Below are positions 1 through 64,000 of a DNA stretch of 64,000 nucleotides, piece after piece. This DNA comes from Bacteroidota bacterium (GTDB lineage Bacteria; Bacteroidota; Bacteroidia; UBA4408): positions 310,001 to 374,000 of the forward strand of contig CAUJCU010000002.1 of the NCBI GenBank assembly GCA_963169745.1. Direction: 5' to 3'. The notes beneath the pieces are model-generated. The model worked only from the letters and a program-made list of their open reading frames with translations, searched no databases and had not been told where the DNA came from. How positions within the stretch are numbered: position 1 is the stretch's first letter; every line of letters begins with the position of its first letter. The position numbers and the translations under genes are program-made.

Positions 1-555
1 AAAGACAGTCATTTTGATACAAATACAATTAGCATAGGAGGTTTTTGGACACGAAATAATTTAAATATTATTTTAGAAGGGAAAAATGCTGTTTCCCATT
101 TAAATGGATTGCAGATTATGAGCCATCAGCAACACATTGACAACCATACTTTGGTTGATCACGAGGTACCGCACTGCGAAAGCAATCAATTATATAAAGG
201 TATATTTAATCAAAAAAGTAGTGGGGTATTTAACGGTAAAATTTTTGTACGAAAGGATGCTCAAAAAACCAACGCATATCAATCTTCAAAAAATATGCTA
301 TTAAGTGAAAATGCCACAATAAACACCAAACCACAATTAGAGATTTATGCTGATGATGTGAAATGTTCTCATGGATCATCAACTGGAAAAATAGATGAAA
401 GTGCTTTGTTTTACTTGCAAGCCAGGGGCTTATCAACCGATAGCGCGCGGGCAATGTTGATGTGTGCTTTTGCCAATGATGTTATCCAAACAATTAGAAT
501 AGAGCCATTTAAAGGCTATCTGGAAAGTCTTATTGAAGATTATTTTAATTTGTAA
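1..555 (+). CDS. sufD: SufD, Fe-S cluster scaffold subunit (C-terminal part)
   Basis: The frame is open from base 1, so the gene starts upstream of the window; the TTG at 109 is internal. About 184 C-terminal residues are present. They show the right-handed beta-helix style of the SufB/SufD family and the typical end: a stretch reading DDVKCSHGSSTGKID, then YLQARGLS and a helical tail ending in a conserved acidic segment. SufD works with SufB and the ATPase SufC as the scaffold on which iron-sulfur clusters are built in the cytoplasm. sufS follows after 9 bases and sufE, sufT-like and DUF2480 genes follow in the same direction, so this is the distal part of a suf operon. The DVKCSHG segment is conserved in the SufD C-terminal core, which makes the call firm although only part of the protein is visible. 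Confidence 0.93.
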   Translation, partial: KDSHFDTNTISIGGFWTRNNLNIILEGKNAVSHLNGLQIMSHQQHIDNHTLVDHEVPHCESNQLYKGIFNQKSSGVFNGKIFVRKDAQKTNAYQSSKNMLLSENATINTKPQLEIYADDVKCSHGSSTGKIDESALFYLQARGLSTDSARAMLMCAFANDVIQTIRIEPFKGYLESLIEDYFNL

Positions 556-564
556 TTAAAACAA

Positions 565-1806
565 ATGTTGCCTAACACCAAAAATAATATATTTAGTGTA
601 GAGCAAGTGCGTAAAGACTTTCCTATTTTACAGCGCAGCATTCACTCTAAAGCCTTGGTTTATTTTGACAACGGTGCTACTACACAAAAGCCGCAGCAAG
701 TTATTGATACTCTTACACAATACTATAGTTTTCAAAATGCCAATATTCACCGTGGAGTTCACAGCTTAAGTCAGGAAATAACAACCTTATACGAAGCAGC
801 GCGTGTTCAAGTGCAAAAACACCTTAATGCAGCACATGCACATGAAATTATTTTTACCCAGGGTACTACTGATTCTATTAATCTGGTAGCATACTCTTAT
901 GGAAAAAAATATATTAAAAGTGGTGATGAGATCATGATCACGACTATGGAACATCACTCGAATATTATACCCTGGCAGCAAGTTTGTGAAGACCGTGGTG
1001 CCGTGTTAAAAGTTATTCCGGTTAATGCCATTGGGGAGTTAGACTTAGAGGCATTTGAACAGCTCCTTTCACAGAAAACAAAAATTATAGCTGTTACTCA
1101 TGTATCTAATACGTTGGGTACTATAAATCCTATTAAATACATCATTGAAAAAGCACACCAAAACAACATTCCGGTTTTGGTTGATGGGGCACAAGCCACT
1201 CCTCATTTAAAAGTAGATGTAGCCGATTTGAATGCCGATTTTTATTGCTTTAGTAGCCATAAAATGTATGGTCCAACCGGAGTTGGCATCTTGTATGGAA
1301 AAGAAAAATGGCTTGAAGAAATGCCTCCTTATCAAACGGGTGGCGGAGTTATTGAAACAGTTAGTTTTGAAAGAACAAAATTTGCTTCACTTCCCTTAAA
1401 ATTTGAGGCAGGAACACCACATATTGCAGGAGGAATAGGTACTGCAACGGCTATTGACTATTTGAACAATTTGGGTATGGATGCTGTTGCTCGGTACGAA
1501 AATGAGCTTTTACAATATGCCACTATTCAGCTTCTCGCCATAGAAGGAGTGAAAATTATAGGCACTGCTTCAAAAAAAGCATCGGTTATTTCATTTGTAG
1601 TAAATGGCTTACACCCCTACGATATTGGTATGATTTTAGACCAGCAAGGAGTTGCTGTAAGGACAGGTCACCACTGTACGCAGCCCTTATTAGAATACTT
1701 TAAAGTACCCGGAACGGTAAGAGTATCTTTTTCTTTTTATAATACTAAAGCAGAAATAGATATTTTTGTACTGGCCTTAAACAAGGCTCTTAAAATGCTA
1801 TTATAA
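565..1806 (+). CDS. sufS: SufS cysteine desulfurase
   Basis: A 413-residue PLP-dependent class V aminotransferase-fold protein of normal family length. It takes sulfur from L-cysteine, giving alanine and an enzyme persulfide that is passed to SufE. The PLP lysine is K233 in SSHKMYGPTG. The persulfide cysteine is C371 in RTGHHCTQP, the short-loop type II (SufS) form rather than the IscS type. The N-terminal YFDNGATTQKP and the THVSNTLGT segment are also typical. The ATG at 565 is 9 bases after the sufD stop, and sufE starts 18 bases downstream, so the pair of sulfur donor and acceptor is co-transcribed. Confidence 0.96.
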   Translation: MLPNTKNNIFSVEQVRKDFPILQRSIHSKALVYFDNGATTQKPQQVIDTLTQYYSFQNANIHRGVHSLSQEITTLYEAARVQVQKHLNAAHAHEIIFTQGTTDSINLVAYSYGKKYIKSGDEIMITTMEHHSNIIPWQQVCEDRGAVLKVIPVNAIGELDLEAFEQLLSQKTKIIAVTHVSNTLGTINPIKYIIEKAHQNNIPVLVDGAQATPHLKVDVADLNADFYCFSSHKMYGPTGVGILYGKEKWLEEMPPYQTGGGVIETVSFERTKFASLPLKFEAGTPHIAGGIGTATAIDYLNNLGMDAVARYENELLQYATIQLLAIEGVKIIGTASKKASVISFVVNGLHPYDIGMILDQQGVAVRTGHHCTQPLLEYFKVPGTVRVSFSFYNTKAEIDIFVLALNKALKMLL

Positions 1807-1824
1807 TTTGAAATAAACTATAAT

Positions 1825-2256
1825 ATGAGTATTGAAGCAGCAGAAAAGGAGATTATTGAATCATTTAATATATTGGGCGAAGACTGGGAAGCGCGCTATG
1901 AGTTTTTAATTGATTTAGGCAAAAGTTTACCCTTATTACCCGATAGTGAAAAGAATGATGACCAGCTCATTAAAGGTTGTCAAAGTCGCTTATGGCTAAA
2001 ATCAACTTATGATGGACAAACGGTAAAATTTAGGGCAGATAGTGATGCCATTATTTCAAAAGGAATTGCTGCAATAGTAATAAAGGTTTTAGATAATAAC
2101 ACGCCCGATGATATTATTAATGCTCCTTTAAATTTTATCCACCTTACCGGCTTAAAAGAACATTTAAGCCCTACTCGGGCAAATGGTTTGGTTAGTTTAA
2201 TCAAACAGATAAAGTTGGATGCTTTAGCTTTTAAAAGCCAAAAACAAGTTCTCTAA
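1825..2256 (+). CDS. sufE: SufE sulfur acceptor
   Basis: A 143-residue SufE-family protein. SufE accepts the persulfide from SufS and passes the sulfur to SufB. The acceptor cysteine is C52 in the KGCQSRLWL motif. The N-terminal helix ending in YEFLIDLGKSLP and the C-terminal stretch LSPTRANGL are family hallmarks. It sits between sufS and the DUF59 gene with gaps of 18 and 10 bases, which supports one transcript. Confidence 0.95.
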   Translation: MSIEAAEKEIIESFNILGEDWEARYEFLIDLGKSLPLLPDSEKNDDQLIKGCQSRLWLKSTYDGQTVKFRADSDAIISKGIAAIVIKVLDNNTPDDIINAPLNFIHLTGLKEHLSPTRANGLVSLIKQIKLDALAFKSQKQVL

Positions 2257-2266
2257 AATTATTAAA

Positions 2267-2596
2267 ATGCCTGCTGTAATTATATCTGAAAATACGGAAC
2301 TATCCGACAAAATTATTGATGTATTGAAAACTATTTTTGACCCTGAAATTCCTGTTGATATTTGGGAACTAGGGTTGGTTTATGAAATTAAAGTAAATGC
2401 TGAAAAAGAGGCACAAGTTACCATGACCTTAACCTCTCCTAATTGCCCTGTTGCTGAGTCGTTACCGGCCGAAACAGAAGAAAAGATTGCCAGTATTGAG
2501 GGATTAAAATCTGCTAAGGTTGAGCTAACCTTTGAGCCCCCATGGCAAAAGGATATGATGAGCGAAGTTGCTCAATTAGAATTAGGTTTTATGTAG
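2267..2596 (+). CDS. sufT: SufT-like (MIP18/DUF59) Fe-S assembly protein
   Basis: A 109-residue protein made of one DUF59/MIP18 domain. Visible marks are the FDPEIPVDIWELGLVYE segment and a conserved cysteine, C60, in SPNCPVAESLP, followed by the ELTFEPPW segment. Such proteins help mature or transfer iron-sulfur clusters to target proteins. Its place in the suf operon, 10 bases after sufE and 10 before the DUF2480 gene, supports this role. The symbol is by analogy with stand-alone DUF59 proteins called SufT; the exact biochemical step is not visible from sequence. Confidence 0.85.
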   Translation: MPAVIISENTELSDKIIDVLKTIFDPEIPVDIWELGLVYEIKVNAEKEAQVTMTLTSPNCPVAESLPAETEEKIASIEGLKSAKVELTFEPPWQKDMMSEVAQLELGFM

Positions 2597-2606
2597 TACA
2601 AATTAG

Positions 2607-3143
2607 ATGAACGAAATTGTAAATAAAGTAGCACAAAGCGGGCTTATAGAAATTAATTTGGAAGACTTTTTGGGCTCCACTTCATATTGTGTTGTTGATT
2701 TAAAATTGTTTCTTCAAGCAGTTAAACTACCATCGGGTGATGAGGCTTTTTTGTTACGTGAAAAATCGTTTAGAGAGCAAGTGGAGCAATTAAATATTGA
2801 AGAATATAAGAACAAAATAGTGCTTTTAACATGTACCGTAGATGCGTTAATACCTACCTGGGCTTTTATGCTGTTATCCTTAAAGTTGAGTCATATAGCT
2901 CAAAGGGTAATCAGTGGCACTCCTGAACTTTTATACCAGTTGCTTCTATTTGAAAACATTCAAAAAATAGATTTAGAAAAATTCAGAGACAAGCGAGTAA
3001 TAATAAAAGGATGCAGCAAAAAGGAAATTCCATTAAATTCTTACACACAACTATGTACACTACTCAAACCTTACGTAAAAAGTATTATGTTTGGGGAGCC
3101 CTGTTCAACAGTACCTTTGTACAAAAAACAAGCAGTAAAGTAA
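2607..3143 (+). CDS. DUF2480 family protein
   Basis: A 178-residue protein of the Bacteroidota family DUF2480. The recognisable N-terminus reads VDLKLFLQ, then LREKSFREQVEQ. It has no signal peptide or membrane segment and is probably cytoplasmic. The family commonly follows SufE/DUF59 genes in this phylum, and here it closes the suf operon, followed by a hairpin terminator. There is a cysteine in TCTVDA near the middle and a CS pair in the KGCSKKE segment, but no clear cluster-binding motif. Its molecular function is unknown; a link to Fe-S metabolism is inference from context only. Confidence 0.8.
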   Translation: MNEIVNKVAQSGLIEINLEDFLGSTSYCVVDLKLFLQAVKLPSGDEAFLLREKSFREQVEQLNIEEYKNKIVLLTCTVDALIPTWAFMLLSLKLSHIAQRVISGTPELLYQLLLFENIQKIDLEKFRDKRVIIKGCSKKEIPLNSYTQLCTLLKPYVKSIMFGEPCSTVPLYKKQAVK

Positions 3144-3208
3144 GCTAGCCCCATTTCAAAGTCATCATAAAATACTTTAGAAAAGCATCAAGGTTACGTA
3201 TGCCTAAA

Positions 3209-3251
3209 TAACGATGTAAGTTAGAAACCTAAACTACATCGTTACGTTTTT
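3209..3251 (+). terminator. suf operon terminator
   Basis: An inverted repeat with 10-bp arms, TAACGATGTA (3209-3218) and TACATCGTTA (3235-3244), with a partly paired inner region, is followed by CGTTTTTA. It lies about 65 bases after the DUF2480 stop and overlaps the stop of the convergent rny gene. This reads as an intrinsic terminator for the rightward suf operon; the short T run makes it moderately strong. Confidence 0.65.
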
Positions 3252-4791
3252 ACTTCGCATAATTTACAGCCCGAGTTTCACGAATAACCGTAATTTTAAT
3301 TTGACCCGGGTAGGTCATTTCTGTTTGAATTTTTTGTGAAATATCAAATGATAGTTGTTCTACATCTTTGTCTGAAACTTTTTCACTCTCAACCAAAACA
3401 CGTAATTCACGTCCTGCCTGTATGGCGTATGTTTTAAGCACTCCAGGATAAGATAAAGCAAGAGCCTCCAAATCTTTAAGCCTTTTAATATATGATTCAG
3501 CAATTTCTCTTCTTGCTCCCGGCCTTGCGCCACTAATAGCATCACATACCTGAACTATTGGTGAAATAAGGCTTGTCATTTCTATTTCGTCATGATGGGC
3601 TCCAATAGCATTGCACACTTCAACATGCTCTTTATATTTCTCGGCCAGTTTCATTCCCAAAATAGCATGTGGCAATTCTGGTTCATCATCCGGAACCTTC
3701 CCAATATCGTGCAATAAGCCGGCTCTTTTAGCTATTTTTACATTAAGTCCAAGCTCAGCAGCCATAGTAGCACATAAATTGGCCACCTCGCGTGAGTGTT
3801 GCAATAAATTTTGACCGTATGACGAGCGGTATTTCATACGACCCACCATCCGTATTAATTCAGGGTGTAAGCCATGTATTCCTAAGTCAATAGTAGTCCG
3901 TTTTCCAATCTCAACAATTTCATCTTCAATTTGTTTTTTTACTTTCTCAACAACCTCTTCAATACGAGCCGGGTGAATACGACCATCTGTTACCAATTGA
4001 TGTAAAGCGAGTCGAGCTATTTCTCTTCTTACAGGGTCAAAGCCACTTAATATTATAGCTTCAGGGGTATCATCAACAATTATTTCTATTCCTGTTGCAG
4101 CCTCTAAAGCTCGGATATTACGCCCTTCACGTCCAATAATACGACCTTTGATTTCATCATTTTCTATATTAAACACTGTAACTGAATTTTCAACAGCATG
4201 TTCAGTAGCTACCCTTTGTATAGTTTGAATAACTATTTTTTTAGCCTCTTTATTTGCCGTTAATTTGGCATCATCCATAGTATCTTTGATATGGGCGAGA
4301 GCGGCAGTTTTGGCTTCATTTTTAAGTGCTTCTACCAGTTGCGCTTTGGCCTCTTCTGCTTTTAGACCGGCTATTGCCTCTAGTTGTTCTAACTGTCTTT
4401 TATGACCTTTTTCAACTTCTTGAAGCTTTTTGTTGAGTATTTCCTGCTGATGTCCAAGAGTTTCTTTGAGATTTTCTATTTCTTTATGTTTGCGCTGATT
4501 GTCTTCTATTTTAGAGTTTAATGATTGTTCCTTTTGCTTTATTCGATTTTCGCCTACTTGAATTGTTTGATTTTTTTCATTTATAAATGTCTCGTGTTCG
4601 GCTTTTAACTGCAAAAATTTTTCTTTGGCTTGTAGAATTTTATCTTTTTTAATCACCTCTCCCTCGGCTTCAGCCTCTTTAATTATTTTTGCACTTTTAG
4701 CCTCAATATTTTTCTTTAAAACAGTAGTAGCAATAAAGTACCCCACCGCTATTCCTATTAAAACTGCTATTATTACTAGTAATATATCCAT
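3250..4791 (-). CDS. rny: Ribonuclease Y
   Basis: A 513-residue RNase Y, the usual length. It is a membrane-anchored endoribonuclease that starts mRNA decay. The order is an N-terminal transmembrane helix (about residues 3-22), a long coiled coil rich in Lys, Glu and Gln (to about 190), a KH RNA-binding domain with [10 protein letters not shown] near residue 216, and an HD domain whose metal-binding pair is H361-D362 in [12 protein letters not shown]. It is the last gene of a leftward group (coiled-coil gene, zapA, 6S RNA, rny). The 308-bp gap before it holds the 6S RNA gene, so rny may be read through from the zapA promoter or have its own start; I could not see a clear promoter directly before it. 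Confidence 0.96.
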
Positions 4792-4841
4792 TATTTCTTT
4801 ATTTTAATTGTTTTTAACTGTTGTTTTAAATTATAAAAAAA

Positions 4842-5039
4842 ACCCGCATACTGCCCAAAAGAAGGTTTATTAAACCCCTATAAGATACTTTAGGGTTGCT
4901 AAAATAATTCGAACGTCACCTGTATATCTAAAAAGATAAAACACCGAAGTGTTGGAGCCTGGCTCTATCTATTTTGCAGCAATTCCCCATTTTTTTAAGT
5001 GTTGAGTTTAAAAAACGTAATATTGAACAGCATGCGGGT
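4842..5039 (-). ncRNA. ssrS: 6S RNA
   Basis: Read on the minus strand, the two ends pair: ACCCGCATGCTG (5' end at 5039) with CAGTATGCGGGT (3' end at 4842), a 12-bp closing stem with one G-U pair. Inside are an apical arm closed by TTGCT (4978-4982) and AGCAA (4896-4900), a GAGCC-A-GGCTC element, and a hairpin AACAC-TTCG-GTGTT (4940-4953). The 3' side of the open middle can form CCCTA/TAGGG, like the extra hairpin of known 6S RNAs. Eight U residues follow the closing stem (4835-4842). The length of 198 nt, the long-rod-with-bubble shape and the location just after zapA, as in E. coli, all fit 6S RNA, which binds and inhibits the housekeeping RNA polymerase. Not confirmed by a covariance search. 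Confidence 0.82.
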
Positions 5040-5048
5040 ATGCTTTAT

Positions 5049-5093
5049 ACATAATTGTTTTAAATTATGTTATACACAGTTTTTAAACTGTGT
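5049..5093. repeat. Two adjacent hairpins between zapA and 6S RNA
   Basis: ACATAATT (5049-5056) pairs with AATTATGT (5063-5070), and ACACAGTTT (5074-5082) pairs with AAACTGTGT (5085-5093). On the minus strand they lie directly between the zapA stop and the 6S RNA 5' end. The second hairpin has a T run only on the plus strand, so it is not a standard terminator for zapA. They could be processing sites that free the 6S RNA from a longer zapA transcript. Confidence 0.5.
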
Positions 5094-5099
5094 GTTTTT

Positions 5100-5405
5100 T
5101 CAAAGAACGAGGTTACTTAAATACGTGTTTAGGTATTTTTCGGTTTCATTTATTTGTGTACTGATACTATCAAACTCTTTAGTATTTCTTTGCAACTCCA
5201 TCAGTTCGCTGGCTATACTTATGATACACATAGAAAGTAAATCCTGTTTATCTTTTACAGAAAATCTTTTTTCATACAATTCTATTTTAGTATGTATCAT
5301 ACGTTCTGTTTCTTTCAGTTTCAATACCTCATCAGACTTTACCCTAACCGGATAATTTCTTCCCAAAATTGTCATATCTACTGTGTCTTCAGTCATTCTT
5401 AGCAA
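5100..5405 (-). CDS. zapA: Cell division protein ZapA
   Basis: A 101-residue ZapA-family protein of normal length. ZapA binds FtsZ and cross-links Z-ring filaments at mid-cell. The N-terminal part shows the expected MTILGRNYPVRV strand pair, and the rest is a long helix for coiled-coil tetramer formation, with CIISIASELMELQ in the family position. It lies 9 bases after a coiled-coil gene and upstream of 6S RNA and rny, a gene order also familiar in this phylum. Transcription probably starts at the promoter near 5764-5795. Confidence 0.88.
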   Translation of the reverse strand: MLRMTEDTVDMTILGRNYPVRVKSDEVLKLKETERMIHTKIELYEKRFSVKDKQDLLSMCIISIASELMELQRNTKEFDSISTQINETEKYLNTYLSNLVL

Positions 5406-5414
5406 GTTTACTGA

Positions 5415-5738
5415 CTAAACTAATTCTTGTTTTCTTTTCTCAATACTTAACAATGTTAAACACTTATCTACATCCCGCACCAAAGCATCAATTTGTTCAA
5501 AGCTCATCACAACCTCATTAGTGCTTTGAGTTATTCTCTGAATTTCCTCTTCTTTTACTTGCTTTGATTTTACTATAAGATTCTCAATTACCCTGTTTTG
5601 CTCTTCCAATTGTGCATTCAGACTGTCTGCCAAAGCCTGAATTTTTAGATTGTCTTCAAGAGCTTTTTGATGCAAAAAAACAAGCTTTTCTACTTTTGAT
5701 TGCAGGCTGGCCACATTATGCATCAAATCGTTCTTCAT
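5415..5738 (-). CDS. Small coiled-coil protein upstream of zapA
   Basis: About 107 residues, nearly all predicted helix: heptad-like runs of Leu, Val and Ile spaced by charged residues from residue 5 to about 75. No signal peptide, membrane segment or catalytic motif. The ATG at 5738 is preferred over a TTG four codons upstream because the promoter at 5764-5795 would give a transcript starting near 5757. It is co-transcribed with zapA (9-base gap), so a role in cell division, in the manner of other small coiled-coil Z-ring factors, is a reasonable guess. I do not recognise the family and assign no function. Confidence 0.7.
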   Translation of the reverse strand: MKNDLMHNVASLQSKVEKLVFLHQKALEDNLKIQALADSLNAQLEEQNRVIENLIVKSKQVKEEEIQRITQSTNEVVMSFEQIDALVRDVDKCLTLLSIEKRKQELV

Positions 5739-5763
5739 GGTTATTAACAACTTAATTGTTATG

Positions 5764-5795
5764 CAAATTTAATTTTATTGCTTTATGCTTGCAAA
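5764..5795 (-). promoter_or_regulatory. Promoter of the coiled-coil/zapA/6S/rny group
   Basis: Minus strand: TTTG (5795-5792), a 20-bp spacer, and TAAATTTG (5771-5764), a perfect match to the Bacteroidota TTTG/TAnnTTTG promoter. The predicted start near 5757 leaves about 19 bases before the ATG at 5738. Confidence 0.7.
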
Positions 5796-5868
5796 TTTTA
5801 CTGAATATTTGTTTATATTTTATTTTTATTTAAGATTATTATAAGCCACTTAAGGCGAAATTTGCGTA

Positions 5869-7587
5869 ATGCGTTTATTTTATTTTTTATTTTTTTTTAT
5901 TACACTTTGTAAGGTTGAACACAGTTTAGGGCAAGTTGTTAACTATCCGGTTAAGGATTTTATTAATCCTTTAGAAATACCATTAAGTTTATCGGGTAAC
6001 TTTGGCGAACTGCGCAGTAATCATTTTCATTCTGGTTTTGACTTTAAAACCAATGGCAAGGAGGGTTATCGTGTTATGGCTGTAGCCGATGGCTATGTAT
6101 CTCGCATAAAAGTTTCGGCTTGGGGCTATGGAAATGCCCTTTATATTACTCATGCCAATGGTTATGTGTCGGTTTACGGGCATTTACAGCGTTTTGACAG
6201 TATTGTATCTGCTTATGTTAAAAGTCGTCAATATGAGCTTGAGTCATTTGAGGTAGATTTATTTCTTAAAAAAAATGAAATTAGTGTAAAACAGGGACAA
6301 AACATTGCTTTTTCAGGAAATACCGGAGGCAGTGAGGGGCCACATTTGCATTTTGAAATAAGAGATGGCCAAACAGAAGAAATCATCAATCCCTATTTTT
6401 TTGGGTTTCTTATTCAGGACAGTGTTGCTCCTTCAATTGAAGGATTAGCTGTTTATCCAATTGATTCAGGAAGCCGTATAAATGAGCAGTCAAAACAAGT
6501 TTACTTAGACATAATTAAGACTGATAAGGATAAATACACCCTTAAAGAGCCTTTAAAATTAAGTGGTAAAATTGGCTTTGGTATTGTAACAAATGATAAA
6601 GAAAGCAACAATACCAATAATAACGGAACGTACCAATACGAACTGTGGGTTGATAGCAAAAGTCAATTTAATTATTGTTGCAGGCGATTTTCTTTTGATC
6701 AAACACGTTATATTAATGCTCATATTGATTATGCAAAAATGATTAACAGTAAAGTAAAATATCAACGCTGTTTTATATTGCCCGGAAACAAGCTTAAATT
6801 ATACCAAAGCAATAACATTGGGGGAGTATTTGATTTTAATGACACTTTGAAGCACCAAATTCAACTTAAAGTAAGCGACTATAGTAATAATTCGGCAATT
6901 TTAAACTTTGTCAGTCAAAGTAATACTTTGCCTAAAATTAGTAAAGTTCCTGTAAGAGAAAACTTTTTTGACTACAGCAAAAAAAACTTTTTTAAGACCC
7001 CTGATGTTCAACTAGAAATGCCTGTTAATTGTATTTACGAAAGTATCTATTTTGAGTATAAGAAAACAAAAGGAGCCTCTAAATATTTCTCCGATATTCA
7101 CCATATTCATAATATGGAAACCCCAATCCATAGTGCTTACTCATTACAAATAAAAGTTACACAAAAAGTGAGCGGCCAAACAGATAAACTGCTCCTTGCC
7201 AGAATAGATGAAAAGGGAAATTTATCAAGTGAGGGAGGTACTTTTGAAAACGGATATGTAAAAGCCCAAATTAGAAATTTTGGCAACTTTTGTATTGTTA
7301 TGGATACCACAGCCCCAACAGTAAAATTTATGAATTACAATAAAGAAAAGGGTATGTTTACAGGTAAAAAAATAACCGTTAAAATATCTGATAATCTTTC
7401 AGGAATTCAAAGCTACAGGGGCACTATTGATGGTCAATGGGTGCTTATGGAACACGACAGCAAACAAAAAACACTAAGCTATTTCTTTGATGAAAGGCTT
7501 AATTCCGAAAAAAAACAACATTTATTTGAGCTCGTTGTGAAAGACCGTAAAGGGAATATTAAAAAATTAAAAGCCCATTTTAATTGA
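5869..7587 (+). CDS. M23 family metallopeptidase, exported
   Basis: A 572-residue protein with an N-terminal signal peptide (hydrophobic run to about residue 20). Residues about 40-185 form an M23/LytM zinc peptidase domain. The zinc ligands are visible: H54 and D58 in HFHSGFD, and H161 in HLHFEIR, with H159 as the second catalytic histidine. M23 enzymes cut peptide bridges in peptidoglycan, so this is probably a periplasmic or surface cell-wall hydrolase. The remaining 380 residues look like beta-sandwich repeats; one near the end begins with DTTAPTVKF, typical of Ig-like modules. The C-terminal part is not known to me and may place the enzyme in the envelope. It is divergent from the zapA group. 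Confidence 0.9.
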   Translation: MRLFYFLFFFITLCKVEHSLGQVVNYPVKDFINPLEIPLSLSGNFGELRSNHFHSGFDFKTNGKEGYRVMAVADGYVSRIKVSAWGYGNALYITHANGYVSVYGHLQRFDSIVSAYVKSRQYELESFEVDLFLKKNEISVKQGQNIAFSGNTGGSEGPHLHFEIRDGQTEEIINPYFFGFLIQDSVAPSIEGLAVYPIDSGSRINEQSKQVYLDIIKTDKDKYTLKEPLKLSGKIGFGIVTNDKESNNTNNNGTYQYELWVDSKSQFNYCCRRFSFDQTRYINAHIDYAKMINSKVKYQRCFILPGNKLKLYQSNNIGGVFDFNDTLKHQIQLKVSDYSNNSAILNFVSQSNTLPKISKVPVRENFFDYSKKNFFKTPDVQLEMPVNCIYESIYFEYKKTKGASKYFSDIHHIHNMETPIHSAYSLQIKVTQKVSGQTDKLLLARIDEKGNLSSEGGTFENGYVKAQIRNFGNFCIVMDTTAPTVKFMNYNKEKGMFTGKKITVKISDNLSGIQSYRGTIDGQWVLMEHDSKQKTLSYFFDERLNSEKKQHLFELVVKDRKGNIKKLKAHFN

Positions 7588-7611
7588 TAAACTGCCTTAA
7601 TTATTAAAAAG

Positions 7612-7857
7612 CTATTGTTTTACTTCATCTTTCTTTTTTTCATTCTCTTTACAAACTTTGCAAAGCCTTTTTTGTTGATCTTTAGCTTCAGCTTCAGTAG
7701 TTTCTTTAACTTCATATTTGCATTTTTCAAGCTCTTTACACAATTCATCCCAATGATATGTTTGGCTTTTTAAATCTGTGCAGATATAGGCTTTCTTTTT
7801 GGCCGGCAAAGCACTAGTCATACTTAATGCAACTAATGCAATTAGTAGTGTTTTCAT
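7612..7857 (-). CDS. Small exported cysteine-rich protein
   Basis: Eighty-one residues with a clear signal peptide (MKTLLIALVALSMTSALPA). The mature part of about 60 residues has six cysteines: C26 in YICTD, C40 and C46 in ELCKELEKCKYE, and C66 and C69 in RLCKVCKEN, set in a very Lys/Glu-rich background, plus a histidine in TYHWDELC. The spacing resembles small Bacteroidota domains of the form YICTG...YH...C..L..C......A....R.C..C, likely metal-binding or disulfide-bonded. A perfect -7 box TAAATTTG lies at 7882-7889. No function can be given. It converges with the M23 gene. Confidence 0.75.
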   Translation of the reverse strand: MKTLLIALVALSMTSALPAKKKAYICTDLKSQTYHWDELCKELEKCKYEVKETTEAEAKDQQKRLCKVCKENEKKKDEVKQ

Positions 7858-7881
7858 GATATACTTAGTATATTAGTAGAA

Positions 7882-7889
7882 CAAATTTA
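7882..7889 (-). promoter_or_regulatory. Candidate -7 box for the small Cys-rich gene
   Basis: TAAATTTG on the minus strand, 24 bases before the ATG at 7857. I found no convincing -33 partner at the right distance. Confidence 0.4.
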
Positions 7890-7932
7890 ATTAATCTAAT
7901 GCAACAATAAATACCAATTAAATTGTTAATTG

Positions 7933-8754
7933 TTAAAATAGTTCAATATCGCGGAGCATAAGCTGACGATCTGATTCGCTCCATTTTGTTTCAAAAGTAA
8001 TAATGTTGGCAGCATCGGCAAAGGGAAGAGGTTTACTTTTTGCTGTTAAACGTATATAATGATGATTAAATATATTTAAAGCAATATGACAGGGTTTTAT
8101 ATCTCCATGCTGAATACTTCGCTGCTTGGAGCGCATATACAAATCAAAATCAGCGGCCTGAAGTCGTTCATCCCAAAGGCCAATTAAATCAATAGCCCTA
8201 CGAGTAAGAAACACACTATGGCCAACAAAACCTTCTTTAACCCCATTGTGAAACAGCCTGTCTCGGTTACTGCAAAATTTTTCCCAATCTCCATACATCA
8301 GCTTGTGCATAAGTTTTAATGATTGAACAGTATTAGGAAAAAGATTAATAAAATTTTTAGAAACATTCCATCTTCTTCTTAACTTACGAGAAGCCTCCTT
8401 GTGCTCTATTTGTTCTATGCCGCATGAGGTAACAATATCCAATTTATTGTATTGAATTGTTTCTAAAAGCAATTTATCCCAGTTTGGGCACACAATAATA
8501 TCATTGTTTAAAAAAGCTAATATTTCTCCTCGTGCTATTTTTATGCCTTGATTTTGACAGTATGGATAAGAATAATTGTGCTTGTTTCGAATAACCTTGG
8601 CTCCTGAGTTTTCAAAAAAATTAGCACTATCATCGGTGCTGGCATTATCAATTACAATCAACTCAAAAGGCAAGCTGCTATATTTTTTTAAGCTTTCAAC
8701 AAAAAGTTTGTTCATAGCCAATTGGTTGTGTACAGCCGTAATTATGCTTATCAT
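7933..8754 (-). CDS. Glycosyltransferase family 2
   Basis: A 273-residue GT-A fold glycosyltransferase. The N-terminal nucleotide-sugar binding part reads ISIITAVHNQ, then LIVIDNASTDDS and GEILAFLNNDIIV, where the NND stands at the metal-binding DxD position. A later segment GLWDERLQAADFDLYMR is typical of family 2 rhamnosyl/galactofuranosyl-type enzymes. No membrane segment, so it acts at the cytoplasmic side, adding a sugar to a glycan or glycoprotein. It stands alone, not in a polysaccharide cluster, with a TAnnTTTG box at 8773-8780. Donor and acceptor cannot be told from the sequence. Confidence 0.85.
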   Translation of the reverse strand: MISIITAVHNQLAMNKLFVESLKKYSSLPFELIVIDNASTDDSANFFENSGAKVIRNKHNYSYPYCQNQGIKIARGEILAFLNNDIIVCPNWDKLLLETIQYNKLDIVTSCGIEQIEHKEASRKLRRRWNVSKNFINLFPNTVQSLKLMHKLMYGDWEKFCSNRDRLFHNGVKEGFVGHSVFLTRRAIDLIGLWDERLQAADFDLYMRSKQRSIQHGDIKPCHIALNIFNHHYIRLTAKSKPLPFADAANIITFETKWSESDRQLMLRDIELF

Positions 8755-8772
8755 GAAATTGTGTTATGGAAA

Positions 8773-8780
8773 CAAAAATA
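8773..8780 (-). promoter_or_regulatory. Candidate -7 box for the glycosyltransferase
   Basis: TATTTTTG on the minus strand, 18 bases upstream of the ATG at 8754, fits TAnnTTTG. The -33 element is not clear. Confidence 0.4.
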
Positions 8781-8872
8781 AAGCTTATATTAATTTCTTA
8801 ATAATTCATTTATTGTTTCTCTTACTCATTGCTTACTTCACACTTCTATTTAACAGAATACTTATCTTTAAT

Positions 8873-11356
8873 TTAGAATCCTGTTCCATCATCTCCCTTA
8901 TATTCGTTTTCTTTATTTTTATTTTTTCTGGAATTAAATTCCATAGTTCCAAAGCGGTAATTAAAAGTTAGTGTAAAAACTTGTGTTTCCCACTTATGAG
9001 TTGATTCTTGATTAAAATTACTGCCGTTGGTAACTACTTTAAATCTACGTGTATTTAGTATATCTGTCCCCCCCAGCGTAATAGTTCCTTTATTTTTAAG
9101 TATGTCTTTTTTTAGCGCTATGTCAACTCCATACATTGGAAAAATTGTTCCTTGTGCAATAATATTTTTGGCATTATACATTCCACTGGCCTGAACCGAC
9201 CATCCTTTTCCTATTAATAAATTTGTTAAAAATCGGGCATTCCAACTTAAGTTAGAGTTATTAATTTCACCATCTTGATTAGTACCTTGTATAACTGTAT
9301 TAAACCCATTGATATTTGCAGTTACATTCCACCATTTAAATAGGTCTATTCGTGTTACCGTTTCAATCCCCGTATTTTCGCTAGTTCCAAAATTAGCAAA
9401 TGTGACAATTGTTTGATTGGATTGATTCACTAATATATTTCGCATTATAAGATCAACTGTTTTACGATAAAAGACAGTAGTTGAAAAATTAATTTTATTA
9501 AAATTATAGAGGTATGACAATTCAAAATTATGTGTGTATTCGGGTTTTAAATAAGGATTTCCGGTTCTTAGCATTAACGGGTTGCTGTAATTAGTAAATG
9601 GTGATAGTTGTTGTGTTCCAGGTCTATTAATACGCCTTCCATAATTAAATTGCACTTCTGAATGGTCATTGAGCTTACGATTGATAAAAGCACTAGGAAA
9701 CACATTAAAATAATGGTTTTTATAGGATACTGCATTATTAACCAGTGTAAAATCTGTTTGTGCTTGTTCGGCACGCAAGCCTGCTTTATAAGACCATTTT
9801 CCGAATGAGCTGCTAAAACTGGTATAGGCTGCATAAATAAACTCTTTATAGATAAATTTATTATTCAAACTATCATCAGGCAGGTAGCTATTTTGAGCAG
9901 TATTATATGTTTCGGAAAAGAATGTATTATCGATAGTGCGATTTGTGTTTTTAAGCCCGCTTTCTATTTTACCATTTTTAAACAATGTACTTTCAAAATC
10001 AATCATATTAGAGTTAATGCTGAATAAAGTTTGAGTATTGTTATTTTGGTAATTCCAGTAGGGAGTTACCTCACTATAATTATTCCATTTATTTTCCTGC
10101 TCGTATGCTGATTTTGATTGGTTCTTATTAGCCGAAAAATTGCTTTCTGCTGTTAATAAAGCTCCGGGTTTATTAAATTTTTGACGATAATTTAAGTTAT
10201 AATCTTGAGTTATTCCAGAAGAAGGATCTTTTGAATACCTATTAAATGCTGATTGTAAGTCGTTTTTTGAATTTTTAATTTTATTTTCAAGTAATACGTA
10301 TCTGGTTCCATCATCATAGTTCAAAGTAGCACTTCCGCCCAATGTAATTTGCTTATTCAAGTTAAAATCTACTCCCAGTTTAGCATTGTGATTACGCCCT
10401 ACTCCATTGGAGTTACTGTTTTGATACATATAGCTAGCTGTATCTTCAATATAATTTATCCGATTAATACCACTCATCCCTTTACGCTCATTATATCTAA
10501 AGCTATAGTTTGAGTAAAAATTTATTTTATCTTTTCTGAAATTATAGGTTACATTAGTATTATATTTATTATGTGAACCTGCACTAATTGTGGCGCTTCC
10601 ATTAGTTCCTTGCAATTTGTTTTTTTTTAGTATAATATTAATAATTCCACTCATTCCATCAGGGTCATATTTAGCAGATGGGTTGGTAATTACTTCAACC
10701 GTTTCAATAGCACTTGCAGGTATTCCAGCTAAAATTCCTGATCGTCCAGCACCGGTCATACCACTTGGACGACCATCAATTAGAATTGTTACATTGCCAC
10801 TGCCGCGCAAACTAATATTACCATCAACATCTACATTAACAGTAGGTACTTGAGAGAGCACGTCTGTTGCCGAACCGCCATTGGCTATTGCTAACTTTTC
10901 AGCATCAAAAACTTTTTTATCAATCGTATTTTTAACTATATCTTGCTGCGCCTCAACAGTAACAGCATTTAATACCTTTTCGTTTGAGTTTAGTTTTAGA
11001 GTACCTAAATTATGCTCTTCTCCGCTCTTAATTCTTAAACTATCTATTATCAATGTTTTGTAACCCATAAAAGCAATACTTATTTTATAGATACCAGGTC
11101 GTGATATTGACAATTCAAATACCCCTTTTTCATTGGTTATAATACCACCTACTAAGGTATCTTTAGGCATTCGAAATAAAGATACTGTTGCAAATTCAAT
11201 GGTTTCATTGGTTGCTTGATCGACTACAGATCCTATAAGTAAAGCGGGTGAAATTGAAGGGTTTCCACCGGGTTTGTTATTCCACTGCTGTGCATTACAT
11301 ATATCCGCGGTAATAACTACTATTAAAATTAGAAAAATAAAACTTTTAAAACGCAT
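8873..11356 (-). CDS. TonB receptor-like outer-membrane beta-barrel protein
   Basis: An 827-residue outer-membrane protein. A signal peptide (to about residue 22) precedes a carboxypeptidase-regulatory-like Ig domain (about 38-125), a plug-like domain (about 130-235, with VTILIDGRPSG and SAKYDPDGMSGIINI) and a long beta-barrel (about 240-827) of the OMP_b-brl_3 kind found in Bacteroidota. Such proteins take up ligands by TonB energy or act as cargo pores. No SusD partner gene is next to it, so a glycan-uptake role is not supported; siderophore, metal or peptide are all possible. A -7 box TACCTTTG ends five bases before the start codon. The ExbB/ExbD/TonB operon at 14949-17978 could power it. 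Confidence 0.88.
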   Translation of the reverse strand: MRFKSFIFLILIVVITADICNAQQWNNKPGGNPSISPALLIGSVVDQATNETIEFATVSLFRMPKDTLVGGIITNEKGVFELSISRPGIYKISIAFMGYKTLIIDSLRIKSGEEHNLGTLKLNSNEKVLNAVTVEAQQDIVKNTIDKKVFDAEKLAIANGGSATDVLSQVPTVNVDVDGNISLRGSGNVTILIDGRPSGMTGAGRSGILAGIPASAIETVEVITNPSAKYDPDGMSGIINIILKKNKLQGTNGSATISAGSHNKYNTNVTYNFRKDKINFYSNYSFRYNERKGMSGINRINYIEDTASYMYQNSNSNGVGRNHNAKLGVDFNLNKQITLGGSATLNYDDGTRYVLLENKIKNSKNDLQSAFNRYSKDPSSGITQDYNLNYRQKFNKPGALLTAESNFSANKNQSKSAYEQENKWNNYSEVTPYWNYQNNNTQTLFSINSNMIDFESTLFKNGKIESGLKNTNRTIDNTFFSETYNTAQNSYLPDDSLNNKFIYKEFIYAAYTSFSSSFGKWSYKAGLRAEQAQTDFTLVNNAVSYKNHYFNVFPSAFINRKLNDHSEVQFNYGRRINRPGTQQLSPFTNYSNPLMLRTGNPYLKPEYTHNFELSYLYNFNKINFSTTVFYRKTVDLIMRNILVNQSNQTIVTFANFGTSENTGIETVTRIDLFKWWNVTANINGFNTVIQGTNQDGEINNSNLSWNARFLTNLLIGKGWSVQASGMYNAKNIIAQGTIFPMYGVDIALKKDILKNKGTITLGGTDILNTRRFKVVTNGSNFNQESTHKWETQVFTLTFNYRFGTMEFNSRKNKNKENEYKGDDGTGF

Positions 11357-11361
11357 GCTTA

Positions 11362-11369
11362 CAAAGGTA
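11362..11369 (-). promoter_or_regulatory. -7 box close to the receptor start codon
   Basis: TACCTTTG on the minus strand, perfect for TAnnTTTG, with only five bases between it and the ATG at 11356. Transcription would start at or next to the start codon, so the mRNA would have almost no leader. The -33 element is weak. Confidence 0.4.
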
Positions 11370-11509
11370 ACTCAAAGCTAAAACTATGAATGTTAAATAT
11401 TAAAAAACCGTTATGATACGATATATTGAAGCGTTGAGCATTTTAATTGGACGTTTAAGATTCAGAATCAACTATAACAACTCATTTATGGTACATTGAT
11501 ATGACTTTA

Positions 11510-12736
11510 TTACTGTAGTTTTTGAATACATGCCATATAAAATCCATCATAACCTTGCGAAGGCATAACATTTTGTTGTTGTATTAGGCGATAATGATCC
11601 GCATTCTCTCTCAAAAAAAAATTAACTTGTTTCTGGTTCTCAGAGGGCAAAATACTGCAAGTAGCATATACCAATAATCCACCGGGTTTCAACATATCGG
11701 TGTAATATTGTAAAATAAATTGTTGGGTTTTCTGAAGTTCAGTAACAGCAGCTCTGTGCAGTTTCCACTTAGTATCCGGATTTCTTTTTAATACCCCCAA
11801 GCCAGAACAAGGGACATCTAGCAATAAGCGATCGGCTTTATGGTGTAGTTTTTTCAACAAATCTTCATGAACAAGCCTGGTTTCAATTATCCCAATTCCG
11901 GCCTTTTGTGCTCTTCTTCTTAGTTCCTGTAACTTTGGGGCTTCTTTATCTAATGCTAATATATAGCCCTTATTTCGCATTAGCGATGCAATATGAAGCG
12001 ACTTGCCTCCTGCTCCGGCACAAGCATCAATTACATACATACCAGGTTGCACCTGAAGATATGGGGCTACTAATTGAGATGCTGCATCTTGTATTTCAAA
12101 CAAACCGTTTTGGTAACTTTTTAACGGAGATAATGCTTGCCTTTTTACGAGCTTCAAGGGTGGGTTTAATTCATGATCGTTGTAAAAGCTATCAATTACT
12201 GTTTGAACCTCAATACCATCTTTATTGAGTTTTGAGATTAATTCTTGCTGATTGGTTTTTAAACTATTTAATCTAATAAACACCTCGGCTTCGTTGTTTA
12301 ATGCGTTGATTTCCTTTTCCCACACAAACTCACCAAGTTCTTCAACACCCATTTGATCTAACCACTCGGGAATAGACGATTTAATAGCTCTTGAATGAAC
12401 TGTACTTTTTAGTTGTTCTTGAATAAAGTGACTATTTATTTGACCAAACTCTTCCCAAAGGGGCAATTCATACCCTTTTGATATATGAGCAACAGCAAAA
12501 AGAGCGTAGTAAACAACAGATTTATTTTTAGCCTCTGGGTTAATGCAGGCCAAATAATAGCGATACCAGCGAACAATATCGTAAATATAAGAAGCTACAA
12601 ACTTACGATCGCGGGAACCCCAACGTGTATCGCTTTTTAAAATATTTTCAACCACATCGGCAGCATGCCGTTCCTGCTCAAAAATTTTTTCAACTGACTG
12701 CGCAACAGCCTTTACTAAATTAGGAAATAGCCTCAT
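11510..12736 (-). CDS. RsmB/NOP family RNA (cytosine-5) methyltransferase
   Basis: A 408-residue SAM-dependent RNA m5C methyltransferase. The N-terminal 140 residues are helical and NusB-like. The SAM site is DACAGAGGKSLHIA. The two catalytic cysteines of the family are present: C310 in DVPCSGLG and C360 in YATCSILPSEN, the latter serving as nucleophile in characterised RsmB. The likely substrate is rRNA or tRNA; E. coli RsmB modifies 16S C967, but orthology of the Bacteroidota proteins to RsmB is uncertain, so no symbol is given. It is divergent from the META-domain gene. Confidence 0.9.
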   Translation of the reverse strand: MRLFPNLVKAVAQSVEKIFEQERHAADVVENILKSDTRWGSRDRKFVASYIYDIVRWYRYYLACINPEAKNKSVVYYALFAVAHISKGYELPLWEEFGQINSHFIQEQLKSTVHSRAIKSSIPEWLDQMGVEELGEFVWEKEINALNNEAEVFIRLNSLKTNQQELISKLNKDGIEVQTVIDSFYNDHELNPPLKLVKRQALSPLKSYQNGLFEIQDAASQLVAPYLQVQPGMYVIDACAGAGGKSLHIASLMRNKGYILALDKEAPKLQELRRRAQKAGIGIIETRLVHEDLLKKLHHKADRLLLDVPCSGLGVLKRNPDTKWKLHRAAVTELQKTQQFILQYYTDMLKPGGLLVYATCSILPSENQKQVNFFLRENADHYRLIQQQNVMPSQGYDGFYMACIQKLQ

Positions 12737-12831
12737 ATATCATACATCAATTTAATAAAGTAAATAAAATATTTAGGAAACAAACATCTTCAAAATAATG
12801 CACACGAATATAAACACTTCTAAAAAATTAG

Positions 12832-12839
12832 TATGTTTG
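12832..12839 (+). promoter_or_regulatory. Candidate -7 box for the META-domain gene
   Basis: TATGTTTG fits TAnnTTTG and lies 71 bases before the ATG at 12911. No clear -33 element. Confidence 0.35.
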
Positions 12840-12910
12840 TACTAATAGGTGTATTTCAATTATATAAAAGTGATTTACATTAAAATTATTTTTCTAAATA
12901 CTTAACTATA

Positions 12911-13321
12911 ATGAAAAAGATTCTTGCTCTTCTAATTGTGGTTCTTTCCCATAGTATATATGCTTATGCTGAAAAGGACAAAGAAACTACTCCACTTACC
13001 GAAACACATTGGGTGCTTACCAACCTGAATACGAAAGTAATTTCAAAAAATGAAGAAGGGATGGAAAGCTTTATTATTTTTTCGAATGATAAATCATTTA
13101 GTGGTTTTGCCGGTTGCAATAAGTATCAAGGAGTTTATAGCTCAGAAAAAGGGAAAATAAGCTGTGGTAAAATTGGTATTACGCGAATGGCCTGCGAAGA
13201 CAGTAATAATGAAGAAGAGTTTATTAAATTCTTAAACAAAGTAAAAAGCTATAAAATTACTGACAAGCAACTTGTATTAAAGGGGAAAGGAAAGAAAATT
13301 GCAATTTTTGAAGCAAAATAA
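12911..13321 (+). CDS. META domain-containing exported protein (HslJ-like)
   Basis: A 136-residue protein with a signal peptide (about residues 1-20). The rest is a META domain: THWVLTNL, the core FAGCNKYQGVYSSEKGKI, GITRMACED, and a final strand VLKGKGKKIAIFEAK. META domains occur in HslJ, an E. coli outer-membrane-associated protein linked to novobiocin resistance, and in stress or motility-linked proteins. The precise role is unknown; a periplasmic stress or binding role is possible. It converges with the fluoride channel gene. Confidence 0.85.
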   Translation: MKKILALLIVVLSHSIYAYAEKDKETTPLTETHWVLTNLNTKVISKNEEGMESFIIFSNDKSFSGFAGCNKYQGVYSSEKGKISCGKIGITRMACEDSNNEEEFIKFLNKVKSYKITDKQLVLKGKGKKIAIFEAK

Positions 13322-13345
13322 ACAATTGAACTTTTTTTGCTTGTA

Positions 13346-13720
13346 TTATGCTTTTGAGCCTAAATACCCTAAATAAACAGCTACTGTTCCAAGTATTACG
13401 CTAATAAAAATATAAAAGACTGCATTCAAAAAGCGGCCTTGATCTATATAAACGAAATTTTCGAAAGCAAAGGCCGAGAATGTTGTAAATCCCCCACAAA
13501 ACCCAGTTATAAGTAATAACTTAGAGTATTGGGTTAAAGTTATATTTCGGCTTGAATAACCCATTAATAATCCCATTATTAAACAGCCTATCACATTTAC
13601 TAATAAAGTCCACCAAGGGAAAGATGCTCCCCAAACTTTTTGAGAAAAATAAGATATGAGATACCGTAAGCAACTTCCAGTTGCTCCTCCTACTCCAACT
13701 ACCAAAAGGGATTTTAACAA
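13346..13720 (-). CDS. crcB: Fluoride ion channel FluC/CrcB
   Basis: A 124-residue protein with four transmembrane segments, the usual CrcB/FluC size. FluC dimers export fluoride by passive flow. The signature GGFTTFSAFAFE is at residues 76-87, and the N-terminus has VGVGGATGSCLRY. The start is a TTG at 13718-13720, because a TAA lies two codons upstream in frame and no ATG fits. I see no fluoride riboswitch upstream; the space is filled by a hairpin and tRNA-Cys. Confidence 0.92.
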   Translation of the reverse strand: MLKSLLVVGVGGATGSCLRYLISYFSQKVWGASFPWWTLLVNVIGCLIMGLLMGYSSRNITLTQYSKLLLITGFCGGFTTFSAFAFENFVYIDQGRFLNAVFYIFISVILGTVAVYLGYLGSKA

Positions 13721-13735
13721 TGTTTACTCTTATAA

Positions 13736-13772
13736 AATAATAAGTGATTAGAATTATCTAATCACTTATTAT
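13736..13772 (-). terminator. Perfect inverted repeat after tRNA-Cys
   Basis: AATAATAAGTGATTAGA (13736-13752) is exactly repeated in inverse at 13757-13773 around a 4-base loop. It abuts the CCA end of tRNA-Cys, sharing one base with it. It ends the tRNA transcript and separates it from crcB; the AT-rich tail TTATTTTATAAG replaces a strict T run. Confidence 0.6.
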
Positions 13773-13846
13773 TGGAGGTCTCGAGCGGATTTGAACCGCT
13801 GTACAAGGTTTTGCAGACCTCTGCCTAACCGCTCGGCCACGAGACC
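13773..13846 (-). tRNA. tRNA-Cys (GCA)
   Basis: Minus strand from 13846: acceptor GGTCTCG pairs with CGAGACC, followed by discriminator T and an encoded CCA. The anticodon loop CTGCAAA, flanked by GAGGT and ACCTT, gives anticodon GCA. The T-loop region GGTTCAAATCC is standard. 74 nt including CCA, with a normal short variable loop. Confidence 0.97.
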
Positions 13847-14015
13847 ATGTTTTATTAAGGACTGCAAAATTAATAAATTTACCAACAATACAAAAGCCCT
13901 ATAAAAAATTAAGCTATTTTTCTTTATTTTAAGGGAGTACCTGCTGCATTAATTAAGCTCAAATACAAACGTTGTTTTATTTGGAAAGATAATATTTGTT
14001 ACTTTGTAAAAAAAT

Positions 14016-14897
14016 ATGACACATAAGTCCGGTTTTGTAAATATTATAGGGAAACCTAATGCAGGGAAATCAACCTTAATGAATATTTTGGTGGGTGAAA
14101 AATTGAGCATTATAACCTCAAAAGCACAAACAACCCGGCATAGAATTTTGGGTATAGTTAGTACCGATGCCTATCAGATTGTTTTTTCGGACACCCCGGG
14201 AATTTTAACGCCTCACTATAAAATGCATGAACTTATGATGAAGTTTGTGTACACCGCCTTAAGTGATGCTGATATTTTATTACTAATTATTGATGCAGCT
14301 GCTAATGATAGTTTGGATGATGAGTTGCTATTAAAGCTGAAAGGAAAAGGAGGCAAAGTGTTGGTGCTTTTAAACAAAATAGATTTATTAAAGCCCGAGG
14401 CACTAGAGCAGGTTAGTCAAAAGTGGGCTTTGATGCTACCCTTAGCTGAAATTATTCCGATATCAGCTTTAGAAAATTTTAATACCGAATATTTAATGAA
14501 GCGTATTGTGGCACACTTACCTCAATCACCTGCATACTATGATAAAGAACAACTTACCGATAAACCTGAAAAGTTTTTTGTGAGTGAAATTATTCGTGAA
14601 AAAATCTTGTTACATTATGAAAAGGAAATACCATACAGTTGTGAGGTTTATGTAGAGAGTTTTAAAGACGAACCCGGCATCTTAAAGATAAGGGCTATAA
14701 TTTTTGTTTCACGAGAGTCACAAAAGGGGATTATAATTGGCCACCAAGGTTCGAGTTTAAAACGAGTAGGAACTCAAGCTCGAATAGATATAGAAAAGTT
14801 TTTCGATAAGAAAGTATTCTTAGAGCTATTCGTAAAAGTTAAAAAGGACTGGCGCAATAATGATTACCTGTTAAGGCAATTTGGATACGAGGAATAA
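14016..14897 (+). CDS. era: GTPase Era
   Basis: A 293-residue Era protein, normal length. It is a GTP-binding ribosome assembly factor that binds the 3' end of 16S rRNA. G1 is GKPNAGKST (residues 12-20), G3 is DTPG (59-62), G4 is NKID (about 121-124), and G5 is SALE. The C-terminal KH domain follows from about residue 200 with IIGHQGSSLKRVG. The ATG at 14016 fits well; a near-consensus -7 region lies around 13999-14006 but does not match exactly. It ends in a strong hairpin shared with the convergent tonB gene. Confidence 0.97.
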   Translation: MTHKSGFVNIIGKPNAGKSTLMNILVGEKLSIITSKAQTTRHRILGIVSTDAYQIVFSDTPGILTPHYKMHELMMKFVYTALSDADILLLIIDAAANDSLDDELLLKLKGKGGKVLVLLNKIDLLKPEALEQVSQKWALMLPLAEIIPISALENFNTEYLMKRIVAHLPQSPAYYDKEQLTDKPEKFFVSEIIREKILLHYEKEIPYSCEVYVESFKDEPGILKIRAIIFVSRESQKGIIIGHQGSSLKRVGTQARIDIEKFFDKKVFLELFVKVKKDWRNNDYLLRQFGYEE

Positions 14898-14900
14898 AAG

Positions 14901-14933
14901 ATAGGAGAAAAGACCTCTGATCTTTTCTCCTAT
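14901..14933. terminator. Bidirectional terminator between era and tonB
   Basis: ATAGGAGAAAAGA (14901-14913) and TCTTTTCTCCTAT (14921-14933) form a perfect 13-bp stem with a 7-base loop. It lies 4 bases after the era stop and 15 before the tonB stop and can serve both convergent genes. Confidence 0.75.
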
Positions 14934-14948
14934 TATATTGAGGAATTT

Positions 14949-15776
14949 TTATCTTAAAACAAACTTAACCGGAAGTGTAAACTGAACAGAAGCCGGGCGT
15001 CCGTTTTGCTTACCAATACTCCAATGAGGCATATTTTGAATAACCCTTACAGCTTCTTTGTCTAAACCAGCACCTCCTTTTACACCACGTTTAACTTCTA
15101 CATTAGATACTTTTCCTTCTTTATTGATAACAAAATAAACATAAACTGTTCCTGAAATTCCGGCATCTTTTTCCATGGCAGGATAGTTAATATTCTTACT
15201 TAAGTATTTAAAAAGTGCCTCTTCTCCACCCGGGAAAGCGGGCATTTCTTCTACTGAGATAAAAGGAGTTTCCGGGTTTTCATTAACAACGGCCCCTGTT
15301 CCTGAAGTTTCCGGAATAATAATTTCTTCATTCCCTGTTCCTTCCTGGGTTACTGTTGAAATTTGAGTTTCTGTTTCTTGAGTGATAATTGGAGTTTCTT
15401 CCTGAACTTCCTCATCCACAACTACCGGGGGCGTAAATTTAATAGTTTCCATAAGCGGTGGTGGTGGTGGTGGTGGTGGTGGCGGTGGTTCCGTTTCATC
15501 AACCGGAGGTGGGGCTTCCAAATCTATTTGAGTCATATCCATTTCTACCATTTGTTCATCGTTGGTCCTATCACTTAAGAAGGCCATTATTTTAGGAATA
15601 GATATTAATAGCACAAATGAAACACAACTTATCAAGAGTGCTGTACTTACATAAGAATTATACCTTTTACGAATATCGTAAGCCCCATAATCCTTGTGCC
15701 GCCCTTCAAAAACCAGATTATTACGGGTTTCAGAAACAACATTTTCCCAATTATCAAACATCGAATTATTTGCCAT
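14949..15776 (-). CDS. tonB: TonB family energy transducer
   Basis: A 275-residue TonB protein of the Bacteroidota kind. An N-terminal cytoplasmic segment with NLVFEGRHKDYGAYDIRKRYN precedes one membrane helix (about 46-66), then a proline-rich periplasmic linker with an unbroken run of 11 prolines, then acidic and Thr/Glu-rich stretches. The C-terminal TonB domain (about residues 180-275) has the family marks FPGGEEALFKYLSKNINYP and GTVYVYFVI. It transmits proton-motive force from ExbB/ExbD to outer-membrane receptors. It is the last gene of an exbB-exbD-exbD-tonB operon and ends at a shared terminator. Confidence 0.93.
   Translation of the reverse strand: MANNSMFDNWENVVSETRNNLVFEGRHKDYGAYDIRKRYNSYVSTALLISCVSFVLLISIPKIMAFLSDRTNDEQMVEMDMTQIDLEAPPPVDETEPPPPPPPPPPPLMETIKFTPPVVVDEEVQEETPIITQETETQISTVTQEGTGNEEIIIPETSGTGAVVNENPETPFISVEEMPAFPGGEEALFKYLSKNINYPAMEKDAGISGTVYVYFVINKEGKVSNVEVKRGVKGGAGLDKEAVRVIQNMPHWSIGKQNGRPASVQFTLPVKFVLR
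15456..15488. repeat. Triplet microsatellite encoding the TonB polyproline run
   Basis: Eleven tandem triplets on the plus strand (CGG, eight TGG, CGG, TGG) are the reverse complement of eleven proline codons in tonB. Eight in a row are identical, which favours slippage in whole-codon steps that keep the frame and change only linker length. Confidence 0.85.
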
Positions 15777-15796
15777 TTTTTACTTTTTTTGAATTG

Positions 15797-16435
15797 TTAT
15801 TTGGCTCCTGCAGCAGTTACTAACTCAAACTCAGCAGGCATCATATCAACTACGGCATATTTTCCAACCTGACATATATTTAATTCATCAATCAGATCAA
15901 TCACATTTCTATATAAGGCTTTATCATCAGCTTTAATAAGTACTGTTAATGCCCCTTTGCTCCCTTTGGCATTTACAACCAAACGTTTATATGTTGAATC
16001 TGCAATTTCTCTTGATTTGAGTTGTTCTGTAAGTTTATTAACTTCTTCAACAGTAGAGCGGTTTTTATCTAATAAGAGCTTCCGTAATCCATCTTTAGAA
16101 AAGTTAGTTTTTTCGAGTGTAGTTGCGGGATTCCCTTTATCATTTCCAGCAGGATAAAACTCTCCATAATAGTAATAAATAGAATTATCTTTACTCATAA
16201 TAAAAGTTAGCGCATTATTAACTTTTTGGCGTTGATCGTCCGATTTCGGTTCAGCCGGAAAGTTAATTTCCATGGTTTTAGCTTTGTTAAATGTTGAAGT
16301 CATTACAAAGAATGTCAACAGTAAGAAGGCCAAATCCACCATAGGGGTCATGTCAATGCGAGTGGATAATTTTTTTGCACGCTTTTTATCGTGTTTGCCG
16401 TGGCCACCACCATCACCGGTATTTACTTCAGCCAT
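15797..16435 (-). CDS. exbD: ExbD-type biopolymer transporter (second copy)
   Basis: A 212-residue ExbD/TolR-family protein. The single N-terminal membrane helix carries the key aspartate in IDMTPMVDLAFLLLTFFVM. The N-terminus is unusually rich in Gly, His and Lys (GGGHGKHDKKRAKK). The periplasmic part is longer than in E. coli ExbD (about 140 residues) because of an insertion, and ends with the folded segment NICQVGKYAVVDMMPAEFEL. With ExbB it forms the proton channel that energises TonB. It lies 47 bases after the other exbD and 20 bases before tonB. Which ExbD copy pairs with TonB is not visible. Confidence 0.92.
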   Translation of the reverse strand: MAEVNTGDGGGHGKHDKKRAKKLSTRIDMTPMVDLAFLLLTFFVMTSTFNKAKTMEINFPAEPKSDDQRQKVNNALTFIMSKDNSIYYYYGEFYPAGNDKGNPATTLEKTNFSKDGLRKLLLDKNRSTVEEVNKLTEQLKSREIADSTYKRLVVNAKGSKGALTVLIKADDKALYRNVIDLIDELNICQVGKYAVVDMMPAEFELVTAAGAK

Positions 16436-16482
16436 GTATTAAATATTTTTATGTTTTATAAGAATCATCACTTAATTCGTTT

Positions 16483-17139
16483 TTATTCAGCCTCCTGTTC
16501 TAGATTCGTTATTAAATTAAACCGGTAAATATCTTTTTTCGTAAAAATCTTAATGATATCCTGAACCGCAATATAACTGGCTGCTCCATCGGCTTTAATA
16601 GCAAAGCGTAAAGGTTCGTATTTGAAATCTCTTCCGGCACTTTCGGCTTTGTCTTTTTCTGATTTAGCTAACTTAGCAGCCTCAATACGGCCAAACTGAA
16701 TCCAATCGCCCAATTGATTATTCGTAGAATCTACCGGAATACCTGGGGACTTTACTTTTTGCCTTTGGCTATCATCAAAGTTAATATAATCCTTTAACTT
16801 GTCCATGGGTACTCCAATGCTGGTCATAGCTCCAAAGCGTTTTTTCTCATCATCATTAAATTGTATTTTATATTGTTCACCCATACGCTCCAAAGTACTA
16901 ATTCTAACCTGTGGGTTACTGATATTGAAAAAAGCTTTACCAAATTTATCTATGCTTATCATCATCACATTGTCGGGTAAAATTTTATCGGAAGTTGATG
17001 ATGGTGAATCTACAACTACCGGCTCAGAAACTCTAACCGTTGCAGTAAGCATAAAGAACGTAACCAAAAGGAACGCCAAGTCCACCATGGGTGTCATGTC
17101 TAACGAAGGACTAGCCTTTGGCATTTTTATTTTAGGCAT
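16483..17139 (-). CDS. exbD: ExbD-type biopolymer transporter (first copy)
   Basis: A 218-residue ExbD/TolR-family protein. The membrane helix with the conserved aspartate reads SLDMTPMVDLAFLLVTFFML near residues 11-31. The periplasmic region has a long hydrophilic insert rich in Lys, Asp and Ser, absent from short proteobacterial ExbD, before the final ADGAASYIAVQDIIKIFTKK segment. It differs clearly from the second copy, so this is an old duplication. The gene lies between exbB (44-base gap) and the second exbD. Tandem exbD genes are common in this phylum. Confidence 0.92.
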   Translation of the reverse strand: MPKIKMPKASPSLDMTPMVDLAFLLVTFFMLTATVRVSEPVVVDSPSSTSDKILPDNVMMISIDKFGKAFFNISNPQVRISTLERMGEQYKIQFNDDEKKRFGAMTSIGVPMDKLKDYINFDDSQRQKVKSPGIPVDSTNNQLGDWIQFGRIEAAKLAKSEKDKAESAGRDFKYEPLRFAIKADGAASYIAVQDIIKIFTKKDIYRFNLITNLEQEAE

Positions 17140-17183
17140 ATTCTTTTTGTTTTTAGGTATAGCAAAATGATTGCTTTTTGTAA

Positions 17184-17978
17184 TTATTTATTTACGTTTA
17201 CAGATTGTACAATTGTAAATCCTGCTTCATCAATACTGTATGTGATGGCATCAATTTTAGTAGAAAAGTAGCTATACATAATAATTCCTACTACGGAACC
17301 AGAAATTCCTAAAGCTGTATTAATAAGTGCTTCAGAAATACCTGTTGCCAAAGCAGTAGTATCGGGTGCTCCGGCATTAGAAAGAGCAGCAAAGGAACGA
17401 ATCATCCCCAATACTGTTCCAATTAGCCCCCACAAGGTTGCAATAGTAGCACAAGTTGAAATAATAACTAAGTTTTTAGATAACATAGGTAACTCTAAAG
17501 CAGTGGCTTCTTCAATTTCTTTTTGAATAGCAGCTACCCTACTTTCTTTATCCATGTTTTCATCTTTTATAGATTGTATTTTTTCAACACCGGCACGTAC
17601 TACATTGGCTAAAGAGCCCTGTTGTTTATTACATTCGGCTATTGCTTCTTGGTACTGGTTCTTAGATACCATACCTCTAATTGTTCTTACAAAAACTTCA
17701 ATATTTCCTTTTCCTTTTGCTCTTCCAATGGTTAAGGCTCTTTCAATTGAAAAGATTACAATAATTAGAAATATTCCCATTAAAAGGGGCACAATAAATC
17801 CACCTTTATACATCATTCCCAAATAGTTTCCAGGCTTTGGATGGCCTTCAGCATCAAAGTTACCTGCGTCACCTAAAATTACCAAGTAAATAAGTACACC
17901 TATAGCTATGGCAACAAGGATAGCTAATGATGCAAATAACGATTTTAATCCGCCTGAAGAAGATTTTTGATTGCTCAT
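17184..17978 (-). CDS. exbB: ExbB/TolQ/MotA proton channel family protein
   Basis: A 264-residue inner-membrane protein. The first helix is near residues 11-32; a second membrane segment is at about 55-77. The MotA/TolQ/ExbB core is in the C-terminal half with TIATLWGLIGTVLGMIRSF and then GISEALINTALGISGSVV, the two pore-lining helices. It makes the stator channel that uses the proton gradient to drive TonB. It is the first gene of the operon and has a good promoter at 18026-18057. Confidence 0.93.
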   Translation of the reverse strand: MSNQKSSSGGLKSLFASLAILVAIAIGVLIYLVILGDAGNFDAEGHPKPGNYLGMMYKGGFIVPLLMGIFLIIVIFSIERALTIGRAKGKGNIEVFVRTIRGMVSKNQYQEAIAECNKQQGSLANVVRAGVEKIQSIKDENMDKESRVAAIQKEIEEATALELPMLSKNLVIISTCATIATLWGLIGTVLGMIRSFAALSNAGAPDTTALATGISEALINTALGISGSVVGIIMYSYFSTKIDAITYSIDEAGFTIVQSVNVNK

Positions 17979-18025
17979 GTTTTAATTAATTAGTTGATTT
18001 ATTTTAAATTTGTTTTTAAGAGGGG

Positions 18026-18057
18026 CAATTTTACTAAAAGTTTTCTCAATTGACAAA
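18026..18057 (-). promoter_or_regulatory. Promoter of the exbB-exbD-exbD-tonB operon
   Basis: Minus strand: TTTG (18057-18054) in GTTTTG, a 20-bp spacer, then TAAAATTG (18033-18026), one base from TAnnTTTG. The ATG of exbB is at 17978, so the leader is about 40 nt. Confidence 0.65.
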
Positions 18058-18251
18058 ACGGATTTGTTTTTAATTTATTGTGCTTGTTAAAATGTAAACA
18101 GAAAGTGCTTAAATTAACTTTTTTTAGGGGTTCTCTAAAATTCTGTTTCAATACTTAAATTAATACTGCTTATTTATTATCTTTATTTGGTGTGTAATAG
18201 TTCTAATAATTCGATTTAAAATGGGAATATAAACACGAAATTTCTATTTCA

Positions 18252-18989
18252 TTAATAGCTTTTTTCTTTCCACTCAACTATGTCACGTATAACAACCGAT
18301 GCACAAACACAACCGAAAACAGCCGGCAAATAGGAAATAGTACCAAATGCCGATTTTTTAAAATTGCTTCCATCAGTTAACATCAGTGATGATTTAAGAG
18401 GTGGTTCAGGACTGTAAACAGCCTTTATGCCACTATAAACTCCCTTATAACGGAGGCGTTTTCGAACCATAAAGGCTAAGTTGCAATTTTTTGTTTTTCC
18501 GATATCACTTACTTTTACTTGAGTTGGGTCCATTCGGCCCCCAGCACCCATGCTGCTAATTATTCTGTAATTTTTATAATACGCTGTGCTAAGTAACGTA
18601 ATTTTTGGAGTGAGACTATCAATTGCATCAACAATATAAGTGTAGCGCTGCTCAATTATTTCTTCAATTTTTTGAGGTGTTAAAAAAGTCTTAAGGCTAG
18701 TGAGTTCTATATCCGGATTAATATCCAGAAGTCGCTGTTGCATGATATCTGCTTTATACATACCTGTTGTAGAAACCAATGCAGGAAGTTGTCTATTTCG
18801 ATTGCTTGGGTCAACCGTATCGCCATCTACTATTGTTAATTTACCGACTCCGCTTCTTACCAAGCATTCTGCTGCGAAAGAGCCCACACCGCCTAAACCA
18901 ATAACAAGAACATGAGCATTTTGCAATTTTTCAATTCCTTTTTTGCCTACGAGCAGGGTGCTTCGTGATAACCAGTCTAAACTGTTCAT
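18252..18989 (-). CDS. tcdA: tRNA threonylcarbamoyladenosine dehydratase TcdA
   Basis: A 245-residue ThiF/E1-like adenylating enzyme. It makes the cyclic hydantoin form of t6A37 on ANN-decoding tRNAs using ATP. Family marks are the nucleotide site VLVIGLGGVGSFAAECLVR, GKLTIVDGDTV, and the basic SNRNRQLPAL segment. The C-terminal part FGTISYLPAVFGCVCASVV is typical of TcdA. It stands alone between the exb operon and a T9SS cargo gene, and the intergenic space between 17979 and 18251 holds only the exb promoter. Confidence 0.93.
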   Translation of the reverse strand: MNSLDWLSRSTLLVGKKGIEKLQNAHVLVIGLGGVGSFAAECLVRSGVGKLTIVDGDTVDPSNRNRQLPALVSTTGMYKADIMQQRLLDINPDIELTSLKTFLTPQKIEEIIEQRYTYIVDAIDSLTPKITLLSTAYYKNYRIISSMGAGGRMDPTQVKVSDIGKTKNCNLAFMVRKRLRYKGVYSGIKAVYSPEPPLKSSLMLTDGSNFKKSAFGTISYLPAVFGCVCASVVIRDIVEWKEKSY

Positions 18990-19075
18990 ATATTATTCTT
19001 TTCAGAATTGGCAAAAATAATATCTTTCAATCATAATTATCTTTTCTTTAGCAATCAGCTATGATTTATAGTGCC

Positions 19076-19124
19076 AATTCAAAAAAGAAAGGCTGCCCAA
19101 TGGGCAGCCTTTCTTTTTTGAATT
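19076..19124. terminator. Very strong bidirectional terminator
   Basis: A perfect 24-bp inverted repeat (19076-19099 and 19101-19124) with a GC-rich head GGCTGCCCA/TGGGCAGCC and A/T runs on both sides, so it works in both directions. It ends the leftward T9SS cargo gene 12 bases after its stop. Confidence 0.9.
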
Positions 19125-19135
19125 GTAAGACAAGC

Positions 19136-21091
19136 TTATTTCTTTACAACCATTTTTTGGGTAATGCTATTGTTACCTGCTTTTACGTTATAGAAATATA
19201 AACCAGAAGCTAAGTTAGTAGCATCAATTGTTATTGTGTGAGAACCGGAAGTCATGTTTCCTTTATCGTAAGTAGCAACGGTAGTGCCTAGCATATTTAC
19301 AATACTCACTGTAACGGGTGCATTTTCGGTAAGATTTATTGAAAATGTAGTTTGCTGACTGAATGGGTTAGGAACGTTATTAGTTACCTCAAAACCATTG
19401 TCTTTGTTTAGATTTTTTACACTAACAAAGTCTGCTTGATCAAACTCTAACCCGCTTACAAAATAATGTCTCATTGGGTTTATTAAATTGCCATCATTAG
19501 GCCAAGCAACAGGCAACGAAACAGTAGCCGGTATTTTATAATTAGTTCCGCTCTGTAAGGTTATATCAGAAATGTAAAGGAAGTAATTTTGGTCATCAAA
19601 AGTAAACTGTTTTGTGTAGGTCCATTTTTGATTGGTTACATCATACCCTTTACCAAAGATATTTGGTTTTCCGTTTTCTACTTGTTCATTTGGATCTGCT
19701 GCTGAATCTAACCAAAAGAAGAATAGTTTAGAACCATCATCAGAACGACTCATTTGCAAACGGGCATCAATTTCAAATTGTGCTCCGGTATCATCTGTAA
19801 ATGGAGAGAAATCTTTTGCATTATCGGTATTTAAAGAGTCAACTAAAACTGCATCCCAGCCAGAAGCGGTAGTGTACGTATCAAACATATAAAATGTTTT
19901 TACAGGTGAGGTAACGTTATACGAATACGTATAATCTAATGAATCTGGGTTATTAGAATAACCGCTTACAACAGTAGAAAACACATGAAGATTGCCATTT
20001 TCATCAACAGCCACATCGTATCCTTTATCCATGCTGAACCAAGCTTTAGGTGCTCCACCTCCAGTTGTATTAGTTAAAGTTGCGCTAATTGCAGGAAGAG
20101 TTGAAAAATCAAATAAAGGTAATTGACCCCATGTTGCTCCGCCATCAGTAGTTTTAAATACTGTTGGAACATAACCAGCAGAACTTCCTGAAGCAGCAGA
20201 GCTGATTCCGTTAAATACAACATAACCTATATTACCGGCTTTGTTCCAAGCTGTATTGGTTACAGTATAAGTTCTGTTAGTTCCGGTAGCATCTTGATTA
20301 AATGAAGGTACAATTGAGTCTATTGACCAAACCAATACTCCAGCAGAATCGGGTCTTGAATAATTAAGGGTAGCTCCTCTATATCCTTGAGCAGCTGCAG
20401 TAGTTCCGTTAGCATCAAGATACAAACCTCCTGTTACAACAGTCATTGCATCAGTTCCGGTAGTACCAATTCGTGCAAATCCTTGATTCACAACACCTGA
20501 GTCAGCATTCATTGCATAAACTGGAGTTATTTGGGTGCTGTCTAACTTAGCATAAGAAAAGAAGTTACCCAACCAGCCTGATCCTTCGGTTATTGGACCA
20601 ACCGCAGTAGCATAAGCATTGTTAATGTTGGTGTTTCCGGCTGGATTAAAGAAAGATCCGCTTGGATAGCGGCAAAGATAGGTACTGTGATTGGTTTGAA
20701 TAATAGAGTCCCAACTAGAACCAAAGTTAGTTGAGAAAGTGCTTTGAATAAATCCACTATTATCTCCCGGTAAAACAAACTCATTACTTATACGGTGCGT
20801 AAACAACACGGCATTAAGTTGTTGGTTTGCAGTTAAGCAGTTAGATTCTGTTACAATTAAACCGTAAGCGTTACGTGAACCGGTAAATCCGGTTTTAGTT
20901 ACTGCCCTATTGCTGTTTCCGGCATTTGGGTTAAAGTGTGGCTTTTGCTGTCCTAAAAAGTTGAAATTTAAGCCATCTTGCTTGTTAAATCGAGAATTGG
21001 TTCTGTCTTCTTGTTTAGGCACCATATTCGATTGTGCAAAAGCTGAAAAACAAAAGCCAACACTTAATAATAAAAGTAAATTTTTTTTCAT
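19136..21091 (-). CDS. Secreted protein with T9SS type A sorting domain
   Basis: A 651-residue exported protein. A signal peptide (MKKNLLLLLSVGFCFSAFA) leads a large beta-rich region with a repeat in the BNR/Asp-box style (TTDGGATWGQLP near residue 315) and other FxTxxGxSWD patterns, which suggests a beta-propeller. The last 80 residues are a T9SS type A sorting domain: NPFSQQTTFSINL, then NMLGTTVATYDKGNMTSG and the final GLYFYNVKAG...KMVVKK. It should be secreted through the outer membrane by the type IX system and fixed to the surface. No catalytic motif is visible. It has its own promoter and a very strong terminator. Confidence 0.88.
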   Translation of the reverse strand: MKKNLLLLLSVGFCFSAFAQSNMVPKQEDRTNSRFNKQDGLNFNFLGQQKPHFNPNAGNSNRAVTKTGFTGSRNAYGLIVTESNCLTANQQLNAVLFTHRISNEFVLPGDNSGFIQSTFSTNFGSSWDSIIQTNHSTYLCRYPSGSFFNPAGNTNINNAYATAVGPITEGSGWLGNFFSYAKLDSTQITPVYAMNADSGVVNQGFARIGTTGTDAMTVVTGGLYLDANGTTAAAQGYRGATLNYSRPDSAGVLVWSIDSIVPSFNQDATGTNRTYTVTNTAWNKAGNIGYVVFNGISSAASGSSAGYVPTVFKTTDGGATWGQLPLFDFSTLPAISATLTNTTGGGAPKAWFSMDKGYDVAVDENGNLHVFSTVVSGYSNNPDSLDYTYSYNVTSPVKTFYMFDTYTTASGWDAVLVDSLNTDNAKDFSPFTDDTGAQFEIDARLQMSRSDDGSKLFFFWLDSAADPNEQVENGKPNIFGKGYDVTNQKWTYTKQFTFDDQNYFLYISDITLQSGTNYKIPATVSLPVAWPNDGNLINPMRHYFVSGLEFDQADFVSVKNLNKDNGFEVTNNVPNPFSQQTTFSINLTENAPVTVSIVNMLGTTVATYDKGNMTSGSHTITIDATNLASGLYFYNVKAGNNSITQKMVVKK

Positions 21092-21122
21092 TGTGTGCTA
21101 ATTGTTTGGTTTATTTAATGTG

Positions 21123-21153
21123 CAAAATTAATTATTTAGTACAACAAAACAAA
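21123..21153 (-). promoter_or_regulatory. Promoter of the T9SS type A cargo gene
   Basis: Minus strand: TTTG (21153-21150), a 19-bp spacer, and TAATTTTG (21130-21123), a perfect -7 box. The ATG is at 21091. Confidence 0.6.
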
Positions 21154-21299
21154 TTCTATGTAAAAAGGCTTTGTTTTTATTTGTAACAGCCAGCAAAACA
21201 GTAAAATAACATATAAGTTTTGGAACTTAGTTTTAGTAACTTACTTAAATGCTAATGTAACAACAAATTAAAATGTAAAAAATTTTAGCTCTTTTTACT

Positions 21300-22157
21300 T
21301 TATTTTGCTTTTCTGTCTTCGGTTTTAATTATAAGCTCTTTAGATTTTTCGGGGCTGTTACCGGAAGAAGATTTTGTTTCTGTTTTTTTGTTGGAATTTA
21401 CTGCCGTTTTAGAATCTTTTGTTTCAGAAGTTTCGGCTGTTTTCTTTACTACAAAATTTGTTTTTATCCCCGCAATTATTTTTTTAATATTATCATCTTT
21501 GGCATGAGCAGCAATAGCTTTAGCTAATGTTTTTGTAAAAATTTTACCTCTATAGCGTGGGTCTTGAGCAAAATCATATAGAAAATCTTCGACCCTTTTA
21601 TCAATAGGTTTTTTAATATCTAAATTTAAGCTTTTTGATGCGGCTCTCTTTTTTGCCTCAACTTGAGCTTCTTTAAGAAAGGCTATATAGTCGGCTTTTT
21701 TGAGTGGTGGTGCTTTTTCCTCTACTTTTTTCAGATACAAATATTCAGTTGTAAAAAAAGTTTTGAATTCATAAAGTTTCTTGGATTCAACATCTTGAGC
21801 TTGTTGAGAAGTGGGAAAATACTCAGGAAATAAATAAATTTTAACGGAATCAACAGCCAGATTTTCAAAGTCTAGTGTTCTGAAATGTTCAAATCCCGAA
21901 CTGTCTCTATGTGCAATAATTCTTCCTTTTTGAGTGTTAGGACTAATAAGTGTTAAACCATAGGACTTAATTTCACTGGCTATCCATTTATCCTTTTCCG
22001 AAAAATTAAAGGTAACGCTATCCTTCTCAAAATCAAATACAAAATTTTTGATCCCTTCGCTTCTGCTCCACATTTTAAAAATTGAAGGTTTCTCATCTTG
22101 TGCTTTAACTAAAAAGTGAGTTAAAGTTAGAAAAATAAGTGTAAAAAAGTACTTCAT
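21300..22157 (-). CDS. Exported protein of unknown function with charged tail
   Basis: About 285 residues. The start is taken at the ATG at 22157, because a TTG 24 bases upstream falls within a -7 box (TAGATTTG at 22179-22186). A signal peptide is seen (MKYFFTLIFLTLTHFLVKA). The middle has a DUF4369-like or beta-strand part with short Val/Ile strands, then a helical region with AKKRAASK and DFLYDFAQDPRYRGKIF, then a C-terminal low-complexity tail rich in Lys, Ser, Thr and Glu. It is divergent from the DUF2851 gene. I do not recognise the family. Confidence 0.7.
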   Translation of the reverse strand: MKYFFTLIFLTLTHFLVKAQDEKPSIFKMWSRSEGIKNFVFDFEKDSVTFNFSEKDKWIASEIKSYGLTLISPNTQKGRIIAHRDSSGFEHFRTLDFENLAVDSVKIYLFPEYFPTSQQAQDVESKKLYEFKTFFTTEYLYLKKVEEKAPPLKKADYIAFLKEAQVEAKKRAASKSLNLDIKKPIDKRVEDFLYDFAQDPRYRGKIFTKTLAKAIAAHAKDDNIKKIIAGIKTNFVVKKTAETSETKDSKTAVNSNKKTETKSSSGNSPEKSKELIIKTEDRKAK

Positions 22158-22178
22158 TTTTATAATAATTAAACAGTA

Positions 22179-22186
22179 CAAATCTA
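22179..22186 (-). promoter_or_regulatory. -7 box that decides a start codon
   Basis: TAGATTTG on the minus strand. Its TTG would be the alternative upstream start of the 21300-22157 gene, so the ATG at 22157 is the better choice. No clear -33 element. Confidence 0.45.
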
Positions 22187-22274
22187 ATAGCTTTTAGAAA
22201 ATAAGTTGTTGCAGTTTTTTTAAGTTATGCACAATAAAAAAAGTTTGAAACACAAGTATATTGGCAATTAAAAA

Positions 22275-22282
22275 TATATTTG
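22275..22282 (+). promoter_or_regulatory. -7 box upstream of the DUF2851 gene
   Basis: TATATTTG fits TAnnTTTG. A TTG inside it would extend the DUF2851 frame upstream, but transcription would start after it, so the ATG at 22325 is preferred. Confidence 0.45.
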
Positions 22283-22324
22283 TTAAAAAATAAGTGTGTT
22301 TATTGTTTAAAAAATAAGAAGCTT

Positions 22325-23599
22325 ATGACTGAAGATTTATTTCAGTATATCTGGAAGATGAAATTATTTGACACTAGTTCGTTGAATACTTGTGATGGAG
22401 AGAAAGTTGAAATTATTCATCCGGGAAGTCAGAATTTGAACTCGGGTCCTGATTTTTTTAACGCCCGAATTAAGGTTGGAAACACACAATGGGCGGGTAA
22501 TATTGAACTTCATGTAAGAGCATCTGAATGGTATCAGCATAAACATCAAAATGATGAAGCCTATGATAACATTATTTTACATGTTGTTTACATTAATGAT
22601 AAACCTATAATTGACAAACAGGGAAAACTAATAAGAACATTAGCTTTAAAAAATTATATTTCGCCTACTGTTTTTAAGAATTATCAAGATATAAAATTGC
22701 ACAAGGGTAAAATACCCTGTGAAAATAGAATTCAAACAGTTCCACAATCGTACTTTCAAGCTTATTTAGAAAGCTTAGTTGTAGAACGACTTGAACGCAA
22801 ATCTAGCGAAATAGAAAAAATACTTCAAGAAAATAATTATAATTGGGAGTATAGTTTTTATATTCAACTTGCGGCTAACTTTGGATTTAAAACTAACCAT
22901 GTGCCCTTTGAAATACTGGCTCGAAGTACTCCTTTGATGGTGCTATCCAAACATAAGCAAAATTTAAGTCAGATAGAAGCCATTTTATTTGGGCAGGCCG
23001 GATTTTTGAATGAACGTTTTGAAGAATCGTATCCTATTGCCCTTCAAAACGAATATGCATATCTTCAAAAAAAATATAATTTAAAAGGTATTCCGGAACA
23101 TATTTGGAAACTATCAAAATTAAGACCGGTGAATTTCCCTACTATTCGAGTAGCACAGTTTGCAGCACTTGTTCATCAGTCGTCACATCTATTTTCAAAA
23201 ATAATTGAAGCCGAAAATGCGGCAGCACTCATTAAACTATTTCAATTAAAGGCCTCCCCCTTTTGGGACGATCACTACCATTTTCAATCCAGGAGCAAAA
23301 AATCAAAAAAAAATTTAGGTCAAGATGCTATCTGCAATATACTCATTAACACTGTTGCTCCTTTTGTATTTGTTTATGGCAGATATTATGGTAATGAGAA
23401 TAAAATGGATCTTGCACTTCGTATACTAGATACTTTGGCAGCAGAAAAAAATCATATTATAAATTTTTGGAAAGGTTTAGGAATTAAAGTACAAAATGCC
23501 TTGCAATCTCAAGCCGTGATAGAATTAAAAAATAATTATTGTTTGCCAAAAAAATGTTTACAATGCAGCATTGGGCACTATATCTTAAAAAATAATTAA
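22325..23599 (+). CDS. DUF2851 family protein
   Basis: A 424-residue protein from the ATG at 22325 (a TTG at 22280 falls in the -7 box). The family marks are the N-terminal MTEDLFQYIWKMKLF, GSQNLNSGPDFFNARIKVG and GNIELHVRASEW, the signature of DUF2851. No signal peptide or membrane segment. The C-terminal part has several cysteines (CLPKKCLQCSIG) that could bind a metal. The family is common in Bacteroidota but has no known function, although the DFxxA..xxWxGxIELH pattern looks nuclease-like. The next gene starts 27 bases on. Confidence 0.85.
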   Translation: MTEDLFQYIWKMKLFDTSSLNTCDGEKVEIIHPGSQNLNSGPDFFNARIKVGNTQWAGNIELHVRASEWYQHKHQNDEAYDNIILHVVYINDKPIIDKQGKLIRTLALKNYISPTVFKNYQDIKLHKGKIPCENRIQTVPQSYFQAYLESLVVERLERKSSEIEKILQENNYNWEYSFYIQLAANFGFKTNHVPFEILARSTPLMVLSKHKQNLSQIEAILFGQAGFLNERFEESYPIALQNEYAYLQKKYNLKGIPEHIWKLSKLRPVNFPTIRVAQFAALVHQSSHLFSKIIEAENAAALIKLFQLKASPFWDDHYHFQSRSKKSKKNLGQDAICNILINTVAPFVFVYGRYYGNENKMDLALRILDTLAAEKNHIINFWKGLGIKVQNALQSQAVIELKNNYCLPKKCLQCSIGHYILKNN

Positions 23600-23626
23600 T
23601 TTTGCATTCAAATTGACCTATCTAAT

Positions 23627-23866
23627 ATGATTCAGAAAATTACATCTTGGTTTGAACAGCAAACTTTTGGGGTTTGTTCGTGGTGGGGAAAGAAGTTAGG
23701 TATTAGTACTACCAAAATAAGAATGTACTTTATTTATATTAGTTTTTTTGCTGCAGGCTCTCCAATTATTTTATACTTTATAATGGCTTTTATTTTAGAG
23801 CATAAGCACTATTTTAAACTCAAAAAAAGTAAGCGAAACAGTGTTTGGGAAATTGAAGAAGTGTAG
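23627..23866 (+). CDS. Small PspC domain-containing membrane protein
   Basis: A 79-residue protein consisting of a PspC-like domain. FGVCSWWGKKLGISTTKIR matches the first part, followed by a hydrophobic segment (about residues 33-53) that crosses the inner membrane and a basic tail. PspC proteins act in envelope-stress signalling in proteobacteria; the small Bacteroidota forms are of unknown role. It sits 6 bases before queA and 27 after the DUF2851 gene, probably in one operon. Confidence 0.8.
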   Translation: MIQKITSWFEQQTFGVCSWWGKKLGISTTKIRMYFIYISFFAAGSPIILYFIMAFILEHKHYFKLKKSKRNSVWEIEEV

Positions 23867-23872
23867 TTTTTT

Positions 23873-25111
23873 ATGAGCTCAGTCTCCGAGACAAAAGAGG
23901 AAGGGCATACCTTAGATTATGAACTACCTGAAGAAAATATAGCTATTTTTCCCTTAGCTCAAAGAGATCAATCTAAGCTTTTGGTTTATAAGAACCACGA
24001 TATCATACATGATTCATTTACTCATTTGCATGAACATATAGAATCAGACAGTTTACTCGTTTTTAATAATACAAAAGTATTTAAAGCTCGATTGTTTTTT
24101 CAAACAGAGCGCGGTGCAACTGTTGAAATATTTTGCTTAGAACCAGCATATGGGCTTGCACCTGAGCTTGCACTCACACAAAAGTTACAGAGTACCTGGG
24201 TGTGTTTAGTAGGCAAGGCAAAAAAATGGAAAAATGGGAGTTTAAAAGGTACATTTGTTTTTAATGACACTTTATGTGCTGTAAAAGCAATACTTATAGA
24301 ACGGGAGAATGAGTTATTTACCATTGCATTTAGCTGGGAAAACGAGGATTTTTCATTTTCTCAAATAATAGAAATTGCAGGAGAGCTCCCGTTACCTCCC
24401 TATATTAAAAGAAAGGCTGCAAAAGAAGATGAGTTACGCTACCAAACAGTATATGCCTTAAAAGAAGGATCGGTTGCTGCACCAACTGCCGGTTTGCATT
24501 TTACGGATAAAGTTATGGCAAAGTTGTATGAGAAAAATATTGATACTGCTTATCTTACTTTACATGTTGGAGCCGGTACTTTTAAGCCCATTAATTCAGC
24601 ACATTATAGCAACCATATTATGCATGAAGAAATGATAGAAGTAAGTTCAGAAACAATTCGTTCTGTTTTGAATCATTCAACCAGGGTAATTGCGGTTGGG
24701 ACAACTTCTTTACGCACCTTAGAAAGTATATATTGGATGGGTGTTAAATCATATTTGAACCCAAACATTAACTTACAAGATATTGAAATTAAGCAATGGG
24801 AGCCTTATCAAATTTCTACGACAATAACCTTAACTCAAGCGCTACATTCGCTTCTTAATTGGATGGCTAAGGCACAAAAGAATGTATTAATATGTAAAAC
24901 TCAAATCCTTATCACACCTCAATATAATTTAAAAGTGGCTCAGGGAATTATAACTAATTTTCACCAACCTAAAAGTACATTACTATTAATTGTTGCTGCA
25001 GTAACAGGAAATGATTGGCGTAAGATATACCAAGAAGCCCTCCATCATAATTATCGTTTTTTAAGCTATGGAGACAGTTCATTATTGATGAAGAATGGAG
25101 TAATTACATGA
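23873..25111 (+). CDS. queA: S-adenosylmethionine:tRNA ribosyltransferase-isomerase
   Basis: A 412-residue QueA-family enzyme, about 60 longer than the E. coli form, with the extra sequence in the first half as in other Bacteroidota. It transfers and rearranges the ribosyl group of SAM onto preQ1 in tRNA to give epoxyqueuosine. Motifs are DYELPEENIAIFPL, LVFNNTKVFKARL, GSVAAPTAGLHFTD, TLHVGAGTFKPI and the final FLSYGDSSLLM. The stop overlaps the next gene by 4 bases (ATGA), so the two are translationally coupled. Confidence 0.92.
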   Translation: MSSVSETKEEGHTLDYELPEENIAIFPLAQRDQSKLLVYKNHDIIHDSFTHLHEHIESDSLLVFNNTKVFKARLFFQTERGATVEIFCLEPAYGLAPELALTQKLQSTWVCLVGKAKKWKNGSLKGTFVFNDTLCAVKAILIERENELFTIAFSWENEDFSFSQIIEIAGELPLPPYIKRKAAKEDELRYQTVYALKEGSVAAPTAGLHFTDKVMAKLYEKNIDTAYLTLHVGAGTFKPINSAHYSNHIMHEEMIEVSSETIRSVLNHSTRVIAVGTTSLRTLESIYWMGVKSYLNPNINLQDIEIKQWEPYQISTTITLTQALHSLLNWMAKAQKNVLICKTQILITPQYNLKVAQGIITNFHQPKSTLLLIVAAVTGNDWRKIYQEALHHNYRFLSYGDSSLLMKNGVIT

Positions 25112-25788
25112 AAATAAAATTAATTTTATGTTATTTATTGCTTACTGTAAGTCCTATTTTAGCTCAGGAAGACTCACCTATTGAAAACCGAAAAATAAAA
25201 GAAAGACTTTTTTTTGGTCGAAGCCAACACGTTCAACTGCAATCTTTAAGTGGACGAAATAAGGTTTTTACCCTTTTAAACAAGGCTTATTATGCTGGTT
25301 ATTCTCCTTTTCATTTTAAAGGATTTTACCCCTCTTTACTCATTACGTATGAGTATTTTGCATTTTATGCCCCTTGCTACCCCTGTAAAAGTAATCGTCA
25401 GGAAGCTTGGTCAGGTAAATATTTTCATTTTCTAAACTTTGGCACTGCAGGATTAAGGATTTCAAAAGAATTTTGTTTTAAAAACAAGAAAGGGAAAGAA
25501 ATTGAACTTGTGATAGGCTTATCAATAGAGCGTTATTTGTTTCAAAAAACATTTATTTCAAACGTAAATAGCGAACGATTTTCATTAGTTCCATTTTCAC
25601 AAAAAAATTCATTCTATTCCAATTATTTTTTTAAAGATTTATATGGACTAAGAATATACAACAGTAGTAAGTACAAGGTTACAGGGCAACTTAGCGGTGT
25701 CCTATTCAGGAATGATCGTATTTTTTACAAACCATCACTTCATGATTTCAAAAACTTTATGATGGGATTTAATGTAATCTTAAAATAG
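25108..25788 (+). CDS. Exported protein of unknown function coupled to queA
   Basis: A 226-residue protein with a signal peptide (to about residue 19, LLTVSPILAQ). The rest is rich in aromatic residues and beta strands, and the final MGFNVILK may be a terminal beta strand of an outer-membrane protein. A short CYPCK motif sits near residue 90. The ATG overlaps the queA stop, so it is co-translated with queA, although a functional tie is not obvious. I do not recognise the family. Confidence 0.7.
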   Translation: MKIKLILCYLLLTVSPILAQEDSPIENRKIKERLFFGRSQHVQLQSLSGRNKVFTLLNKAYYAGYSPFHFKGFYPSLLITYEYFAFYAPCYPCKSNRQEAWSGKYFHFLNFGTAGLRISKEFCFKNKKGKEIELVIGLSIERYLFQKTFISNVNSERFSLVPFSQKNSFYSNYFFKDLYGLRIYNSSKYKVTGQLSGVLFRNDRIFYKPSLHDFKNFMMGFNVILK

Positions 25789-25821
25789 CATTTATCAGAA
25801 CAAACAGTGAATTAGTTAAAT

Positions 25822-26871
25822 TCATAAGTCATTTTTCTTGTTTTTTATAGCAAGAGAAGGTCGTAGTCGGCTTTTGTATATGCTTAAGTCTTCTTGTTTT
25901 CGTTGTGATTTTCTATATTCTTTAAGCTCTTCAGGAGGTAACTCAATAATGGCAATACAGGCCTCACTACAGCATGATTTCATTTTTTTCTTACACGACT
26001 CACATTGAATAAATAGCAAATGACAATCAAGATTAGCGCAGTTCGTGTGTGTATCACAAGGAGCACCGCATTGGTGGCAATGGCTGATAGTTTCATTACT
26101 TATTTTTTCACCCACACGTTCATCAAAAACAAAATTCTTTCCTTTAAATTTATTCGTTAATTTATTTTCATTTACTTGTCGGGCATAATCAATAATTCCA
26201 CCGTGCAACTGATTCACATCTATAAAGCCTTTGTGTTTCATATAAGCGCTCGCTTTTTCACATCTAATACCACCCGTACAATACATTAATATTTTTTGAT
26301 TTTCTTTTCCCTTTAGCATTTCTACTACCATAGGTAATTCCTCACGAAATGTATCTACATCGGGGCAAATGGCATTTTCAAAATGTCCTATTTCGCTCTC
26401 ATAATGATTACGCATATCTACAACAATAGTACCCGGCAACTCCATTGCATCATTAAACTCTTGAGCTGATAAATGATTTCCAACATTGGTAACATCGAAA
26501 GATGGATCATCAATTCCATCAGCCACAATTTTATCTCTTACTTTGATTGTTAATTTAAAAAATGATTTTCCATTGTCTTCAATACCTTGTTTAATAGGAA
26601 TTTGGAAGAACTCTTTAAAAGTATTTAAGTAGGTAACGAAATCATTATAATTTTCTTCGGGAATACTCATTTGGGCGTTTATTCCTTCAGTAGCCAGATA
26701 AACCCTTCCTAAAGCGCCTAAAGTATATAAATCTTTATATAACTTATTTCTTAGCTCCTGTATATCTTTTAGCCTAACGTACCTATAGAAAGAAAGCGTC
26801 TTTCGCTGGATATTATCATGCTTTAAGCGCTCTTTAAGTTCTTTTCGGTTTATCCTATTGTGTAAAAACAT
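25822..26871 (-). CDS. trhO: tRNA uridine-34 hydroxylase TrhO (rhodanese-like)
   Basis: A 349-residue UPF0176/YceA-family protein. TrhO hydroxylates U34 of tRNA in an oxygen-dependent way, the first step to cmo5U/mo5U. An N-terminal alpha/beta domain (YLATEGINAQMS) precedes a rhodanese domain with the active cysteine C198 in MYCTGGIRCEKAS. A C-terminal Cys-rich knuckle (CHQCGAPCDTHTNC, CDHLL, CESCKKK, CCSEAC) with about ten cysteines probably binds zinc. All parts are typical for the longer members of the family. It converges with the queA gene pair. Confidence 0.92.
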   Translation of the reverse strand: MFLHNRINRKELKERLKHDNIQRKTLSFYRYVRLKDIQELRNKLYKDLYTLGALGRVYLATEGINAQMSIPEENYNDFVTYLNTFKEFFQIPIKQGIEDNGKSFFKLTIKVRDKIVADGIDDPSFDVTNVGNHLSAQEFNDAMELPGTIVVDMRNHYESEIGHFENAICPDVDTFREELPMVVEMLKGKENQKILMYCTGGIRCEKASAYMKHKGFIDVNQLHGGIIDYARQVNENKLTNKFKGKNFVFDERVGEKISNETISHCHQCGAPCDTHTNCANLDCHLLFIQCESCKKKMKSCCSEACIAIIELPPEELKEYRKSQRKQEDLSIYKSRLRPSLAIKNKKNDL

Positions 26872-26985
26872 AATATAAAGATAGTCAAATTATGAAATTA
26901 ATTTTTACTTGGAGAAAAGCATTTAATCATTTTAGAATGGGGTAATTAGGTGTTCATTGAAGACCAAAATTATGTTGATTAAACT

Positions 26986-28047
26986 TTAGTCTTCAAGTAA
27001 TGGTTTGATTTCTTCAGGTTCATCATTATCCGAGTTTAAAAATTGCTCTTTATAAATCTTACTTAGTAATAAAAAATAAGAAATTAAAAGAGGGCCAAAA
27101 ATTATGCCTGGAAGTCCGAACAGTTTTAAGCCCAATATTACTCCCATTACCGTTATCAATGGATGCACATCAGCAAATTTTTTCTGAAGAACAAATCTAA
27201 AAACATTATCTACCATTGAAATTATTACAACTCCATAAATAACTAGTGCAATGGCTTTATAATGATTTCCTTGAGTAAATAACATGATCGCAAAAGGAAT
27301 CCAAATTAATGCACTTCCTACCATAGGAATAAAAGAAAAGACTCCCGTAATGATACCCCAGAAAAGAGCGTCAGGAAGGCCCAATAACCAATACCCTGTT
27401 GCAGCAACCAAACCTTGTAATACAGCTAATATGGGAGCCCCTAAAACATTGCTGTATGTTTGAGCTTTTAGTTCTGTAGTGAAACGTATTAATTCTGTTT
27501 TCTTTACAGGAATAAGATTAAAAATAAAAGGTTCTATTTTTCCGGTGTTGCTTAGTAAATAATATAAAAATAAAAGCGTGACTCCAATATCTCCTAATAC
27601 GGATAATGACTGTCCGAGTATGTTCGTAATATAATTAGCAGCACTGCTTTGTAAAGCTTTTAAATTTTCATCATTCAATAATCTTTGACCACTAAGCTCA
27701 AAAAAATTATCATCTATATCTTGAAGCGCCTGAGTAATTACATTTGAATCAGAGAATAAGGAAAGTAGTTTCGGGATAAAAGAATTAAAAAGTACAACCA
27801 TTAAACCAACCATAAGAGCTAAGGAGACAAGCATAATCAGTAATGACGCTAAGCCACGCTTCCATTTCCATTTCTCTATTAAATATTTGGTTATGGGTTT
27901 AAATAGCACATAAAGTATTAGGGCTCCAAGAAAGTCAGCAAAAAAGTCAATTAATGAAAAGAAAATAATACAGCCAACTATAATTGTTAGCAGTAAAATT
28001 GCAATTCTTTTTATGTCGTTAGAGTCTATGTTTTTAAGCATACCCAT
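26986..28047 (-). CDS. AI-2E family transporter (PerM/TqsA-like)
   Basis: A 353-residue inner-membrane protein with about eight transmembrane helices in the AI-2E pattern: two pairs of helices, a soluble middle segment (about 90-150), then the conserved half with ITGVFSFIPMVGSALIWIPFA. The family includes TqsA (autoinducer-2 exporter) and Na+/H+ exchangers, so the substrate here is open. It lies 27 bases after the tadA stop on the same strand and may be the last gene of a tadA-linked unit. Confidence 0.88.
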   Translation of the reverse strand: MGMLKNIDSNDIKRIAILLLTIIVGCIIFFSLIDFFADFLGALILYVLFKPITKYLIEKWKWKRGLASLLIMLVSLALMVGLMVVLFNSFIPKLLSLFSDSNVITQALQDIDDNFFELSGQRLLNDENLKALQSSAANYITNILGQSLSVLGDIGVTLLFLYYLLSNTGKIEPFIFNLIPVKKTELIRFTTELKAQTYSNVLGAPILAVLQGLVAATGYWLLGLPDALFWGIITGVFSFIPMVGSALIWIPFAIMLFTQGNHYKAIALVIYGVVIISMVDNVFRFVLQKKFADVHPLITVMGVILGLKLFGLPGIIFGPLLISYFLLLSKIYKEQFLNSDNDEPEEIKPLLED

Positions 28048-28074
28048 TTTATTATTTAAGATATAGTTTTCAAT

Positions 28075-28533
28075 TTATCTTTTTAGTTTAAAAAACTTAC
28101 TTAACAGCATGCTACACTCAAGTTCCATTACCCCGCCCGTCCACTTTGTTTTAGGGTGAAGTAAGTTTTTATTTATTGTTTGGAAGCCTCTTTTAGTATC
28201 GGGAGCTGCGAAGACCACCCTTTGCAGTTGTGCCCAATACAAGGCTCCAGCACACATTACACATGGTTCGAGCGTAATGAAAATACTACATTCATTAAGG
28301 TATTTTCCTCCTAAATAATTTGCTGCAGCAGTAATGGCCTGCATTTCAGCATGAGCAGTAACATCATTCAACCGCTCCGTAAGATTGTGAGCACGAGCTA
28401 TAATTTGGTTATTGGCAACAACGATTGCACCTACAGGTACTTCGTCAGCTTCAAAAGCTTTTTGGGCTTCTTTATAAGCTTCACGCATAAACCAAGTATC
28501 ACTATATAAACTTAGAGAAGATTCGGAATTCAT
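28075..28533 (-). CDS. tadA: tRNA adenosine(34) deaminase TadA
   Basis: A 152-residue zinc deaminase of the CDA fold. Zinc ligands are H61 in HAEMQAI with catalytic E63, and C91 and C94 in EPCVMCAGA. It converts A34 to inosine in tRNA-Arg(ACG). The C-terminal helix has the basic ending expected of TadA rather than guanine deaminase. The start ATG overlaps the DUF4910 stop by 4 bases, showing coupled translation. Confidence 0.9.
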   Translation of the reverse strand: MNSESSLSLYSDTWFMREAYKEAQKAFEADEVPVGAIVVANNQIIARAHNLTERLNDVTAHAEMQAITAAANYLGGKYLNECSIFITLEPCVMCAGALYWAQLQRVVFAAPDTKRGFQTINKNLLHPKTKWTGGVMELECSMLLSKFFKLKR

Positions 28534-29831
28534 AGCTTTTCTGAAGAAGAAAATGGGAGTATCAGTTTTTCTCTTAAAGCAATATGCAGCGCAGTTTGTA
28601 GTTCCAAAATATTACATTTTAAACGCTGGGCAACTTGTAAAGGAGTATGATGAATTTCGCATAACGTTATAAGACTTAATAAAAACATTAAATCACTACT
28701 CATAATTCCGGCACCTCCCTTATCGGGGTATAAATTTCTTTTGCCCAACATAGGTTCCCCAAATAAATGCCCGGGAACAATTTTATGGTTTATCTCAAAC
28801 CCTCTGCACACATCGCTAAGCAAATAAACTATTTCAGCTAAGCATGAAAAATCAAGAACCGATTTATTGTCTAAACTAGTGTGGTACTCAGGATATATTT
28901 TGTAAGGGGTACGCATAATAGTACCTACCGGGAAGTTGAATCCAGGAGAGCAGTATTGCCTTTCATCACTGCCACCAACTCTAAAGTCGCGTGTGTTGGA
29001 GTTTTGATATTTTGTATCTAAAAAATGCAGCATCATTTCGTCAGCAACAGAATTGGCTTGTTTACTATATTGGTATGTAATTTTTCCGTGATCGCCACAG
29101 CAAGTAAGTACATAACCGGCTTTAATTTTTTCTTTTATTTCTAATCCAAACTGCGCTAGAAAAGCAATTACCCCAATGGTTTCGGGAGCCAAAACAAAGC
29201 GGTATGTATAATATCGGTTTTCTAGTTTTTCGATTTCACTATAAAGTAAGGCAAGGGCTAAGGGCCCTGAAAGTTCATTATTAGCCATACTAGGATGGCA
29301 TAGATATGATGAAAAAAGAATTTCTTCTTGACTAGTTCCCTTCAAAACACATTGCCCATAAGTTAATGACCCATTCTCGAGAGTAGTATCAATAAAAACT
29401 TTGTAGGTTCCTGATTGGGGCAGTTGTTTAAACTCATTATAGCTTAAACAAAAACCCCATGTTTCTTTATAGTATGTAGTTAAATAGGGTATTGCATTCG
29501 GTTTATCAGGTAGGGTATGCAAGTGGGTTTTCAATTCCTCCCAACTAATCTCTTTGTTAACCGGAATACTATAGTTCATTAAATGCAAATTGTTTAATGA
29601 AAATTGGGCTACTTTTTTCCCTTCGGGGGTAATTAAATAGGCATCCTTAACATTCCACTCTTTGGGAATTTTCCAATCGAAAACAGGTGTTCCGGAGGGT
29701 ACTTCATATAACTGAAAAGGGATAAGCTCTTGTAAAATACTAAAGCTTTGACGAAGCCCATCTCCCGTAATACTTCGACAAATAGGCCATAGTTTGTCAA
29801 AATAGTGTTCTAATTTGTTTTTCATAATCAT
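28530..29831 (-). CDS. DUF4910 aminopeptidase-like protein
   Basis: A 433-residue protein of the DUF4910 family, an M28-like zinc peptidase fold. Probable metal ligands are in CHPSMANNELSGPLA, the E in APETIGVIAF and the H in EYHTSLDNK. The N-terminus LWPICRSITGDGLRQSF is the family signature, and the C-terminal helical part resembles a winged helix. Related proteins often sit in surface polysaccharide loci and may cut or process glycoconjugates. Here the partner is tadA (4-base overlap), so the context gives no substrate. ATG codons at 29831 and 29825 are both possible. Confidence 0.85.
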   Translation of the reverse strand: MIMKNKLEHYFDKLWPICRSITGDGLRQSFSILQELIPFQLYEVPSGTPVFDWKIPKEWNVKDAYLITPEGKKVAQFSLNNLHLMNYSIPVNKEISWEELKTHLHTLPDKPNAIPYLTTYYKETWGFCLSYNEFKQLPQSGTYKVFIDTTLENGSLTYGQCVLKGTSQEEILFSSYLCHPSMANNELSGPLALALLYSEIEKLENRYYTYRFVLAPETIGVIAFLAQFGLEIKEKIKAGYVLTCCGDHGKITYQYSKQANSVADEMMLHFLDTKYQNSNTRDFRVGGSDERQYCSPGFNFPVGTIMRTPYKIYPEYHTSLDNKSVLDFSCLAEIVYLLSDVCRGFEINHKIVPGHLFGEPMLGKRNLYPDKGGAGIMSSDLMFLLSLITLCEIHHTPLQVAQRLKCNILELQTALHIALREKLILPFSSSEKL

Positions 29832-29849
29832 GTTAATGATTTACAGTAA

Positions 29850-29857
29850 CAAATATA
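29850..29857 (-). promoter_or_regulatory. -7 box of the DUF4910-tadA unit
   Basis: TATATTTG on the minus strand, 18 bases before the ATG at 29831. A TTTTTG lies upstream but only 15 bp away, shorter than usual. Confidence 0.45.
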
Positions 29858-29997
29858 GTTTATGTATGGGCACAAAAAGTAAATATTTTGTATTGCTTAA
29901 ACAATTTAATTCTAATTTGTGAATTAAATAGAAAGTTTAAATAAGAGAAATGCTAAATTTTGACATTAAAGATTAATAAAATACAGATCAAAAAAGC

Positions 29998-31890
29998 TTA
30001 AACACCAACAATTAGGATCGGAATATTTATGTTATGTCGTACTTTATCTAAAGTTGTACCTAGTAAAAAGTCTTTAATACCCTTGTGACCATGAGTAGCC
30101 ATAATCAACAGTTGTGCATTACTTTGGATAACGAGTTGAGGAATTTGTTTTTTAGGGTTTCCATACCCCAATTTCACTTCTGTTTTGTATCCTAAAGCCT
30201 CTAAATATTCCTTATATTGTATAAGTTGTTTGTAATCTGCCGTACTTTCATGATCCTTAATATCCTCACCATGTACCAAAGCCCCAACTGTTTCCACTAC
30301 GTGTATTAGCACTAAATTACTCCCTTTTTCAGTTTGAACTATTGCCTGTGAGAGTGCAGCATTATCTGACTCTGTAAAATCAACTGTAATGGCTATCTTC
30401 TGATATTTTTTAACTGAGATGGTTGGTTTGTATATGGTTGCACCATGTGGTGTAATTGTGTTTTTATGTTTAATTTTAATTATAAAGGGTAGTATTGTGA
30501 TATAAATTAGCACTCCTAAAGTAAATAGAAGAAAAGGAACTACAACATAACTTAGAAGTGTGTAGTATGCAGGATATTCAAGATAAAAAGCCTGAAGCTC
30601 ATCAACAAGAAGTTTTACATTAAGTATAACAATAATAGCAGCACTAAGCCAAGCGAGCAATTTTACTTTTGTTGTGATTGCAAATTCGCCCATCTTTTTT
30701 TTATCACTAACAAAATGAATTAGAGGAATAATTGCAAAGCCCAATTGCATACTCAATATTACCTGACTTAGGATTAAAAGTTTGCCAGTAGCACTATCGC
30801 CCATAAAATAAATTGCTATTAAGCTTGGGATAACTGCTATACTCCTTGTCATAATGCGTCTTACCCATGGTTGAATGCGTAAATTAAGATACCCTTCCAT
30901 AACAATTTGACCGGCTAAAGTACCTGTAATTGTAGAGCTTTGCCCCGCAGCAATAAGTGCTAAAGCAAAAAGGAAAGGAGCCCATTTTGAGCCCAGCAGA
31001 GGTTCGAGCAGCCTATGTGCATCTTGAATTTCGGCTATATGAAACATTCCATTTCGGTAAAAAACAGAAGCTGCCAAAATTAAAATAGCTGCATTAACAA
31101 AAAAAGCAAGATTTAAAGCAATTGCAGAGTCAATAATATTGTATTTTATGGCTCTTTTAATATTTGTACTCAGTGTTCCAATTTTTCGAGTTTGTACTAA
31201 TGCTGAATGAAGATACAAGTTATGAGGCATGACTGTAGCCCCAATTATTCCAATAGCAATATATAGAGCATCTGTATCAGGTATAGAGGGAATAAGCCCT
31301 TTGGCTACTTCTGTAATTTCGGGCTGGGCGAAAAACATCTCAGCAAAAAATGAAATACCAATTAGGGCAATAAGCGTAATAATAAATGCTTCTAATCTTC
31401 GAATTCCAAAATTGATTAAAAACAATAAAATAAATGTATCTAAAACACTAATTATTACGCCAAGCATAAGTGGGAGATCGAACAATAGTTGCAGACCTAT
31501 TGCCATACCGAGTACCTCAGCTAAATCACAGGCTGCAATGGCTACTTCGGCTAATGCATATAAAAAATAGTTAACCCACCTCGGGTAAGTTTCTCGTGAA
31601 GCCTGAGCCAAATCTCGTCTTCGTACAATACCTAATCGTGCGCTTAAACTTTGCAACAATAGGGCTATTAAATTACTCATTAATAAAACCCACAGTAAAC
31701 TATAGCCGTACTTACTACCTCCTGCTAAGTCTGTAGCCCAGTTTCCAGGATCCATATAGCCTACACTAATTAAGTAAGCCGGGCCTAAAAATGCCAGCAA
31801 TTTTTTCCAGAACCCCTGTTTTTTATTTACTTCAACGCTGGCATGAACCTCAGATAAAGATTCTGTTCCTGTATTTTTTTCTAAGCCCAT
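29998..31890 (-). CDS. mntH: Nramp-family metal transporter with C-terminal UspA domain
   Basis: A 630-residue fusion. Residues about 25-470 are an Nramp transporter with eleven or twelve helices; the metal-binding motifs DPGNWATD (47-54) and MPHNLYLHS (221-229) are complete. It imports Mn2+ or Fe2+ with protons. Residues about 490-630 are a UspA domain; the ATP loop reads MATHGHKGIKDFLLGTTLDK, with A in place of the first G of the G2xG9xG motif. UspA domains bind ATP or AMP and could sense energy or stress state. The gene overlaps mntR by 10 bases. The fusion could link manganese uptake to stress signals. Confidence 0.9.
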   Translation of the reverse strand: MGLEKNTGTESLSEVHASVEVNKKQGFWKKLLAFLGPAYLISVGYMDPGNWATDLAGGSKYGYSLLWVLLMSNLIALLLQSLSARLGIVRRRDLAQASRETYPRWVNYFLYALAEVAIAACDLAEVLGMAIGLQLLFDLPLMLGVIISVLDTFILLFLINFGIRRLEAFIITLIALIGISFFAEMFFAQPEITEVAKGLIPSIPDTDALYIAIGIIGATVMPHNLYLHSALVQTRKIGTLSTNIKRAIKYNIIDSAIALNLAFFVNAAILILAASVFYRNGMFHIAEIQDAHRLLEPLLGSKWAPFLFALALIAAGQSSTITGTLAGQIVMEGYLNLRIQPWVRRIMTRSIAVIPSLIAIYFMGDSATGKLLILSQVILSMQLGFAIIPLIHFVSDKKKMGEFAITTKVKLLAWLSAAIIVILNVKLLVDELQAFYLEYPAYYTLLSYVVVPFLLFTLGVLIYITILPFIIKIKHKNTITPHGATIYKPTISVKKYQKIAITVDFTESDNAALSQAIVQTEKGSNLVLIHVVETVGALVHGEDIKDHESTADYKQLIQYKEYLEALGYKTEVKLGYGNPKKQIPQLVIQSNAQLLIMATHGHKGIKDFLLGTTLDKVRHNINIPILIVGV

Positions 31891-32540
31891 TGTACCAAAA
31901 TATTTTGTGTTATTTTATAACTTACAAACAAGGATGTTTTTTTATTTAATAAAAGTTTCATAGAACTATCGAAAGGAATAATTTGCTCAATTGTAATTTT
32001 CTTCCCTAAAGTCAAGCCTTTTTCTTTCAGATAAGTTAAGAACTCAGTGCTGTGTTCACACACCCCAGAAATTATTACACTATCTCCCGTTTTGCACTCA
32101 CAGAGTGGCAATGCTTTAAGGTGAACGATTTTCCCATTAGGATCAGGAATAGGGTCGCCATGTGGGTCAAATTTGGGAAATCCTAAAAACATATCGAGCC
32201 TTTTAATAAGTAAATCGGAGTTTACGTGTTCCAGTTCTTCGGCAAGGTCGTGAACTTCATCCCAATTAAAATTTAATTTATGTACCAAAAAATATTCCCA
32301 TAACCGGTGATTCCGAATAATACTTAAGGCTTCTTTTTTCCCTTTAGCAGTTAAAGAAACAGCCTGATATTTTTCATAATGAATTAATTTTTTTGATGCT
32401 AGTTTTTTAAGCATGCTGGTAACAGAGGCTGCCTTAGTTTTTAATACTTCGGCTATGGTATTCGTAGTTGCCCCTTCTGTAATTTCTTCAGAAAGTTTGT
32501 ATATGCACTTTAAATAATTTTCTTGAGTTTGGGATAACAT
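31881..32540 (-). CDS. mntR: Metal-dependent regulator, DtxR/MntR family
   Basis: A 219-residue DtxR-family repressor. The winged-helix reading head is in residues about 1-70 (TNTIAEVLKTKAASVTSMLKKLA), followed by the dimer domain with the metal ligands expected around HDLAEELEHVNSDLL. The C-terminal part (about 140-219) is a FeoA/SH3-like domain as in the longer DtxR and IdeR. The product should repress mntH when Mn2+ (or Fe2+) is high. The stop overlaps the mntH start by 10 bases, so the two are translationally coupled. A DtxR-type core palindrome lies 29 bases upstream. Confidence 0.88.
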   Translation of the reverse strand: MLSQTQENYLKCIYKLSEEITEGATTNTIAEVLKTKAASVTSMLKKLASKKLIHYEKYQAVSLTAKGKKEALSIIRNHRLWEYFLVHKLNFNWDEVHDLAEELEHVNSDLLIKRLDMFLGFPKFDPHGDPIPDPNGKIVHLKALPLCECKTGDSVIISGVCEHSTEFLTYLKEKGLTLGKKITIEQIIPFDSSMKLLLNKKTSLFVSYKITQNILVQWA

Positions 32541-32568
32541 TTTTATATAATATAATAATTTTTTTTGA

Positions 32569-32577
32569 TTAGTCTAA
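32569..32577. promoter_or_regulatory. Candidate MntR operator
   Basis: TTAGTCTAA, a 4+1+4 palindrome equal to the centre of the DtxR-family consensus (TTAG-N-CTAA), is centred 33 bases upstream of the mntR ATG. It would give autoregulation of the mntR-mntH operon. The outer bases do not fit the full 19-bp site. Confidence 0.4.
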
Positions 32578-32657
32578 ATTTATTTTTATACAAATAAAAG
32601 TATTTTATTTTATTTATTGAATTATTTTTTTATAATATCCTAAATTAAATTATCTAA

Positions 32658-32721
32658 AACTTCATGATAAATAGTATTTAATGCCCCATTTTGGGCATTA
32701 AATACTATTTATCATGAAGTT
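32658..32721. repeat. Perfect 29-bp inverted repeat
   Basis: Arms at 32658-32686 and 32693-32721 are exact reverse complements, separated by 6 bases; the sequence at the loop side is GCCC/GGGC. It lies between mntR and ilvE. It lacks a T run and is far from the ilvE stop (about 250 bases), so it is an unusual terminator; it may be a small MITE-like or structured RNA element. Confidence 0.85.
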
Positions 32722-32966
32722 AGGAGCAATAATGGATCTATAAAAATAAAAAGTAATTGCTGAAAAAGATAAGAGAAAATCTATACTTTGGTTGAACCAT
32801 TAGTTGAGCTTACAACTTTTTTTAACCTTAACTAATTAAGTGTTATAATATATATATTAGTGTACTACCAGTTAGTAATGTAATGTTCTTAATTAATTAG
32901 TATTTCAAATTAACTAATTAAATTACCTTTAAAGTTTAATTTAAAGAGTATAAAAATTGTAATGCT
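32722..32966. other. Intergenic, no gene seen
   Basis: AT-rich sequence between the inverted repeat and the ilvE stop. It holds two copies of TTAACTAATTAA (32828 and 32910), probably by chance. I see no coding sequence, tRNA or terminator next to ilvE. Confidence 0.6.
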
Positions 32967-34019
32967 TTACAATTTGGTAAGCCAGCCATATTTGTCTGTT
33001 TGCAATCCTTTTTTCAAGTCAAAAAGATAATTATACATCTTTGTAGAGAACGTTCGTTCTTGTATAGCGGGTAAGGTCATTATTATATCCGGATGCCCGA
33101 TGGTAGTAATTTGAGCTATATTAGCAGCTGTTCCAACACCAAAGGCTTCTTTAATTATTCCGGCTCGGTATTTTTCAATTAATTCCGAAACGGTAATTTT
33201 TCGTTCTTCTACTTTAACACCCCAATCACGGGCTATTTTAAGTATGCTGTCACGAGTAATACCGGCCAAAATGCTTGTCTTTAATTCAGGTGTTACCAAT
33301 ACATCGTTAAACATAAACATCACATTCATACTCCCCGACTCTTCAATGTCTTCATTATTTACAGCATCTGTCCATAATAATTGATGATAGCCATTTTGTA
33401 ATGCCAGTTTACTCGGATACATAGCTCCTCCGTAGTTTCCGGCAGCCTTAGCATAGCCTGTACCGCCTAATGCCGAGCGGCTGTATTTTGTTTCTACCCA
33501 AACTTTAAGGGGCTCTGTATAATAAGCTCCGGTGGGCATTGTTAACACAATCAATTTATAATTTTCGGAGGGTTTTACTCCAATGGCAGTGTCCGTAGAA
33601 AACATTACCGGACGTATGTATAATGCCTGTCCTTCAGCAGTGGGTATCCAGTTCCTATCTAATTTTACTAATTGCTTTATACCATCAATAAAAATATCTT
33701 CTGGAATTTGTGGCATACACATACGTTCGGCAGAAATATTCATACGTTTAAAATTGTCTTCTATTCGAAAAAGAATTACTTCGGATTGGTTATTTTTAAA
33801 GGCCTTCATGCCTTCAAATATGGCTTGTGCATGATGAAAAACACTTAGTGAAGGGCTTACAGAGATATTGCCAAATGGAATAATTTCAGCATTTTGCCAA
33901 GATCCTTCTTTAAAATCTGCTACCAACATGTGGTCAGAAAAAATTACACCGAAAGGGATATTATTAAAGTCAACCTGATTTATACGACTGCTTGCTACCA
34001 AGGTGGTTTTTATACTCAT
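32967..34019 (-). CDS. ilvE: Branched-chain amino acid aminotransferase
   Basis: A 350-residue PLP enzyme of fold type IV. It moves the amino group between Leu, Ile or Val and 2-oxoglutarate. The lysine that binds PLP is K191 in KAAGNYGGAMYPS. The marks HHAQAIFEGMKAF, RPVMFS and the C-terminal KEAFGVGTAANIA are those of the mammalian-type BCAT. The start is set at the ATG 34019; an earlier TTG at 34028 is less likely. It is a single gene away from ilv or leu operons. Confidence 0.93.
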   Translation of the reverse strand: MSIKTTLVASSRINQVDFNNIPFGVIFSDHMLVADFKEGSWQNAEIIPFGNISVSPSLSVFHHAQAIFEGMKAFKNNQSEVILFRIEDNFKRMNISAERMCMPQIPEDIFIDGIKQLVKLDRNWIPTAEGQALYIRPVMFSTDTAIGVKPSENYKLIVLTMPTGAYYTEPLKVWVETKYSRSALGGTGYAKAAGNYGGAMYPSKLALQNGYHQLLWTDAVNNEDIEESGSMNVMFMFNDVLVTPELKTSILAGITRDSILKIARDWGVKVEERKITVSELIEKYRAGIIKEAFGVGTAANIAQITTIGHPDIIMTLPAIQERTFSTKMYNYLFDLKKGLQTDKYGWLTKL

Positions 34020-34189
34020 TTTGTACAATTTAATTTGCGTATAAACCTACGTCATTTTGAGAGAAATAGAAATAAAAACTGAATTTCTTATTGTTTGTAG
34101 TACAAAGAATAACCTAAAACATAGAGTTTCAAGTAATTGAATTTTTCAAACCGCAGCTCTAACAGCAGTATGGCATTTTACATCTACAA

Positions 34190-34894
34190 TTAACGATAGT
34201 CGGCATTTCCTGTATATTCGTCAAAGCAGCGGGTAACTTTATAATAAAATTCATAATCTGTAGCTTCTTCTACAAAGTCCTCAGTAATTCGGCAAAATAA
34301 AATAAAAGCACGGGCATCAAAAGTAGTAAGATCTACTTTTTTAACAGCAAAGAAATAGTCTAACCTTTTTTCTGTTTTTTCAAAAAATAGTTCTCTTTTA
34401 TAAATTTCAACCAGTTTTTTTCGTTCTCTTCCTTCTTTACTATATTCGTAATATAAAGCACTAATTGGGCTTGTTAAAGAGGGTTGAGGTTGGTTTATAA
34501 ATCGCTCATAAACACTTTTCTGATTTTCTGAAAGCTCTCTCGGATTTATAATAACCGTATTTAGATTATATGTTTTTGAGAACAAAACAATACTCCTTTT
34601 GGCTTTGAATGTAGGAAGTTCTAAAATATCTTTAGTTGCAATTTTACGAGCCACGAACCCTATTGAGCTGATGAGAATGGTATCGTTTAATTGTGCTGAT
34701 AGTTCAAAGTAACCCTTGTCTGAGCAAACGGTTCCGGTACCATTTTTTTTATTCACTACATAAGCAAAAGGAATAGTGCTTATGGTATCCTTCTCTGTAA
34801 TATATCCTTTAATTACTATGCCCTGTGCAAATAACTGGTTTGAGCCAGACCCAAAGAGACCGTAAACGATTAGACAGAAAAATAAGTTTTTCAA
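34190..34894 (-). CDS. Exported protein with carboxypeptidase-regulatory-like domain
   Basis: A 234-residue protein with a signal peptide (to about residue 24, NQLFAQG). The CarboxypepD_reg-like beta-sandwich spans about residues 26-110: GYITEKDTISTIPFAYVVNKK, then GYFELSAQL, ILISSIGFVARKI. The C-terminal half is unknown, with helices and the segments RELSENQKSVYERF and YEYSKEGRERKKL. Such proteins may sit in the periplasm or outer membrane. The start is a TTG, as no ATG fits the signal peptide. Function unknown. Confidence 0.75.
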   Translation of the reverse strand: MKNLFFCLIVYGLFGSGSNQLFAQGIVIKGYITEKDTISTIPFAYVVNKKNGTGTVCSDKGYFELSAQLNDTILISSIGFVARKIATKDILELPTFKAKRSIVLFSKTYNLNTVIINPRELSENQKSVYERFINQPQPSLTSPISALYYEYSKEGRERKKLVEIYKRELFFEKTEKRLDYFFAVKKVDLTTFDARAFILFCRITEDFVEEATDYEFYYKVTRCFDEYTGNADYR

Positions 34895-35492
34895 AAAATG
34901 AATTTTACGACTGCAAGTTACTATAATAGTTACTTTATGCGTGCTTGCGAATCTATTTTTTACAATTATTATAAAAATAAATCAATGAATGTCAAAGTTT
35001 AAATCCAATCTTACTTTTTAAAGTTTCAATAAAGCGTAATTCTATACTAAAATTTTTACATAGAGAAATGAGACTTACAATTTATGTTCCCATGCATGGG
35101 AAATTATAAAAATATAATTATTCCCATTTATATGTAGTCCATCATTAAGCTATAACGAAACTCAAAAAACGCATATTTGGTAAAATTATTTTCTGAGAAA
35201 TTGAACCTTTGTTCAGAATGATAAAAAATGAAATTGATTAAAACTCAATAATTATACTCTTAATGCTACATTCTGTGTTTTGTATTAGTGTCAGTAATCT
35301 TAGAAAGGATACAAAGGGAGCTGTTTTTAAAAAGTCACTTTCGTATAAATCAATTACCATTGTTGAGTCATATTATCATCTTTAACCCCATTTTGATTAA
35401 CGTAATAACTATTAAAATTCCCTTATTTTAAGGGTAAACTAAGCATATTAACAACGAGAGAGCGTTTTGTGAAAAATATCTCCTCTTTATGG
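34895..35492. other. Long intergenic region with two palindromes
   Basis: About 600 AT-rich bases between the divergent 34190-34894 gene and lysS. It has TTCCCATGCATGGGAA (35087-35102, perfect palindrome) and, right after it, AATTATA-AAAA-TATAATT (35102-35119). No coding sequence, tRNA or terminator seen. Confidence 0.6.
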
Positions 35493-35524
35493 CTTGTTCA
35501 TTTTAACTAATAATAGTACGTTTG
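35493..35524 (+). promoter_or_regulatory. lysS promoter
   Basis: CTTG at 35493-35496, a 20-bp spacer and TACGTTTG (35517-35524), a perfect -7 box. The predicted start is near 35530, 13 bases before the ATG. A TTG at 35522 lies in the -7 box and so cannot be the start codon. Confidence 0.7.
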
Positions 35525-35542
35525 TGCAAAGCTAACCTAATC

Positions 35543-37060
35543 ATGAGCACAGAGTTAAACGAACAAGAACAAATAAGAAGACATTCCCTTCAAGAAATAA
35601 TAAAATTAGGAATAAACCCATATCCGGCTGAGGCTTTTGAGGTTAACACCACTACGGCCGATATTCATGTGAATTATGAGCGCGATAAACTGAGTTATAA
35701 AAACATTAGCATAGCTGGTAGAATTATGTCGAGGCGTATTATGGGGAATGCCTCTTTTGCAGAGATACAAGACAATACGGGCCGTATTCAGATATATATT
35801 AAACGTGATGATATATGCCCTGATGAGGATAAAACCATGTATAATACCGTATTTAAAAAGTATATGGACATAGGAGATATTATTGGTATAACTGGCTATG
35901 TATTTACAACACAAACCGGAGAAACGACTATTCATGTTTCATCGTTAAAGCTATTGAGCAAATCGTTAAAACCTTTACCTATTGTTAAAACTGATGAGAA
36001 AGGGAATACTTTTGATGCCTTTACCGACCCTGAGCAACGATACCGGATGCGCTATTTGGATTTAATTGTAAACCCTGAAGTACGGTTTACATTTATTAAA
36101 CGAACGCAACTAATGAATTCTATGCGTAGTTTTTTAAATAATAAAGGATACTTAGAAGTAGAAACACCTATTTTGCAGCCTGTGTATGGAGGAGCAGCAG
36201 CACGTCCTTTCAAAACACATCACAATACATTAGATATGACCCTGTATTTGCGTATAGCCAATGAGTTGTATCTAAAAAAATTAATAGTGGGTGGGTTTGA
36301 AGGGGTTTATGAATTTGCCAAAGATTTTAGAAATGAAGGGATGAGTAGATTTCATAATCCTGAATTTACACAAATGGAACTTTATGTAGCCTATAAGGAT
36401 TATAATTGGATGATGAATTTAGTGGAGACTATGGTTGAAAAAGTAGCTCTCGATTTGCATGGTACTAATGAAGTAAAAGTTGGAGAACATAACATTAGTT
36501 TTCAACGTCCATGGAAACGCTTTACCATGTATGAAGCAATACAACACTTTACCGGTATTGACATTAGTACAATGGATGAACTAGCTTTAAGAGAAGCTGC
36601 ATCTTCATTAGGAATACACATTGATGCGAGTATGGGCAGAGGCAAAATAATTGATGAAATTTTTGGGGAGAAGTGTGAAGGTCAATTGATTCAGCCCACC
36701 TTTATTACCGATTATCCTGAAGAGATGTCGCCTTTAGCCAAAAAGCACCGCAACAAAAACGGTTTGGTAGAACGTTTTGAAGCCATTTGTAACGGTAAAG
36801 AAATCTGTAATGCTTATAGTGAGCTTAATGACCCCATAGATCAGCGTAAGCGCTTTGAAGAGCAGTTGGAATTGGGGAAAAGAGGTGATGAAGAAGCTAT
36901 GGTATTAGATGAAGATTTTTTGCGTGCTATAGAATTTGGCATGCCTCCTACATCAGGGTTAGGAATTGGAATTGACAGGTTGGCTATGATTATGACCAAC
37001 TCGCCATCAATTCAAGATGTTATTTTCTTTCCTCAAATGCGGCCTGAACACAAGCAATAG
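35543..37060 (+). CDS. lysS: Lysyl-tRNA synthetase, class II
   Basis: A 505-residue class II lysyl-tRNA synthetase, normal length. The N-terminal OB-fold anticodon-binding domain has AGRIMSRRIMGNASFAEIQD. The catalytic core has motif 2 (FRNEGMSRFHNPEFT) and motif 3 (GLGIGIDRLAMIM). The N-terminus MSTELNEQEQIRRHSL fits other Bacteroidota LysS, which supports the ATG at 35543 together with the promoter. It starts a rightward run of genes with short gaps. Confidence 0.96.
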   Translation: MSTELNEQEQIRRHSLQEIIKLGINPYPAEAFEVNTTTADIHVNYERDKLSYKNISIAGRIMSRRIMGNASFAEIQDNTGRIQIYIKRDDICPDEDKTMYNTVFKKYMDIGDIIGITGYVFTTQTGETTIHVSSLKLLSKSLKPLPIVKTDEKGNTFDAFTDPEQRYRMRYLDLIVNPEVRFTFIKRTQLMNSMRSFLNNKGYLEVETPILQPVYGGAAARPFKTHHNTLDMTLYLRIANELYLKKLIVGGFEGVYEFAKDFRNEGMSRFHNPEFTQMELYVAYKDYNWMMNLVETMVEKVALDLHGTNEVKVGEHNISFQRPWKRFTMYEAIQHFTGIDISTMDELALREAASSLGIHIDASMGRGKIIDEIFGEKCEGQLIQPTFITDYPEEMSPLAKKHRNKNGLVERFEAICNGKEICNAYSELNDPIDQRKRFEEQLELGKRGDEEAMVLDEDFLRAIEFGMPPTSGLGIGIDRLAMIMTNSPSIQDVIFFPQMRPEHKQ

Positions 37061-37099
37061 CAAGTTTTGTATTTTTCGTTGTATCTTAATTAGCACTAC

Positions 37100-39088
37100 T
37101 TGAAGGCAAGTATTTTCTTTCAAAAAAACAAAAAAAGCATACGGCTTTTCGTGCTTTTTTTAGTGTTATTGACAAGTACTTTTTTTATTTTTCGAAATTC
37201 GATACTCAGTTGGGGAGTTCAAAAAGTTTGTGAAAAATTCAACCATAAATATCAAGGAAAGTTGCAAATCGCAACCATACGTTTTACAGGCTTATCAGGT
37301 ATTGTAGCTAATAACCTATGTGTTACAAGTCCCCAAAAAGACACGCTTTTAACCTTACAACAATTTAAAGCTCATGTTCGCCTTTTACCTTTATTGTGGG
37401 GCTCTGTGAGAATTCATGATGTTTATATAAACCATACAGATGTAATGGTATATAAAACGAAACAAAGAGATAATTTCTCATTTCTATTAAAAAAGAAAGA
37501 AAAACAAGAACCTGTAAATAACGAGAAAAGCACAAATAATATTGATTTAGGGTATTTTAGCTATAACCTCATTAGCAGCCTTTTTGATGCTATTCCAGAA
37601 AAAATTGAGCTCTATAATTCAACTTTAGCATTTTACCAAGATACAGCTTATGTTAAATCAACAATTGACACCTTAGTTTTCTCCGAAGGGGCTTTCAAAG
37701 GGCAATTAAAAACTTCTGAGAGTAAAGGAAAGAGCCTGTATCTGATTAATGGAAACATCAACAGCAGCTCTCGAGCACTTTCCTTTTATATGATCTCTAA
37801 AAGTGATTCCTCAAAAACAACTTTCCCAGCACTTAAAAGCTTTTTCAATTTAGGTTTTACTTTTGACACTTTACGATTAACTTTAAAGAGCACTATTTAC
37901 GAGCAGAATGCATTAACACTTCAAGGTAATGCTTATATTAAAAACTCCAGGTTAAATCATTGGCGAATTTCTCCCAGAAATATTATTTTACCCCATGTAG
38001 AAGCTGATTTTAGTTTACAGGTAGGAGCTGCGGCAGTGCAATTAGATAGTAATTCGCAAATTTATGTTCAAAACATTCGAATTAAACCTTATATAGAATA
38101 CACCCATAAACCTTCAAAGAAGTTAGATTTTCGTGTAACCATTCCTGAAATGCCTTCTACAATTTTTTTTGAGTCACTCCCATCAGGGTTATTTTCATCT
38201 GTTGAGGGAATAAAAACACAGGGATCTTTGGGCTTTCAAATGAATTTTAGTATGGATACCCAAAAGCCTGACAGTGTCCTGTTCAATTGTAAAATGCCTA
38301 AGCATCATTTTAAAATTATTTCATACGGAGCTACTCGTTTAAGTATCTTGAATGAAGAATTTCTATACACAGCTTATGAAAAGGGAGTACCTGTTAAAAG
38401 TTTTATGGTAGGACCATCAAACCCCAAATACACTCCGCTTAATGCAATAAGTCCTTGGTTACAACATGCAATTATGACTTCTGAAGATGGGAATTTTTAC
38501 TCTCATAACGGATTTAACGAAAATGCTTTTAGAAAGTCGATAGCTGAGAATTACAAAAAGGGGAGATTTGCTCGCGGTGGCAGTACCATCAGTATGCAAC
38601 TGGTAAAAAATGTATTTCTTACCCGCAACAAAACTATTGCCCGCAAAGCCGAAGAAGCTCTTTTAGTTTGGCTTATAGAAAGCAATCGAATTGTTAGTAA
38701 AGAGCGTATGTTTGAAGTGTATTTGAATATTATTGAATGGGGACCGGGTATATATGGAATTGGCGAAGCTTCTGAGTATTACTTTAAGAAAAAACCCGAA
38801 GCATTAACCCTGGCAGAAAGTATTTATTTGGCTATGATTGTACCACGTCCTAAGTGGTTTAAGTATAATTTTGACGAAACAGGAAAGCTAAAACCTCACG
38901 TATCTGATTTTTATCGTATTATTGCTGACCATTTGCTCCGAAAAGAAATAATCAGCGAGGAACAAAAAGAATCATTAGTGCCCGAAGTAACTATTACCGG
39001 GGCTGCCAAAAATGTATTTCTCAAGAATGATACCATACCACCCGATTCATTAAGTTTACCCGCTTTGGATTTTAATTTTTCTCCATAA
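37100..39088 (+). CDS. AsmA-like/GT51 peptidoglycan transglycosylase
   Basis: A 662-residue membrane-anchored protein. After a short basic N-terminus there is one membrane helix (about 14-32), then a long AsmA-like beta region (about 35-420), then a GT51 glycosyltransferase domain (about 440-600). The catalytic glutamate is about residue 462 in TSEDGNFYSHNG; the motifs GGSTISMQLVKN and EVYLNIIEWGPGIYG are complete. It polymerises lipid II glycan strands outside the inner membrane. There is no transpeptidase domain, so it is monofunctional. The start is a TTG, as a TAG lies three codons upstream. Confidence 0.88.
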   Translation: MKASIFFQKNKKSIRLFVLFLVLLTSTFFIFRNSILSWGVQKVCEKFNHKYQGKLQIATIRFTGLSGIVANNLCVTSPQKDTLLTLQQFKAHVRLLPLLWGSVRIHDVYINHTDVMVYKTKQRDNFSFLLKKKEKQEPVNNEKSTNNIDLGYFSYNLISSLFDAIPEKIELYNSTLAFYQDTAYVKSTIDTLVFSEGAFKGQLKTSESKGKSLYLINGNINSSSRALSFYMISKSDSSKTTFPALKSFFNLGFTFDTLRLTLKSTIYEQNALTLQGNAYIKNSRLNHWRISPRNIILPHVEADFSLQVGAAAVQLDSNSQIYVQNIRIKPYIEYTHKPSKKLDFRVTIPEMPSTIFFESLPSGLFSSVEGIKTQGSLGFQMNFSMDTQKPDSVLFNCKMPKHHFKIISYGATRLSILNEEFLYTAYEKGVPVKSFMVGPSNPKYTPLNAISPWLQHAIMTSEDGNFYSHNGFNENAFRKSIAENYKKGRFARGGSTISMQLVKNVFLTRNKTIARKAEEALLVWLIESNRIVSKERMFEVYLNIIEWGPGIYGIGEASEYYFKKKPEALTLAESIYLAMIVPRPKWFKYNFDETGKLKPHVSDFYRIIADHLLRKEIISEEQKESLVPEVTITGAAKNVFLKNDTIPPDSLSLPALDFNFSP

Positions 39089-39096
39089 CTAAACCA

Positions 39097-39125
39097 TTGA
39101 TTTAAAATATCAAATAGTAGATTTG
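39097..39125 (+). promoter_or_regulatory. coaX promoter with almost no leader
   Basis: TTG (39097-39099), an 18-bp spacer and TAGATTTG (39118-39125). The ATG of coaX is at 39130, so transcription would start at or next to the start codon. Confidence 0.5.
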
Positions 39126-39129
39126 TATT

Positions 39130-39846
39130 ATGAACCTTATTATAGATATTGGGAACACACGAATTAAAGCAGGTATTTTCGAGCATAATACGCTAATTAA
39201 GTGCATTACGGAACAAGAAATTAATTCTATTTTAGAATGGGCTAATTCATACAAAATTGACAAAATAATACTGAGCTCTGTAGTAAATCTCCCTAATGAA
39301 ACACTCAACCTAATAACGAAATTTGGTAAAACTATTTTATTTTCTGCCAACACCCCTACTCCCGTACATAATTTGTATAATTCGGCCCAAACATTAGGTA
39401 GCGATCGTTTAGCTGCTGCTTGTGGCGGTTATATAGACTTTAAAGGCAAACCCTTTCTAGTAATAGATGCTGGAACTTGTTTAAAATATAATTATACCGA
39501 TGCTGATGGAAATTACCATGGTGGCGGTATTTCACCAGGCTTGGCAATGCGGTATTTAGCTATGCACAAATTTACAAAGAGGTTGCCACTGGTTGCGTTT
39601 GACCCAGAGTATAATTCTCTGATAGGTAATGATACGATTAACTCTTTGCGAATGGGTGCACAATTGGGTATAATTGCCGAAGTGAAAGGAATAATAGAGG
39701 AGTATAAAAAAATGAATCCTAATATTAACATAGTTTTAACCGGTGGAGATGCCCCTTTTTTGCAAAAGGCGTTAAAAAGTAACATCTTTGCCGACCCTTT
39801 ACTCCTTTTAAAAGGATTAAACAGCATTCTTAACTATCAAAAATAA
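39130..39846 (+). CDS. coaX: Type III pantothenate kinase
   Basis: A 238-residue CoaX-family kinase of the ASKHA fold. It phosphorylates pantothenate, the first step to coenzyme A. Motifs are LIIDIGNTRIKAGIF (phosphate 1), GSDRLAAACGG, and VIDAGTCLKYNYTD (phosphate 2), then GGGISPGLAMR and the C-terminal VLTGGDAPF. It begins a five-gene run with an outer-membrane protein, lptC and a CNNM protein, an order often seen in Bacteroidota. Confidence 0.94.
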   Translation: MNLIIDIGNTRIKAGIFEHNTLIKCITEQEINSILEWANSYKIDKIILSSVVNLPNETLNLITKFGKTILFSANTPTPVHNLYNSAQTLGSDRLAAACGGYIDFKGKPFLVIDAGTCLKYNYTDADGNYHGGGISPGLAMRYLAMHKFTKRLPLVAFDPEYNSLIGNDTINSLRMGAQLGIIAEVKGIIEEYKKMNPNINIVLTGGDAPFLQKALKSNIFADPLLLLKGLNSILNYQK

Positions 39847-39876
39847 TTTTACCAATATCTCAGGAATCCCCAGCTT

Positions 39877-41181
39877 ATGAAACAAACAAATAAAAATATT
39901 CTTCTAATTTTGTTTCTGGCCACACTTTTTACTGCTTCTGCTGCAGAGGCTCAAAATATCACTAACAGCATATACTCTCGTTTTGGATATGGAACAGAGC
40001 GCTTTAAAGGCTTTGCTCAAAATTCAGCCTTAGGGAGCACAGGTGTAGCTCAAAGCGGCTATTGGAATCTAAATTATTATAATCCTGCTTCTAATGCAGC
40101 ACTTAAACTAACATCCTTCAACGCTGGATTTACAGGAACCTACAGCAAGCAGTTTAACGATGTGGATACTATTACGAACAAAGGCGGAAATTTTGGTTAT
40201 CTGGCATTGGGCTTTCCAGTAACCAAATGGTGGGGGCTTTCTTTTGGTGTGTTGCCTTATACCGGGGTTGGATATAAAATGTCTGATACTGCCAAATTTA
40301 AAAATATGGAAATAGCCAGTACCTTTCACGGGGAAGGTGGTCTCAATAAAGTTTATATGGCACATGGATTAAATCCATTTAGGATTTTCAGCGATAGTTT
40401 AATGAGAGGATTTGCTATAGGATTAAACACAGATTTTACTTTTGGCAGCATTGAGCGTCATGAATATAAAACCTTTGTACACTCCGACACTAGTTTCTAT
40501 CTAAATATGCTTAACACGACACGTAATGCATATCATGGTTTTTCATTTTTATTAGGAGCGCAACAAACATTTTTTATAAATACTGATACTCGTTTTACCC
40601 TAGGTTTTAGTTATGGTTTCAAGGCTAAACTTGTGAATAATGCCAGTATTAATTCTGAGCGGTATTATAATGCCATTATTGCTTCAAATCTTGTTGATAC
40701 AGCCTATTATTCACAAAGTAATGCCACAGAAGCTTATCTTCCAAGTCAATATAGCTTTGGTTGCTCTTTACAAATGGGGCCTAAGTTTGTTTATACTATG
40801 GAGTACAAGGTAATAAATTGGGCAAAGGACAGTATTGATAAAAACCTTAATGCATTAAGGGACTCGCGCACTATTACTACGGGAATCCAGTATTATCCTA
40901 ATGTTCAAAATCCGGATGGTTTTTTAAAACACACGTATTACCGTTTTGGTTTCAAAAATACAGTAACTCCATTCTATCTTAATAACACACAAATTTTAGA
41001 GCAAGCTTTTACACTAGGAGCTGGTTTTCCATTACGCAAATCGGTCTCGACAGTCAATGTTGGACTGGAGTTTGGGCGAAGAGGAACAACAGCATATTAT
41101 TTGGTTCAGGAAAATTATATGCTGCTCAATGTTGGGTTTACTATTAATGATCGCTGGTTTATTAAATCGAAATATGACTAA
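39877..41181 (+). CDS. Outer-membrane beta-barrel protein upstream of lptC
   Basis: A 434-residue exported protein with a signal peptide (to about residue 25, ASAAEAQN). The mature part alternates short amphipathic strands and turns, ending NVGFTINDRWFIKSKYD, which fits an outer-membrane beta-barrel. The N-terminal SIYSRFGYGT and LGSTGVAQSGYWNLNYYNPAS resemble a FadL/PorV-like fold. It lies 30 bases after coaX and 11 before lptC, suggesting a link to outer-membrane building. The exact role is unknown. Confidence 0.8.
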   Translation: MKQTNKNILLILFLATLFTASAAEAQNITNSIYSRFGYGTERFKGFAQNSALGSTGVAQSGYWNLNYYNPASNAALKLTSFNAGFTGTYSKQFNDVDTITNKGGNFGYLALGFPVTKWWGLSFGVLPYTGVGYKMSDTAKFKNMEIASTFHGEGGLNKVYMAHGLNPFRIFSDSLMRGFAIGLNTDFTFGSIERHEYKTFVHSDTSFYLNMLNTTRNAYHGFSFLLGAQQTFFINTDTRFTLGFSYGFKAKLVNNASINSERYYNAIIASNLVDTAYYSQSNATEAYLPSQYSFGCSLQMGPKFVYTMEYKVINWAKDSIDKNLNALRDSRTITTGIQYYPNVQNPDGFLKHTYYRFGFKNTVTPFYLNNTQILEQAFTLGAGFPLRKSVSTVNVGLEFGRRGTTAYYLVQENYMLLNVGFTINDRWFIKSKYD

Positions 41182-41192
41182 GCATTGACCTT

Positions 41193-41759
41193 ATGTTTAG
41201 GAAGTGTAACATACCATCATCTGTTATTATAATTATAGTAGTATTCGTTACCACATTATGTATTTCTTGTGAAAACAGTTTAGAGGAGGTAAAGATTATA
41301 TCAGATAAAAAATATATTCCTGTAGAGCATGGTAAAGATGTAGAAATATTATATAGTGACTCGGCAAAAATAAAAGCTCGGTTGTTAGCAAGTGAAATGA
41401 ATCGCTACAGAGAAAACCCTCCTTATATAGAAATGCCTAAAGGAATAAAGTTGTATTTTTACGATGGGAATCAAAAAATAAACTCAACCTTAACAGCCGA
41501 TTATGCCAAAATCATTCAATCGGGAGATAATAATATTATGGAGGCCAAACGTAAAGTTGTTGTGGTTAACGAGAAAAATGAGACACTCAAAACAGAACAT
41601 TTGGTGTGGAACCAAAAAGATGAACGTATTATTTCTGACGCCTTTGTTACCATTACTACTGCTGATGAAATTATTATGGGTGATGGGTTGGAAAGTAATC
41701 AAAGCTTTACCAAGTACAAAATAAAAAAAATGAGAGGTACTATTAGTCTTAAAAAATAA
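41193..41759 (+). CDS. lptC: LPS export protein LptC
   Basis: A 188-residue LptC-like protein. An N-terminal hydrophobic segment (about residues 8-28) ends in CISCENS, which may be a lipobox rather than a simple anchor. The beta-jellyroll core has DVEILYSDSAKIKARLLASE, NSTLTADYAKI, MEAKRKVVVVNEKNETLKTE and IISDAFVTITTADEIIMGDGLE, all typical of LptC. It binds LPS and links the inner-membrane LptBFG to LptA. The neighbours are an outer-membrane protein and a small membrane protein 3 bases downstream. Confidence 0.87.
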   Translation: MFRKCNIPSSVIIIIVVFVTTLCISCENSLEEVKIISDKKYIPVEHGKDVEILYSDSAKIKARLLASEMNRYRENPPYIEMPKGIKLYFYDGNQKINSTLTADYAKIIQSGDNNIMEAKRKVVVVNEKNETLKTEHLVWNQKDERIISDAFVTITTADEIIMGDGLESNQSFTKYKIKKMRGTISLKK

Positions 41760-41762
41760 CCT

Positions 41763-41960
41763 ATGAAAAATATGTTTATTGTGTTACAATATTTATGGTT
41801 GCTGGTAGCCTTGGGCTCTTTAGTAGGAGCTGTTATAAGTGCCTACCAAAAAAACAACAATGAGGCTTTTATTTTAATCGCCATTACATTTATTGGAGCT
41901 TACATGTATCGGGTAAATAAGAAAAGAATAGTAAAAACAGCCTCCAACAAATCGCTTTAA
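41763..41960 (+). CDS. Small membrane protein after lptC
   Basis: Sixty-five residues with two transmembrane helices (about 6-25 and 33-49) and a basic tail (YRVNKKRIVKTASNK). It is 3 bases after lptC and 2 before the CNNM gene, so it is part of the operon. Similar small proteins follow lptC in other Bacteroidota. No function can be given. Confidence 0.72.
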   Translation: MKNMFIVLQYLWLLVALGSLVGAVISAYQKNNNEAFILIAITFIGAYMYRVNKKRIVKTASNKSL

Positions 41961-41962
41961 TT

Positions 41963-43216
41963 TTGAACGAAATTTCTGTCATATTAATTTCCATTTTATG
42001 CTCTGCATTTTTTTCAGGTATGGAAATAGGCTTTTTGACTTCTAACAAACTGCGTGTTGAGCTGGATAGCAATCAAAATTTTTTACCCGCAAAAATTATT
42101 TCTTATTTTATAAAAAAACCACAACAATTTATTTCCACCTGTCTTGTAGGAAACAACATTACTTTGGTTATTTATGGTATTTATACCGCTCAAATTTTAG
42201 AACCCTTTCTAGAAATGTTTATCCAGTCGCATATTAGTGTACTTATACTAAATGTTTTTGTATCTACCTTTATTATTGTAGTAACAGCCGAGTTTATTCC
42301 TAAAGCGCTTTTCAGTATTAATCCAAATTCAATGCTCTATTTTTTAGCCTTACCTTTTTTACTTTTTTATATTGTTTTGTTTCCTATAGTTTTTATAACT
42401 TTAAATATTGCTGAATTGTTTTTAAGATATGGGTTTAGCGTTAATACAGAGAAACGTGTTCTTTCTTTTGGGCGTATTGACTTGGACAATTATGTAAAAC
42501 AATTTACTTCAAACAATGCACATCGGGATGATTTTGACCATGAAATTAAAATATTTCAAAATGCACTTGACTTTAAAAGTGTGAAAGCGCGCGAGTGTAT
42601 GGTACCTAGAACTGAGCTTATAGCGCTTGAAATCAATGAAGATATTTCTTTACTTCAAAAAAAATTTATTGAGACACAGTTATCCAAAATTTTAATTTTT
42701 GAAGAAAACATAGATAATATTATTGGCTATACACACTCTTCTGAAATGTTTAAAAAGCCAACAACTATTCGCGAAATATTATTGCCTATTTCAATAGTTC
42801 CTGAAACAATGCCTGCTCGTGAAATTCTTACACTATTAAAACAACAGCGCAGGAGTGTTGCTGTTGTTGTAGATGAATTTGGAGGAACAGCCGGTATGCT
42901 TACCATTGAAGATGTGATGGAAGAAATATTTGGCGAAATTGAAGATGAACATGATAAAGAAGATTTGATAGATGTGCAAACTTCTGATACGGACTATGTG
43001 TTTTCTGGCCGACTTGAGGTTGATTATATCAATAATAAATACCAGCTTCACTTACCGGTATCTGAAGAATATGAAACCCTTGCAGGCTTACTGTTACACT
43101 TTCATGGAAGTATTCCTGCACTTAACGAAGTTATTGAATGGGGTAAGTTTTCATTCACAATAAAACAAGTATCTGGCAATAAAATTATTTTGCTAGGTTT
43201 AAAAATTTTAGAATAA
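41963..43216 (+). CDS. CNNM/HlyC-CorC family membrane protein
   Basis: A 417-residue protein. A DUF21 membrane domain (about 1-190, with FFSGMEIGFLTSNKLRVE) precedes two CBS domains (about 205-330, MVPRTELIALE and SIVPETMPAREILTLL) and a CorC_HlyC transporter-associated domain (about 340-417, DYVFSGRLEVDYIN). Relatives transport or regulate Mg2+ and other cations. The start is a TTG at 41963; the next ATG would cut the first membrane helix. GldE of flavobacteria belongs to the same family, but assignment to gliding is not supported here. Confidence 0.88.
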   Translation: MNEISVILISILCSAFFSGMEIGFLTSNKLRVELDSNQNFLPAKIISYFIKKPQQFISTCLVGNNITLVIYGIYTAQILEPFLEMFIQSHISVLILNVFVSTFIIVVTAEFIPKALFSINPNSMLYFLALPFLLFYIVLFPIVFITLNIAELFLRYGFSVNTEKRVLSFGRIDLDNYVKQFTSNNAHRDDFDHEIKIFQNALDFKSVKARECMVPRTELIALEINEDISLLQKKFIETQLSKILIFEENIDNIIGYTHSSEMFKKPTTIREILLPISIVPETMPAREILTLLKQQRRSVAVVVDEFGGTAGMLTIEDVMEEIFGEIEDEHDKEDLIDVQTSDTDYVFSGRLEVDYINNKYQLHLPVSEEYETLAGLLLHFHGSIPALNEVIEWGKFSFTIKQVSGNKIILLGLKILE

Positions 43217-43219
43217 GTT

Positions 43220-43738
43220 ATGAGCATTATATTATCCGTAAAGGGAGTTTCTCCAAAATTAGGGAACAACTGCTTTATTGCACCTAATGCAACTCTAGTT
43301 GGCGATGTTACAACAGGCGATGATTGTAGTTTTTGGTTTAATGCCGTAGTACGGGGTGATGTAAACAGTATAACAATGGGGAATAAAGTAAACATACAAG
43401 ATGGTGCTGTAGTACATTGTACTTATCAAAAAACTAAAGTTGTTATAGGAAACAATGTTTCTGTAGGACACAATGCAATAATACACGGCTGCACTATTCA
43501 CGATAATGTTTTAATAGGCATGGGTGCCATAGTTATGGATCATGTAATTATTCATCAAAATTGTATCATAGCTGCCGGTGCAGTACTTCTCGAAAATACA
43601 ATAGTAGAGGCCGGATCCATTTATGCCGGTGTACCAGCCAAAAAAGTAAAACAATTAAGTGAAGAGCTTTTTAAAGGAGAGGTAGAACGTATTGCCCATA
43701 ATTATTTAATGTATAGTTCTTGGTTTAAGAATGAATAA
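43220..43738 (+). CDS. Gamma carbonic anhydrase family protein
   Basis: A 172-residue left-handed beta-helix protein with hexapeptide repeats (such as VTTGDDCSFWFNAVVRGDV). The histidines of the gamma class zinc site are present in VVHCTYQ, VGHNAIIHG. It lies 3 bases after the CNNM gene. The family includes carbonic anhydrases and PaaY/YrdA-like proteins whose activity is often unproven; so CO2 hydration is possible, not shown. Confidence 0.88.
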   Translation: MSIILSVKGVSPKLGNNCFIAPNATLVGDVTTGDDCSFWFNAVVRGDVNSITMGNKVNIQDGAVVHCTYQKTKVVIGNNVSVGHNAIIHGCTIHDNVLIGMGAIVMDHVIIHQNCIIAAGAVLLENTIVEAGSIYAGVPAKKVKQLSEELFKGEVERIAHNYLMYSSWFKNE

Positions 43739-43750
43739 TAAGCGTTTGTT

Positions 43751-45370
43751 TTGACTGTAAAAGCCAATTACATAGATATTCTGAATCGCTCTATTTTTCC
43801 AGTAGAAATATTTGTAGAAAATGGGAAGATAACTGCAATAAACCCCATTAACGAAAGGCTGAGAACCTATGTTTTACCGGGGTTTATTGATGCCCATATT
43901 CATATAGAAAGCAGTATGCTCTTGCCTTCTGAATTTGCCAAAGTGGCCGTATTGCATGGTACGGTTGCTACTGTGAGCGATCCACACGAAATTGCAAATA
44001 TTATGGGGGTTGAAGGCATCAACTATATGATTGAAAACAGCAAAACAGTTCCTTTTCATTTCTTTTTTGGGGCTCCCAGTTGTGTACCTGCAACGTGTTT
44101 TGAAACAGCAGGGGCCGAATTAGACTCACATGATGTTGGGCACTTAATGCAAAACCCTGATATTTGGTATTTAGCCGAAGTAATGAATTATCCGGCTGTA
44201 ATAGCTCGTGAACCAGAAATGATGGCTAAGATAAATGCAGCACACCAATGTGGAAAGCCGGTTGATGGGCATGCACCAGGGATTAGAGGAAAGCAAATAG
44301 CAGATTATATTAATGCCGGAATTAGTACCGACCATGAGTGCTTTACATTTGAAGAAGGTCAGGAGAAACTTAATTTGGGAATGAAAGTGATTATAAGAGA
44401 GGGAAGTGCAGCAAAAAATTTTGAAGCTTTAATCCCCCTCCTTAATTTATATCCTCAACAAATTATGTTTTGTTCAGACGATAAGCATCCTGATGATTTA
44501 TTGGACGGCCATATTAATCTTCTTGTAAAACGGGCCTTATCTCTTGGATATAATTTATTTGATATTTTATTTGCTGCTTGTATTTTGCCTGTTAAACATT
44601 ATAATTTGCCCGTAGGCTTGTTACAAAAAAATGACAGTGCCGATTTTATTATTATTGACAGCCTCGAAAACTTTAATATTATTGAAACTTATATTAAAGG
44701 AGTATGTGTAGCTCAAAATCAACAATCATTGATTCAAACAAATTCTTTCCGAGCCATCAATAAATTTAATTGTAACCCCGTACGCCCCCAACAACTTGAG
44801 CTTAAATTATCCAATAGCAAAGTAAAAATTATTGAAGTTCATAACAGGCAACTTATAACAACAACCGCCATTGATCATTTACCTATAAAAAATGGTGTTT
44901 TGTGTTCTGATTTGGAAAAGGATATTCTTAAAATTGTTGTCGTTAACAGATACTTCAATGCACCTCCGTCTATAGCTTTTATTAAAAATTTTGGATTAAA
45001 GAAAGGTGCCATAGCAAGCTGTATTGCACATGACTCTCATAATATTGTAGCTGTTGGTGTTATGGATGAAGATTTATCTAAAGCTATTAACTTAATTATT
45101 AGCCATCAAGGAGGCATTTCTTTAGCTGAAGGCGATACTGAACAAGTGCTACCGCTTCCTGTAGCAGGTATCATGAGTAATAAAAGTGCTGTAGAGATAG
45201 CCCAAGCTTATCAAAAAATTCACCAGCAAGCCAAAGGCCTAGGTTGCACATTAGATGCCCCATTCATGAGCTTATCATTTATGGCATTATTAGTTATTCC
45301 AAGTCTTAAAATAAGCGACAAGGGTTTGTTTGATGGCACAACTTTTTCGTTTACAAGTGTACAAGCTTAA
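43751..45370 (+). CDS. ade: Adenine deaminase
   Basis: A 539-residue amidohydrolase of the Ade type. It turns adenine to hypoxanthine and ammonia in purine salvage. Metal-binding motifs are HIHIESS near residue 48, DGHAPG, STDHECF, and the aspartate in SDDKHPDDLL. The C-terminal half, with GVMDEDLSKAINLI and GGISLAEG, is the typical Ade extension. The start is a TTG at 43751; a TAA lies four codons upstream and no ATG precedes the metal site. It ends the rightward run. Confidence 0.93.
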   Translation: MTVKANYIDILNRSIFPVEIFVENGKITAINPINERLRTYVLPGFIDAHIHIESSMLLPSEFAKVAVLHGTVATVSDPHEIANIMGVEGINYMIENSKTVPFHFFFGAPSCVPATCFETAGAELDSHDVGHLMQNPDIWYLAEVMNYPAVIAREPEMMAKINAAHQCGKPVDGHAPGIRGKQIADYINAGISTDHECFTFEEGQEKLNLGMKVIIREGSAAKNFEALIPLLNLYPQQIMFCSDDKHPDDLLDGHINLLVKRALSLGYNLFDILFAACILPVKHYNLPVGLLQKNDSADFIIIDSLENFNIIETYIKGVCVAQNQQSLIQTNSFRAINKFNCNPVRPQQLELKLSNSKVKIIEVHNRQLITTTAIDHLPIKNGVLCSDLEKDILKIVVVNRYFNAPPSIAFIKNFGLKKGAIASCIAHDSHNIVAVGVMDEDLSKAINLIISHQGGISLAEGDTEQVLPLPVAGIMSNKSAVEIAQAYQKIHQQAKGLGCTLDAPFMSLSFMALLVIPSLKISDKGLFDGTTFSFTSVQA

Positions 45371-45486
45371 AAGATATTTATTTTTTAAGATAAGTCATTC
45401 GAGTTTTTCTGCTTTTGGGATACTTCAAATAAGATTCTTTTTTAAAAACTATTGCAAAATAAAAATTAGACCCCTTAATAGGTCAT

Positions 45487-45516
45487 AAAAAAAGGTGCTG
45501 CCTATGCAGCACCTTT
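45487..45516 (-). terminator. Terminator of the PKD/T9SS operon
   Basis: Arms 45491-45501 and 45506-45516 (AAAGGTGCTGC/GCAGCACCTTT), loop of 4. On the minus strand it is followed by seven U residues, 24 bases after the stop of the leftward T9SS gene. Confidence 0.85.
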
Positions 45517-45539
45517 AACCCGAATGAACATTTTACTTC

Positions 45540-48248
45540 CTAATGAATACTTAGTTTTGTTGTTTTCATTTGTCCATCGTCTGTGGTGGTTTGAATAAAA
45601 TACATTCCTTTATTTAAAAGTGAAGTGTGAATTAAGAAATTATTGTTTCCTTGTTTTAAAGTTTCCTGCTGTTCCATACACTGTTTACCTTGAGTATCAA
45701 AAACACGGATACTAACATTTTGTTCTTTAGTGGCAGGTATCGTAATGTTCACATAATCTTTTGCAGGGTTAGGGTAAACCTCACTATTAGCATTGTTCAT
45801 TACTGAAGGTAAAGAGGTAAATGCAACCATAGTTACTGTAGCATCATTAGTAATTACTGCACTATTAAAATCAAAGTAAATTTCAGCATTATCCGTTATT
45901 TGTTCTCCTACATTTAAGCTGGATAGAGCATTAACTTTATAAGAAATAAAGCCATGACTTTGTGGTTCATTATTGGTAGAATCAGGGAGCATAATATTCA
46001 TAAACTTATAGGTAGTGGTGTTACCGTTTCTAATTATTTGACAGTTATGACTAGCGCTTAAAAACTGATAAGACATTAAATCTAATTTAGGCGACATGTT
46101 ATCAAGCACTACAACATTGTGAGCCGGTGCGGTACCCGTATTCTGAAAATGAATAGTATAACGTATTTCTTGATTTTGGTTGATACTAGATACAAGCTGT
46201 AAGTTAGGGTTGTTGCTATTGGTTTTAACAGACAACTTGGCATTAGGATCCCAAGATCCAACAACCACTTGATGAATAGTATCCATATTGTTGTTTAAAT
46301 TAATATCTATTCCACTTGAAGGTGATACAAAAACAGACTCTAAAGTATTGCTTCCTAATACAGCATTCTGCTGTGCATTAAAAGTAACCCAAATATAATA
46401 ACAAGAAAAAGGACTTATTATAGGAGTTGTCCAAGTAAGCGTATGAGTGGTGGTGTTAACATTATTAGCAGTTGGGCTTTGATAATCAGGAGTGAGTATT
46501 GGGTCATATTGCATTGTAACCTCAGCAGCTACAGGAGTGTTTCCTTCATTACAAACTCCAATATAGTACCATGCTCCAAAACCAGGTGTAACTGTTGTAC
46601 TAGGGTAAATAGAAACACTTATATCAACACTGCCTGGGGGTAAATACAATCCTACGTTATTATTTGCATAAACCACTCCATTTTGTGTAACATCTACAAT
46701 AGTTGTACCGGTTGTAATTGTTCCAGTACTGTAAAATCCTGTTGGAGTATAACTTACAGTATAAGTACCAACCGGAAGTAAGATATTATAAGCACCGTAG
46801 GAATCAGTATATGTTGAATATGAACCAACTTGAATTAACTGATAAGGAATACCAGACTCATTGGCATCGAAAACACCATTGTTATCAGCATCATAAAATA
46901 ATACACCAGATACCGTTGAGGCATTAAGGAAAATACCAAAATTCATTCCACAAACTGTATCATTTCCTGCAACTGTAAACGTGTAATAAGCACATCCGTT
47001 TGTGTTGCTATTGGTATCAACCGGTACAGTAAAAATACCATTATTATTGGTGCCCGGGTTTCCATAGTTGCACATAGTAAGCGTATAACTTCCCGCAGGA
47101 ACAACAAGCGAATAAGAACCGGAACTATCGGTTACTATAGTTGTTTGATAGTTATTTCCGGTAATCATTAAATATGCAAATGGAATTCCATTTTCGCCAC
47201 TATCAATAATACTGTTGCCATTACTATCTTCAAAAACAGTTCCACAAATAGATCCGTTAGATGCAGCATTACCTACCACAACCATTCCACAATAACTAGC
47301 ACAACTGTCATAAGTCATGCATACATTATAAGTACCCGGTGCAATAAAGGTGTGTATAATCACATTTGATGTACTTGTGTCAGGTGATGAACCATCTCCA
47401 AACTGCCATAAGGTAAACCCACCGGAATTAGGGGCATTTGATACAAACTGATAAACTCCGGGTCCTATTTGTGTATAAGAGTATATATAATTACATCCGG
47501 TCATATAGGAATAAGTAAGACTAGCAATACATCCGTTTACATCTATGATATTTACAGTATAAACTCCGGGTCCTGTGGGTGAAATACTAGAAGTACTGTC
47601 ACCTGTATTCCAATAATACAAATAAGGTGGAGTGCCCCCAATTGGGTTAGCTACTAACATTTGTAAAAAAGTATCTTCATAAATAGTACCTGTTAGGTTA
47701 CATCCTGAAGAAGGATTGTAACAAGCATAAGTGCTGCACCCATTGCTATCAGTAACTGTTAAACATTGGTTTGTACCAGGAACAGCAAGAATGGTTGGCG
47801 TAGTTTCTCCTGAATTCCAGGAATAAGTAAAAGGGGGTGTACCACCCGCAACATCTGGTGTAATATAATCTTGTCCATTTTGGTTATATATTAAAAAATT
47901 CAATACTAAATTACAAGGGTTGTTAACTTGTACCGTAATTAATTGACAAGCTGTGTTGGTACAACTATCCATAGTAGTAATAGATAGACAAACTTGATAA
48001 GTTCCGGTTTGTTGATATGCATGGGGAACCGAATCTCCTGAAAGCATCGTTATTCCATCACCAAAGTCCCATTCATATTGTACAATTGGTTGAGCCGACC
48101 AGGAAGAATCCAGAAAAATGAATTCGCCATTGGGGTTCATAACATAGGTAAAACCAGCCTGGCAGGTTTGTGCATTCGACTTTACAGACAGTATAACTAA
48201 CAGAAATGCTGTTAAAGAAATAAAATTTTTAAATAGTCTTGTTTTCAT
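45540..48248 (-). CDS. Large T9SS type A surface protein with PKD and SdrD-like domains
   Basis: A 902-residue exported protein. In order: signal peptide (1-26), PKD domain (about 30-110, VQYEWDFGDG), a SprB-like repeat part (GGTPPFTYSWNSGETTP and a second copy), another PKD-like domain (about 250-327), two SdrD_B-like repeats (from about 334 and 441, GTVFEDSNGN and GVLFYDADNNG), a DUF11/DUF7619-like region (from about 662, GSWDPNAK and IHFQNTGTAPAHNVVV), and a T9SS type A sorting domain (about 825-902, ending YFIQTTTDDGQMKTTKLSIH). It should be a surface adhesin-like fibre. It is the last gene of a sigma factor operon. Confidence 0.88.
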   Translation of the reverse strand: MKTRLFKNFISLTAFLLVILSVKSNAQTCQAGFTYVMNPNGEFIFLDSSWSAQPIVQYEWDFGDGITMLSGDSVPHAYQQTGTYQVCLSITTMDSCTNTACQLITVQVNNPCNLVLNFLIYNQNGQDYITPDVAGGTPPFTYSWNSGETTPTILAVPGTNQCLTVTDSNGCSTYACYNPSSGCNLTGTIYEDTFLQMLVANPIGGTPPYLYYWNTGDSTSSISPTGPGVYTVNIIDVNGCIASLTYSYMTGCNYIYSYTQIGPGVYQFVSNAPNSGGFTLWQFGDGSSPDTSTSNVIIHTFIAPGTYNVCMTYDSCASYCGMVVVGNAASNGSICGTVFEDSNGNSIIDSGENGIPFAYLMITGNNYQTTIVTDSSGSYSLVVPAGSYTLTMCNYGNPGTNNNGIFTVPVDTNSNTNGCAYYTFTVAGNDTVCGMNFGIFLNASTVSGVLFYDADNNGVFDANESGIPYQLIQVGSYSTYTDSYGAYNILLPVGTYTVSYTPTGFYSTGTITTGTTIVDVTQNGVVYANNNVGLYLPPGSVDISVSIYPSTTVTPGFGAWYYIGVCNEGNTPVAAEVTMQYDPILTPDYQSPTANNVNTTTHTLTWTTPIISPFSCYYIWVTFNAQQNAVLGSNTLESVFVSPSSGIDINLNNNMDTIHQVVVGSWDPNAKLSVKTNSNNPNLQLVSSINQNQEIRYTIHFQNTGTAPAHNVVVLDNMSPKLDLMSYQFLSASHNCQIIRNGNTTTYKFMNIMLPDSTNNEPQSHGFISYKVNALSSLNVGEQITDNAEIYFDFNSAVITNDATVTMVAFTSLPSVMNNANSEVYPNPAKDYVNITIPATKEQNVSIRVFDTQGKQCMEQQETLKQGNNNFLIHTSLLNKGMYFIQTTTDDGQMKTTKLSIH

Positions 48249-48280
48249 AGTTGGAATTTTGTAGTTAATAATGGTTTGTA

Positions 48281-49435
48281 TTAGGGATAGGCTACGCCTA
48301 GAGTATATTTTGATGCATCAATAAAAATAGAGTCATTATTATTGCTTATATTATAAAACCAGGCTTTAAAGCTCCCTTCAATCTTATATGTCTTTTGTCC
48401 ATCACTGTTTTTCTGATACGGTTCTGAATTTGAAATAACAAAAGAATTTCCTGTTTGTACATGGGGTTTATAAGGATTATAGGTACTGTATTGCTTACCA
48501 TCAGGTGCTGTATAATTTACTATAATTTTTCTAAAACCCGAATCAATAGGAATAGTTGATGGAGGGACAATGGAATACGTATAGTTAAAACCAGCAGCTA
48601 ATTCATTACCCGAAAAGTTTCCTACTAAAATGTCTTTTTGAAAGAAGTTACTGCAAGATGCGCTCGAAAGCGAATCGCGTAAAACAACTCGATAAACACC
48701 CGGCTGGCTATAAATGTAAGTGGTATTTGCTCCACTTAGTTGCCATGCTGTACTATCTCCAAAATCCCAAATATATGAAGGGGCGCTCCCGGTAGCTATA
48801 AACGAAACTAATGTTTGGCTCATAGATTGATTAAATTGAAAACGGCAAGCAGTATCTGTGGTTATTATGTTACAAATGGTTTTAGAAGGGATACCTGCCT
48901 TACTTACAGTAAGACATACATTATAATCGGCTGGTTCCGCATATTGATGTACCGGATTGGCCAAAGTAGAAGTTGCCCCATCACCAAATGTCCAATTAAA
49001 GGTATAGTTTGAGCCAGATGGATTAAAAGCATAAAAATTAAATATGCCACCGGTTAAATTTAAGTTACTGGTATCGGTTCCATTATGAAAGGAATAATTC
49101 CCGGTTTTTAAAACATCTTCCATATTGCTTACTAAAATACTGTTACGAAAACGGCTATCGCGGCAAACAATAGAAAATTCATGATTGCATTTTTCACAGT
49201 TTTCAGACCGTAAATTGCCCATAAATAAATTAAGCCCTAAAGCATCCATTTGATAGGATGTAAACATATAGTATTGGTTTTTCCCAGCAGCCATACTTAC
49301 AGCATTTCCGTTAATAGTAGCATCAATCATAAATACGGGATTGCCATTGTTTGCCTCCGGAATATCTTTCTTTTTACAAGCTTGCCATTGCATTGCAATG
49401 AGTACAATTAAAACTATTTTACTTCCAATTTTCAT
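48281..49435 (-). CDS. PKD domain lipoprotein
   Basis: A 384-residue lipoprotein; the lipobox cysteine is in IAMQWQACKKKD at about residue 20. Basic residues after the cysteine may keep it at one membrane face. There are two PKD domains (about 135-190, TFNWTFGDGATS; about 205-265, SYIWDFGDSTAW), a PKD-poor start with several cysteines (SENCEKCNHEF) and a beta-rich C-terminal part. It is 32 bases upstream of the T9SS gene and 7 after the dual-membrane protein gene; all four are one operon. It probably stands in the outer membrane, linked to the surface cargo. Confidence 0.85.
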   Translation of the reverse strand: MKIGSKIVLIVLIAMQWQACKKKDIPEANNGNPVFMIDATINGNAVSMAAGKNQYYMFTSYQMDALGLNLFMGNLRSENCEKCNHEFSIVCRDSRFRNSILVSNMEDVLKTGNYSFHNGTDTSNLNLTGGIFNFYAFNPSGSNYTFNWTFGDGATSTLANPVHQYAEPADYNVCLTVSKAGIPSKTICNIITTDTACRFQFNQSMSQTLVSFIATGSAPSYIWDFGDSTAWQLSGANTTYIYSQPGVYRVVLRDSLSSASCSNFFQKDILVGNFSGNELAAGFNYTYSIVPPSTIPIDSGFRKIIVNYTAPDGKQYSTYNPYKPHVQTGNSFVISNSEPYQKNSDGQKTYKIEGSFKAWFYNISNNNDSIFIDASKYTLGVAYP

Positions 49436-49442
49436 ACTTTCT

Positions 49443-50762
49443 TTATTTTACTTTCCTTCCATTATTCTGAAACAAATATTGAACACCTATACGCATATTA
49501 AAGTTTCTATCTTTATTATTTGTGGGGAAATAATTTTCTTTGGTTAAATCCGTAAAGCCTTTTTGAAGCATTAAATTAATCCAGAACTCATTATATACAT
49601 TAAAGGCATAATTAAATGCGGCTATTGACCCAAAGCGATTAAAGCCCGAAACATAACCCCACTGATTAGGTTCAAATTGCTGACTCCCAAATTCTTTAAC
49701 ATCACTCTTCACATTGATTAAGTACTCGGCACCAAAACCAACACTAACTTGATGATGATGCACTCTGTATCCTATTAAAAGCGGAAGTTCTGCAAAGACT
49801 AATGATTTATTATGAACAATAAATTCATCAGCATTTTGTCCAAAGTCATATTCTGTTTTAGAGGATTGCATGTTGGTATTCACAGCCCCTCTTGAATAAA
49901 TTAAAGGTTGTAAGCCAACAAACCAGTTTTTATCAATTTTGTAAGCCATACGATAGCCAATAAAAAGGGCTAATCCATTTTTGGAGCCCGATCCGTTGCC
50001 TTCAAATCCACGGCTACTTCCTATTCCGGCAACAGCAGCGTACATCCAATTAGTTTTATTTTGATTATCGCAGGCAGCAACAATATTCGGATCAATATCT
50101 CGAGCAGAGCCAGAGTTCTTTATAATGGTGGTATTAGGCTGAGCTCTTTCCAAGGCAAGGGAACTTTCTTCTTGTGCAAAAACCGACTCATTAGAATTTG
50201 TTAACTCAAAACCTTCTGAAGAGGCTATTTCTATAGTATTATTTTGCTGGAGAACTTTCTTGCTTGTTTCAATAAGCTCTTGTCCAAACTTTTCGTTCTC
50301 AGCCTGAGGAGTTGAATTAAGGGATTTTTTTAGGTTCTGAATTTTATTTTTTAGAACTGGACTTGCTTTTGAAACAGGATGAGTTGTGAGGTCTATTTCC
50401 GGTGCTGCAACTGAATTTTCTGAAATTACGGAGTGTTCTTGTACTACCTGTGTAATAGGAGTAGCCGGTTGATTCCTAATATCACTCGATGCTTGATTCT
50501 CCTGTAAGTGTACTTTTTGATTCTTAGTTATAGAACTATTTTCTTGCATAGTGCTATTCCACTGCCATATTAGCGTAGTAACACCGGTCAAAAGCAACAA
50601 CAAAAGAGTCCTGCGAATAAACTTACTAAAAATTGTCTTTTTAGATTCTTCCTTTGTAATCATACTTTCGGCCTTTAGCCAGTATGCCTCTTCGTATTTG
50701 AATTGGCTTTCACTTACCTTTTGCCTTAAAAGCGCATCAAAATTTTCATTTGTGTCTTCCAT
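49443..50762 (-). CDS. Putative dual-membrane-spanning anti-sigma factor
   Basis: A 439-residue protein with three parts. Residues 1-50 have no signal peptide, so they are likely in the cytoplasm (FDALLRQKVSESQFKYEEAYWLKAES), and should bind the sigma factor encoded 4 bases upstream. One membrane helix spans 51-67. A polar, low-complexity linker (about 70-230) follows, long enough to cross the periplasm. Residues 234-439 look like an outer-membrane beta-barrel (aromatic strands, YRMAYKIDKNWFVGLQ and MRIGVQYLFQ at the end). This layout matches the Dma family of Bacteroides, which join an ECF sigma factor to the outer membrane. Binding is not shown here. Confidence 0.75.
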   Translation of the reverse strand: MEDTNENFDALLRQKVSESQFKYEEAYWLKAESMITKEESKKTIFSKFIRRTLLLLLLTGVTTLIWQWNSTMQENSSITKNQKVHLQENQASSDIRNQPATPITQVVQEHSVISENSVAAPEIDLTTHPVSKASPVLKNKIQNLKKSLNSTPQAENEKFGQELIETSKKVLQQNNTIEIASSEGFELTNSNESVFAQEESSLALERAQPNTTIIKNSGSARDIDPNIVAACDNQNKTNWMYAAVAGIGSSRGFEGNGSGSKNGLALFIGYRMAYKIDKNWFVGLQPLIYSRGAVNTNMQSSKTEYDFGQNADEFIVHNKSLVFAELPLLIGYRVHHHQVSVGFGAEYLINVKSDVKEFGSQQFEPNQWGYVSGFNRFGSIAAFNYAFNVYNEFWINLMLQKGFTDLTKENYFPTNNKDRNFNMRIGVQYLFQNNGRKVK

Positions 50763-50766
50763 AATA

Positions 50767-51336
50767 TTAAGCTACTTTAATTTTTTTTTGTGTGGTTAAC
50801 TTTTGTTTCAAAATTTTTCTGGCTTTATGCAGGTGCCACCTCGAAACCTCTTCGGTTATTCCCAGCATATCGCTAATTTCTTTATGGTGATAGCCTTCAA
50901 TAATGTTAAGATTAAACACTTCGCGTGTAAATTCGGGCAATTGCTGAATCATTTTCATAATATCATCAGCAGCCATTTTACTGATAACAAAATTGGTACT
51001 TGCCGGCTCATAACCATAAAATCCTGTTTTATAATCTTCACTTAGGGCAACATGCTCCTTGTATCTCTTATTCTTTCTAAGCTGGTCAATTGCTGTATGC
51101 ACCGTAATAGTAATGATCCAGGCATCAAAACTTTCATTTCTCCTATAATTAGGCAAATTATTTAAAATTTTTAGAAATGATTGATTCATGATGTCCACTG
51201 CTTCCTCATTGTTATTAACATATCGCCTGCAAATACGAATTAATAAGTCAAAACAATTCTTGTACAACTGCTGTTGTGCTAAACGATTACCTTTTAAGCA
51301 ACCTTCTAGTAACTTATCATCAATGATAATTTGCAA
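50767..51336 (-). CDS. ECF sigma factor (sigma-70 family)
   Basis: A 189-residue extracytoplasmic function sigma factor. Region 2 is in residues about 20-90 (NNEEAVDIMNQSFLKIL, RNESFDAWIITITVHTAIDQLRK), and region 4 in about 125-180 (LPEFTREVFNLNIIEGYHHKEISDMLGI, SRWHLHKARKILK). It should direct RNA polymerase to its own operon and perhaps to other surface genes. The start is a TTG at 51336, as no ATG fits. The next gene, the putative anti-sigma factor, starts 4 bases on, which shows a paired system. Confidence 0.9.
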   Translation of the reverse strand: MQIIIDDKLLEGCLKGNRLAQQQLYKNCFDLLIRICRRYVNNNEEAVDIMNQSFLKILNNLPNYRRNESFDAWIITITVHTAIDQLRKNKRYKEHVALSEDYKTGFYGYEPASTNFVISKMAADDIMKMIQQLPEFTREVFNLNIIEGYHHKEISDMLGITEEVSRWHLHKARKILKQKLTTQKKIKVA

Positions 51337-51474
51337 GCCAAGTAGGTTATTCCTTCATTTTTATCTAAAGTAAAGCTTTTTATTAAAATACGATTAAAAA
51401 GAATGTTTGTGAGCAGAAAATTAAAAAAAATAATAAATTTCTGATACCGCATAAAGAAAGGGTATAAATATCTT

Positions 51475-51482
51475 TACCTTTG
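51475..51482 (+). promoter_or_regulatory. -7 box of ribE
   Basis: TACCTTTG fits TAnnTTTG; the TTG start codon of ribE is 17 bases downstream. The leader is too short for an FMN riboswitch. No good -33 element is seen. Confidence 0.45.
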
Positions 51483-51499
51483 TAAAAATCATTTTTGCT

Positions 51500-52108
51500 T
51501 TGTTTACCGGAATTATTGAAGAGAAAGCCATAGTTATAGAAGCAACCACGAATCAAAAAAATGTTGACTTTGTATTCCAAAGTCCTATTGCTTCCCAATT
51601 AAAAGTAGATCAAAGCGTATCGCACAATGGTGTTTGCCTTACCGTTACTGCTGTTGACAAAGCCCAGAGTTCTTATAAGGTAACAGCAATTAATGAAACT
51701 ATAAAAAGAAGTAACCTAGGCTTATTATCTCCTGGTGACGAGGTAAATATTGAGCGTTGTTTGAGCTTAAACAGCTTGTTAGATGGTCATCTGGTACAGG
51801 GTCATGTTGATGTTACAGCACGTTGTACCGCCATAGAGGAGCATGATGGGAGTGTCATGTTTTATTTTGAGTATGCAGAACAATGCAACCCCGGTTATAT
51901 TACAGTTGAAAAAGGATCAATAACAGTAAATGGAGTTAGTTTAACTGTTGTAGGCTCTGGTTCTAATCAATTTTCGGTAGCCCTTATTCCCTATACATTG
52001 GAACATACTAATTTAGGGAAACTCGTTGTGGGCAGCATAGTAAACATTGAGTTTGATATTGTTGGTAAGTACGTTGCAAAAATCATAAATAAAAGGGGGA
52101 GTTTGTGA
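51500..52108 (+). CDS. ribE: Riboflavin synthase alpha chain
   Basis: A 202-residue protein with two lumazine-binding repeats. It dismutates two 6,7-dimethyl-8-ribityllumazine to riboflavin plus a pyrimidine. The N-terminus MFTGIIEE is invariant in the family and starts with TTG here. Each half has the GVCLTV or GVSLTV motif (SHNGVCLTVTAVD and TVNGVSLTVVG), and LDGHLVQGHVDVTA is between. The end overlaps the DUF1571 gene by 4 bases (GTGA), so the two are coupled. Confidence 0.95.
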   Translation: MFTGIIEEKAIVIEATTNQKNVDFVFQSPIASQLKVDQSVSHNGVCLTVTAVDKAQSSYKVTAINETIKRSNLGLLSPGDEVNIERCLSLNSLLDGHLVQGHVDVTARCTAIEEHDGSVMFYFEYAEQCNPGYITVEKGSITVNGVSLTVVGSGSNQFSVALIPYTLEHTNLGKLVVGSIVNIEFDIVGKYVAKIINKRGSL

Positions 52109-52956
52109 TATCTAAAAGGGTTCTTTCTTTTGTACTTGTTTTTTTACTTATTGTTTCCCCTATAAGGGCTGGTCACGAAAATATTTGTCGCGAGTTGTTA
52201 AACGATATGATAGCCAAAATCAATCGCACTCAATCTGCTCGTTATTTTTTACATTCATCTGAACGAGTTAAAGGGAAAATTCTTCGAGCAGATTCACAGG
52301 TTAAACTTCACGTAAAACCCCGGCAGATTTATTTTAAAAACAACTCTGGAGTTGAAATCTTGTATAATGAACTTATTGATAAAAACTATGCTTTAGTAAA
52401 CCCTAATACATTTCCGTATATCAATCTAAAATTAGACCCGTATCGTAGTATCATGCGAAACAATCAACATCATACCATATTTGAGCTCGGTTTTGAACAA
52501 ATTGGTAAAATTGTTCAAAATGCTATACGGCAAAGTGACAATAATTTTGGGCATTGGTTTACTTATATGGGAATTATTAAGTATGACAACCGCGATTGCC
52601 ATAAAATATTCTTTGAATATCCTGATTATAAATATGTAAAATATACCGTTCACTCAAAAGAAACGATACAATCTATTGCCGAAAAATTGGGAATTGGAGA
52701 ATATCGTATTTTGCAATTAAACAGCAATATTTCCTATACCGATTTTATTAAAGAAGGAAGGGTTTTAATTGTTCCTAATGTTTATGCCTCTAAAACCCTA
52801 ATGTACATTGATAAAGAGCTTAATCTACCCGTTTATATCAAAGCTTTTGATGATCAAGGTTTTTATGAATCGTATGAGCTTTATAATCTAAAAGTTAATA
52901 TTAATTTTACTCCTAAAGAGTTTGACAAATCATTCAGAGATTACGGCTTTAATTGA
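52105..52956 (+). CDS. DUF1571 family exported protein with LysM-like segment
   Basis: A 283-residue protein starting with GTG inside the ribE end. A signal peptide (VLSFVLVFLLIVSPIRAG) leads a DUF1571 beta-domain (about 30-165 and 225-283; the end DLKVNI-type reads YNLKVNINFTPKEFDKSF). In the middle (about 175-225) is a LysM-like segment: YTVHSKETIQSIAEKLGIG, then ILQLN and VLIVPN, the pattern of a peptidoglycan-binding LysM. It is probably periplasmic, maybe holding the cell wall. Function unknown. Confidence 0.8.
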   Translation: MISKRVLSFVLVFLLIVSPIRAGHENICRELLNDMIAKINRTQSARYFLHSSERVKGKILRADSQVKLHVKPRQIYFKNNSGVEILYNELIDKNYALVNPNTFPYINLKLDPYRSIMRNNQHHTIFELGFEQIGKIVQNAIRQSDNNFGHWFTYMGIIKYDNRDCHKIFFEYPDYKYVKYTVHSKETIQSIAEKLGIGEYRILQLNSNISYTDFIKEGRVLIVPNVYASKTLMYIDKELNLPVYIKAFDDQGFYESYELYNLKVNINFTPKEFDKSFRDYGFN

Positions 52957-53011
52957 TATATTCTCAATAGAAGATTTGTTTTTTCGACTCTAACTTTTAA
53001 AACTTTGGCAG

Positions 53012-53019
53012 TATTTTTG
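53012..53019 (+). promoter_or_regulatory. -7 box of the DUF4197 gene
   Basis: TATTTTTG fits TAnnTTTG, 16 bases before the ATG at 53036. No -33 element at the right distance. Confidence 0.4.
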
Positions 53020-53035
53020 CTCTTAAATAAAAATT

Positions 53036-53776
53036 ATGAAAAAAATAATTTTAATCTTTCTAATTTCTGTTGTTCAAACAAGTTTATTTGCACAAATAAA
53101 TATCAATAACAAAAGCTTAGAAAATGTAATAAACAACGCAACTGGGCAAGTACAGAACAGCAATGGAAGTAATTTGCCGGAAAGTGAAATAACCAAAGGC
53201 CTGAAAGAAGCATTGGATATAGGTACTAAAAATGCTGTGGCTTTAGTTTCTAAAACCGAAGGGTATTATAAGAACCCCAAGATAAAAATACCTTTTCCGC
53301 CCGAAGTAAGAAGGGTAGAAAGTACGGTAAGGAACTTGGGGATGAATAAAGAAACAGATGAATTTATTAAAACACTAAACAAAGCTGCTGAAGATGCTGC
53401 AAAAAGTGCTATTCCTGTTTTTTCGGAAGCTATTAAAAAAATGACGTTAACAGATGCCAAAGCAATATTACAAGGTAGCGAAACGGCTGCTACAGATTAT
53501 ATGAAAAGTAAAACGGGTCTTGAATTAGCCTCTACGTTTAAACCAATTGTGCAACAAAGTATGCAAAAGGTTAAAGTAGCTCAATATTGGAGTCCTCTAG
53601 CAAAAGCTTACAACCAACTCCCACTTGTTGAAAAAGCTAACCCTGATTTGAACAAATATGTAACGGAAAAGGCTATTGAGGGATTATTTAAAATCATAGC
53701 TGAAGAGGAGATAAAAATAAGAAAAGACCCTGCTGCTCGTATAACCGATATTCTTAAATCGGTATTTGGCTCATAA
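53036..53776 (+). CDS. DUF4197 family exported protein
   Basis: A 246-residue protein of the DUF4197 family. A signal peptide (to about residue 19, QTSLFAQ) is followed by a mostly helical body with the family marks EITKGLKEALDIGTKNAVAL, YYKNPKIKIPFPPEVRRVE, and AEDAAKSAIPVFSEAIKKMT. It should be periplasmic. DUF4197 proteins are widespread and uncharacterised. It has its own -7 box. Confidence 0.87.
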   Translation: MKKIILIFLISVVQTSLFAQININNKSLENVINNATGQVQNSNGSNLPESEITKGLKEALDIGTKNAVALVSKTEGYYKNPKIKIPFPPEVRRVESTVRNLGMNKETDEFIKTLNKAAEDAAKSAIPVFSEAIKKMTLTDAKAILQGSETAATDYMKSKTGLELASTFKPIVQQSMQKVKVAQYWSPLAKAYNQLPLVEKANPDLNKYVTEKAIEGLFKIIAEEEIKIRKDPAARITDILKSVFGS

Positions 53777-53939
53777 TTTAGGGCTGTATATTTTTAATTA
53801 GAAAATAATGCATTGATGCTCCAGGCGGAGACAGAAGCGAACAGCAACTCGTTTTTTTATTACCTTTGTTTACTAATTTTGCTTTACGCTGCATAGGATT
53901 ATCTTTTTATCTCAAAATAATTAAGGTTTATAACTGTTT

Positions 53940-53947
53940 TAAATTTG
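53940..53947 (+). promoter_or_regulatory. -7 box of the ArsC-like gene
   Basis: TAAATTTG fits TAnnTTTG, 35 bases before the ATG at 53983. No -33 element seen. Confidence 0.35.
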
Positions 53948-53982
53948 TGTTCTTAGAATAAGCTTAAAAAACATTTACAATA

Positions 53983-54324
53983 ATGATCACTATTTATCAT
54001 AAAACAACTTGTAGCACCAGTAATAAAGTGCTTAATTTAATTAAACAATCAGGCAAACCCTTTAAAATTGTTGAATATGTAAAAACCCCATTAAGTGCTT
54101 CAGAAATTAGAGCACTTTTAGCAAAACTGGGGCTTAAAGCCGAAGATATTATTCGAAAAAAAGAGCCTCTTTTTAAAGATAAATATGCAGAAAAACAATT
54201 AAGTGAAGAAGAGTATATTCAGCTCTTAGTTGAAAATCCAAATTTTATGGAACGTCCCATTCTTGTAAAAAGAACACAAGGTATAGTAGGACGCCCTTAT
54301 GACAAAGTTGAGAAGTGGATCTAA
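53983..54324 (+). CDS. ArsC family (Spx/arsenate reductase-like) protein
   Basis: A 113-residue thioredoxin-fold protein of the ArsC/Spx group. The nucleophile is C10 in YHKTTCSTSNK. The C-terminal part, NPNFMERPILVKRTQGIVGRP, fits glutaredoxin-linked arsenate reductases of the YffB/ArsC type. No ars operon, arsB or arsR is near, so arsenate reduction is not proven; it could have another redox role. Confidence 0.85.
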   Translation: MITIYHKTTCSTSNKVLNLIKQSGKPFKIVEYVKTPLSASEIRALLAKLGLKAEDIIRKKEPLFKDKYAEKQLSEEEYIQLLVENPNFMERPILVKRTQGIVGRPYDKVEKWI

Positions 54325-54335
54325 ATTAGTAGAAA

Positions 54336-57026
54336 TTAGTTTCCGCCCGTAGCCGGAGGTGTTGAAATGAGCTGAATAAATCCATGCAAAGTTTCGCTGA
54401 TATTCCCTTTAAGTTTTAAGGCCGTGTATCGGCAAATATAATAATACACCCCATCTGAACAAGGTTGCTTACTATCCTGATTTTTTCCATCCCATAATAT
54501 ATCAGGATGGGTAGAGCTAAATACTAAATTTCCCCAGCGGTTATATATTTTAATATCAACTTCAGTTATATACTTGTAGGGGAAGGGTCTAAAAAAATCA
54601 TTGACACCATCGCCATTAGGCGTAAAAACATTCGGCAATTGATAATCCGGGCAGTTATCTGCACATACCGTGTCGCTCGGTACACTTTCATTGGCATTAC
54701 TATCGAGTGCCGTTATATAATAGCATCCGGCTATAGAAATACTGTCTTTGTTATGAATAAAAGATAAATTACCATTATTATCAAAAGTAGCAATTAAACT
54801 AAAATCGGCACTGTCGTTGGTGCTATAATACATATTATAGTGTATTACATCTTGGGCACAGCTTAAGTTGGGATTAGTCCATGTTAGTGTGTTAATTATT
54901 GAATCGCAGTTAGGTTTAATTGTTAACTCAGGGGCACAAGGGGGTATATTGTCAAAAGGAACACCACATGCCTCCTGTGAGAAATTTAGAATGGGCTTAA
55001 TAATACCCGCTTCGGTATAAAAACCAGAAGAGCGAATTTTATAGCAATAAGTCCTTCCATTTGTTAAATTAATATCTATATATTGAGCTGTGTTGCTCAT
55101 TCCTATTCTTTCAAAATCGAGAGTTTGTGGATTCTGTCTGTAAACTGTAAAAGTATCTTCTGTCCAGGGGACATTTGAAGTCCAGTCCAGAAACAGTGAC
55201 TTATCGCTTGGGGTAATATCTAAATAAACTGATGATGCACAATGGGAACTTCCAATATACTTACGAGGATTTTCATTAAAAAAAGCAAGACGGTAACTGT
55301 TTGAATTGTTATAAGTGTCTATATTTAGGTGGTGATACATTGTGTCACTACTGTTACCGGGAAGAGTTACCTGACTTATAGAGTCAATGGCAAGCATATT
55401 ATTGCAATTAGAACCAAAGCTTCTGTAAATAATGTATTTATAGGGCCCCGGGAAAGTAATAGTATCAATATCACTGCGTTTAGGTGGCGACCAAATAATG
55501 GTATTTTTTCCTTGAGTGGCTGTGCTATCAACCGTAACGTGTGTTATAATAGGAACATCTTTTTTTAAAGAAACACAATCTTCATTTGATGCATAACTCT
55601 CTGCTCCATCATTAAAAAAAGCACAAATCATGTAACAATAGTCAACTCCGTGTATCAGTCCTTGTCCATTATCATTATCGGTATAAGTGTTAGTATTACT
55701 ACCGGTAACAGTAGCAATAAGCGTGTACCCGGTACTTGGCGGAACTCCGGTTTGACATTGAGCCGGAATAAAGCCAGAAGGACCATTTTTACGGTAAATT
55801 TTATAGCCCATAGCCTGAGTACAAACTGTAGGTGTCCAATTTAATATTATGTTGGTTCCTTGCGGAGTTGCCGTTAAGTTTGTGGGTGGCGGTGATACAA
55901 CGGTTATTTTAATTGTTTTGATGTCGGCTAAAGCCTGATCATTAGAACTAGAAGGGACATCAAGCGCTTTGAAAGAGACTTGATACGGTGCTTTTTTTAC
56001 CTGACTACATTCTGTTTGCCAAATAAAATTACCCGTTAAAGGTGAAGGCCCGGTTAAGTTTTGAGGAAATGTAGGCGGGTTAGGATTTAAGTTAAAAACA
56101 GAACCCGTAGCTGATAATATTATGTACTGATTATCCGGGTCTGTGGCAGTAACAGGAAGGTTTAGTAGTGTTCCCGCATCAACACAAATGTCCTGTACAT
56201 CCAGTTGGGGAGGGTTATTGTTGCAGCTTCCATCAACAAGAACCTGCATATCACGAGTAACGGTATCTATAGGCATACCATTGCGCCAACTGATAATAAG
56301 AATAACAAAATTAAACTCGCCTTGAGGCGAAGGGCAATCCCAAACAAAATCACCTGAAATAGGGTTTAATGATACGCCCGATGGCAGCGAGTACCCCACA
56401 ATATTATTCCCATTGGCTCCTTTACAAATTCCAAGTGTAAATGATAAACTATCGTTATCAGGATCTATAGCATTAGGGTTATGCACAAAACGTTTGCAAA
56501 CACATGCATTATCAATAGGTGGGTTATACAATACCACTCCACTATTGGGTCCTAAAAAAGGGCTAAGTGTTACCACAGTTTGTACATAAAATGGAACATT
56601 CACAGAATTTGGAATGTTAATGATGCCATCGTTTCGGTTGGCATCGGCAACTGAAACAGTAAATACCCCTCCTCCGGCATAGGTATGAACACATTTATAT
56701 ACATTTTTCTTAATTCCTCCTTGTCCTCCGCTTGCACCAATCAATACTTCTCCCATTTTTGCCGGAGATGGGCAAGAACCACTGGGACCATTTTGTCTTA
56801 CTGCAACGCAACTATCTCCATCGCCAAAATAAAAGGTTAATTGACAACGGTCTGCTTGTATTTGTGGCCCTATATTAGTATATGTTGTGAGCGTAAACTC
56901 TAAAGTATATGGGCTACTTCCTATTTGTTGATAGGTAATTTCTCCGGCTCTATTATGTGTAGCAAGAGCCTGATGACCGACAAAAATCAAGGTAAAGAAA
57001 AGAGCAAATTGGATAATTTTTCCCAT
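54336..57026 (-). CDS. Surface protein with T9SS type B (gliding-associated) sorting domain
   Basis: An 896-residue exported protein. Signal peptide (to about residue 22), an N-terminal beta-rich domain (HNRAGEITYQQIG, then LTFYFGDGDS), PKD-like or Ig-like folds in the middle, a fibronectin III-like domain near 385-490 (TNLTATPQGTNIILNWTP), more Fn3-like parts, and at about 795-896 a gliding-associated C-terminal domain (LPNVFTPNGDGVNDFFRPF and KIYNRWGNLVFSS), the type B T9SS signal. It should be secreted and fixed at the surface. The next gene is a similar large protein, transcribed just upstream. Confidence 0.9.
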   Translation of the reverse strand: MGKIIQFALFFTLIFVGHQALATHNRAGEITYQQIGSSPYTLEFTLTTYTNIGPQIQADRCQLTFYFGDGDSCVAVRQNGPSGSCPSPAKMGEVLIGASGGQGGIKKNVYKCVHTYAGGGVFTVSVADANRNDGIINIPNSVNVPFYVQTVVTLSPFLGPNSGVVLYNPPIDNACVCKRFVHNPNAIDPDNDSLSFTLGICKGANGNNIVGYSLPSGVSLNPISGDFVWDCPSPQGEFNFVILIISWRNGMPIDTVTRDMQVLVDGSCNNNPPQLDVQDICVDAGTLLNLPVTATDPDNQYIILSATGSVFNLNPNPPTFPQNLTGPSPLTGNFIWQTECSQVKKAPYQVSFKALDVPSSSNDQALADIKTIKITVVSPPPTNLTATPQGTNIILNWTPTVCTQAMGYKIYRKNGPSGFIPAQCQTGVPPSTGYTLIATVTGSNTNTYTDNDNGQGLIHGVDYCYMICAFFNDGAESYASNEDCVSLKKDVPIITHVTVDSTATQGKNTIIWSPPKRSDIDTITFPGPYKYIIYRSFGSNCNNMLAIDSISQVTLPGNSSDTMYHHLNIDTYNNSNSYRLAFFNENPRKYIGSSHCASSVYLDITPSDKSLFLDWTSNVPWTEDTFTVYRQNPQTLDFERIGMSNTAQYIDINLTNGRTYCYKIRSSGFYTEAGIIKPILNFSQEACGVPFDNIPPCAPELTIKPNCDSIINTLTWTNPNLSCAQDVIHYNMYYSTNDSADFSLIATFDNNGNLSFIHNKDSISIAGCYYITALDSNANESVPSDTVCADNCPDYQLPNVFTPNGDGVNDFFRPFPYKYITEVDIKIYNRWGNLVFSSTHPDILWDGKNQDSKQPCSDGVYYYICRYTALKLKGNISETLHGFIQLISTPPATGGN

Positions 57027-57083
57027 CTCAATGTGAACTAATAAAGCAAAGATAAGTATAACGTAAATAACATGTTCACATTG

Positions 57084-60000
57084 TTATAGTTTTCCGGCTA
57101 AAACAAAACTTTTACGCACTTTGTGCGAATTCCCTTGAGTATCAAAATACTCAAATAACAAGGAGTATATTCCTATATTCCCTTTTTCGTTATTTTCTGT
57201 AATCCCATCCCAACTAAAAGAACCTGAAGTTCCCAAAAGTACATTTTTCATTATCTGATTTATGAAACGGCCTCTGGCATCATAAACATAAGCATTTCCT
57301 ACAAATCCGGGTTCAGAAAGTTTATAGTTTGCCATAAGTACATCGTTGTAACCATCGTTATCCGGTGAAAATATTTCATTAGAAAAATTAAGGATATCAT
57401 CTGCCACTGCATCATCCATATATTGTGAATTTTTATATCCCGGAGTAGCAAAGCCAACTTGTTCGGCAGCTGAATGCCAATTCGCCATATCAGTACTTGG
57501 GCGCTTAAAGCTGATGCGTTCCAATGAAACTCCTTTTTTATCTCTGATAAGTGGGTAATGCATATTTTCGGTGTACATTAAGCCATCTAAAATAGTATCG
57601 CTGTTTAACACAAGTCCAATGCTTCCATCACCTATATTCATAGTTGGCATTTTTATTACGTTAATAAAATTCTTTTCGTTTGCAGTGTAATATTGTTTCT
57701 TAACCAAATCAGCTCCCTGGCTTATAACATAATATTCATTCGGAAAAATTAAATAGCCTAAAGAATCAATATAATTCAAATTGGATATTGTTTTATTTAG
57801 CGTATCTACATTGGCTAATTTTATAGTATTCAATGTTAAAACCTTATTGCTGTAGTTATACATTTCAATAAAATCATAACCTCCCGATTTGGGGTTAAAA
57901 AGCAATTCATTTAAAATAATATCACCCGGATTTATCTTTTGTGGAATGGCAAACTTACTGGTTATTAACGTGTTTATTATATTTCCTGCACAATCGCTGA
58001 GCCCTCCATTTATTTTCAGCGTATAAATGGTTCCTGTTTGAATAGGTGTATTGAGTATAAGGCCTATTTTTTTATAATCGGGCAAATAGGGCACAACAAT
58101 TGAAGGGTTTCCAATACCATTATCAATATCATAACTCATGGCGTCAAACACTGTTGCAGCACGAAGGGGTTCAGAAAAATAAACCACTATATTGTTAGGG
58201 CTTATATACGCTATACGATTTATTTCTGGATCTTGAATATCGGGATTGGTTGTGTTAATACTATTCACTCTGCCTGGGGTTCCTCCTATTCCATCATTGC
58301 TGGCACTCCAATTAGAAGCTCCTGCACAAGGGTTTAACGGGTCTTTCTGCTCTAAACTCCACCCTCCTGCTGACTTTTGGGTATTCTCATACCAGGAATT
58401 GGAAAATGTAACAGTGCTGATAATAGTACCCGTTGAAGAACTTAGTGTAATTTCAGCACCACTATTGGTTAGCGAACTAAAACTTTCGGCTATATAAGCA
58501 TTTCCATAAACTGATTCATCAGATGAACCTGATTTTTGCAAAACGGTAAAGTACTCACCGGGTTGAATACTGGCGCAGGTAAAATTTGTTGTACTACTTC
58601 CTGTTTTTAAATTGTACCCTTGCAGGTTTACAGGAAAGGTGGTTTTGTTGTAGAGTTCAATATACTCTGTTGGAGGGAGTCCCACAACGGGTGTTTCTTG
58701 TGCCATAATTTCATTAATAAGCACGTCATAGGCTTGTATTTGATAGTTTGAAAATTTTTGTGATGACCCAGTTTGCAATATGTTTCCTGCACAGTCTTTT
58801 AGAGTTCCGTTTATGGTTAAAGTGTAAATTGTATTGGGAATAAAATTACCAGAAAAGTTGAGTATTACCTGATCATAGATGGGGCCAGAAATAGTTACAG
58901 ACATGGGTGTTCCTATTCCATTATCTACATTATAAGCTAAATTATTAATTAATGATGTACTGTCTTGTGCTTCGGTAAATTTAACCTGAATTGATTGTGC
59001 TGAAAGCAAACAAATTGCTTTTATTTTTGGGGCTATATTATCCGGATTAGAAGCTGCTATACTATTTGCTGCACCCGGTGTACCCCCTAAAATACTGTTT
59101 GATGCTCTCCAGTTCTTTTTATCTCCACAAGGGTTCAATATGTCAATTTGTTCCAAACTATATCCACCATTTATTTTGTTGGCGTCATTATACCAAGTGT
59201 CATTATAATTAACGGCATGAATAACACGCCCTAAAGTATCTGCAATAGCTAAGGTAGTACCGCTATTCGTAACAGCACTTGATGACATTCCGGGCACGAC
59301 TATTACTTTGCCGTAGTTTTTAAGGCTAGGGTAGGCATTGCTATAACAAAGAATAACATACTCAGCAGGGTTTATGGTAGCCGCAGGTAAGCTTTTTGAA
59401 GTAGTTCCATATCTGAACTGCCACCCTGCCAGATTAATCGGGAATGAAGAGCGGTTGTATAACTCAACGTATTCATAAGCCGGTAAACCAACCACTGGGT
59501 CAGGATCGGCCATAATTTCATTTATAAGCACATCAAACGGTTTGGCATCATATTGTGAAAAAGAAGTTGTTAAGCTCCCGATACTATTATTACCGGCACA
59601 ATCACTTAAAGTAGCACTCAAAGTGAGGGAATAAATAATATTAGGTTGTAAAGCTGTAGATAAAGAGAGGAGTACCTTAATTGCCGGACTTCCAACAAAA
59701 TTTATAGTAGCCGGAATACCTACACCATTATCAATATTAAACTGGGCAGCATTAAGGGAGCTTTGATTCACTATAAACTCTGTAAATTCAACTTCAATTT
59801 GGTTGCTATTTAAAATACGAACACTACCGAGTGAAGGTGGAACAATATCGGGGTTAGGTCCATAAACAGAATTTCTTCTTCCGGGTGAGCCTCCATCGGG
59901 ATTTACGGAAGCTGTCCAATTGGTTCCAGCAGCACACGGATTTTCAGGGTCAATCATTTCTAATGACCATCCTCCGGAAGCCTTAGTAGCATCGTTATAC

Positions 60001-62111
60001 CATTGGTCACTATAAGTAACTTCGTGCAGAAGCACACCATTGTTGTCCTTAATCTTTAATGTGGTTCCTCCATTAGTTAAAGCGGTTGTGCTTAAATTTG
60101 CAAGAGCCACTACGTTACCATAGATGCTCATATTTGCTAAATTAGACGAACTTGTTAACACCAAGAAACTATCTGCAGGAATCGTTGCATTTGGAAAATT
60201 TCTAATGGTAGTTCCATGCTCCAAAGTCCATCCGGAGGTGCTTATATTATGAGTTGTTTTATTATAGAGCTCAATATATTCGGCATCGGGCAAGCCTATT
60301 ATTGGTGATGGGTCAGCCATAATTTCATTAATAACCACATCAAAGGGGTTGGGTAAAAAATAAGAGAAATTAGAGCTATTTTGAGTCATATTGTTGCCAG
60401 AGCAGTCACTTAAGTTTGTAGCCGTTAGGGTGTAGGTGGTATTCGCTTGTAATGTGCTACCCAGTTGCATGGAAACACAGTTTCCGGCTATGCTAAGCGT
60501 TACAGGATTGCCAATACCATTATTGATACTAAAATTTGCCGGAATTAATTGTTGTGCTTGTAAAGGTTCGCTAAAGCAAACGTTGAGTGTTGTGCTGTTC
60601 GGTGTTTCAACACTCGTAATATTGGGTTGAATTATGTCGGGAGTATTGTTAAATACCGAGTTTGTTTGTCCAGGAGTTCCTCCTGATGGATGGTTGCTGG
60701 CAATCCAATTGGCACCTCCTGCACAATTTGATGGAATATTGGGGTTTATTAGTTCTAAAGTCCAACCTCCTACTGCTTTTACAGCATCTTGATACCAAGT
60801 ATCATAATAAGCAACGCTATCAATAAATATCCCATTATTGTCTTTTAAATAAATTTGGTCGGAGGCATTGGTCAATGTAGGCCAGGAACTAACACCTATT
60901 ACGTTTCCGTATGATTGGAACAAGGGTATTGAAGCATTAGCGCACAAAATTAGATACTGACCGGGCATAATAGTATAATTGCCAATGGTTCCATTGGTAT
61001 TATGGTTGCTTATTTTCCAACCCGTAAGGTTAAATGAGTTTGAAGAACGATTATAAAGCTCTACAAACTCGGCATTGGGTAAAGCTATTAAGGGAGTTTG
61101 GTCAGGGTATAACTCATTAATAACTAAATCGCGAAATTGTGCCGTTGAAGGAACAGCAAACGTGAAGCTAACATTGCTGGCAGCGCTAATTACATTTCCG
61201 GAAATATCTTCAATATTATTTACTGTAAGTGCATACGTAGTGTTATTAGTTAAATTATTGGAAAGCAGCAAATGCACAAGCGACTGATTGGTATTATCAC
61301 GTGTGGCAGAGGAAATGGTAATTCCATTATTGATACTATAATTGCTAACATTTTCGGCTGTTGCTATACTTACTGGCTCGCTGAAGGTAACATCAACTGC
61401 TGTTGCATTAAGAGCAAGGGCAGATGAAAGTGCAGGTGGTGTTACATCAATTACCACAGGACCTACCGCTATATCATCAAAAAAATGTTTCTGAAAAAAA
61501 GACGATGTAGATTGGAATATGGCAAAACCAAAATAACTACTCGTCAAAAAAGTGGCATCGTTAACACTACCTTCGGCTGCATAAGAATTACCGGAACCAC
61601 TCATATCGCGAAAAAGAGTCCAATCGTTGTTAGAGGTTCTTACAACTTTTATTTTAGCTACAGTGTTCGATGAGTTTGTTATTCCGTCTGTTCCATCTAT
61701 TATCAAAGTTGCATTTCCAGTACTTTTTTTGTACAAACAAATATCATCTTGTGTACTTCCTATTCTTACAAAATATCCATTGTTTCCTGAAGCAAAAAGA
61801 TTGCTGCTATCTGAAGTCAGATACACATCAACATAATTTACTCCCGAAGTATTAAATTGTAATTGTACAAAAAACTCCCATTGACAATCATTTACCAAAG
61901 AACTAGGTGTGGACAGATAAAAACTTGTGTTAGGAATGGTTTTATTGGAACGTAGCTGATAGTTACCTAATACCTGAACTGTGGTAAATACAGAATCATC
62001 ACCGGTCCATTGAGGGTTATTTGTAAAATCACCATCGTCAAAATTTTCATTTATTTGTGCCTGTGCCCAACAAAAGGCAAGCATAAATAAGGCTGTTGCA
62101 AAAAATCTCAT
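57084..62111 (-). CDS. Giant lamin-tail repeat protein with C-terminal sorting domain
   Basis: A 1675-residue exported protein. Signal peptide (to about residue 18), an N-terminal beta domain (about 20-215), then alternating SbsA/Big_5-like Ig domains (VDVTFSEPVS) and lamin-tail domains (LTD) with a period of about 265-270 residues. The five LTDs start near residues 325, 590, 858, 1128 and 1395 (each like INEIMADPSP, GLPDAEYIELYNK). The end (from about 1585) is a gliding-type domain (FSPDNDGYNDVLMANYKL, YDARGRFINQI). It is probably a surface nuclease-like or adhesive array; no catalytic residues are seen. Confidence 0.88.
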   Translation of the reverse strand: MRFFATALFMLAFCWAQAQINENFDDGDFTNNPQWTGDDSVFTTVQVLGNYQLRSNKTIPNTSFYLSTPSSLVNDCQWEFFVQLQFNTSGVNYVDVYLTSDSSNLFASGNNGYFVRIGSTQDDICLYKKSTGNATLIIDGTDGITNSSNTVAKIKVVRTSNNDWTLFRDMSGSGNSYAAEGSVNDATFLTSSYFGFAIFQSTSSFFQKHFFDDIAVGPVVIDVTPPALSSALALNATAVDVTFSEPVSIATAENVSNYSINNGITISSATRDNTNQSLVHLLLSNNLTNNTTYALTVNNIEDISGNVISAASNVSFTFAVPSTAQFRDLVINELYPDQTPLIALPNAEFVELYNRSSNSFNLTGWKISNHNTNGTIGNYTIMPGQYLILCANASIPLFQSYGNVIGVSSWPTLTNASDQIYLKDNNGIFIDSVAYYDTWYQDAVKAVGGWTLELINPNIPSNCAGGANWIASNHPSGGTPGQTNSVFNNTPDIIQPNITSVETPNSTTLNVCFSEPLQAQQLIPANFSINNGIGNPVTLSIAGNCVSMQLGSTLQANTTYTLTATNLSDCSGNNMTQNSSNFSYFLPNPFDVVINEIMADPSPIIGLPDAEYIELYNKTTHNISTSGWTLEHGTTIRNFPNATIPADSFLVLTSSSNLANMSIYGNVVALANLSTTALTNGGTTLKIKDNNGVLLHEVTYSDQWYNDATKASGGWSLEMIDPENPCAAGTNWTASVNPDGGSPGRRNSVYGPNPDIVPPSLGSVRILNSNQIEVEFTEFIVNQSSLNAAQFNIDNGVGIPATINFVGSPAIKVLLSLSTALQPNIIYSLTLSATLSDCAGNNSIGSLTTSFSQYDAKPFDVLINEIMADPDPVVGLPAYEYVELYNRSSFPINLAGWQFRYGTTSKSLPAATINPAEYVILCYSNAYPSLKNYGKVIVVPGMSSSAVTNSGTTLAIADTLGRVIHAVNYNDTWYNDANKINGGYSLEQIDILNPCGDKKNWRASNSILGGTPGAANSIAASNPDNIAPKIKAICLLSAQSIQVKFTEAQDSTSLINNLAYNVDNGIGTPMSVTISGPIYDQVILNFSGNFIPNTIYTLTINGTLKDCAGNILQTGSSQKFSNYQIQAYDVLINEIMAQETPVVGLPPTEYIELYNKTTFPVNLQGYNLKTGSSTTNFTCASIQPGEYFTVLQKSGSSDESVYGNAYIAESFSSLTNSGAEITLSSSTGTIISTVTFSNSWYENTQKSAGGWSLEQKDPLNPCAGASNWSASNDGIGGTPGRVNSINTTNPDIQDPEINRIAYISPNNIVVYFSEPLRAATVFDAMSYDIDNGIGNPSIVVPYLPDYKKIGLILNTPIQTGTIYTLKINGGLSDCAGNIINTLITSKFAIPQKINPGDIILNELLFNPKSGGYDFIEMYNYSNKVLTLNTIKLANVDTLNKTISNLNYIDSLGYLIFPNEYYVISQGADLVKKQYYTANEKNFINVIKMPTMNIGDGSIGLVLNSDTILDGLMYTENMHYPLIRDKKGVSLERISFKRPSTDMANWHSAAEQVGFATPGYKNSQYMDDAVADDILNFSNEIFSPDNDGYNDVLMANYKLSEPGFVGNAYVYDARGRFINQIMKNVLLGTSGSFSWDGITENNEKGNIGIYSLLFEYFDTQGNSHKVRKSFVLAGKL

Positions 62112-62241
62112 ACTAGATGTTCTCCTATTTTGTAAACGGTAAATATAGGAAATTCTTTTACAAGAAGTACGGTTTACAAAAAACCTAAATAACTCTATAA
62201 AGCAGCTCGTTAGATAATTTTTAGATCAAGGATACGTAGCG

Positions 62242-62820
62242 TTAAAAACTGCTTCGTTGGTTTGAGACCTTTCCTAATCCTTTAAAAAACAGGAATAATG
62301 TCACAACAAACAGAAGAATCCCAAAGCTTAATAAATACAAGCCCGTTTCATGTTGTTGCTCAATGGTAAATGAACTACATAGTAAAATAGCAAAAGTTTT
62401 TAATACAGCCCCTGTAGCTATTAGCATAGCCGAAAGCATGAGTAGAAAAGCCATCTGCACTTCAAACATAATATTTCTGAATACCAAAGAAATAAAAAAG
62501 CCTACACCTACAATATGCAGATGCATTACTCTGTTGAACCAAGGGTAAACAACTGTTAAATCAATAGAACGTGGGAGCATCCAAAACATTAATGAAAATA
62601 GTGCTAAAATAAGAATAGCTATTCCCCATGGAAGATTGGTTATATTAATGTTTTTGTTTTGATATCCTATAAAAAGTCCGATAACCAACATCAATGGCAG
62701 TTGTATGAGTTGATGCCTTGGCATTGTTTGAGAGAGCCAATGATTTAAAGGAAATGAGAGGATAAAAAAAAGAACTCCTAAAATACCAATCGAAAGTATA
62801 AAAGTTATTCTTTTAGACAT
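62242..62820 (-). CDS. Six-helix membrane protein linked to SCO and cytochrome oxidase
   Basis: A 192-residue integral membrane protein with six hydrophobic helices. A MHLHIVGVGF segment has two histidines near the middle of the membrane, and MFWMLPRSIDL stands between helices 3 and 4. It overlaps the SCO gene by 16 bases, so the two are coupled. Context suggests a part in oxidase assembly or heme/copper handling. I do not recognise the family with confidence. Confidence 0.72.
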   Translation of the reverse strand: MSKRITFILSIGILGVLFFILSFPLNHWLSQTMPRHQLIQLPLMLVIGLFIGYQNKNINITNLPWGIAILILALFSLMFWMLPRSIDLTVVYPWFNRVMHLHIVGVGFFISLVFRNIMFEVQMAFLLMLSAMLIATGAVLKTFAILLCSSFTIEQQHETGLYLLSFGILLFVVTLFLFFKGLGKVSNQRSSF

Positions 62821-63425
62821 AAATAAAGTTGATCTATAATGGCTTGGTTACTTTCTCGAGTAGGATCAAAAGTACGAACTATTTTATGTTCTGGAGATAT
62901 TAAAAATAAATATACTGAATGATTGATAATTGTGCTTCCGGGTGTTGATTTGGCCCACACGCCTACTTTTTGCAGGTAGCTTTCCAGGTCATGTTGTTTC
63001 ATTTGCCAAGGCAGGGCAAAAGTCCATCCTTGTATTGAGTTATTAAAATGATTTCGGTAATTTTTAATTTTTTGAACATGGTCATTCTTTAAATCAAAAC
63101 TCACCGTTACCAATTCTAATTTAGTTGGAATTACTCTATTATCTATGGCCAAGTATATATCTTCTAAGCGATTATTTATTTTATGGCAAACATAAGGACA
63201 ATTCAAATATACAAAATTGAGAAGTATATACTTATTCTTATCTTCTATTTGAAAAAGTGCACTGTCTTGGTCTATCATTTTTAAATTAGGAAAACTTCTT
63301 GGTAAATCCCCAGCACGGTCTAAAGTATGTGAGAAAACAGTGAATGCACTAAACCCCAAAGTCCATTTCCAAAAAATACTAATACAAAAAACTAAAGCAA
63401 GTACAGGAGGAAAAAAATTCTTCAT
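62805..63425 (-). CDS. SCO family copper chaperone
   Basis: A 206-residue protein with an N-terminal membrane anchor (about residues 7-25) and a thioredoxin-like domain outside. The copper site is complete: C76 and C80 in NCPYVCHK and H169 in INHSVYLF. SCO proteins load copper into the CuA site of cytochrome c oxidase. The gene lies 50 bases after the oxidase subunit I stop on the same strand, which fits this role. Confidence 0.9.
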   Translation of the reverse strand: MKNFFPPVLALVFCISIFWKWTLGFSAFTVFSHTLDRAGDLPRSFPNLKMIDQDSALFQIEDKNKYILLNFVYLNCPYVCHKINNRLEDIYLAIDNRVIPTKLELVTVSFDLKNDHVQKIKNYRNHFNNSIQGWTFALPWQMKQHDLESYLQKVGVWAKSTPGSTIINHSVYLFLISPEHKIVRTFDPTRESNQAIIDQLYLCLKE

Positions 63426-63475
63426 AAGCCTTGCTTTAGTATGTACTAATAAAAAAACAAATCAAACATAGCAAG

Positions 63476-64000
63476 CTATTTACTTGCCTTCAGTAATTTT
63501 GAGAACAAAGAGCCATACATTATGAGCAAACCAATAAGTACAATTATGACAAAACCTCCGGCTGTTTTAGCTAATAAGGCTCCCGTTTCATGAACATTTC
63601 CAATATCAATGCCGGTATAGTCGGCATACCGTCTTGGAACGCTTTTCATACCTCCCAAATAAAACATCAGTAAGAATCCGCTGGCACCAAAAACAAAAGT
63701 CCAAAATCCTAATCCGGGCTTTACGGCATCTCTTTCTTCTTTATTATTGTGAGCCAAATAAAATAAAAAGCCCAAAATGAATAAAACAACACCCAAAAGC
63801 ATATAGGTATGGAAGTGGGCTGGCACCCATAAGGTATTGTGCAGTATTTTATTGATTGACATGGTGGAGTCAACAACAGCTGCAAAGCCCCCAATTGCCC
63901 ATCCTGCCATTCCTAAAAGAAATGCCATAGGAATGATACTCCATTTTATTTTAGCATGATACACTTGAACAATAAGGCCAAACATTGTTACTACAGTGGC
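63476..64000 (-). CDS. Haem-copper oxidase subunit I (C-terminal part)
   Basis: About 174 residues of the C-terminal end of a cytochrome oxidase subunit I; the frame stays open to the window edge, so the start is outside. The haem ligands of helix X are in WVPAHFHTYMLLG (HFH: high-spin and low-spin haem histidines). SVPRRYADY is the short motif after helix XI. Several transmembrane helices are visible. The type (A, B or C) cannot be fixed from this part; HNTLWVPAHFHT differs from the A-type HDTYYVVAHFHY. Confidence 0.85.
   Translation of the reverse strand, partial: ATVVTMFGLIVQVYHAKIKWSIIPMAFLLGMAGWAIGGFAAVVDSTMSINKILHNTLWVPAHFHTYMLLGVVLFILGFLFYLAHNNKEERDAVKPGLGFWTFVFGASGFLLMFYLGGMKSVPRRYADYTGIDIGNVHETGALLAKTAGGFVIIVLIGLLIMYGSLFSKLLKASK

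Follow-up and report, generated by a model that had tools for sequence, protein, structure and literature searches.

Four consecutive genes on the minus strand of the window (the whole stretch of 64,000 nucleotides that was analysed) probably constitute a self-contained trans-envelope switch that drives its own operon, including an adjacent gene for a T9SS cargo protein. The sequence evidence for this reading comprises: the architecture of the anti-sigma protein, the homology of its head, the co-conservation of sigma factor, anti-sigma factor and lipoprotein, the enrichment of T9SS cargo genes behind them, and a promoter motif in related genomes.

The four-gene locus and its distribution

The locus contained, from upstream to downstream: an ECF sigma factor gene (50767..51336; 189 aa, TTG start), whose product matched the Pfam domains Sigma70_r2 (1.8e-15) and r4_2 (4.6e-11); the gene encoding the Dma-like dual-membrane anti-sigma factor (49443..50762), with a predicted head (residues 1-47), TM helix (~48-66), linker (to ~236) and barrel (239-430); a PKD lipoprotein gene (48281..49435), encoding an invariant Cys20, an N-terminal domain, two PKD domains and a C-terminal domain with an (I)AVAYP end; and the T9SS type A cargo gene (45540..48248; 902 aa), with PKD, SdrD_B and DUF7619 domains and a Por_Secre_tail at residues 824-900. 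On the same strand, a putative ECF promoter (51389..51414; GCTCAC-N16-CGTA) is located 52 bp before the sigma start, and an intrinsic terminator (45491..45516; an 11-pair stem, then a T run) follows the operon. The intergenic gaps in the ORF list are 4, 7 and 32 bp from sigma to cargo gene, and the coordinates, gaps and domains given for the four minus-strand genes by the first-pass annotation were all recovered.

The same gene order, which that annotation had proposed to look for elsewhere, was found for all four genes in two genomes of the same genus, and a third genome contained the first three genes only. The sigma factor was 68-69% identical to its genus orthologues, the anti-sigma protein 42-46%, the lipoprotein 57-59% and the cargo 51-53%. 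With a profile made from the window protein and its relatives, further relatives were recovered in 119 of the 395 sampled Bacteroidia genomes; what had earlier been taken for a local curiosity is a widespread module. The sigma gene was located immediately upstream and on the same strand in 75 of the 80 fetched loci, the five matches without an adjoining sigma gene being counted as false.

Additional sigma/dual-membrane-like pairs were encountered in the same-genus genomes (L028:3931-6262, L116:9379-11001 and G002:C177), one of which adjoins T9SS-like proteins. Two other ECF sigma genes within the same genome (L029, L032) have anti-sigma-like proteins of another kind next to them, whose TM helices lie at 140-158 and 96-114. 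The window also encodes, at 54336-57026 on the minus strand, a further surface-like protein of 896 aa that carries the motif FTPNGDGVND, as is usual for type B sorting domains of the T9SS.

The anti-sigma protein and its lipoprotein companion

Searched alone against Pfam and NCBIfam, the second protein gave no match, and the assignment of a barrel therefore rests on family and fold. The most hydrophobic 19-mer of the protein is formed by residues 48-66, behind a charged head of 47 residues; its mean hydrophobicity (1.55) is slightly below the cut-off of 1.6, with values of 1.6-2.3 in the orthologues. No signal peptide was evident ahead of this helix, in agreement with the uncleaved N-terminus that had been proposed. 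Across the orthologues the head contains the motif EDNF..FLKQKV.ES.F..DE.YWLKAE.MI, and W28 is invariant in 75 homologues; the RR pair ahead of the TM helix is not kept. The linker is variable and the C-terminal part conserved among the orthologues. In the window protein the linker (residues ~90-236) is polar, with pLDDT values of mostly 23-33, and residues 71-215 contain no W, Y or C. The AlphaFold2 model, which is of low confidence (mean pLDDT 39, alignment of two sequences), showed helices in the head, one long helix over residues 40-88, hardly any structure from there to ~236 and ten strands at 239-430, and a Foldseek search with this low-confidence model retrieved the OmpA TM domain (1.5e-5), OmpW, Ail and OmpX. 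The profiles OMP_b-brl_2 (PF13568) and OMP_b-brl were matched by 37 and 21 of the 75 relatives, respectively. The beta-amphipathicity of the barrel region exceeded that of shuffles by 1.2 sd only, and a PDB sequence search with the profiles of the anti-sigma protein and of the lipoprotein C-domain gave no convincing match. Taken together, the ten-strand model, the OmpA/OmpW/Ail folds and the profile matches of the relatives make a C-terminal outer-membrane barrel likely, as the first-pass annotation had suggested, and the single anti-sigma chain probably reaches across both cell membranes.

The succession of head, single TM helix, disordered tether and C-terminal barrel, with an adjacent ECF sigma factor, is also the layout of the Dma proteins of Bacteroides, and because head, TM helix, tether and barrel agree, the window protein appears to be of the Dma kind. 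We located dma2-like operons through DUF4943, the gene reported 3' of dma2 (PMC13088901), and found two genomes with the published order: sigma factor, anti-sigma factor, DUF4943, a further gene and a nitronate-monooxygenase-like gene, these operons being recognized as dma2-like by that gene order (PMC13088901) rather than by a B. thetaiotaomicron record under that name. Alignment of the 75 homologues with the Dma2-operon proteins (hhalign) gave a probability of 97.7 and an E-value of 1.8e-12 over 71 columns of head and TM helix, which agrees with the Dma layout claimed earlier for the second protein, and the sigma factor of the dma2-like operon matched the sigma profile at 1.5e-35. As Pfam gave no match for the second protein alone, it could be read as a mere outer-membrane protein that has a sigma gene nearby by chance, but the head is conserved in the 75 homologues, nearly all of which directly follow a sigma gene, and is succeeded by a TM helix; this sigma adjacency, the conserved head and its homology to the Dma2 operon make such a coincidence very unlikely.

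In the lipoprotein family the lipid cysteine was kept in 46 of 46 aligned members and PKD domains were present in nearly all, with N- and C-terminal domains that have no Pfam name. The export signal was mixed (mostly K/R at +2 and +3; D/E at +4 or +5 each in less than half), and a structure model (pLDDT 42) was set aside. The search with the C-terminal domain yielded 76 strong matches in 65 genomes, 74 of which directly follow a sigma/anti-sigma pair: 61 come after an anti-sigma protein of the first search and 13 after one that was recognized on inspection. The other two were located at a contig end or were degenerate (one each). Since 74 of the 76 adjoin a pair while 33 pairs lack the PKD lipoprotein, the lipoprotein is, judged by gene context, a near-obligate dependant of the pair, which it would serve as a partner in sensing or else as the first output. 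Neither lipoprotein nor cargo is indispensable, because of these 33 loci without the former and the one genus member without the latter. A short lipoprotein (L247:3491-4144), of a type of ~210-240 aa that has the family C-terminal domain without PKD, was found near two tandem CCCAACC-N16-CGTGT sites that have no clear gene behind them.

Secreted cargo, promoter motifs and a parallel class

The fourth gene encodes a T9SS type A cargo, in a genome that bears the system. Its product matched Por_Secre_tail (1.5e-15) and TIGR04183 (50.3 bits, against a cut-off of 23) and has, as read from the sequence, a hydrophobic N-terminal stretch ending in NAQ; the host genome (3.0 Mb, Bacteroidia) contains the T9SS translocon SprA (2662 bits). 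A T9SS tail was found in 28 of the 37 same-strand genes that follow the lipoprotein gene, versus 40 of 426 (9%) other nearby genes (Fisher p 9e-19), with a tail profile that was built from the same gene set as was tested. Of a set of 40 neighbouring proteins, which includes three that are not the products of downstream genes, 31 were confirmed by matches to Por_Secre_tail and TIGR04183. The other domains of the cargo varied among loci and included BNR, SprB and PKD.

In related genomes the sigma gene is preceded by an ECF promoter motif, CCCAACC-N16-CGT (in its longer form ACCCAACCTTT-N13-CGT), which often stands ahead of the cargo gene too. A search for (C/T)AAC-N16/17-CGT(A/G) found the motif ahead of the sigma gene in 39 of 92 loci, where shuffled sequences gave 0-4, and ahead of the cargo gene in 16 of 37, where they gave 0-3. 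Genome-wide, eight genomes contained 24 sites of the strict form CCCAACC-N16-CGTRT (2 in the control), and 15 of these sites belong to a locus of the four-gene type; in two genomes (G132 and G191) the strict sites precede only the sigma gene and the cargo gene, and two more strict sites lie 25-28 bp ahead of other T9SS-tailed genes. The connection between regulator and T9SS surface cargo that was drawn in the first-pass annotation is upheld by these motifs, common to operon and cargo in the related genomes.

The putative promoter of the window, GCTCAC-N16-CGTA, aligns with GCTAAC-N17-CGTA of three same-genus orthologues, but is a degenerate copy, whose likeness to the motif of the distant family is not significant (p 0.83). 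For the window cargo gene, which lies 32 bp from the lipoprotein gene, a separate promoter is not required. The genus pattern does not define a regulon for the window, because across the genome it gave 12 sites versus 9 in the control, i.e. chance level. Downstream of the ECF-like promoter, at 51365-51372, a TACTTTAG box was observed, and TAnnTTAG-like boxes are present in all four genus members; because this box resembles the -7 box of Bacteroidota sigmaA, basal and ECF promoters may stand in tandem.

Two of the 75 relatives (L124:3801-5057 and L128:3795-5072) had PKD and CHU_C domains in the place of the barrel. A profile of these two gave full-length matches, from the head onward, in at least 42 of the 395 genomes (including loci L252-L301), with a sigma gene directly upstream in 28 of the 29 loci checked and with heads that proved homologous to the barrel-class heads (97.3%). 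In 16 of 21 loci at least one large CHU_C protein comes next, and GGCAACC, not CCCAACC, was found ahead of 14 of 20 sigma genes. In the mostly open-access literature that was searched, no description of this class was found. By sequence, the pattern is one of two parallel families in the Bacteroidia, matched to the secretion type of the cargo: barrel and PKD lipoprotein go with type A, and a sorting domain on the anti-sigma protein goes with type B. In a speculative reading, to which we give a rather low likelihood, both are single-chain trans-envelope anti-sigma factors, each of which governs the cargo type that goes with it. The second kind would be exported as a type B substrate of the T9SS while its head and TM helix keep it tied to the inner membrane, and its export or surface anchoring would report on the secretion route of its regulon.

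The proposed switch and its relation to known systems

In the proposed switch the Dma-like protein would be anchored in the inner membrane. On the cytoplasmic side its N-terminal head would retain the ECF sigma factor, the disordered linker would cross the periplasm, and the C-terminal barrel, of eight to ten strands, would sit in the outer membrane, probably accompanied there by the PKD lipoprotein. A disturbance of the outer-membrane end, or the binding of something to it, would make the head free the sigma factor, which would then transcribe its own operon and the adjacent gene for the T9SS type A surface protein. For the step of autoregulation there is a precedent in dma2, the deletion of which in B. 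thetaiotaomicron raised the expression of its own downstream genes, by up to ~64-fold (PMC13088901). We infer that the head binds and releases the sigma factor, that barrel and lipoprotein are in contact and that the lipoprotein is exposed at the surface.

Several signals may be envisaged for such a switch. The PKD lipoprotein could bind an external surface or glycan while positioned on the barrel, the response being an adhesin-like cargo; we regard this as quite possible, though short of probable, in view of the near-obligate companionship of the lipoprotein family and the pair, the PKD/SdrD-like character of the window cargo and the frequency of PKD domains among surface binding proteins, with the weak export signal of the lipoprotein as the point against it. 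A general control of outer-membrane stress or vesiculation, as by Dma1/Dma2, would make the T9SS cargo an incidental member of the regulon. Head and layout are indeed common with Dma2, the loss of which raises the number of vesicles (PMC13088901), but the regulon looks narrow, because the strict motif in G132 and G191 is limited to the operon and the cargo gene, and we therefore consider this control rather doubtful. That the outer-membrane end senses the T9SS cargo itself, so that supply governs its own synthesis, as the first-pass annotation had suggested, would fit with the cargo being the preferred neighbour, with the same promoter motif, with the type B sorting domain on the parallel-class anti-sigma protein, upstream of type B cargo, and with the T9SS CTD protein PorA of P. 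gingivalis, which feeds into PorXY-SigP signalling (PMC7712824). Such feedback is nevertheless unlikely: the promoter link makes the cargo an output and not a signal, cargo is absent from the genus member with the other three genes and from many trio loci, and its domains vary while barrel and lipoprotein are conserved.

How the cytoplasm of the Bacteroidota learns of events at the surface, and how surface coats are made to fit conditions, is poorly known. With the module described here a sigma factor, a sensor, a candidate sensor partner, a promoter motif and a cargo can be named, so that experiments can address what a Dma-type switch puts out. In the T9SS-tailed parallel class, gene control would be coupled to the secretion machinery itself. 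FecA-FecR-FecI resembles the proposed switch in that an ECF sigma factor receives its signal from an outer-membrane barrel via an inner-membrane anti-sigma factor, but there the barrel (a TonB-dependent transporter) and the anti-sigma factor are separate proteins, whereas in the window one chain would serve for both. The targets listed for the ECF promoters of Flavobacterium psychrophilum SM6 are, in the available part of the report, T9SS machine genes, unlike the window cargo, and that part reports no tie to a Dma-like operon (PMC9723704). PorXY-SigP/PorA of Porphyromonas gingivalis likewise connects an ECF sigma factor with a T9SS CTD protein of the cell surface, but the signal runs via a two-component system, the target is the T9SS machine and a dual-membrane anti-sigma factor is not involved (PMC7712824). 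The closest likeness is with Dma, and since Dma-type anti-sigma factors have already been described in Bacteroides (PMC13088901), the anchor itself is not new. What surrounds the anchor is different: the neighbours of Dma2 are DUF4943 and DUF4858 proteins, whereas the window has a lipoprotein of the PKD family and, next to it, a type A cargo of the T9SS, which in relatives shares a promoter motif with the operon. The lipoprotein partner and the secreted cargo look like a new and widespread variant of the Dma-type switch.
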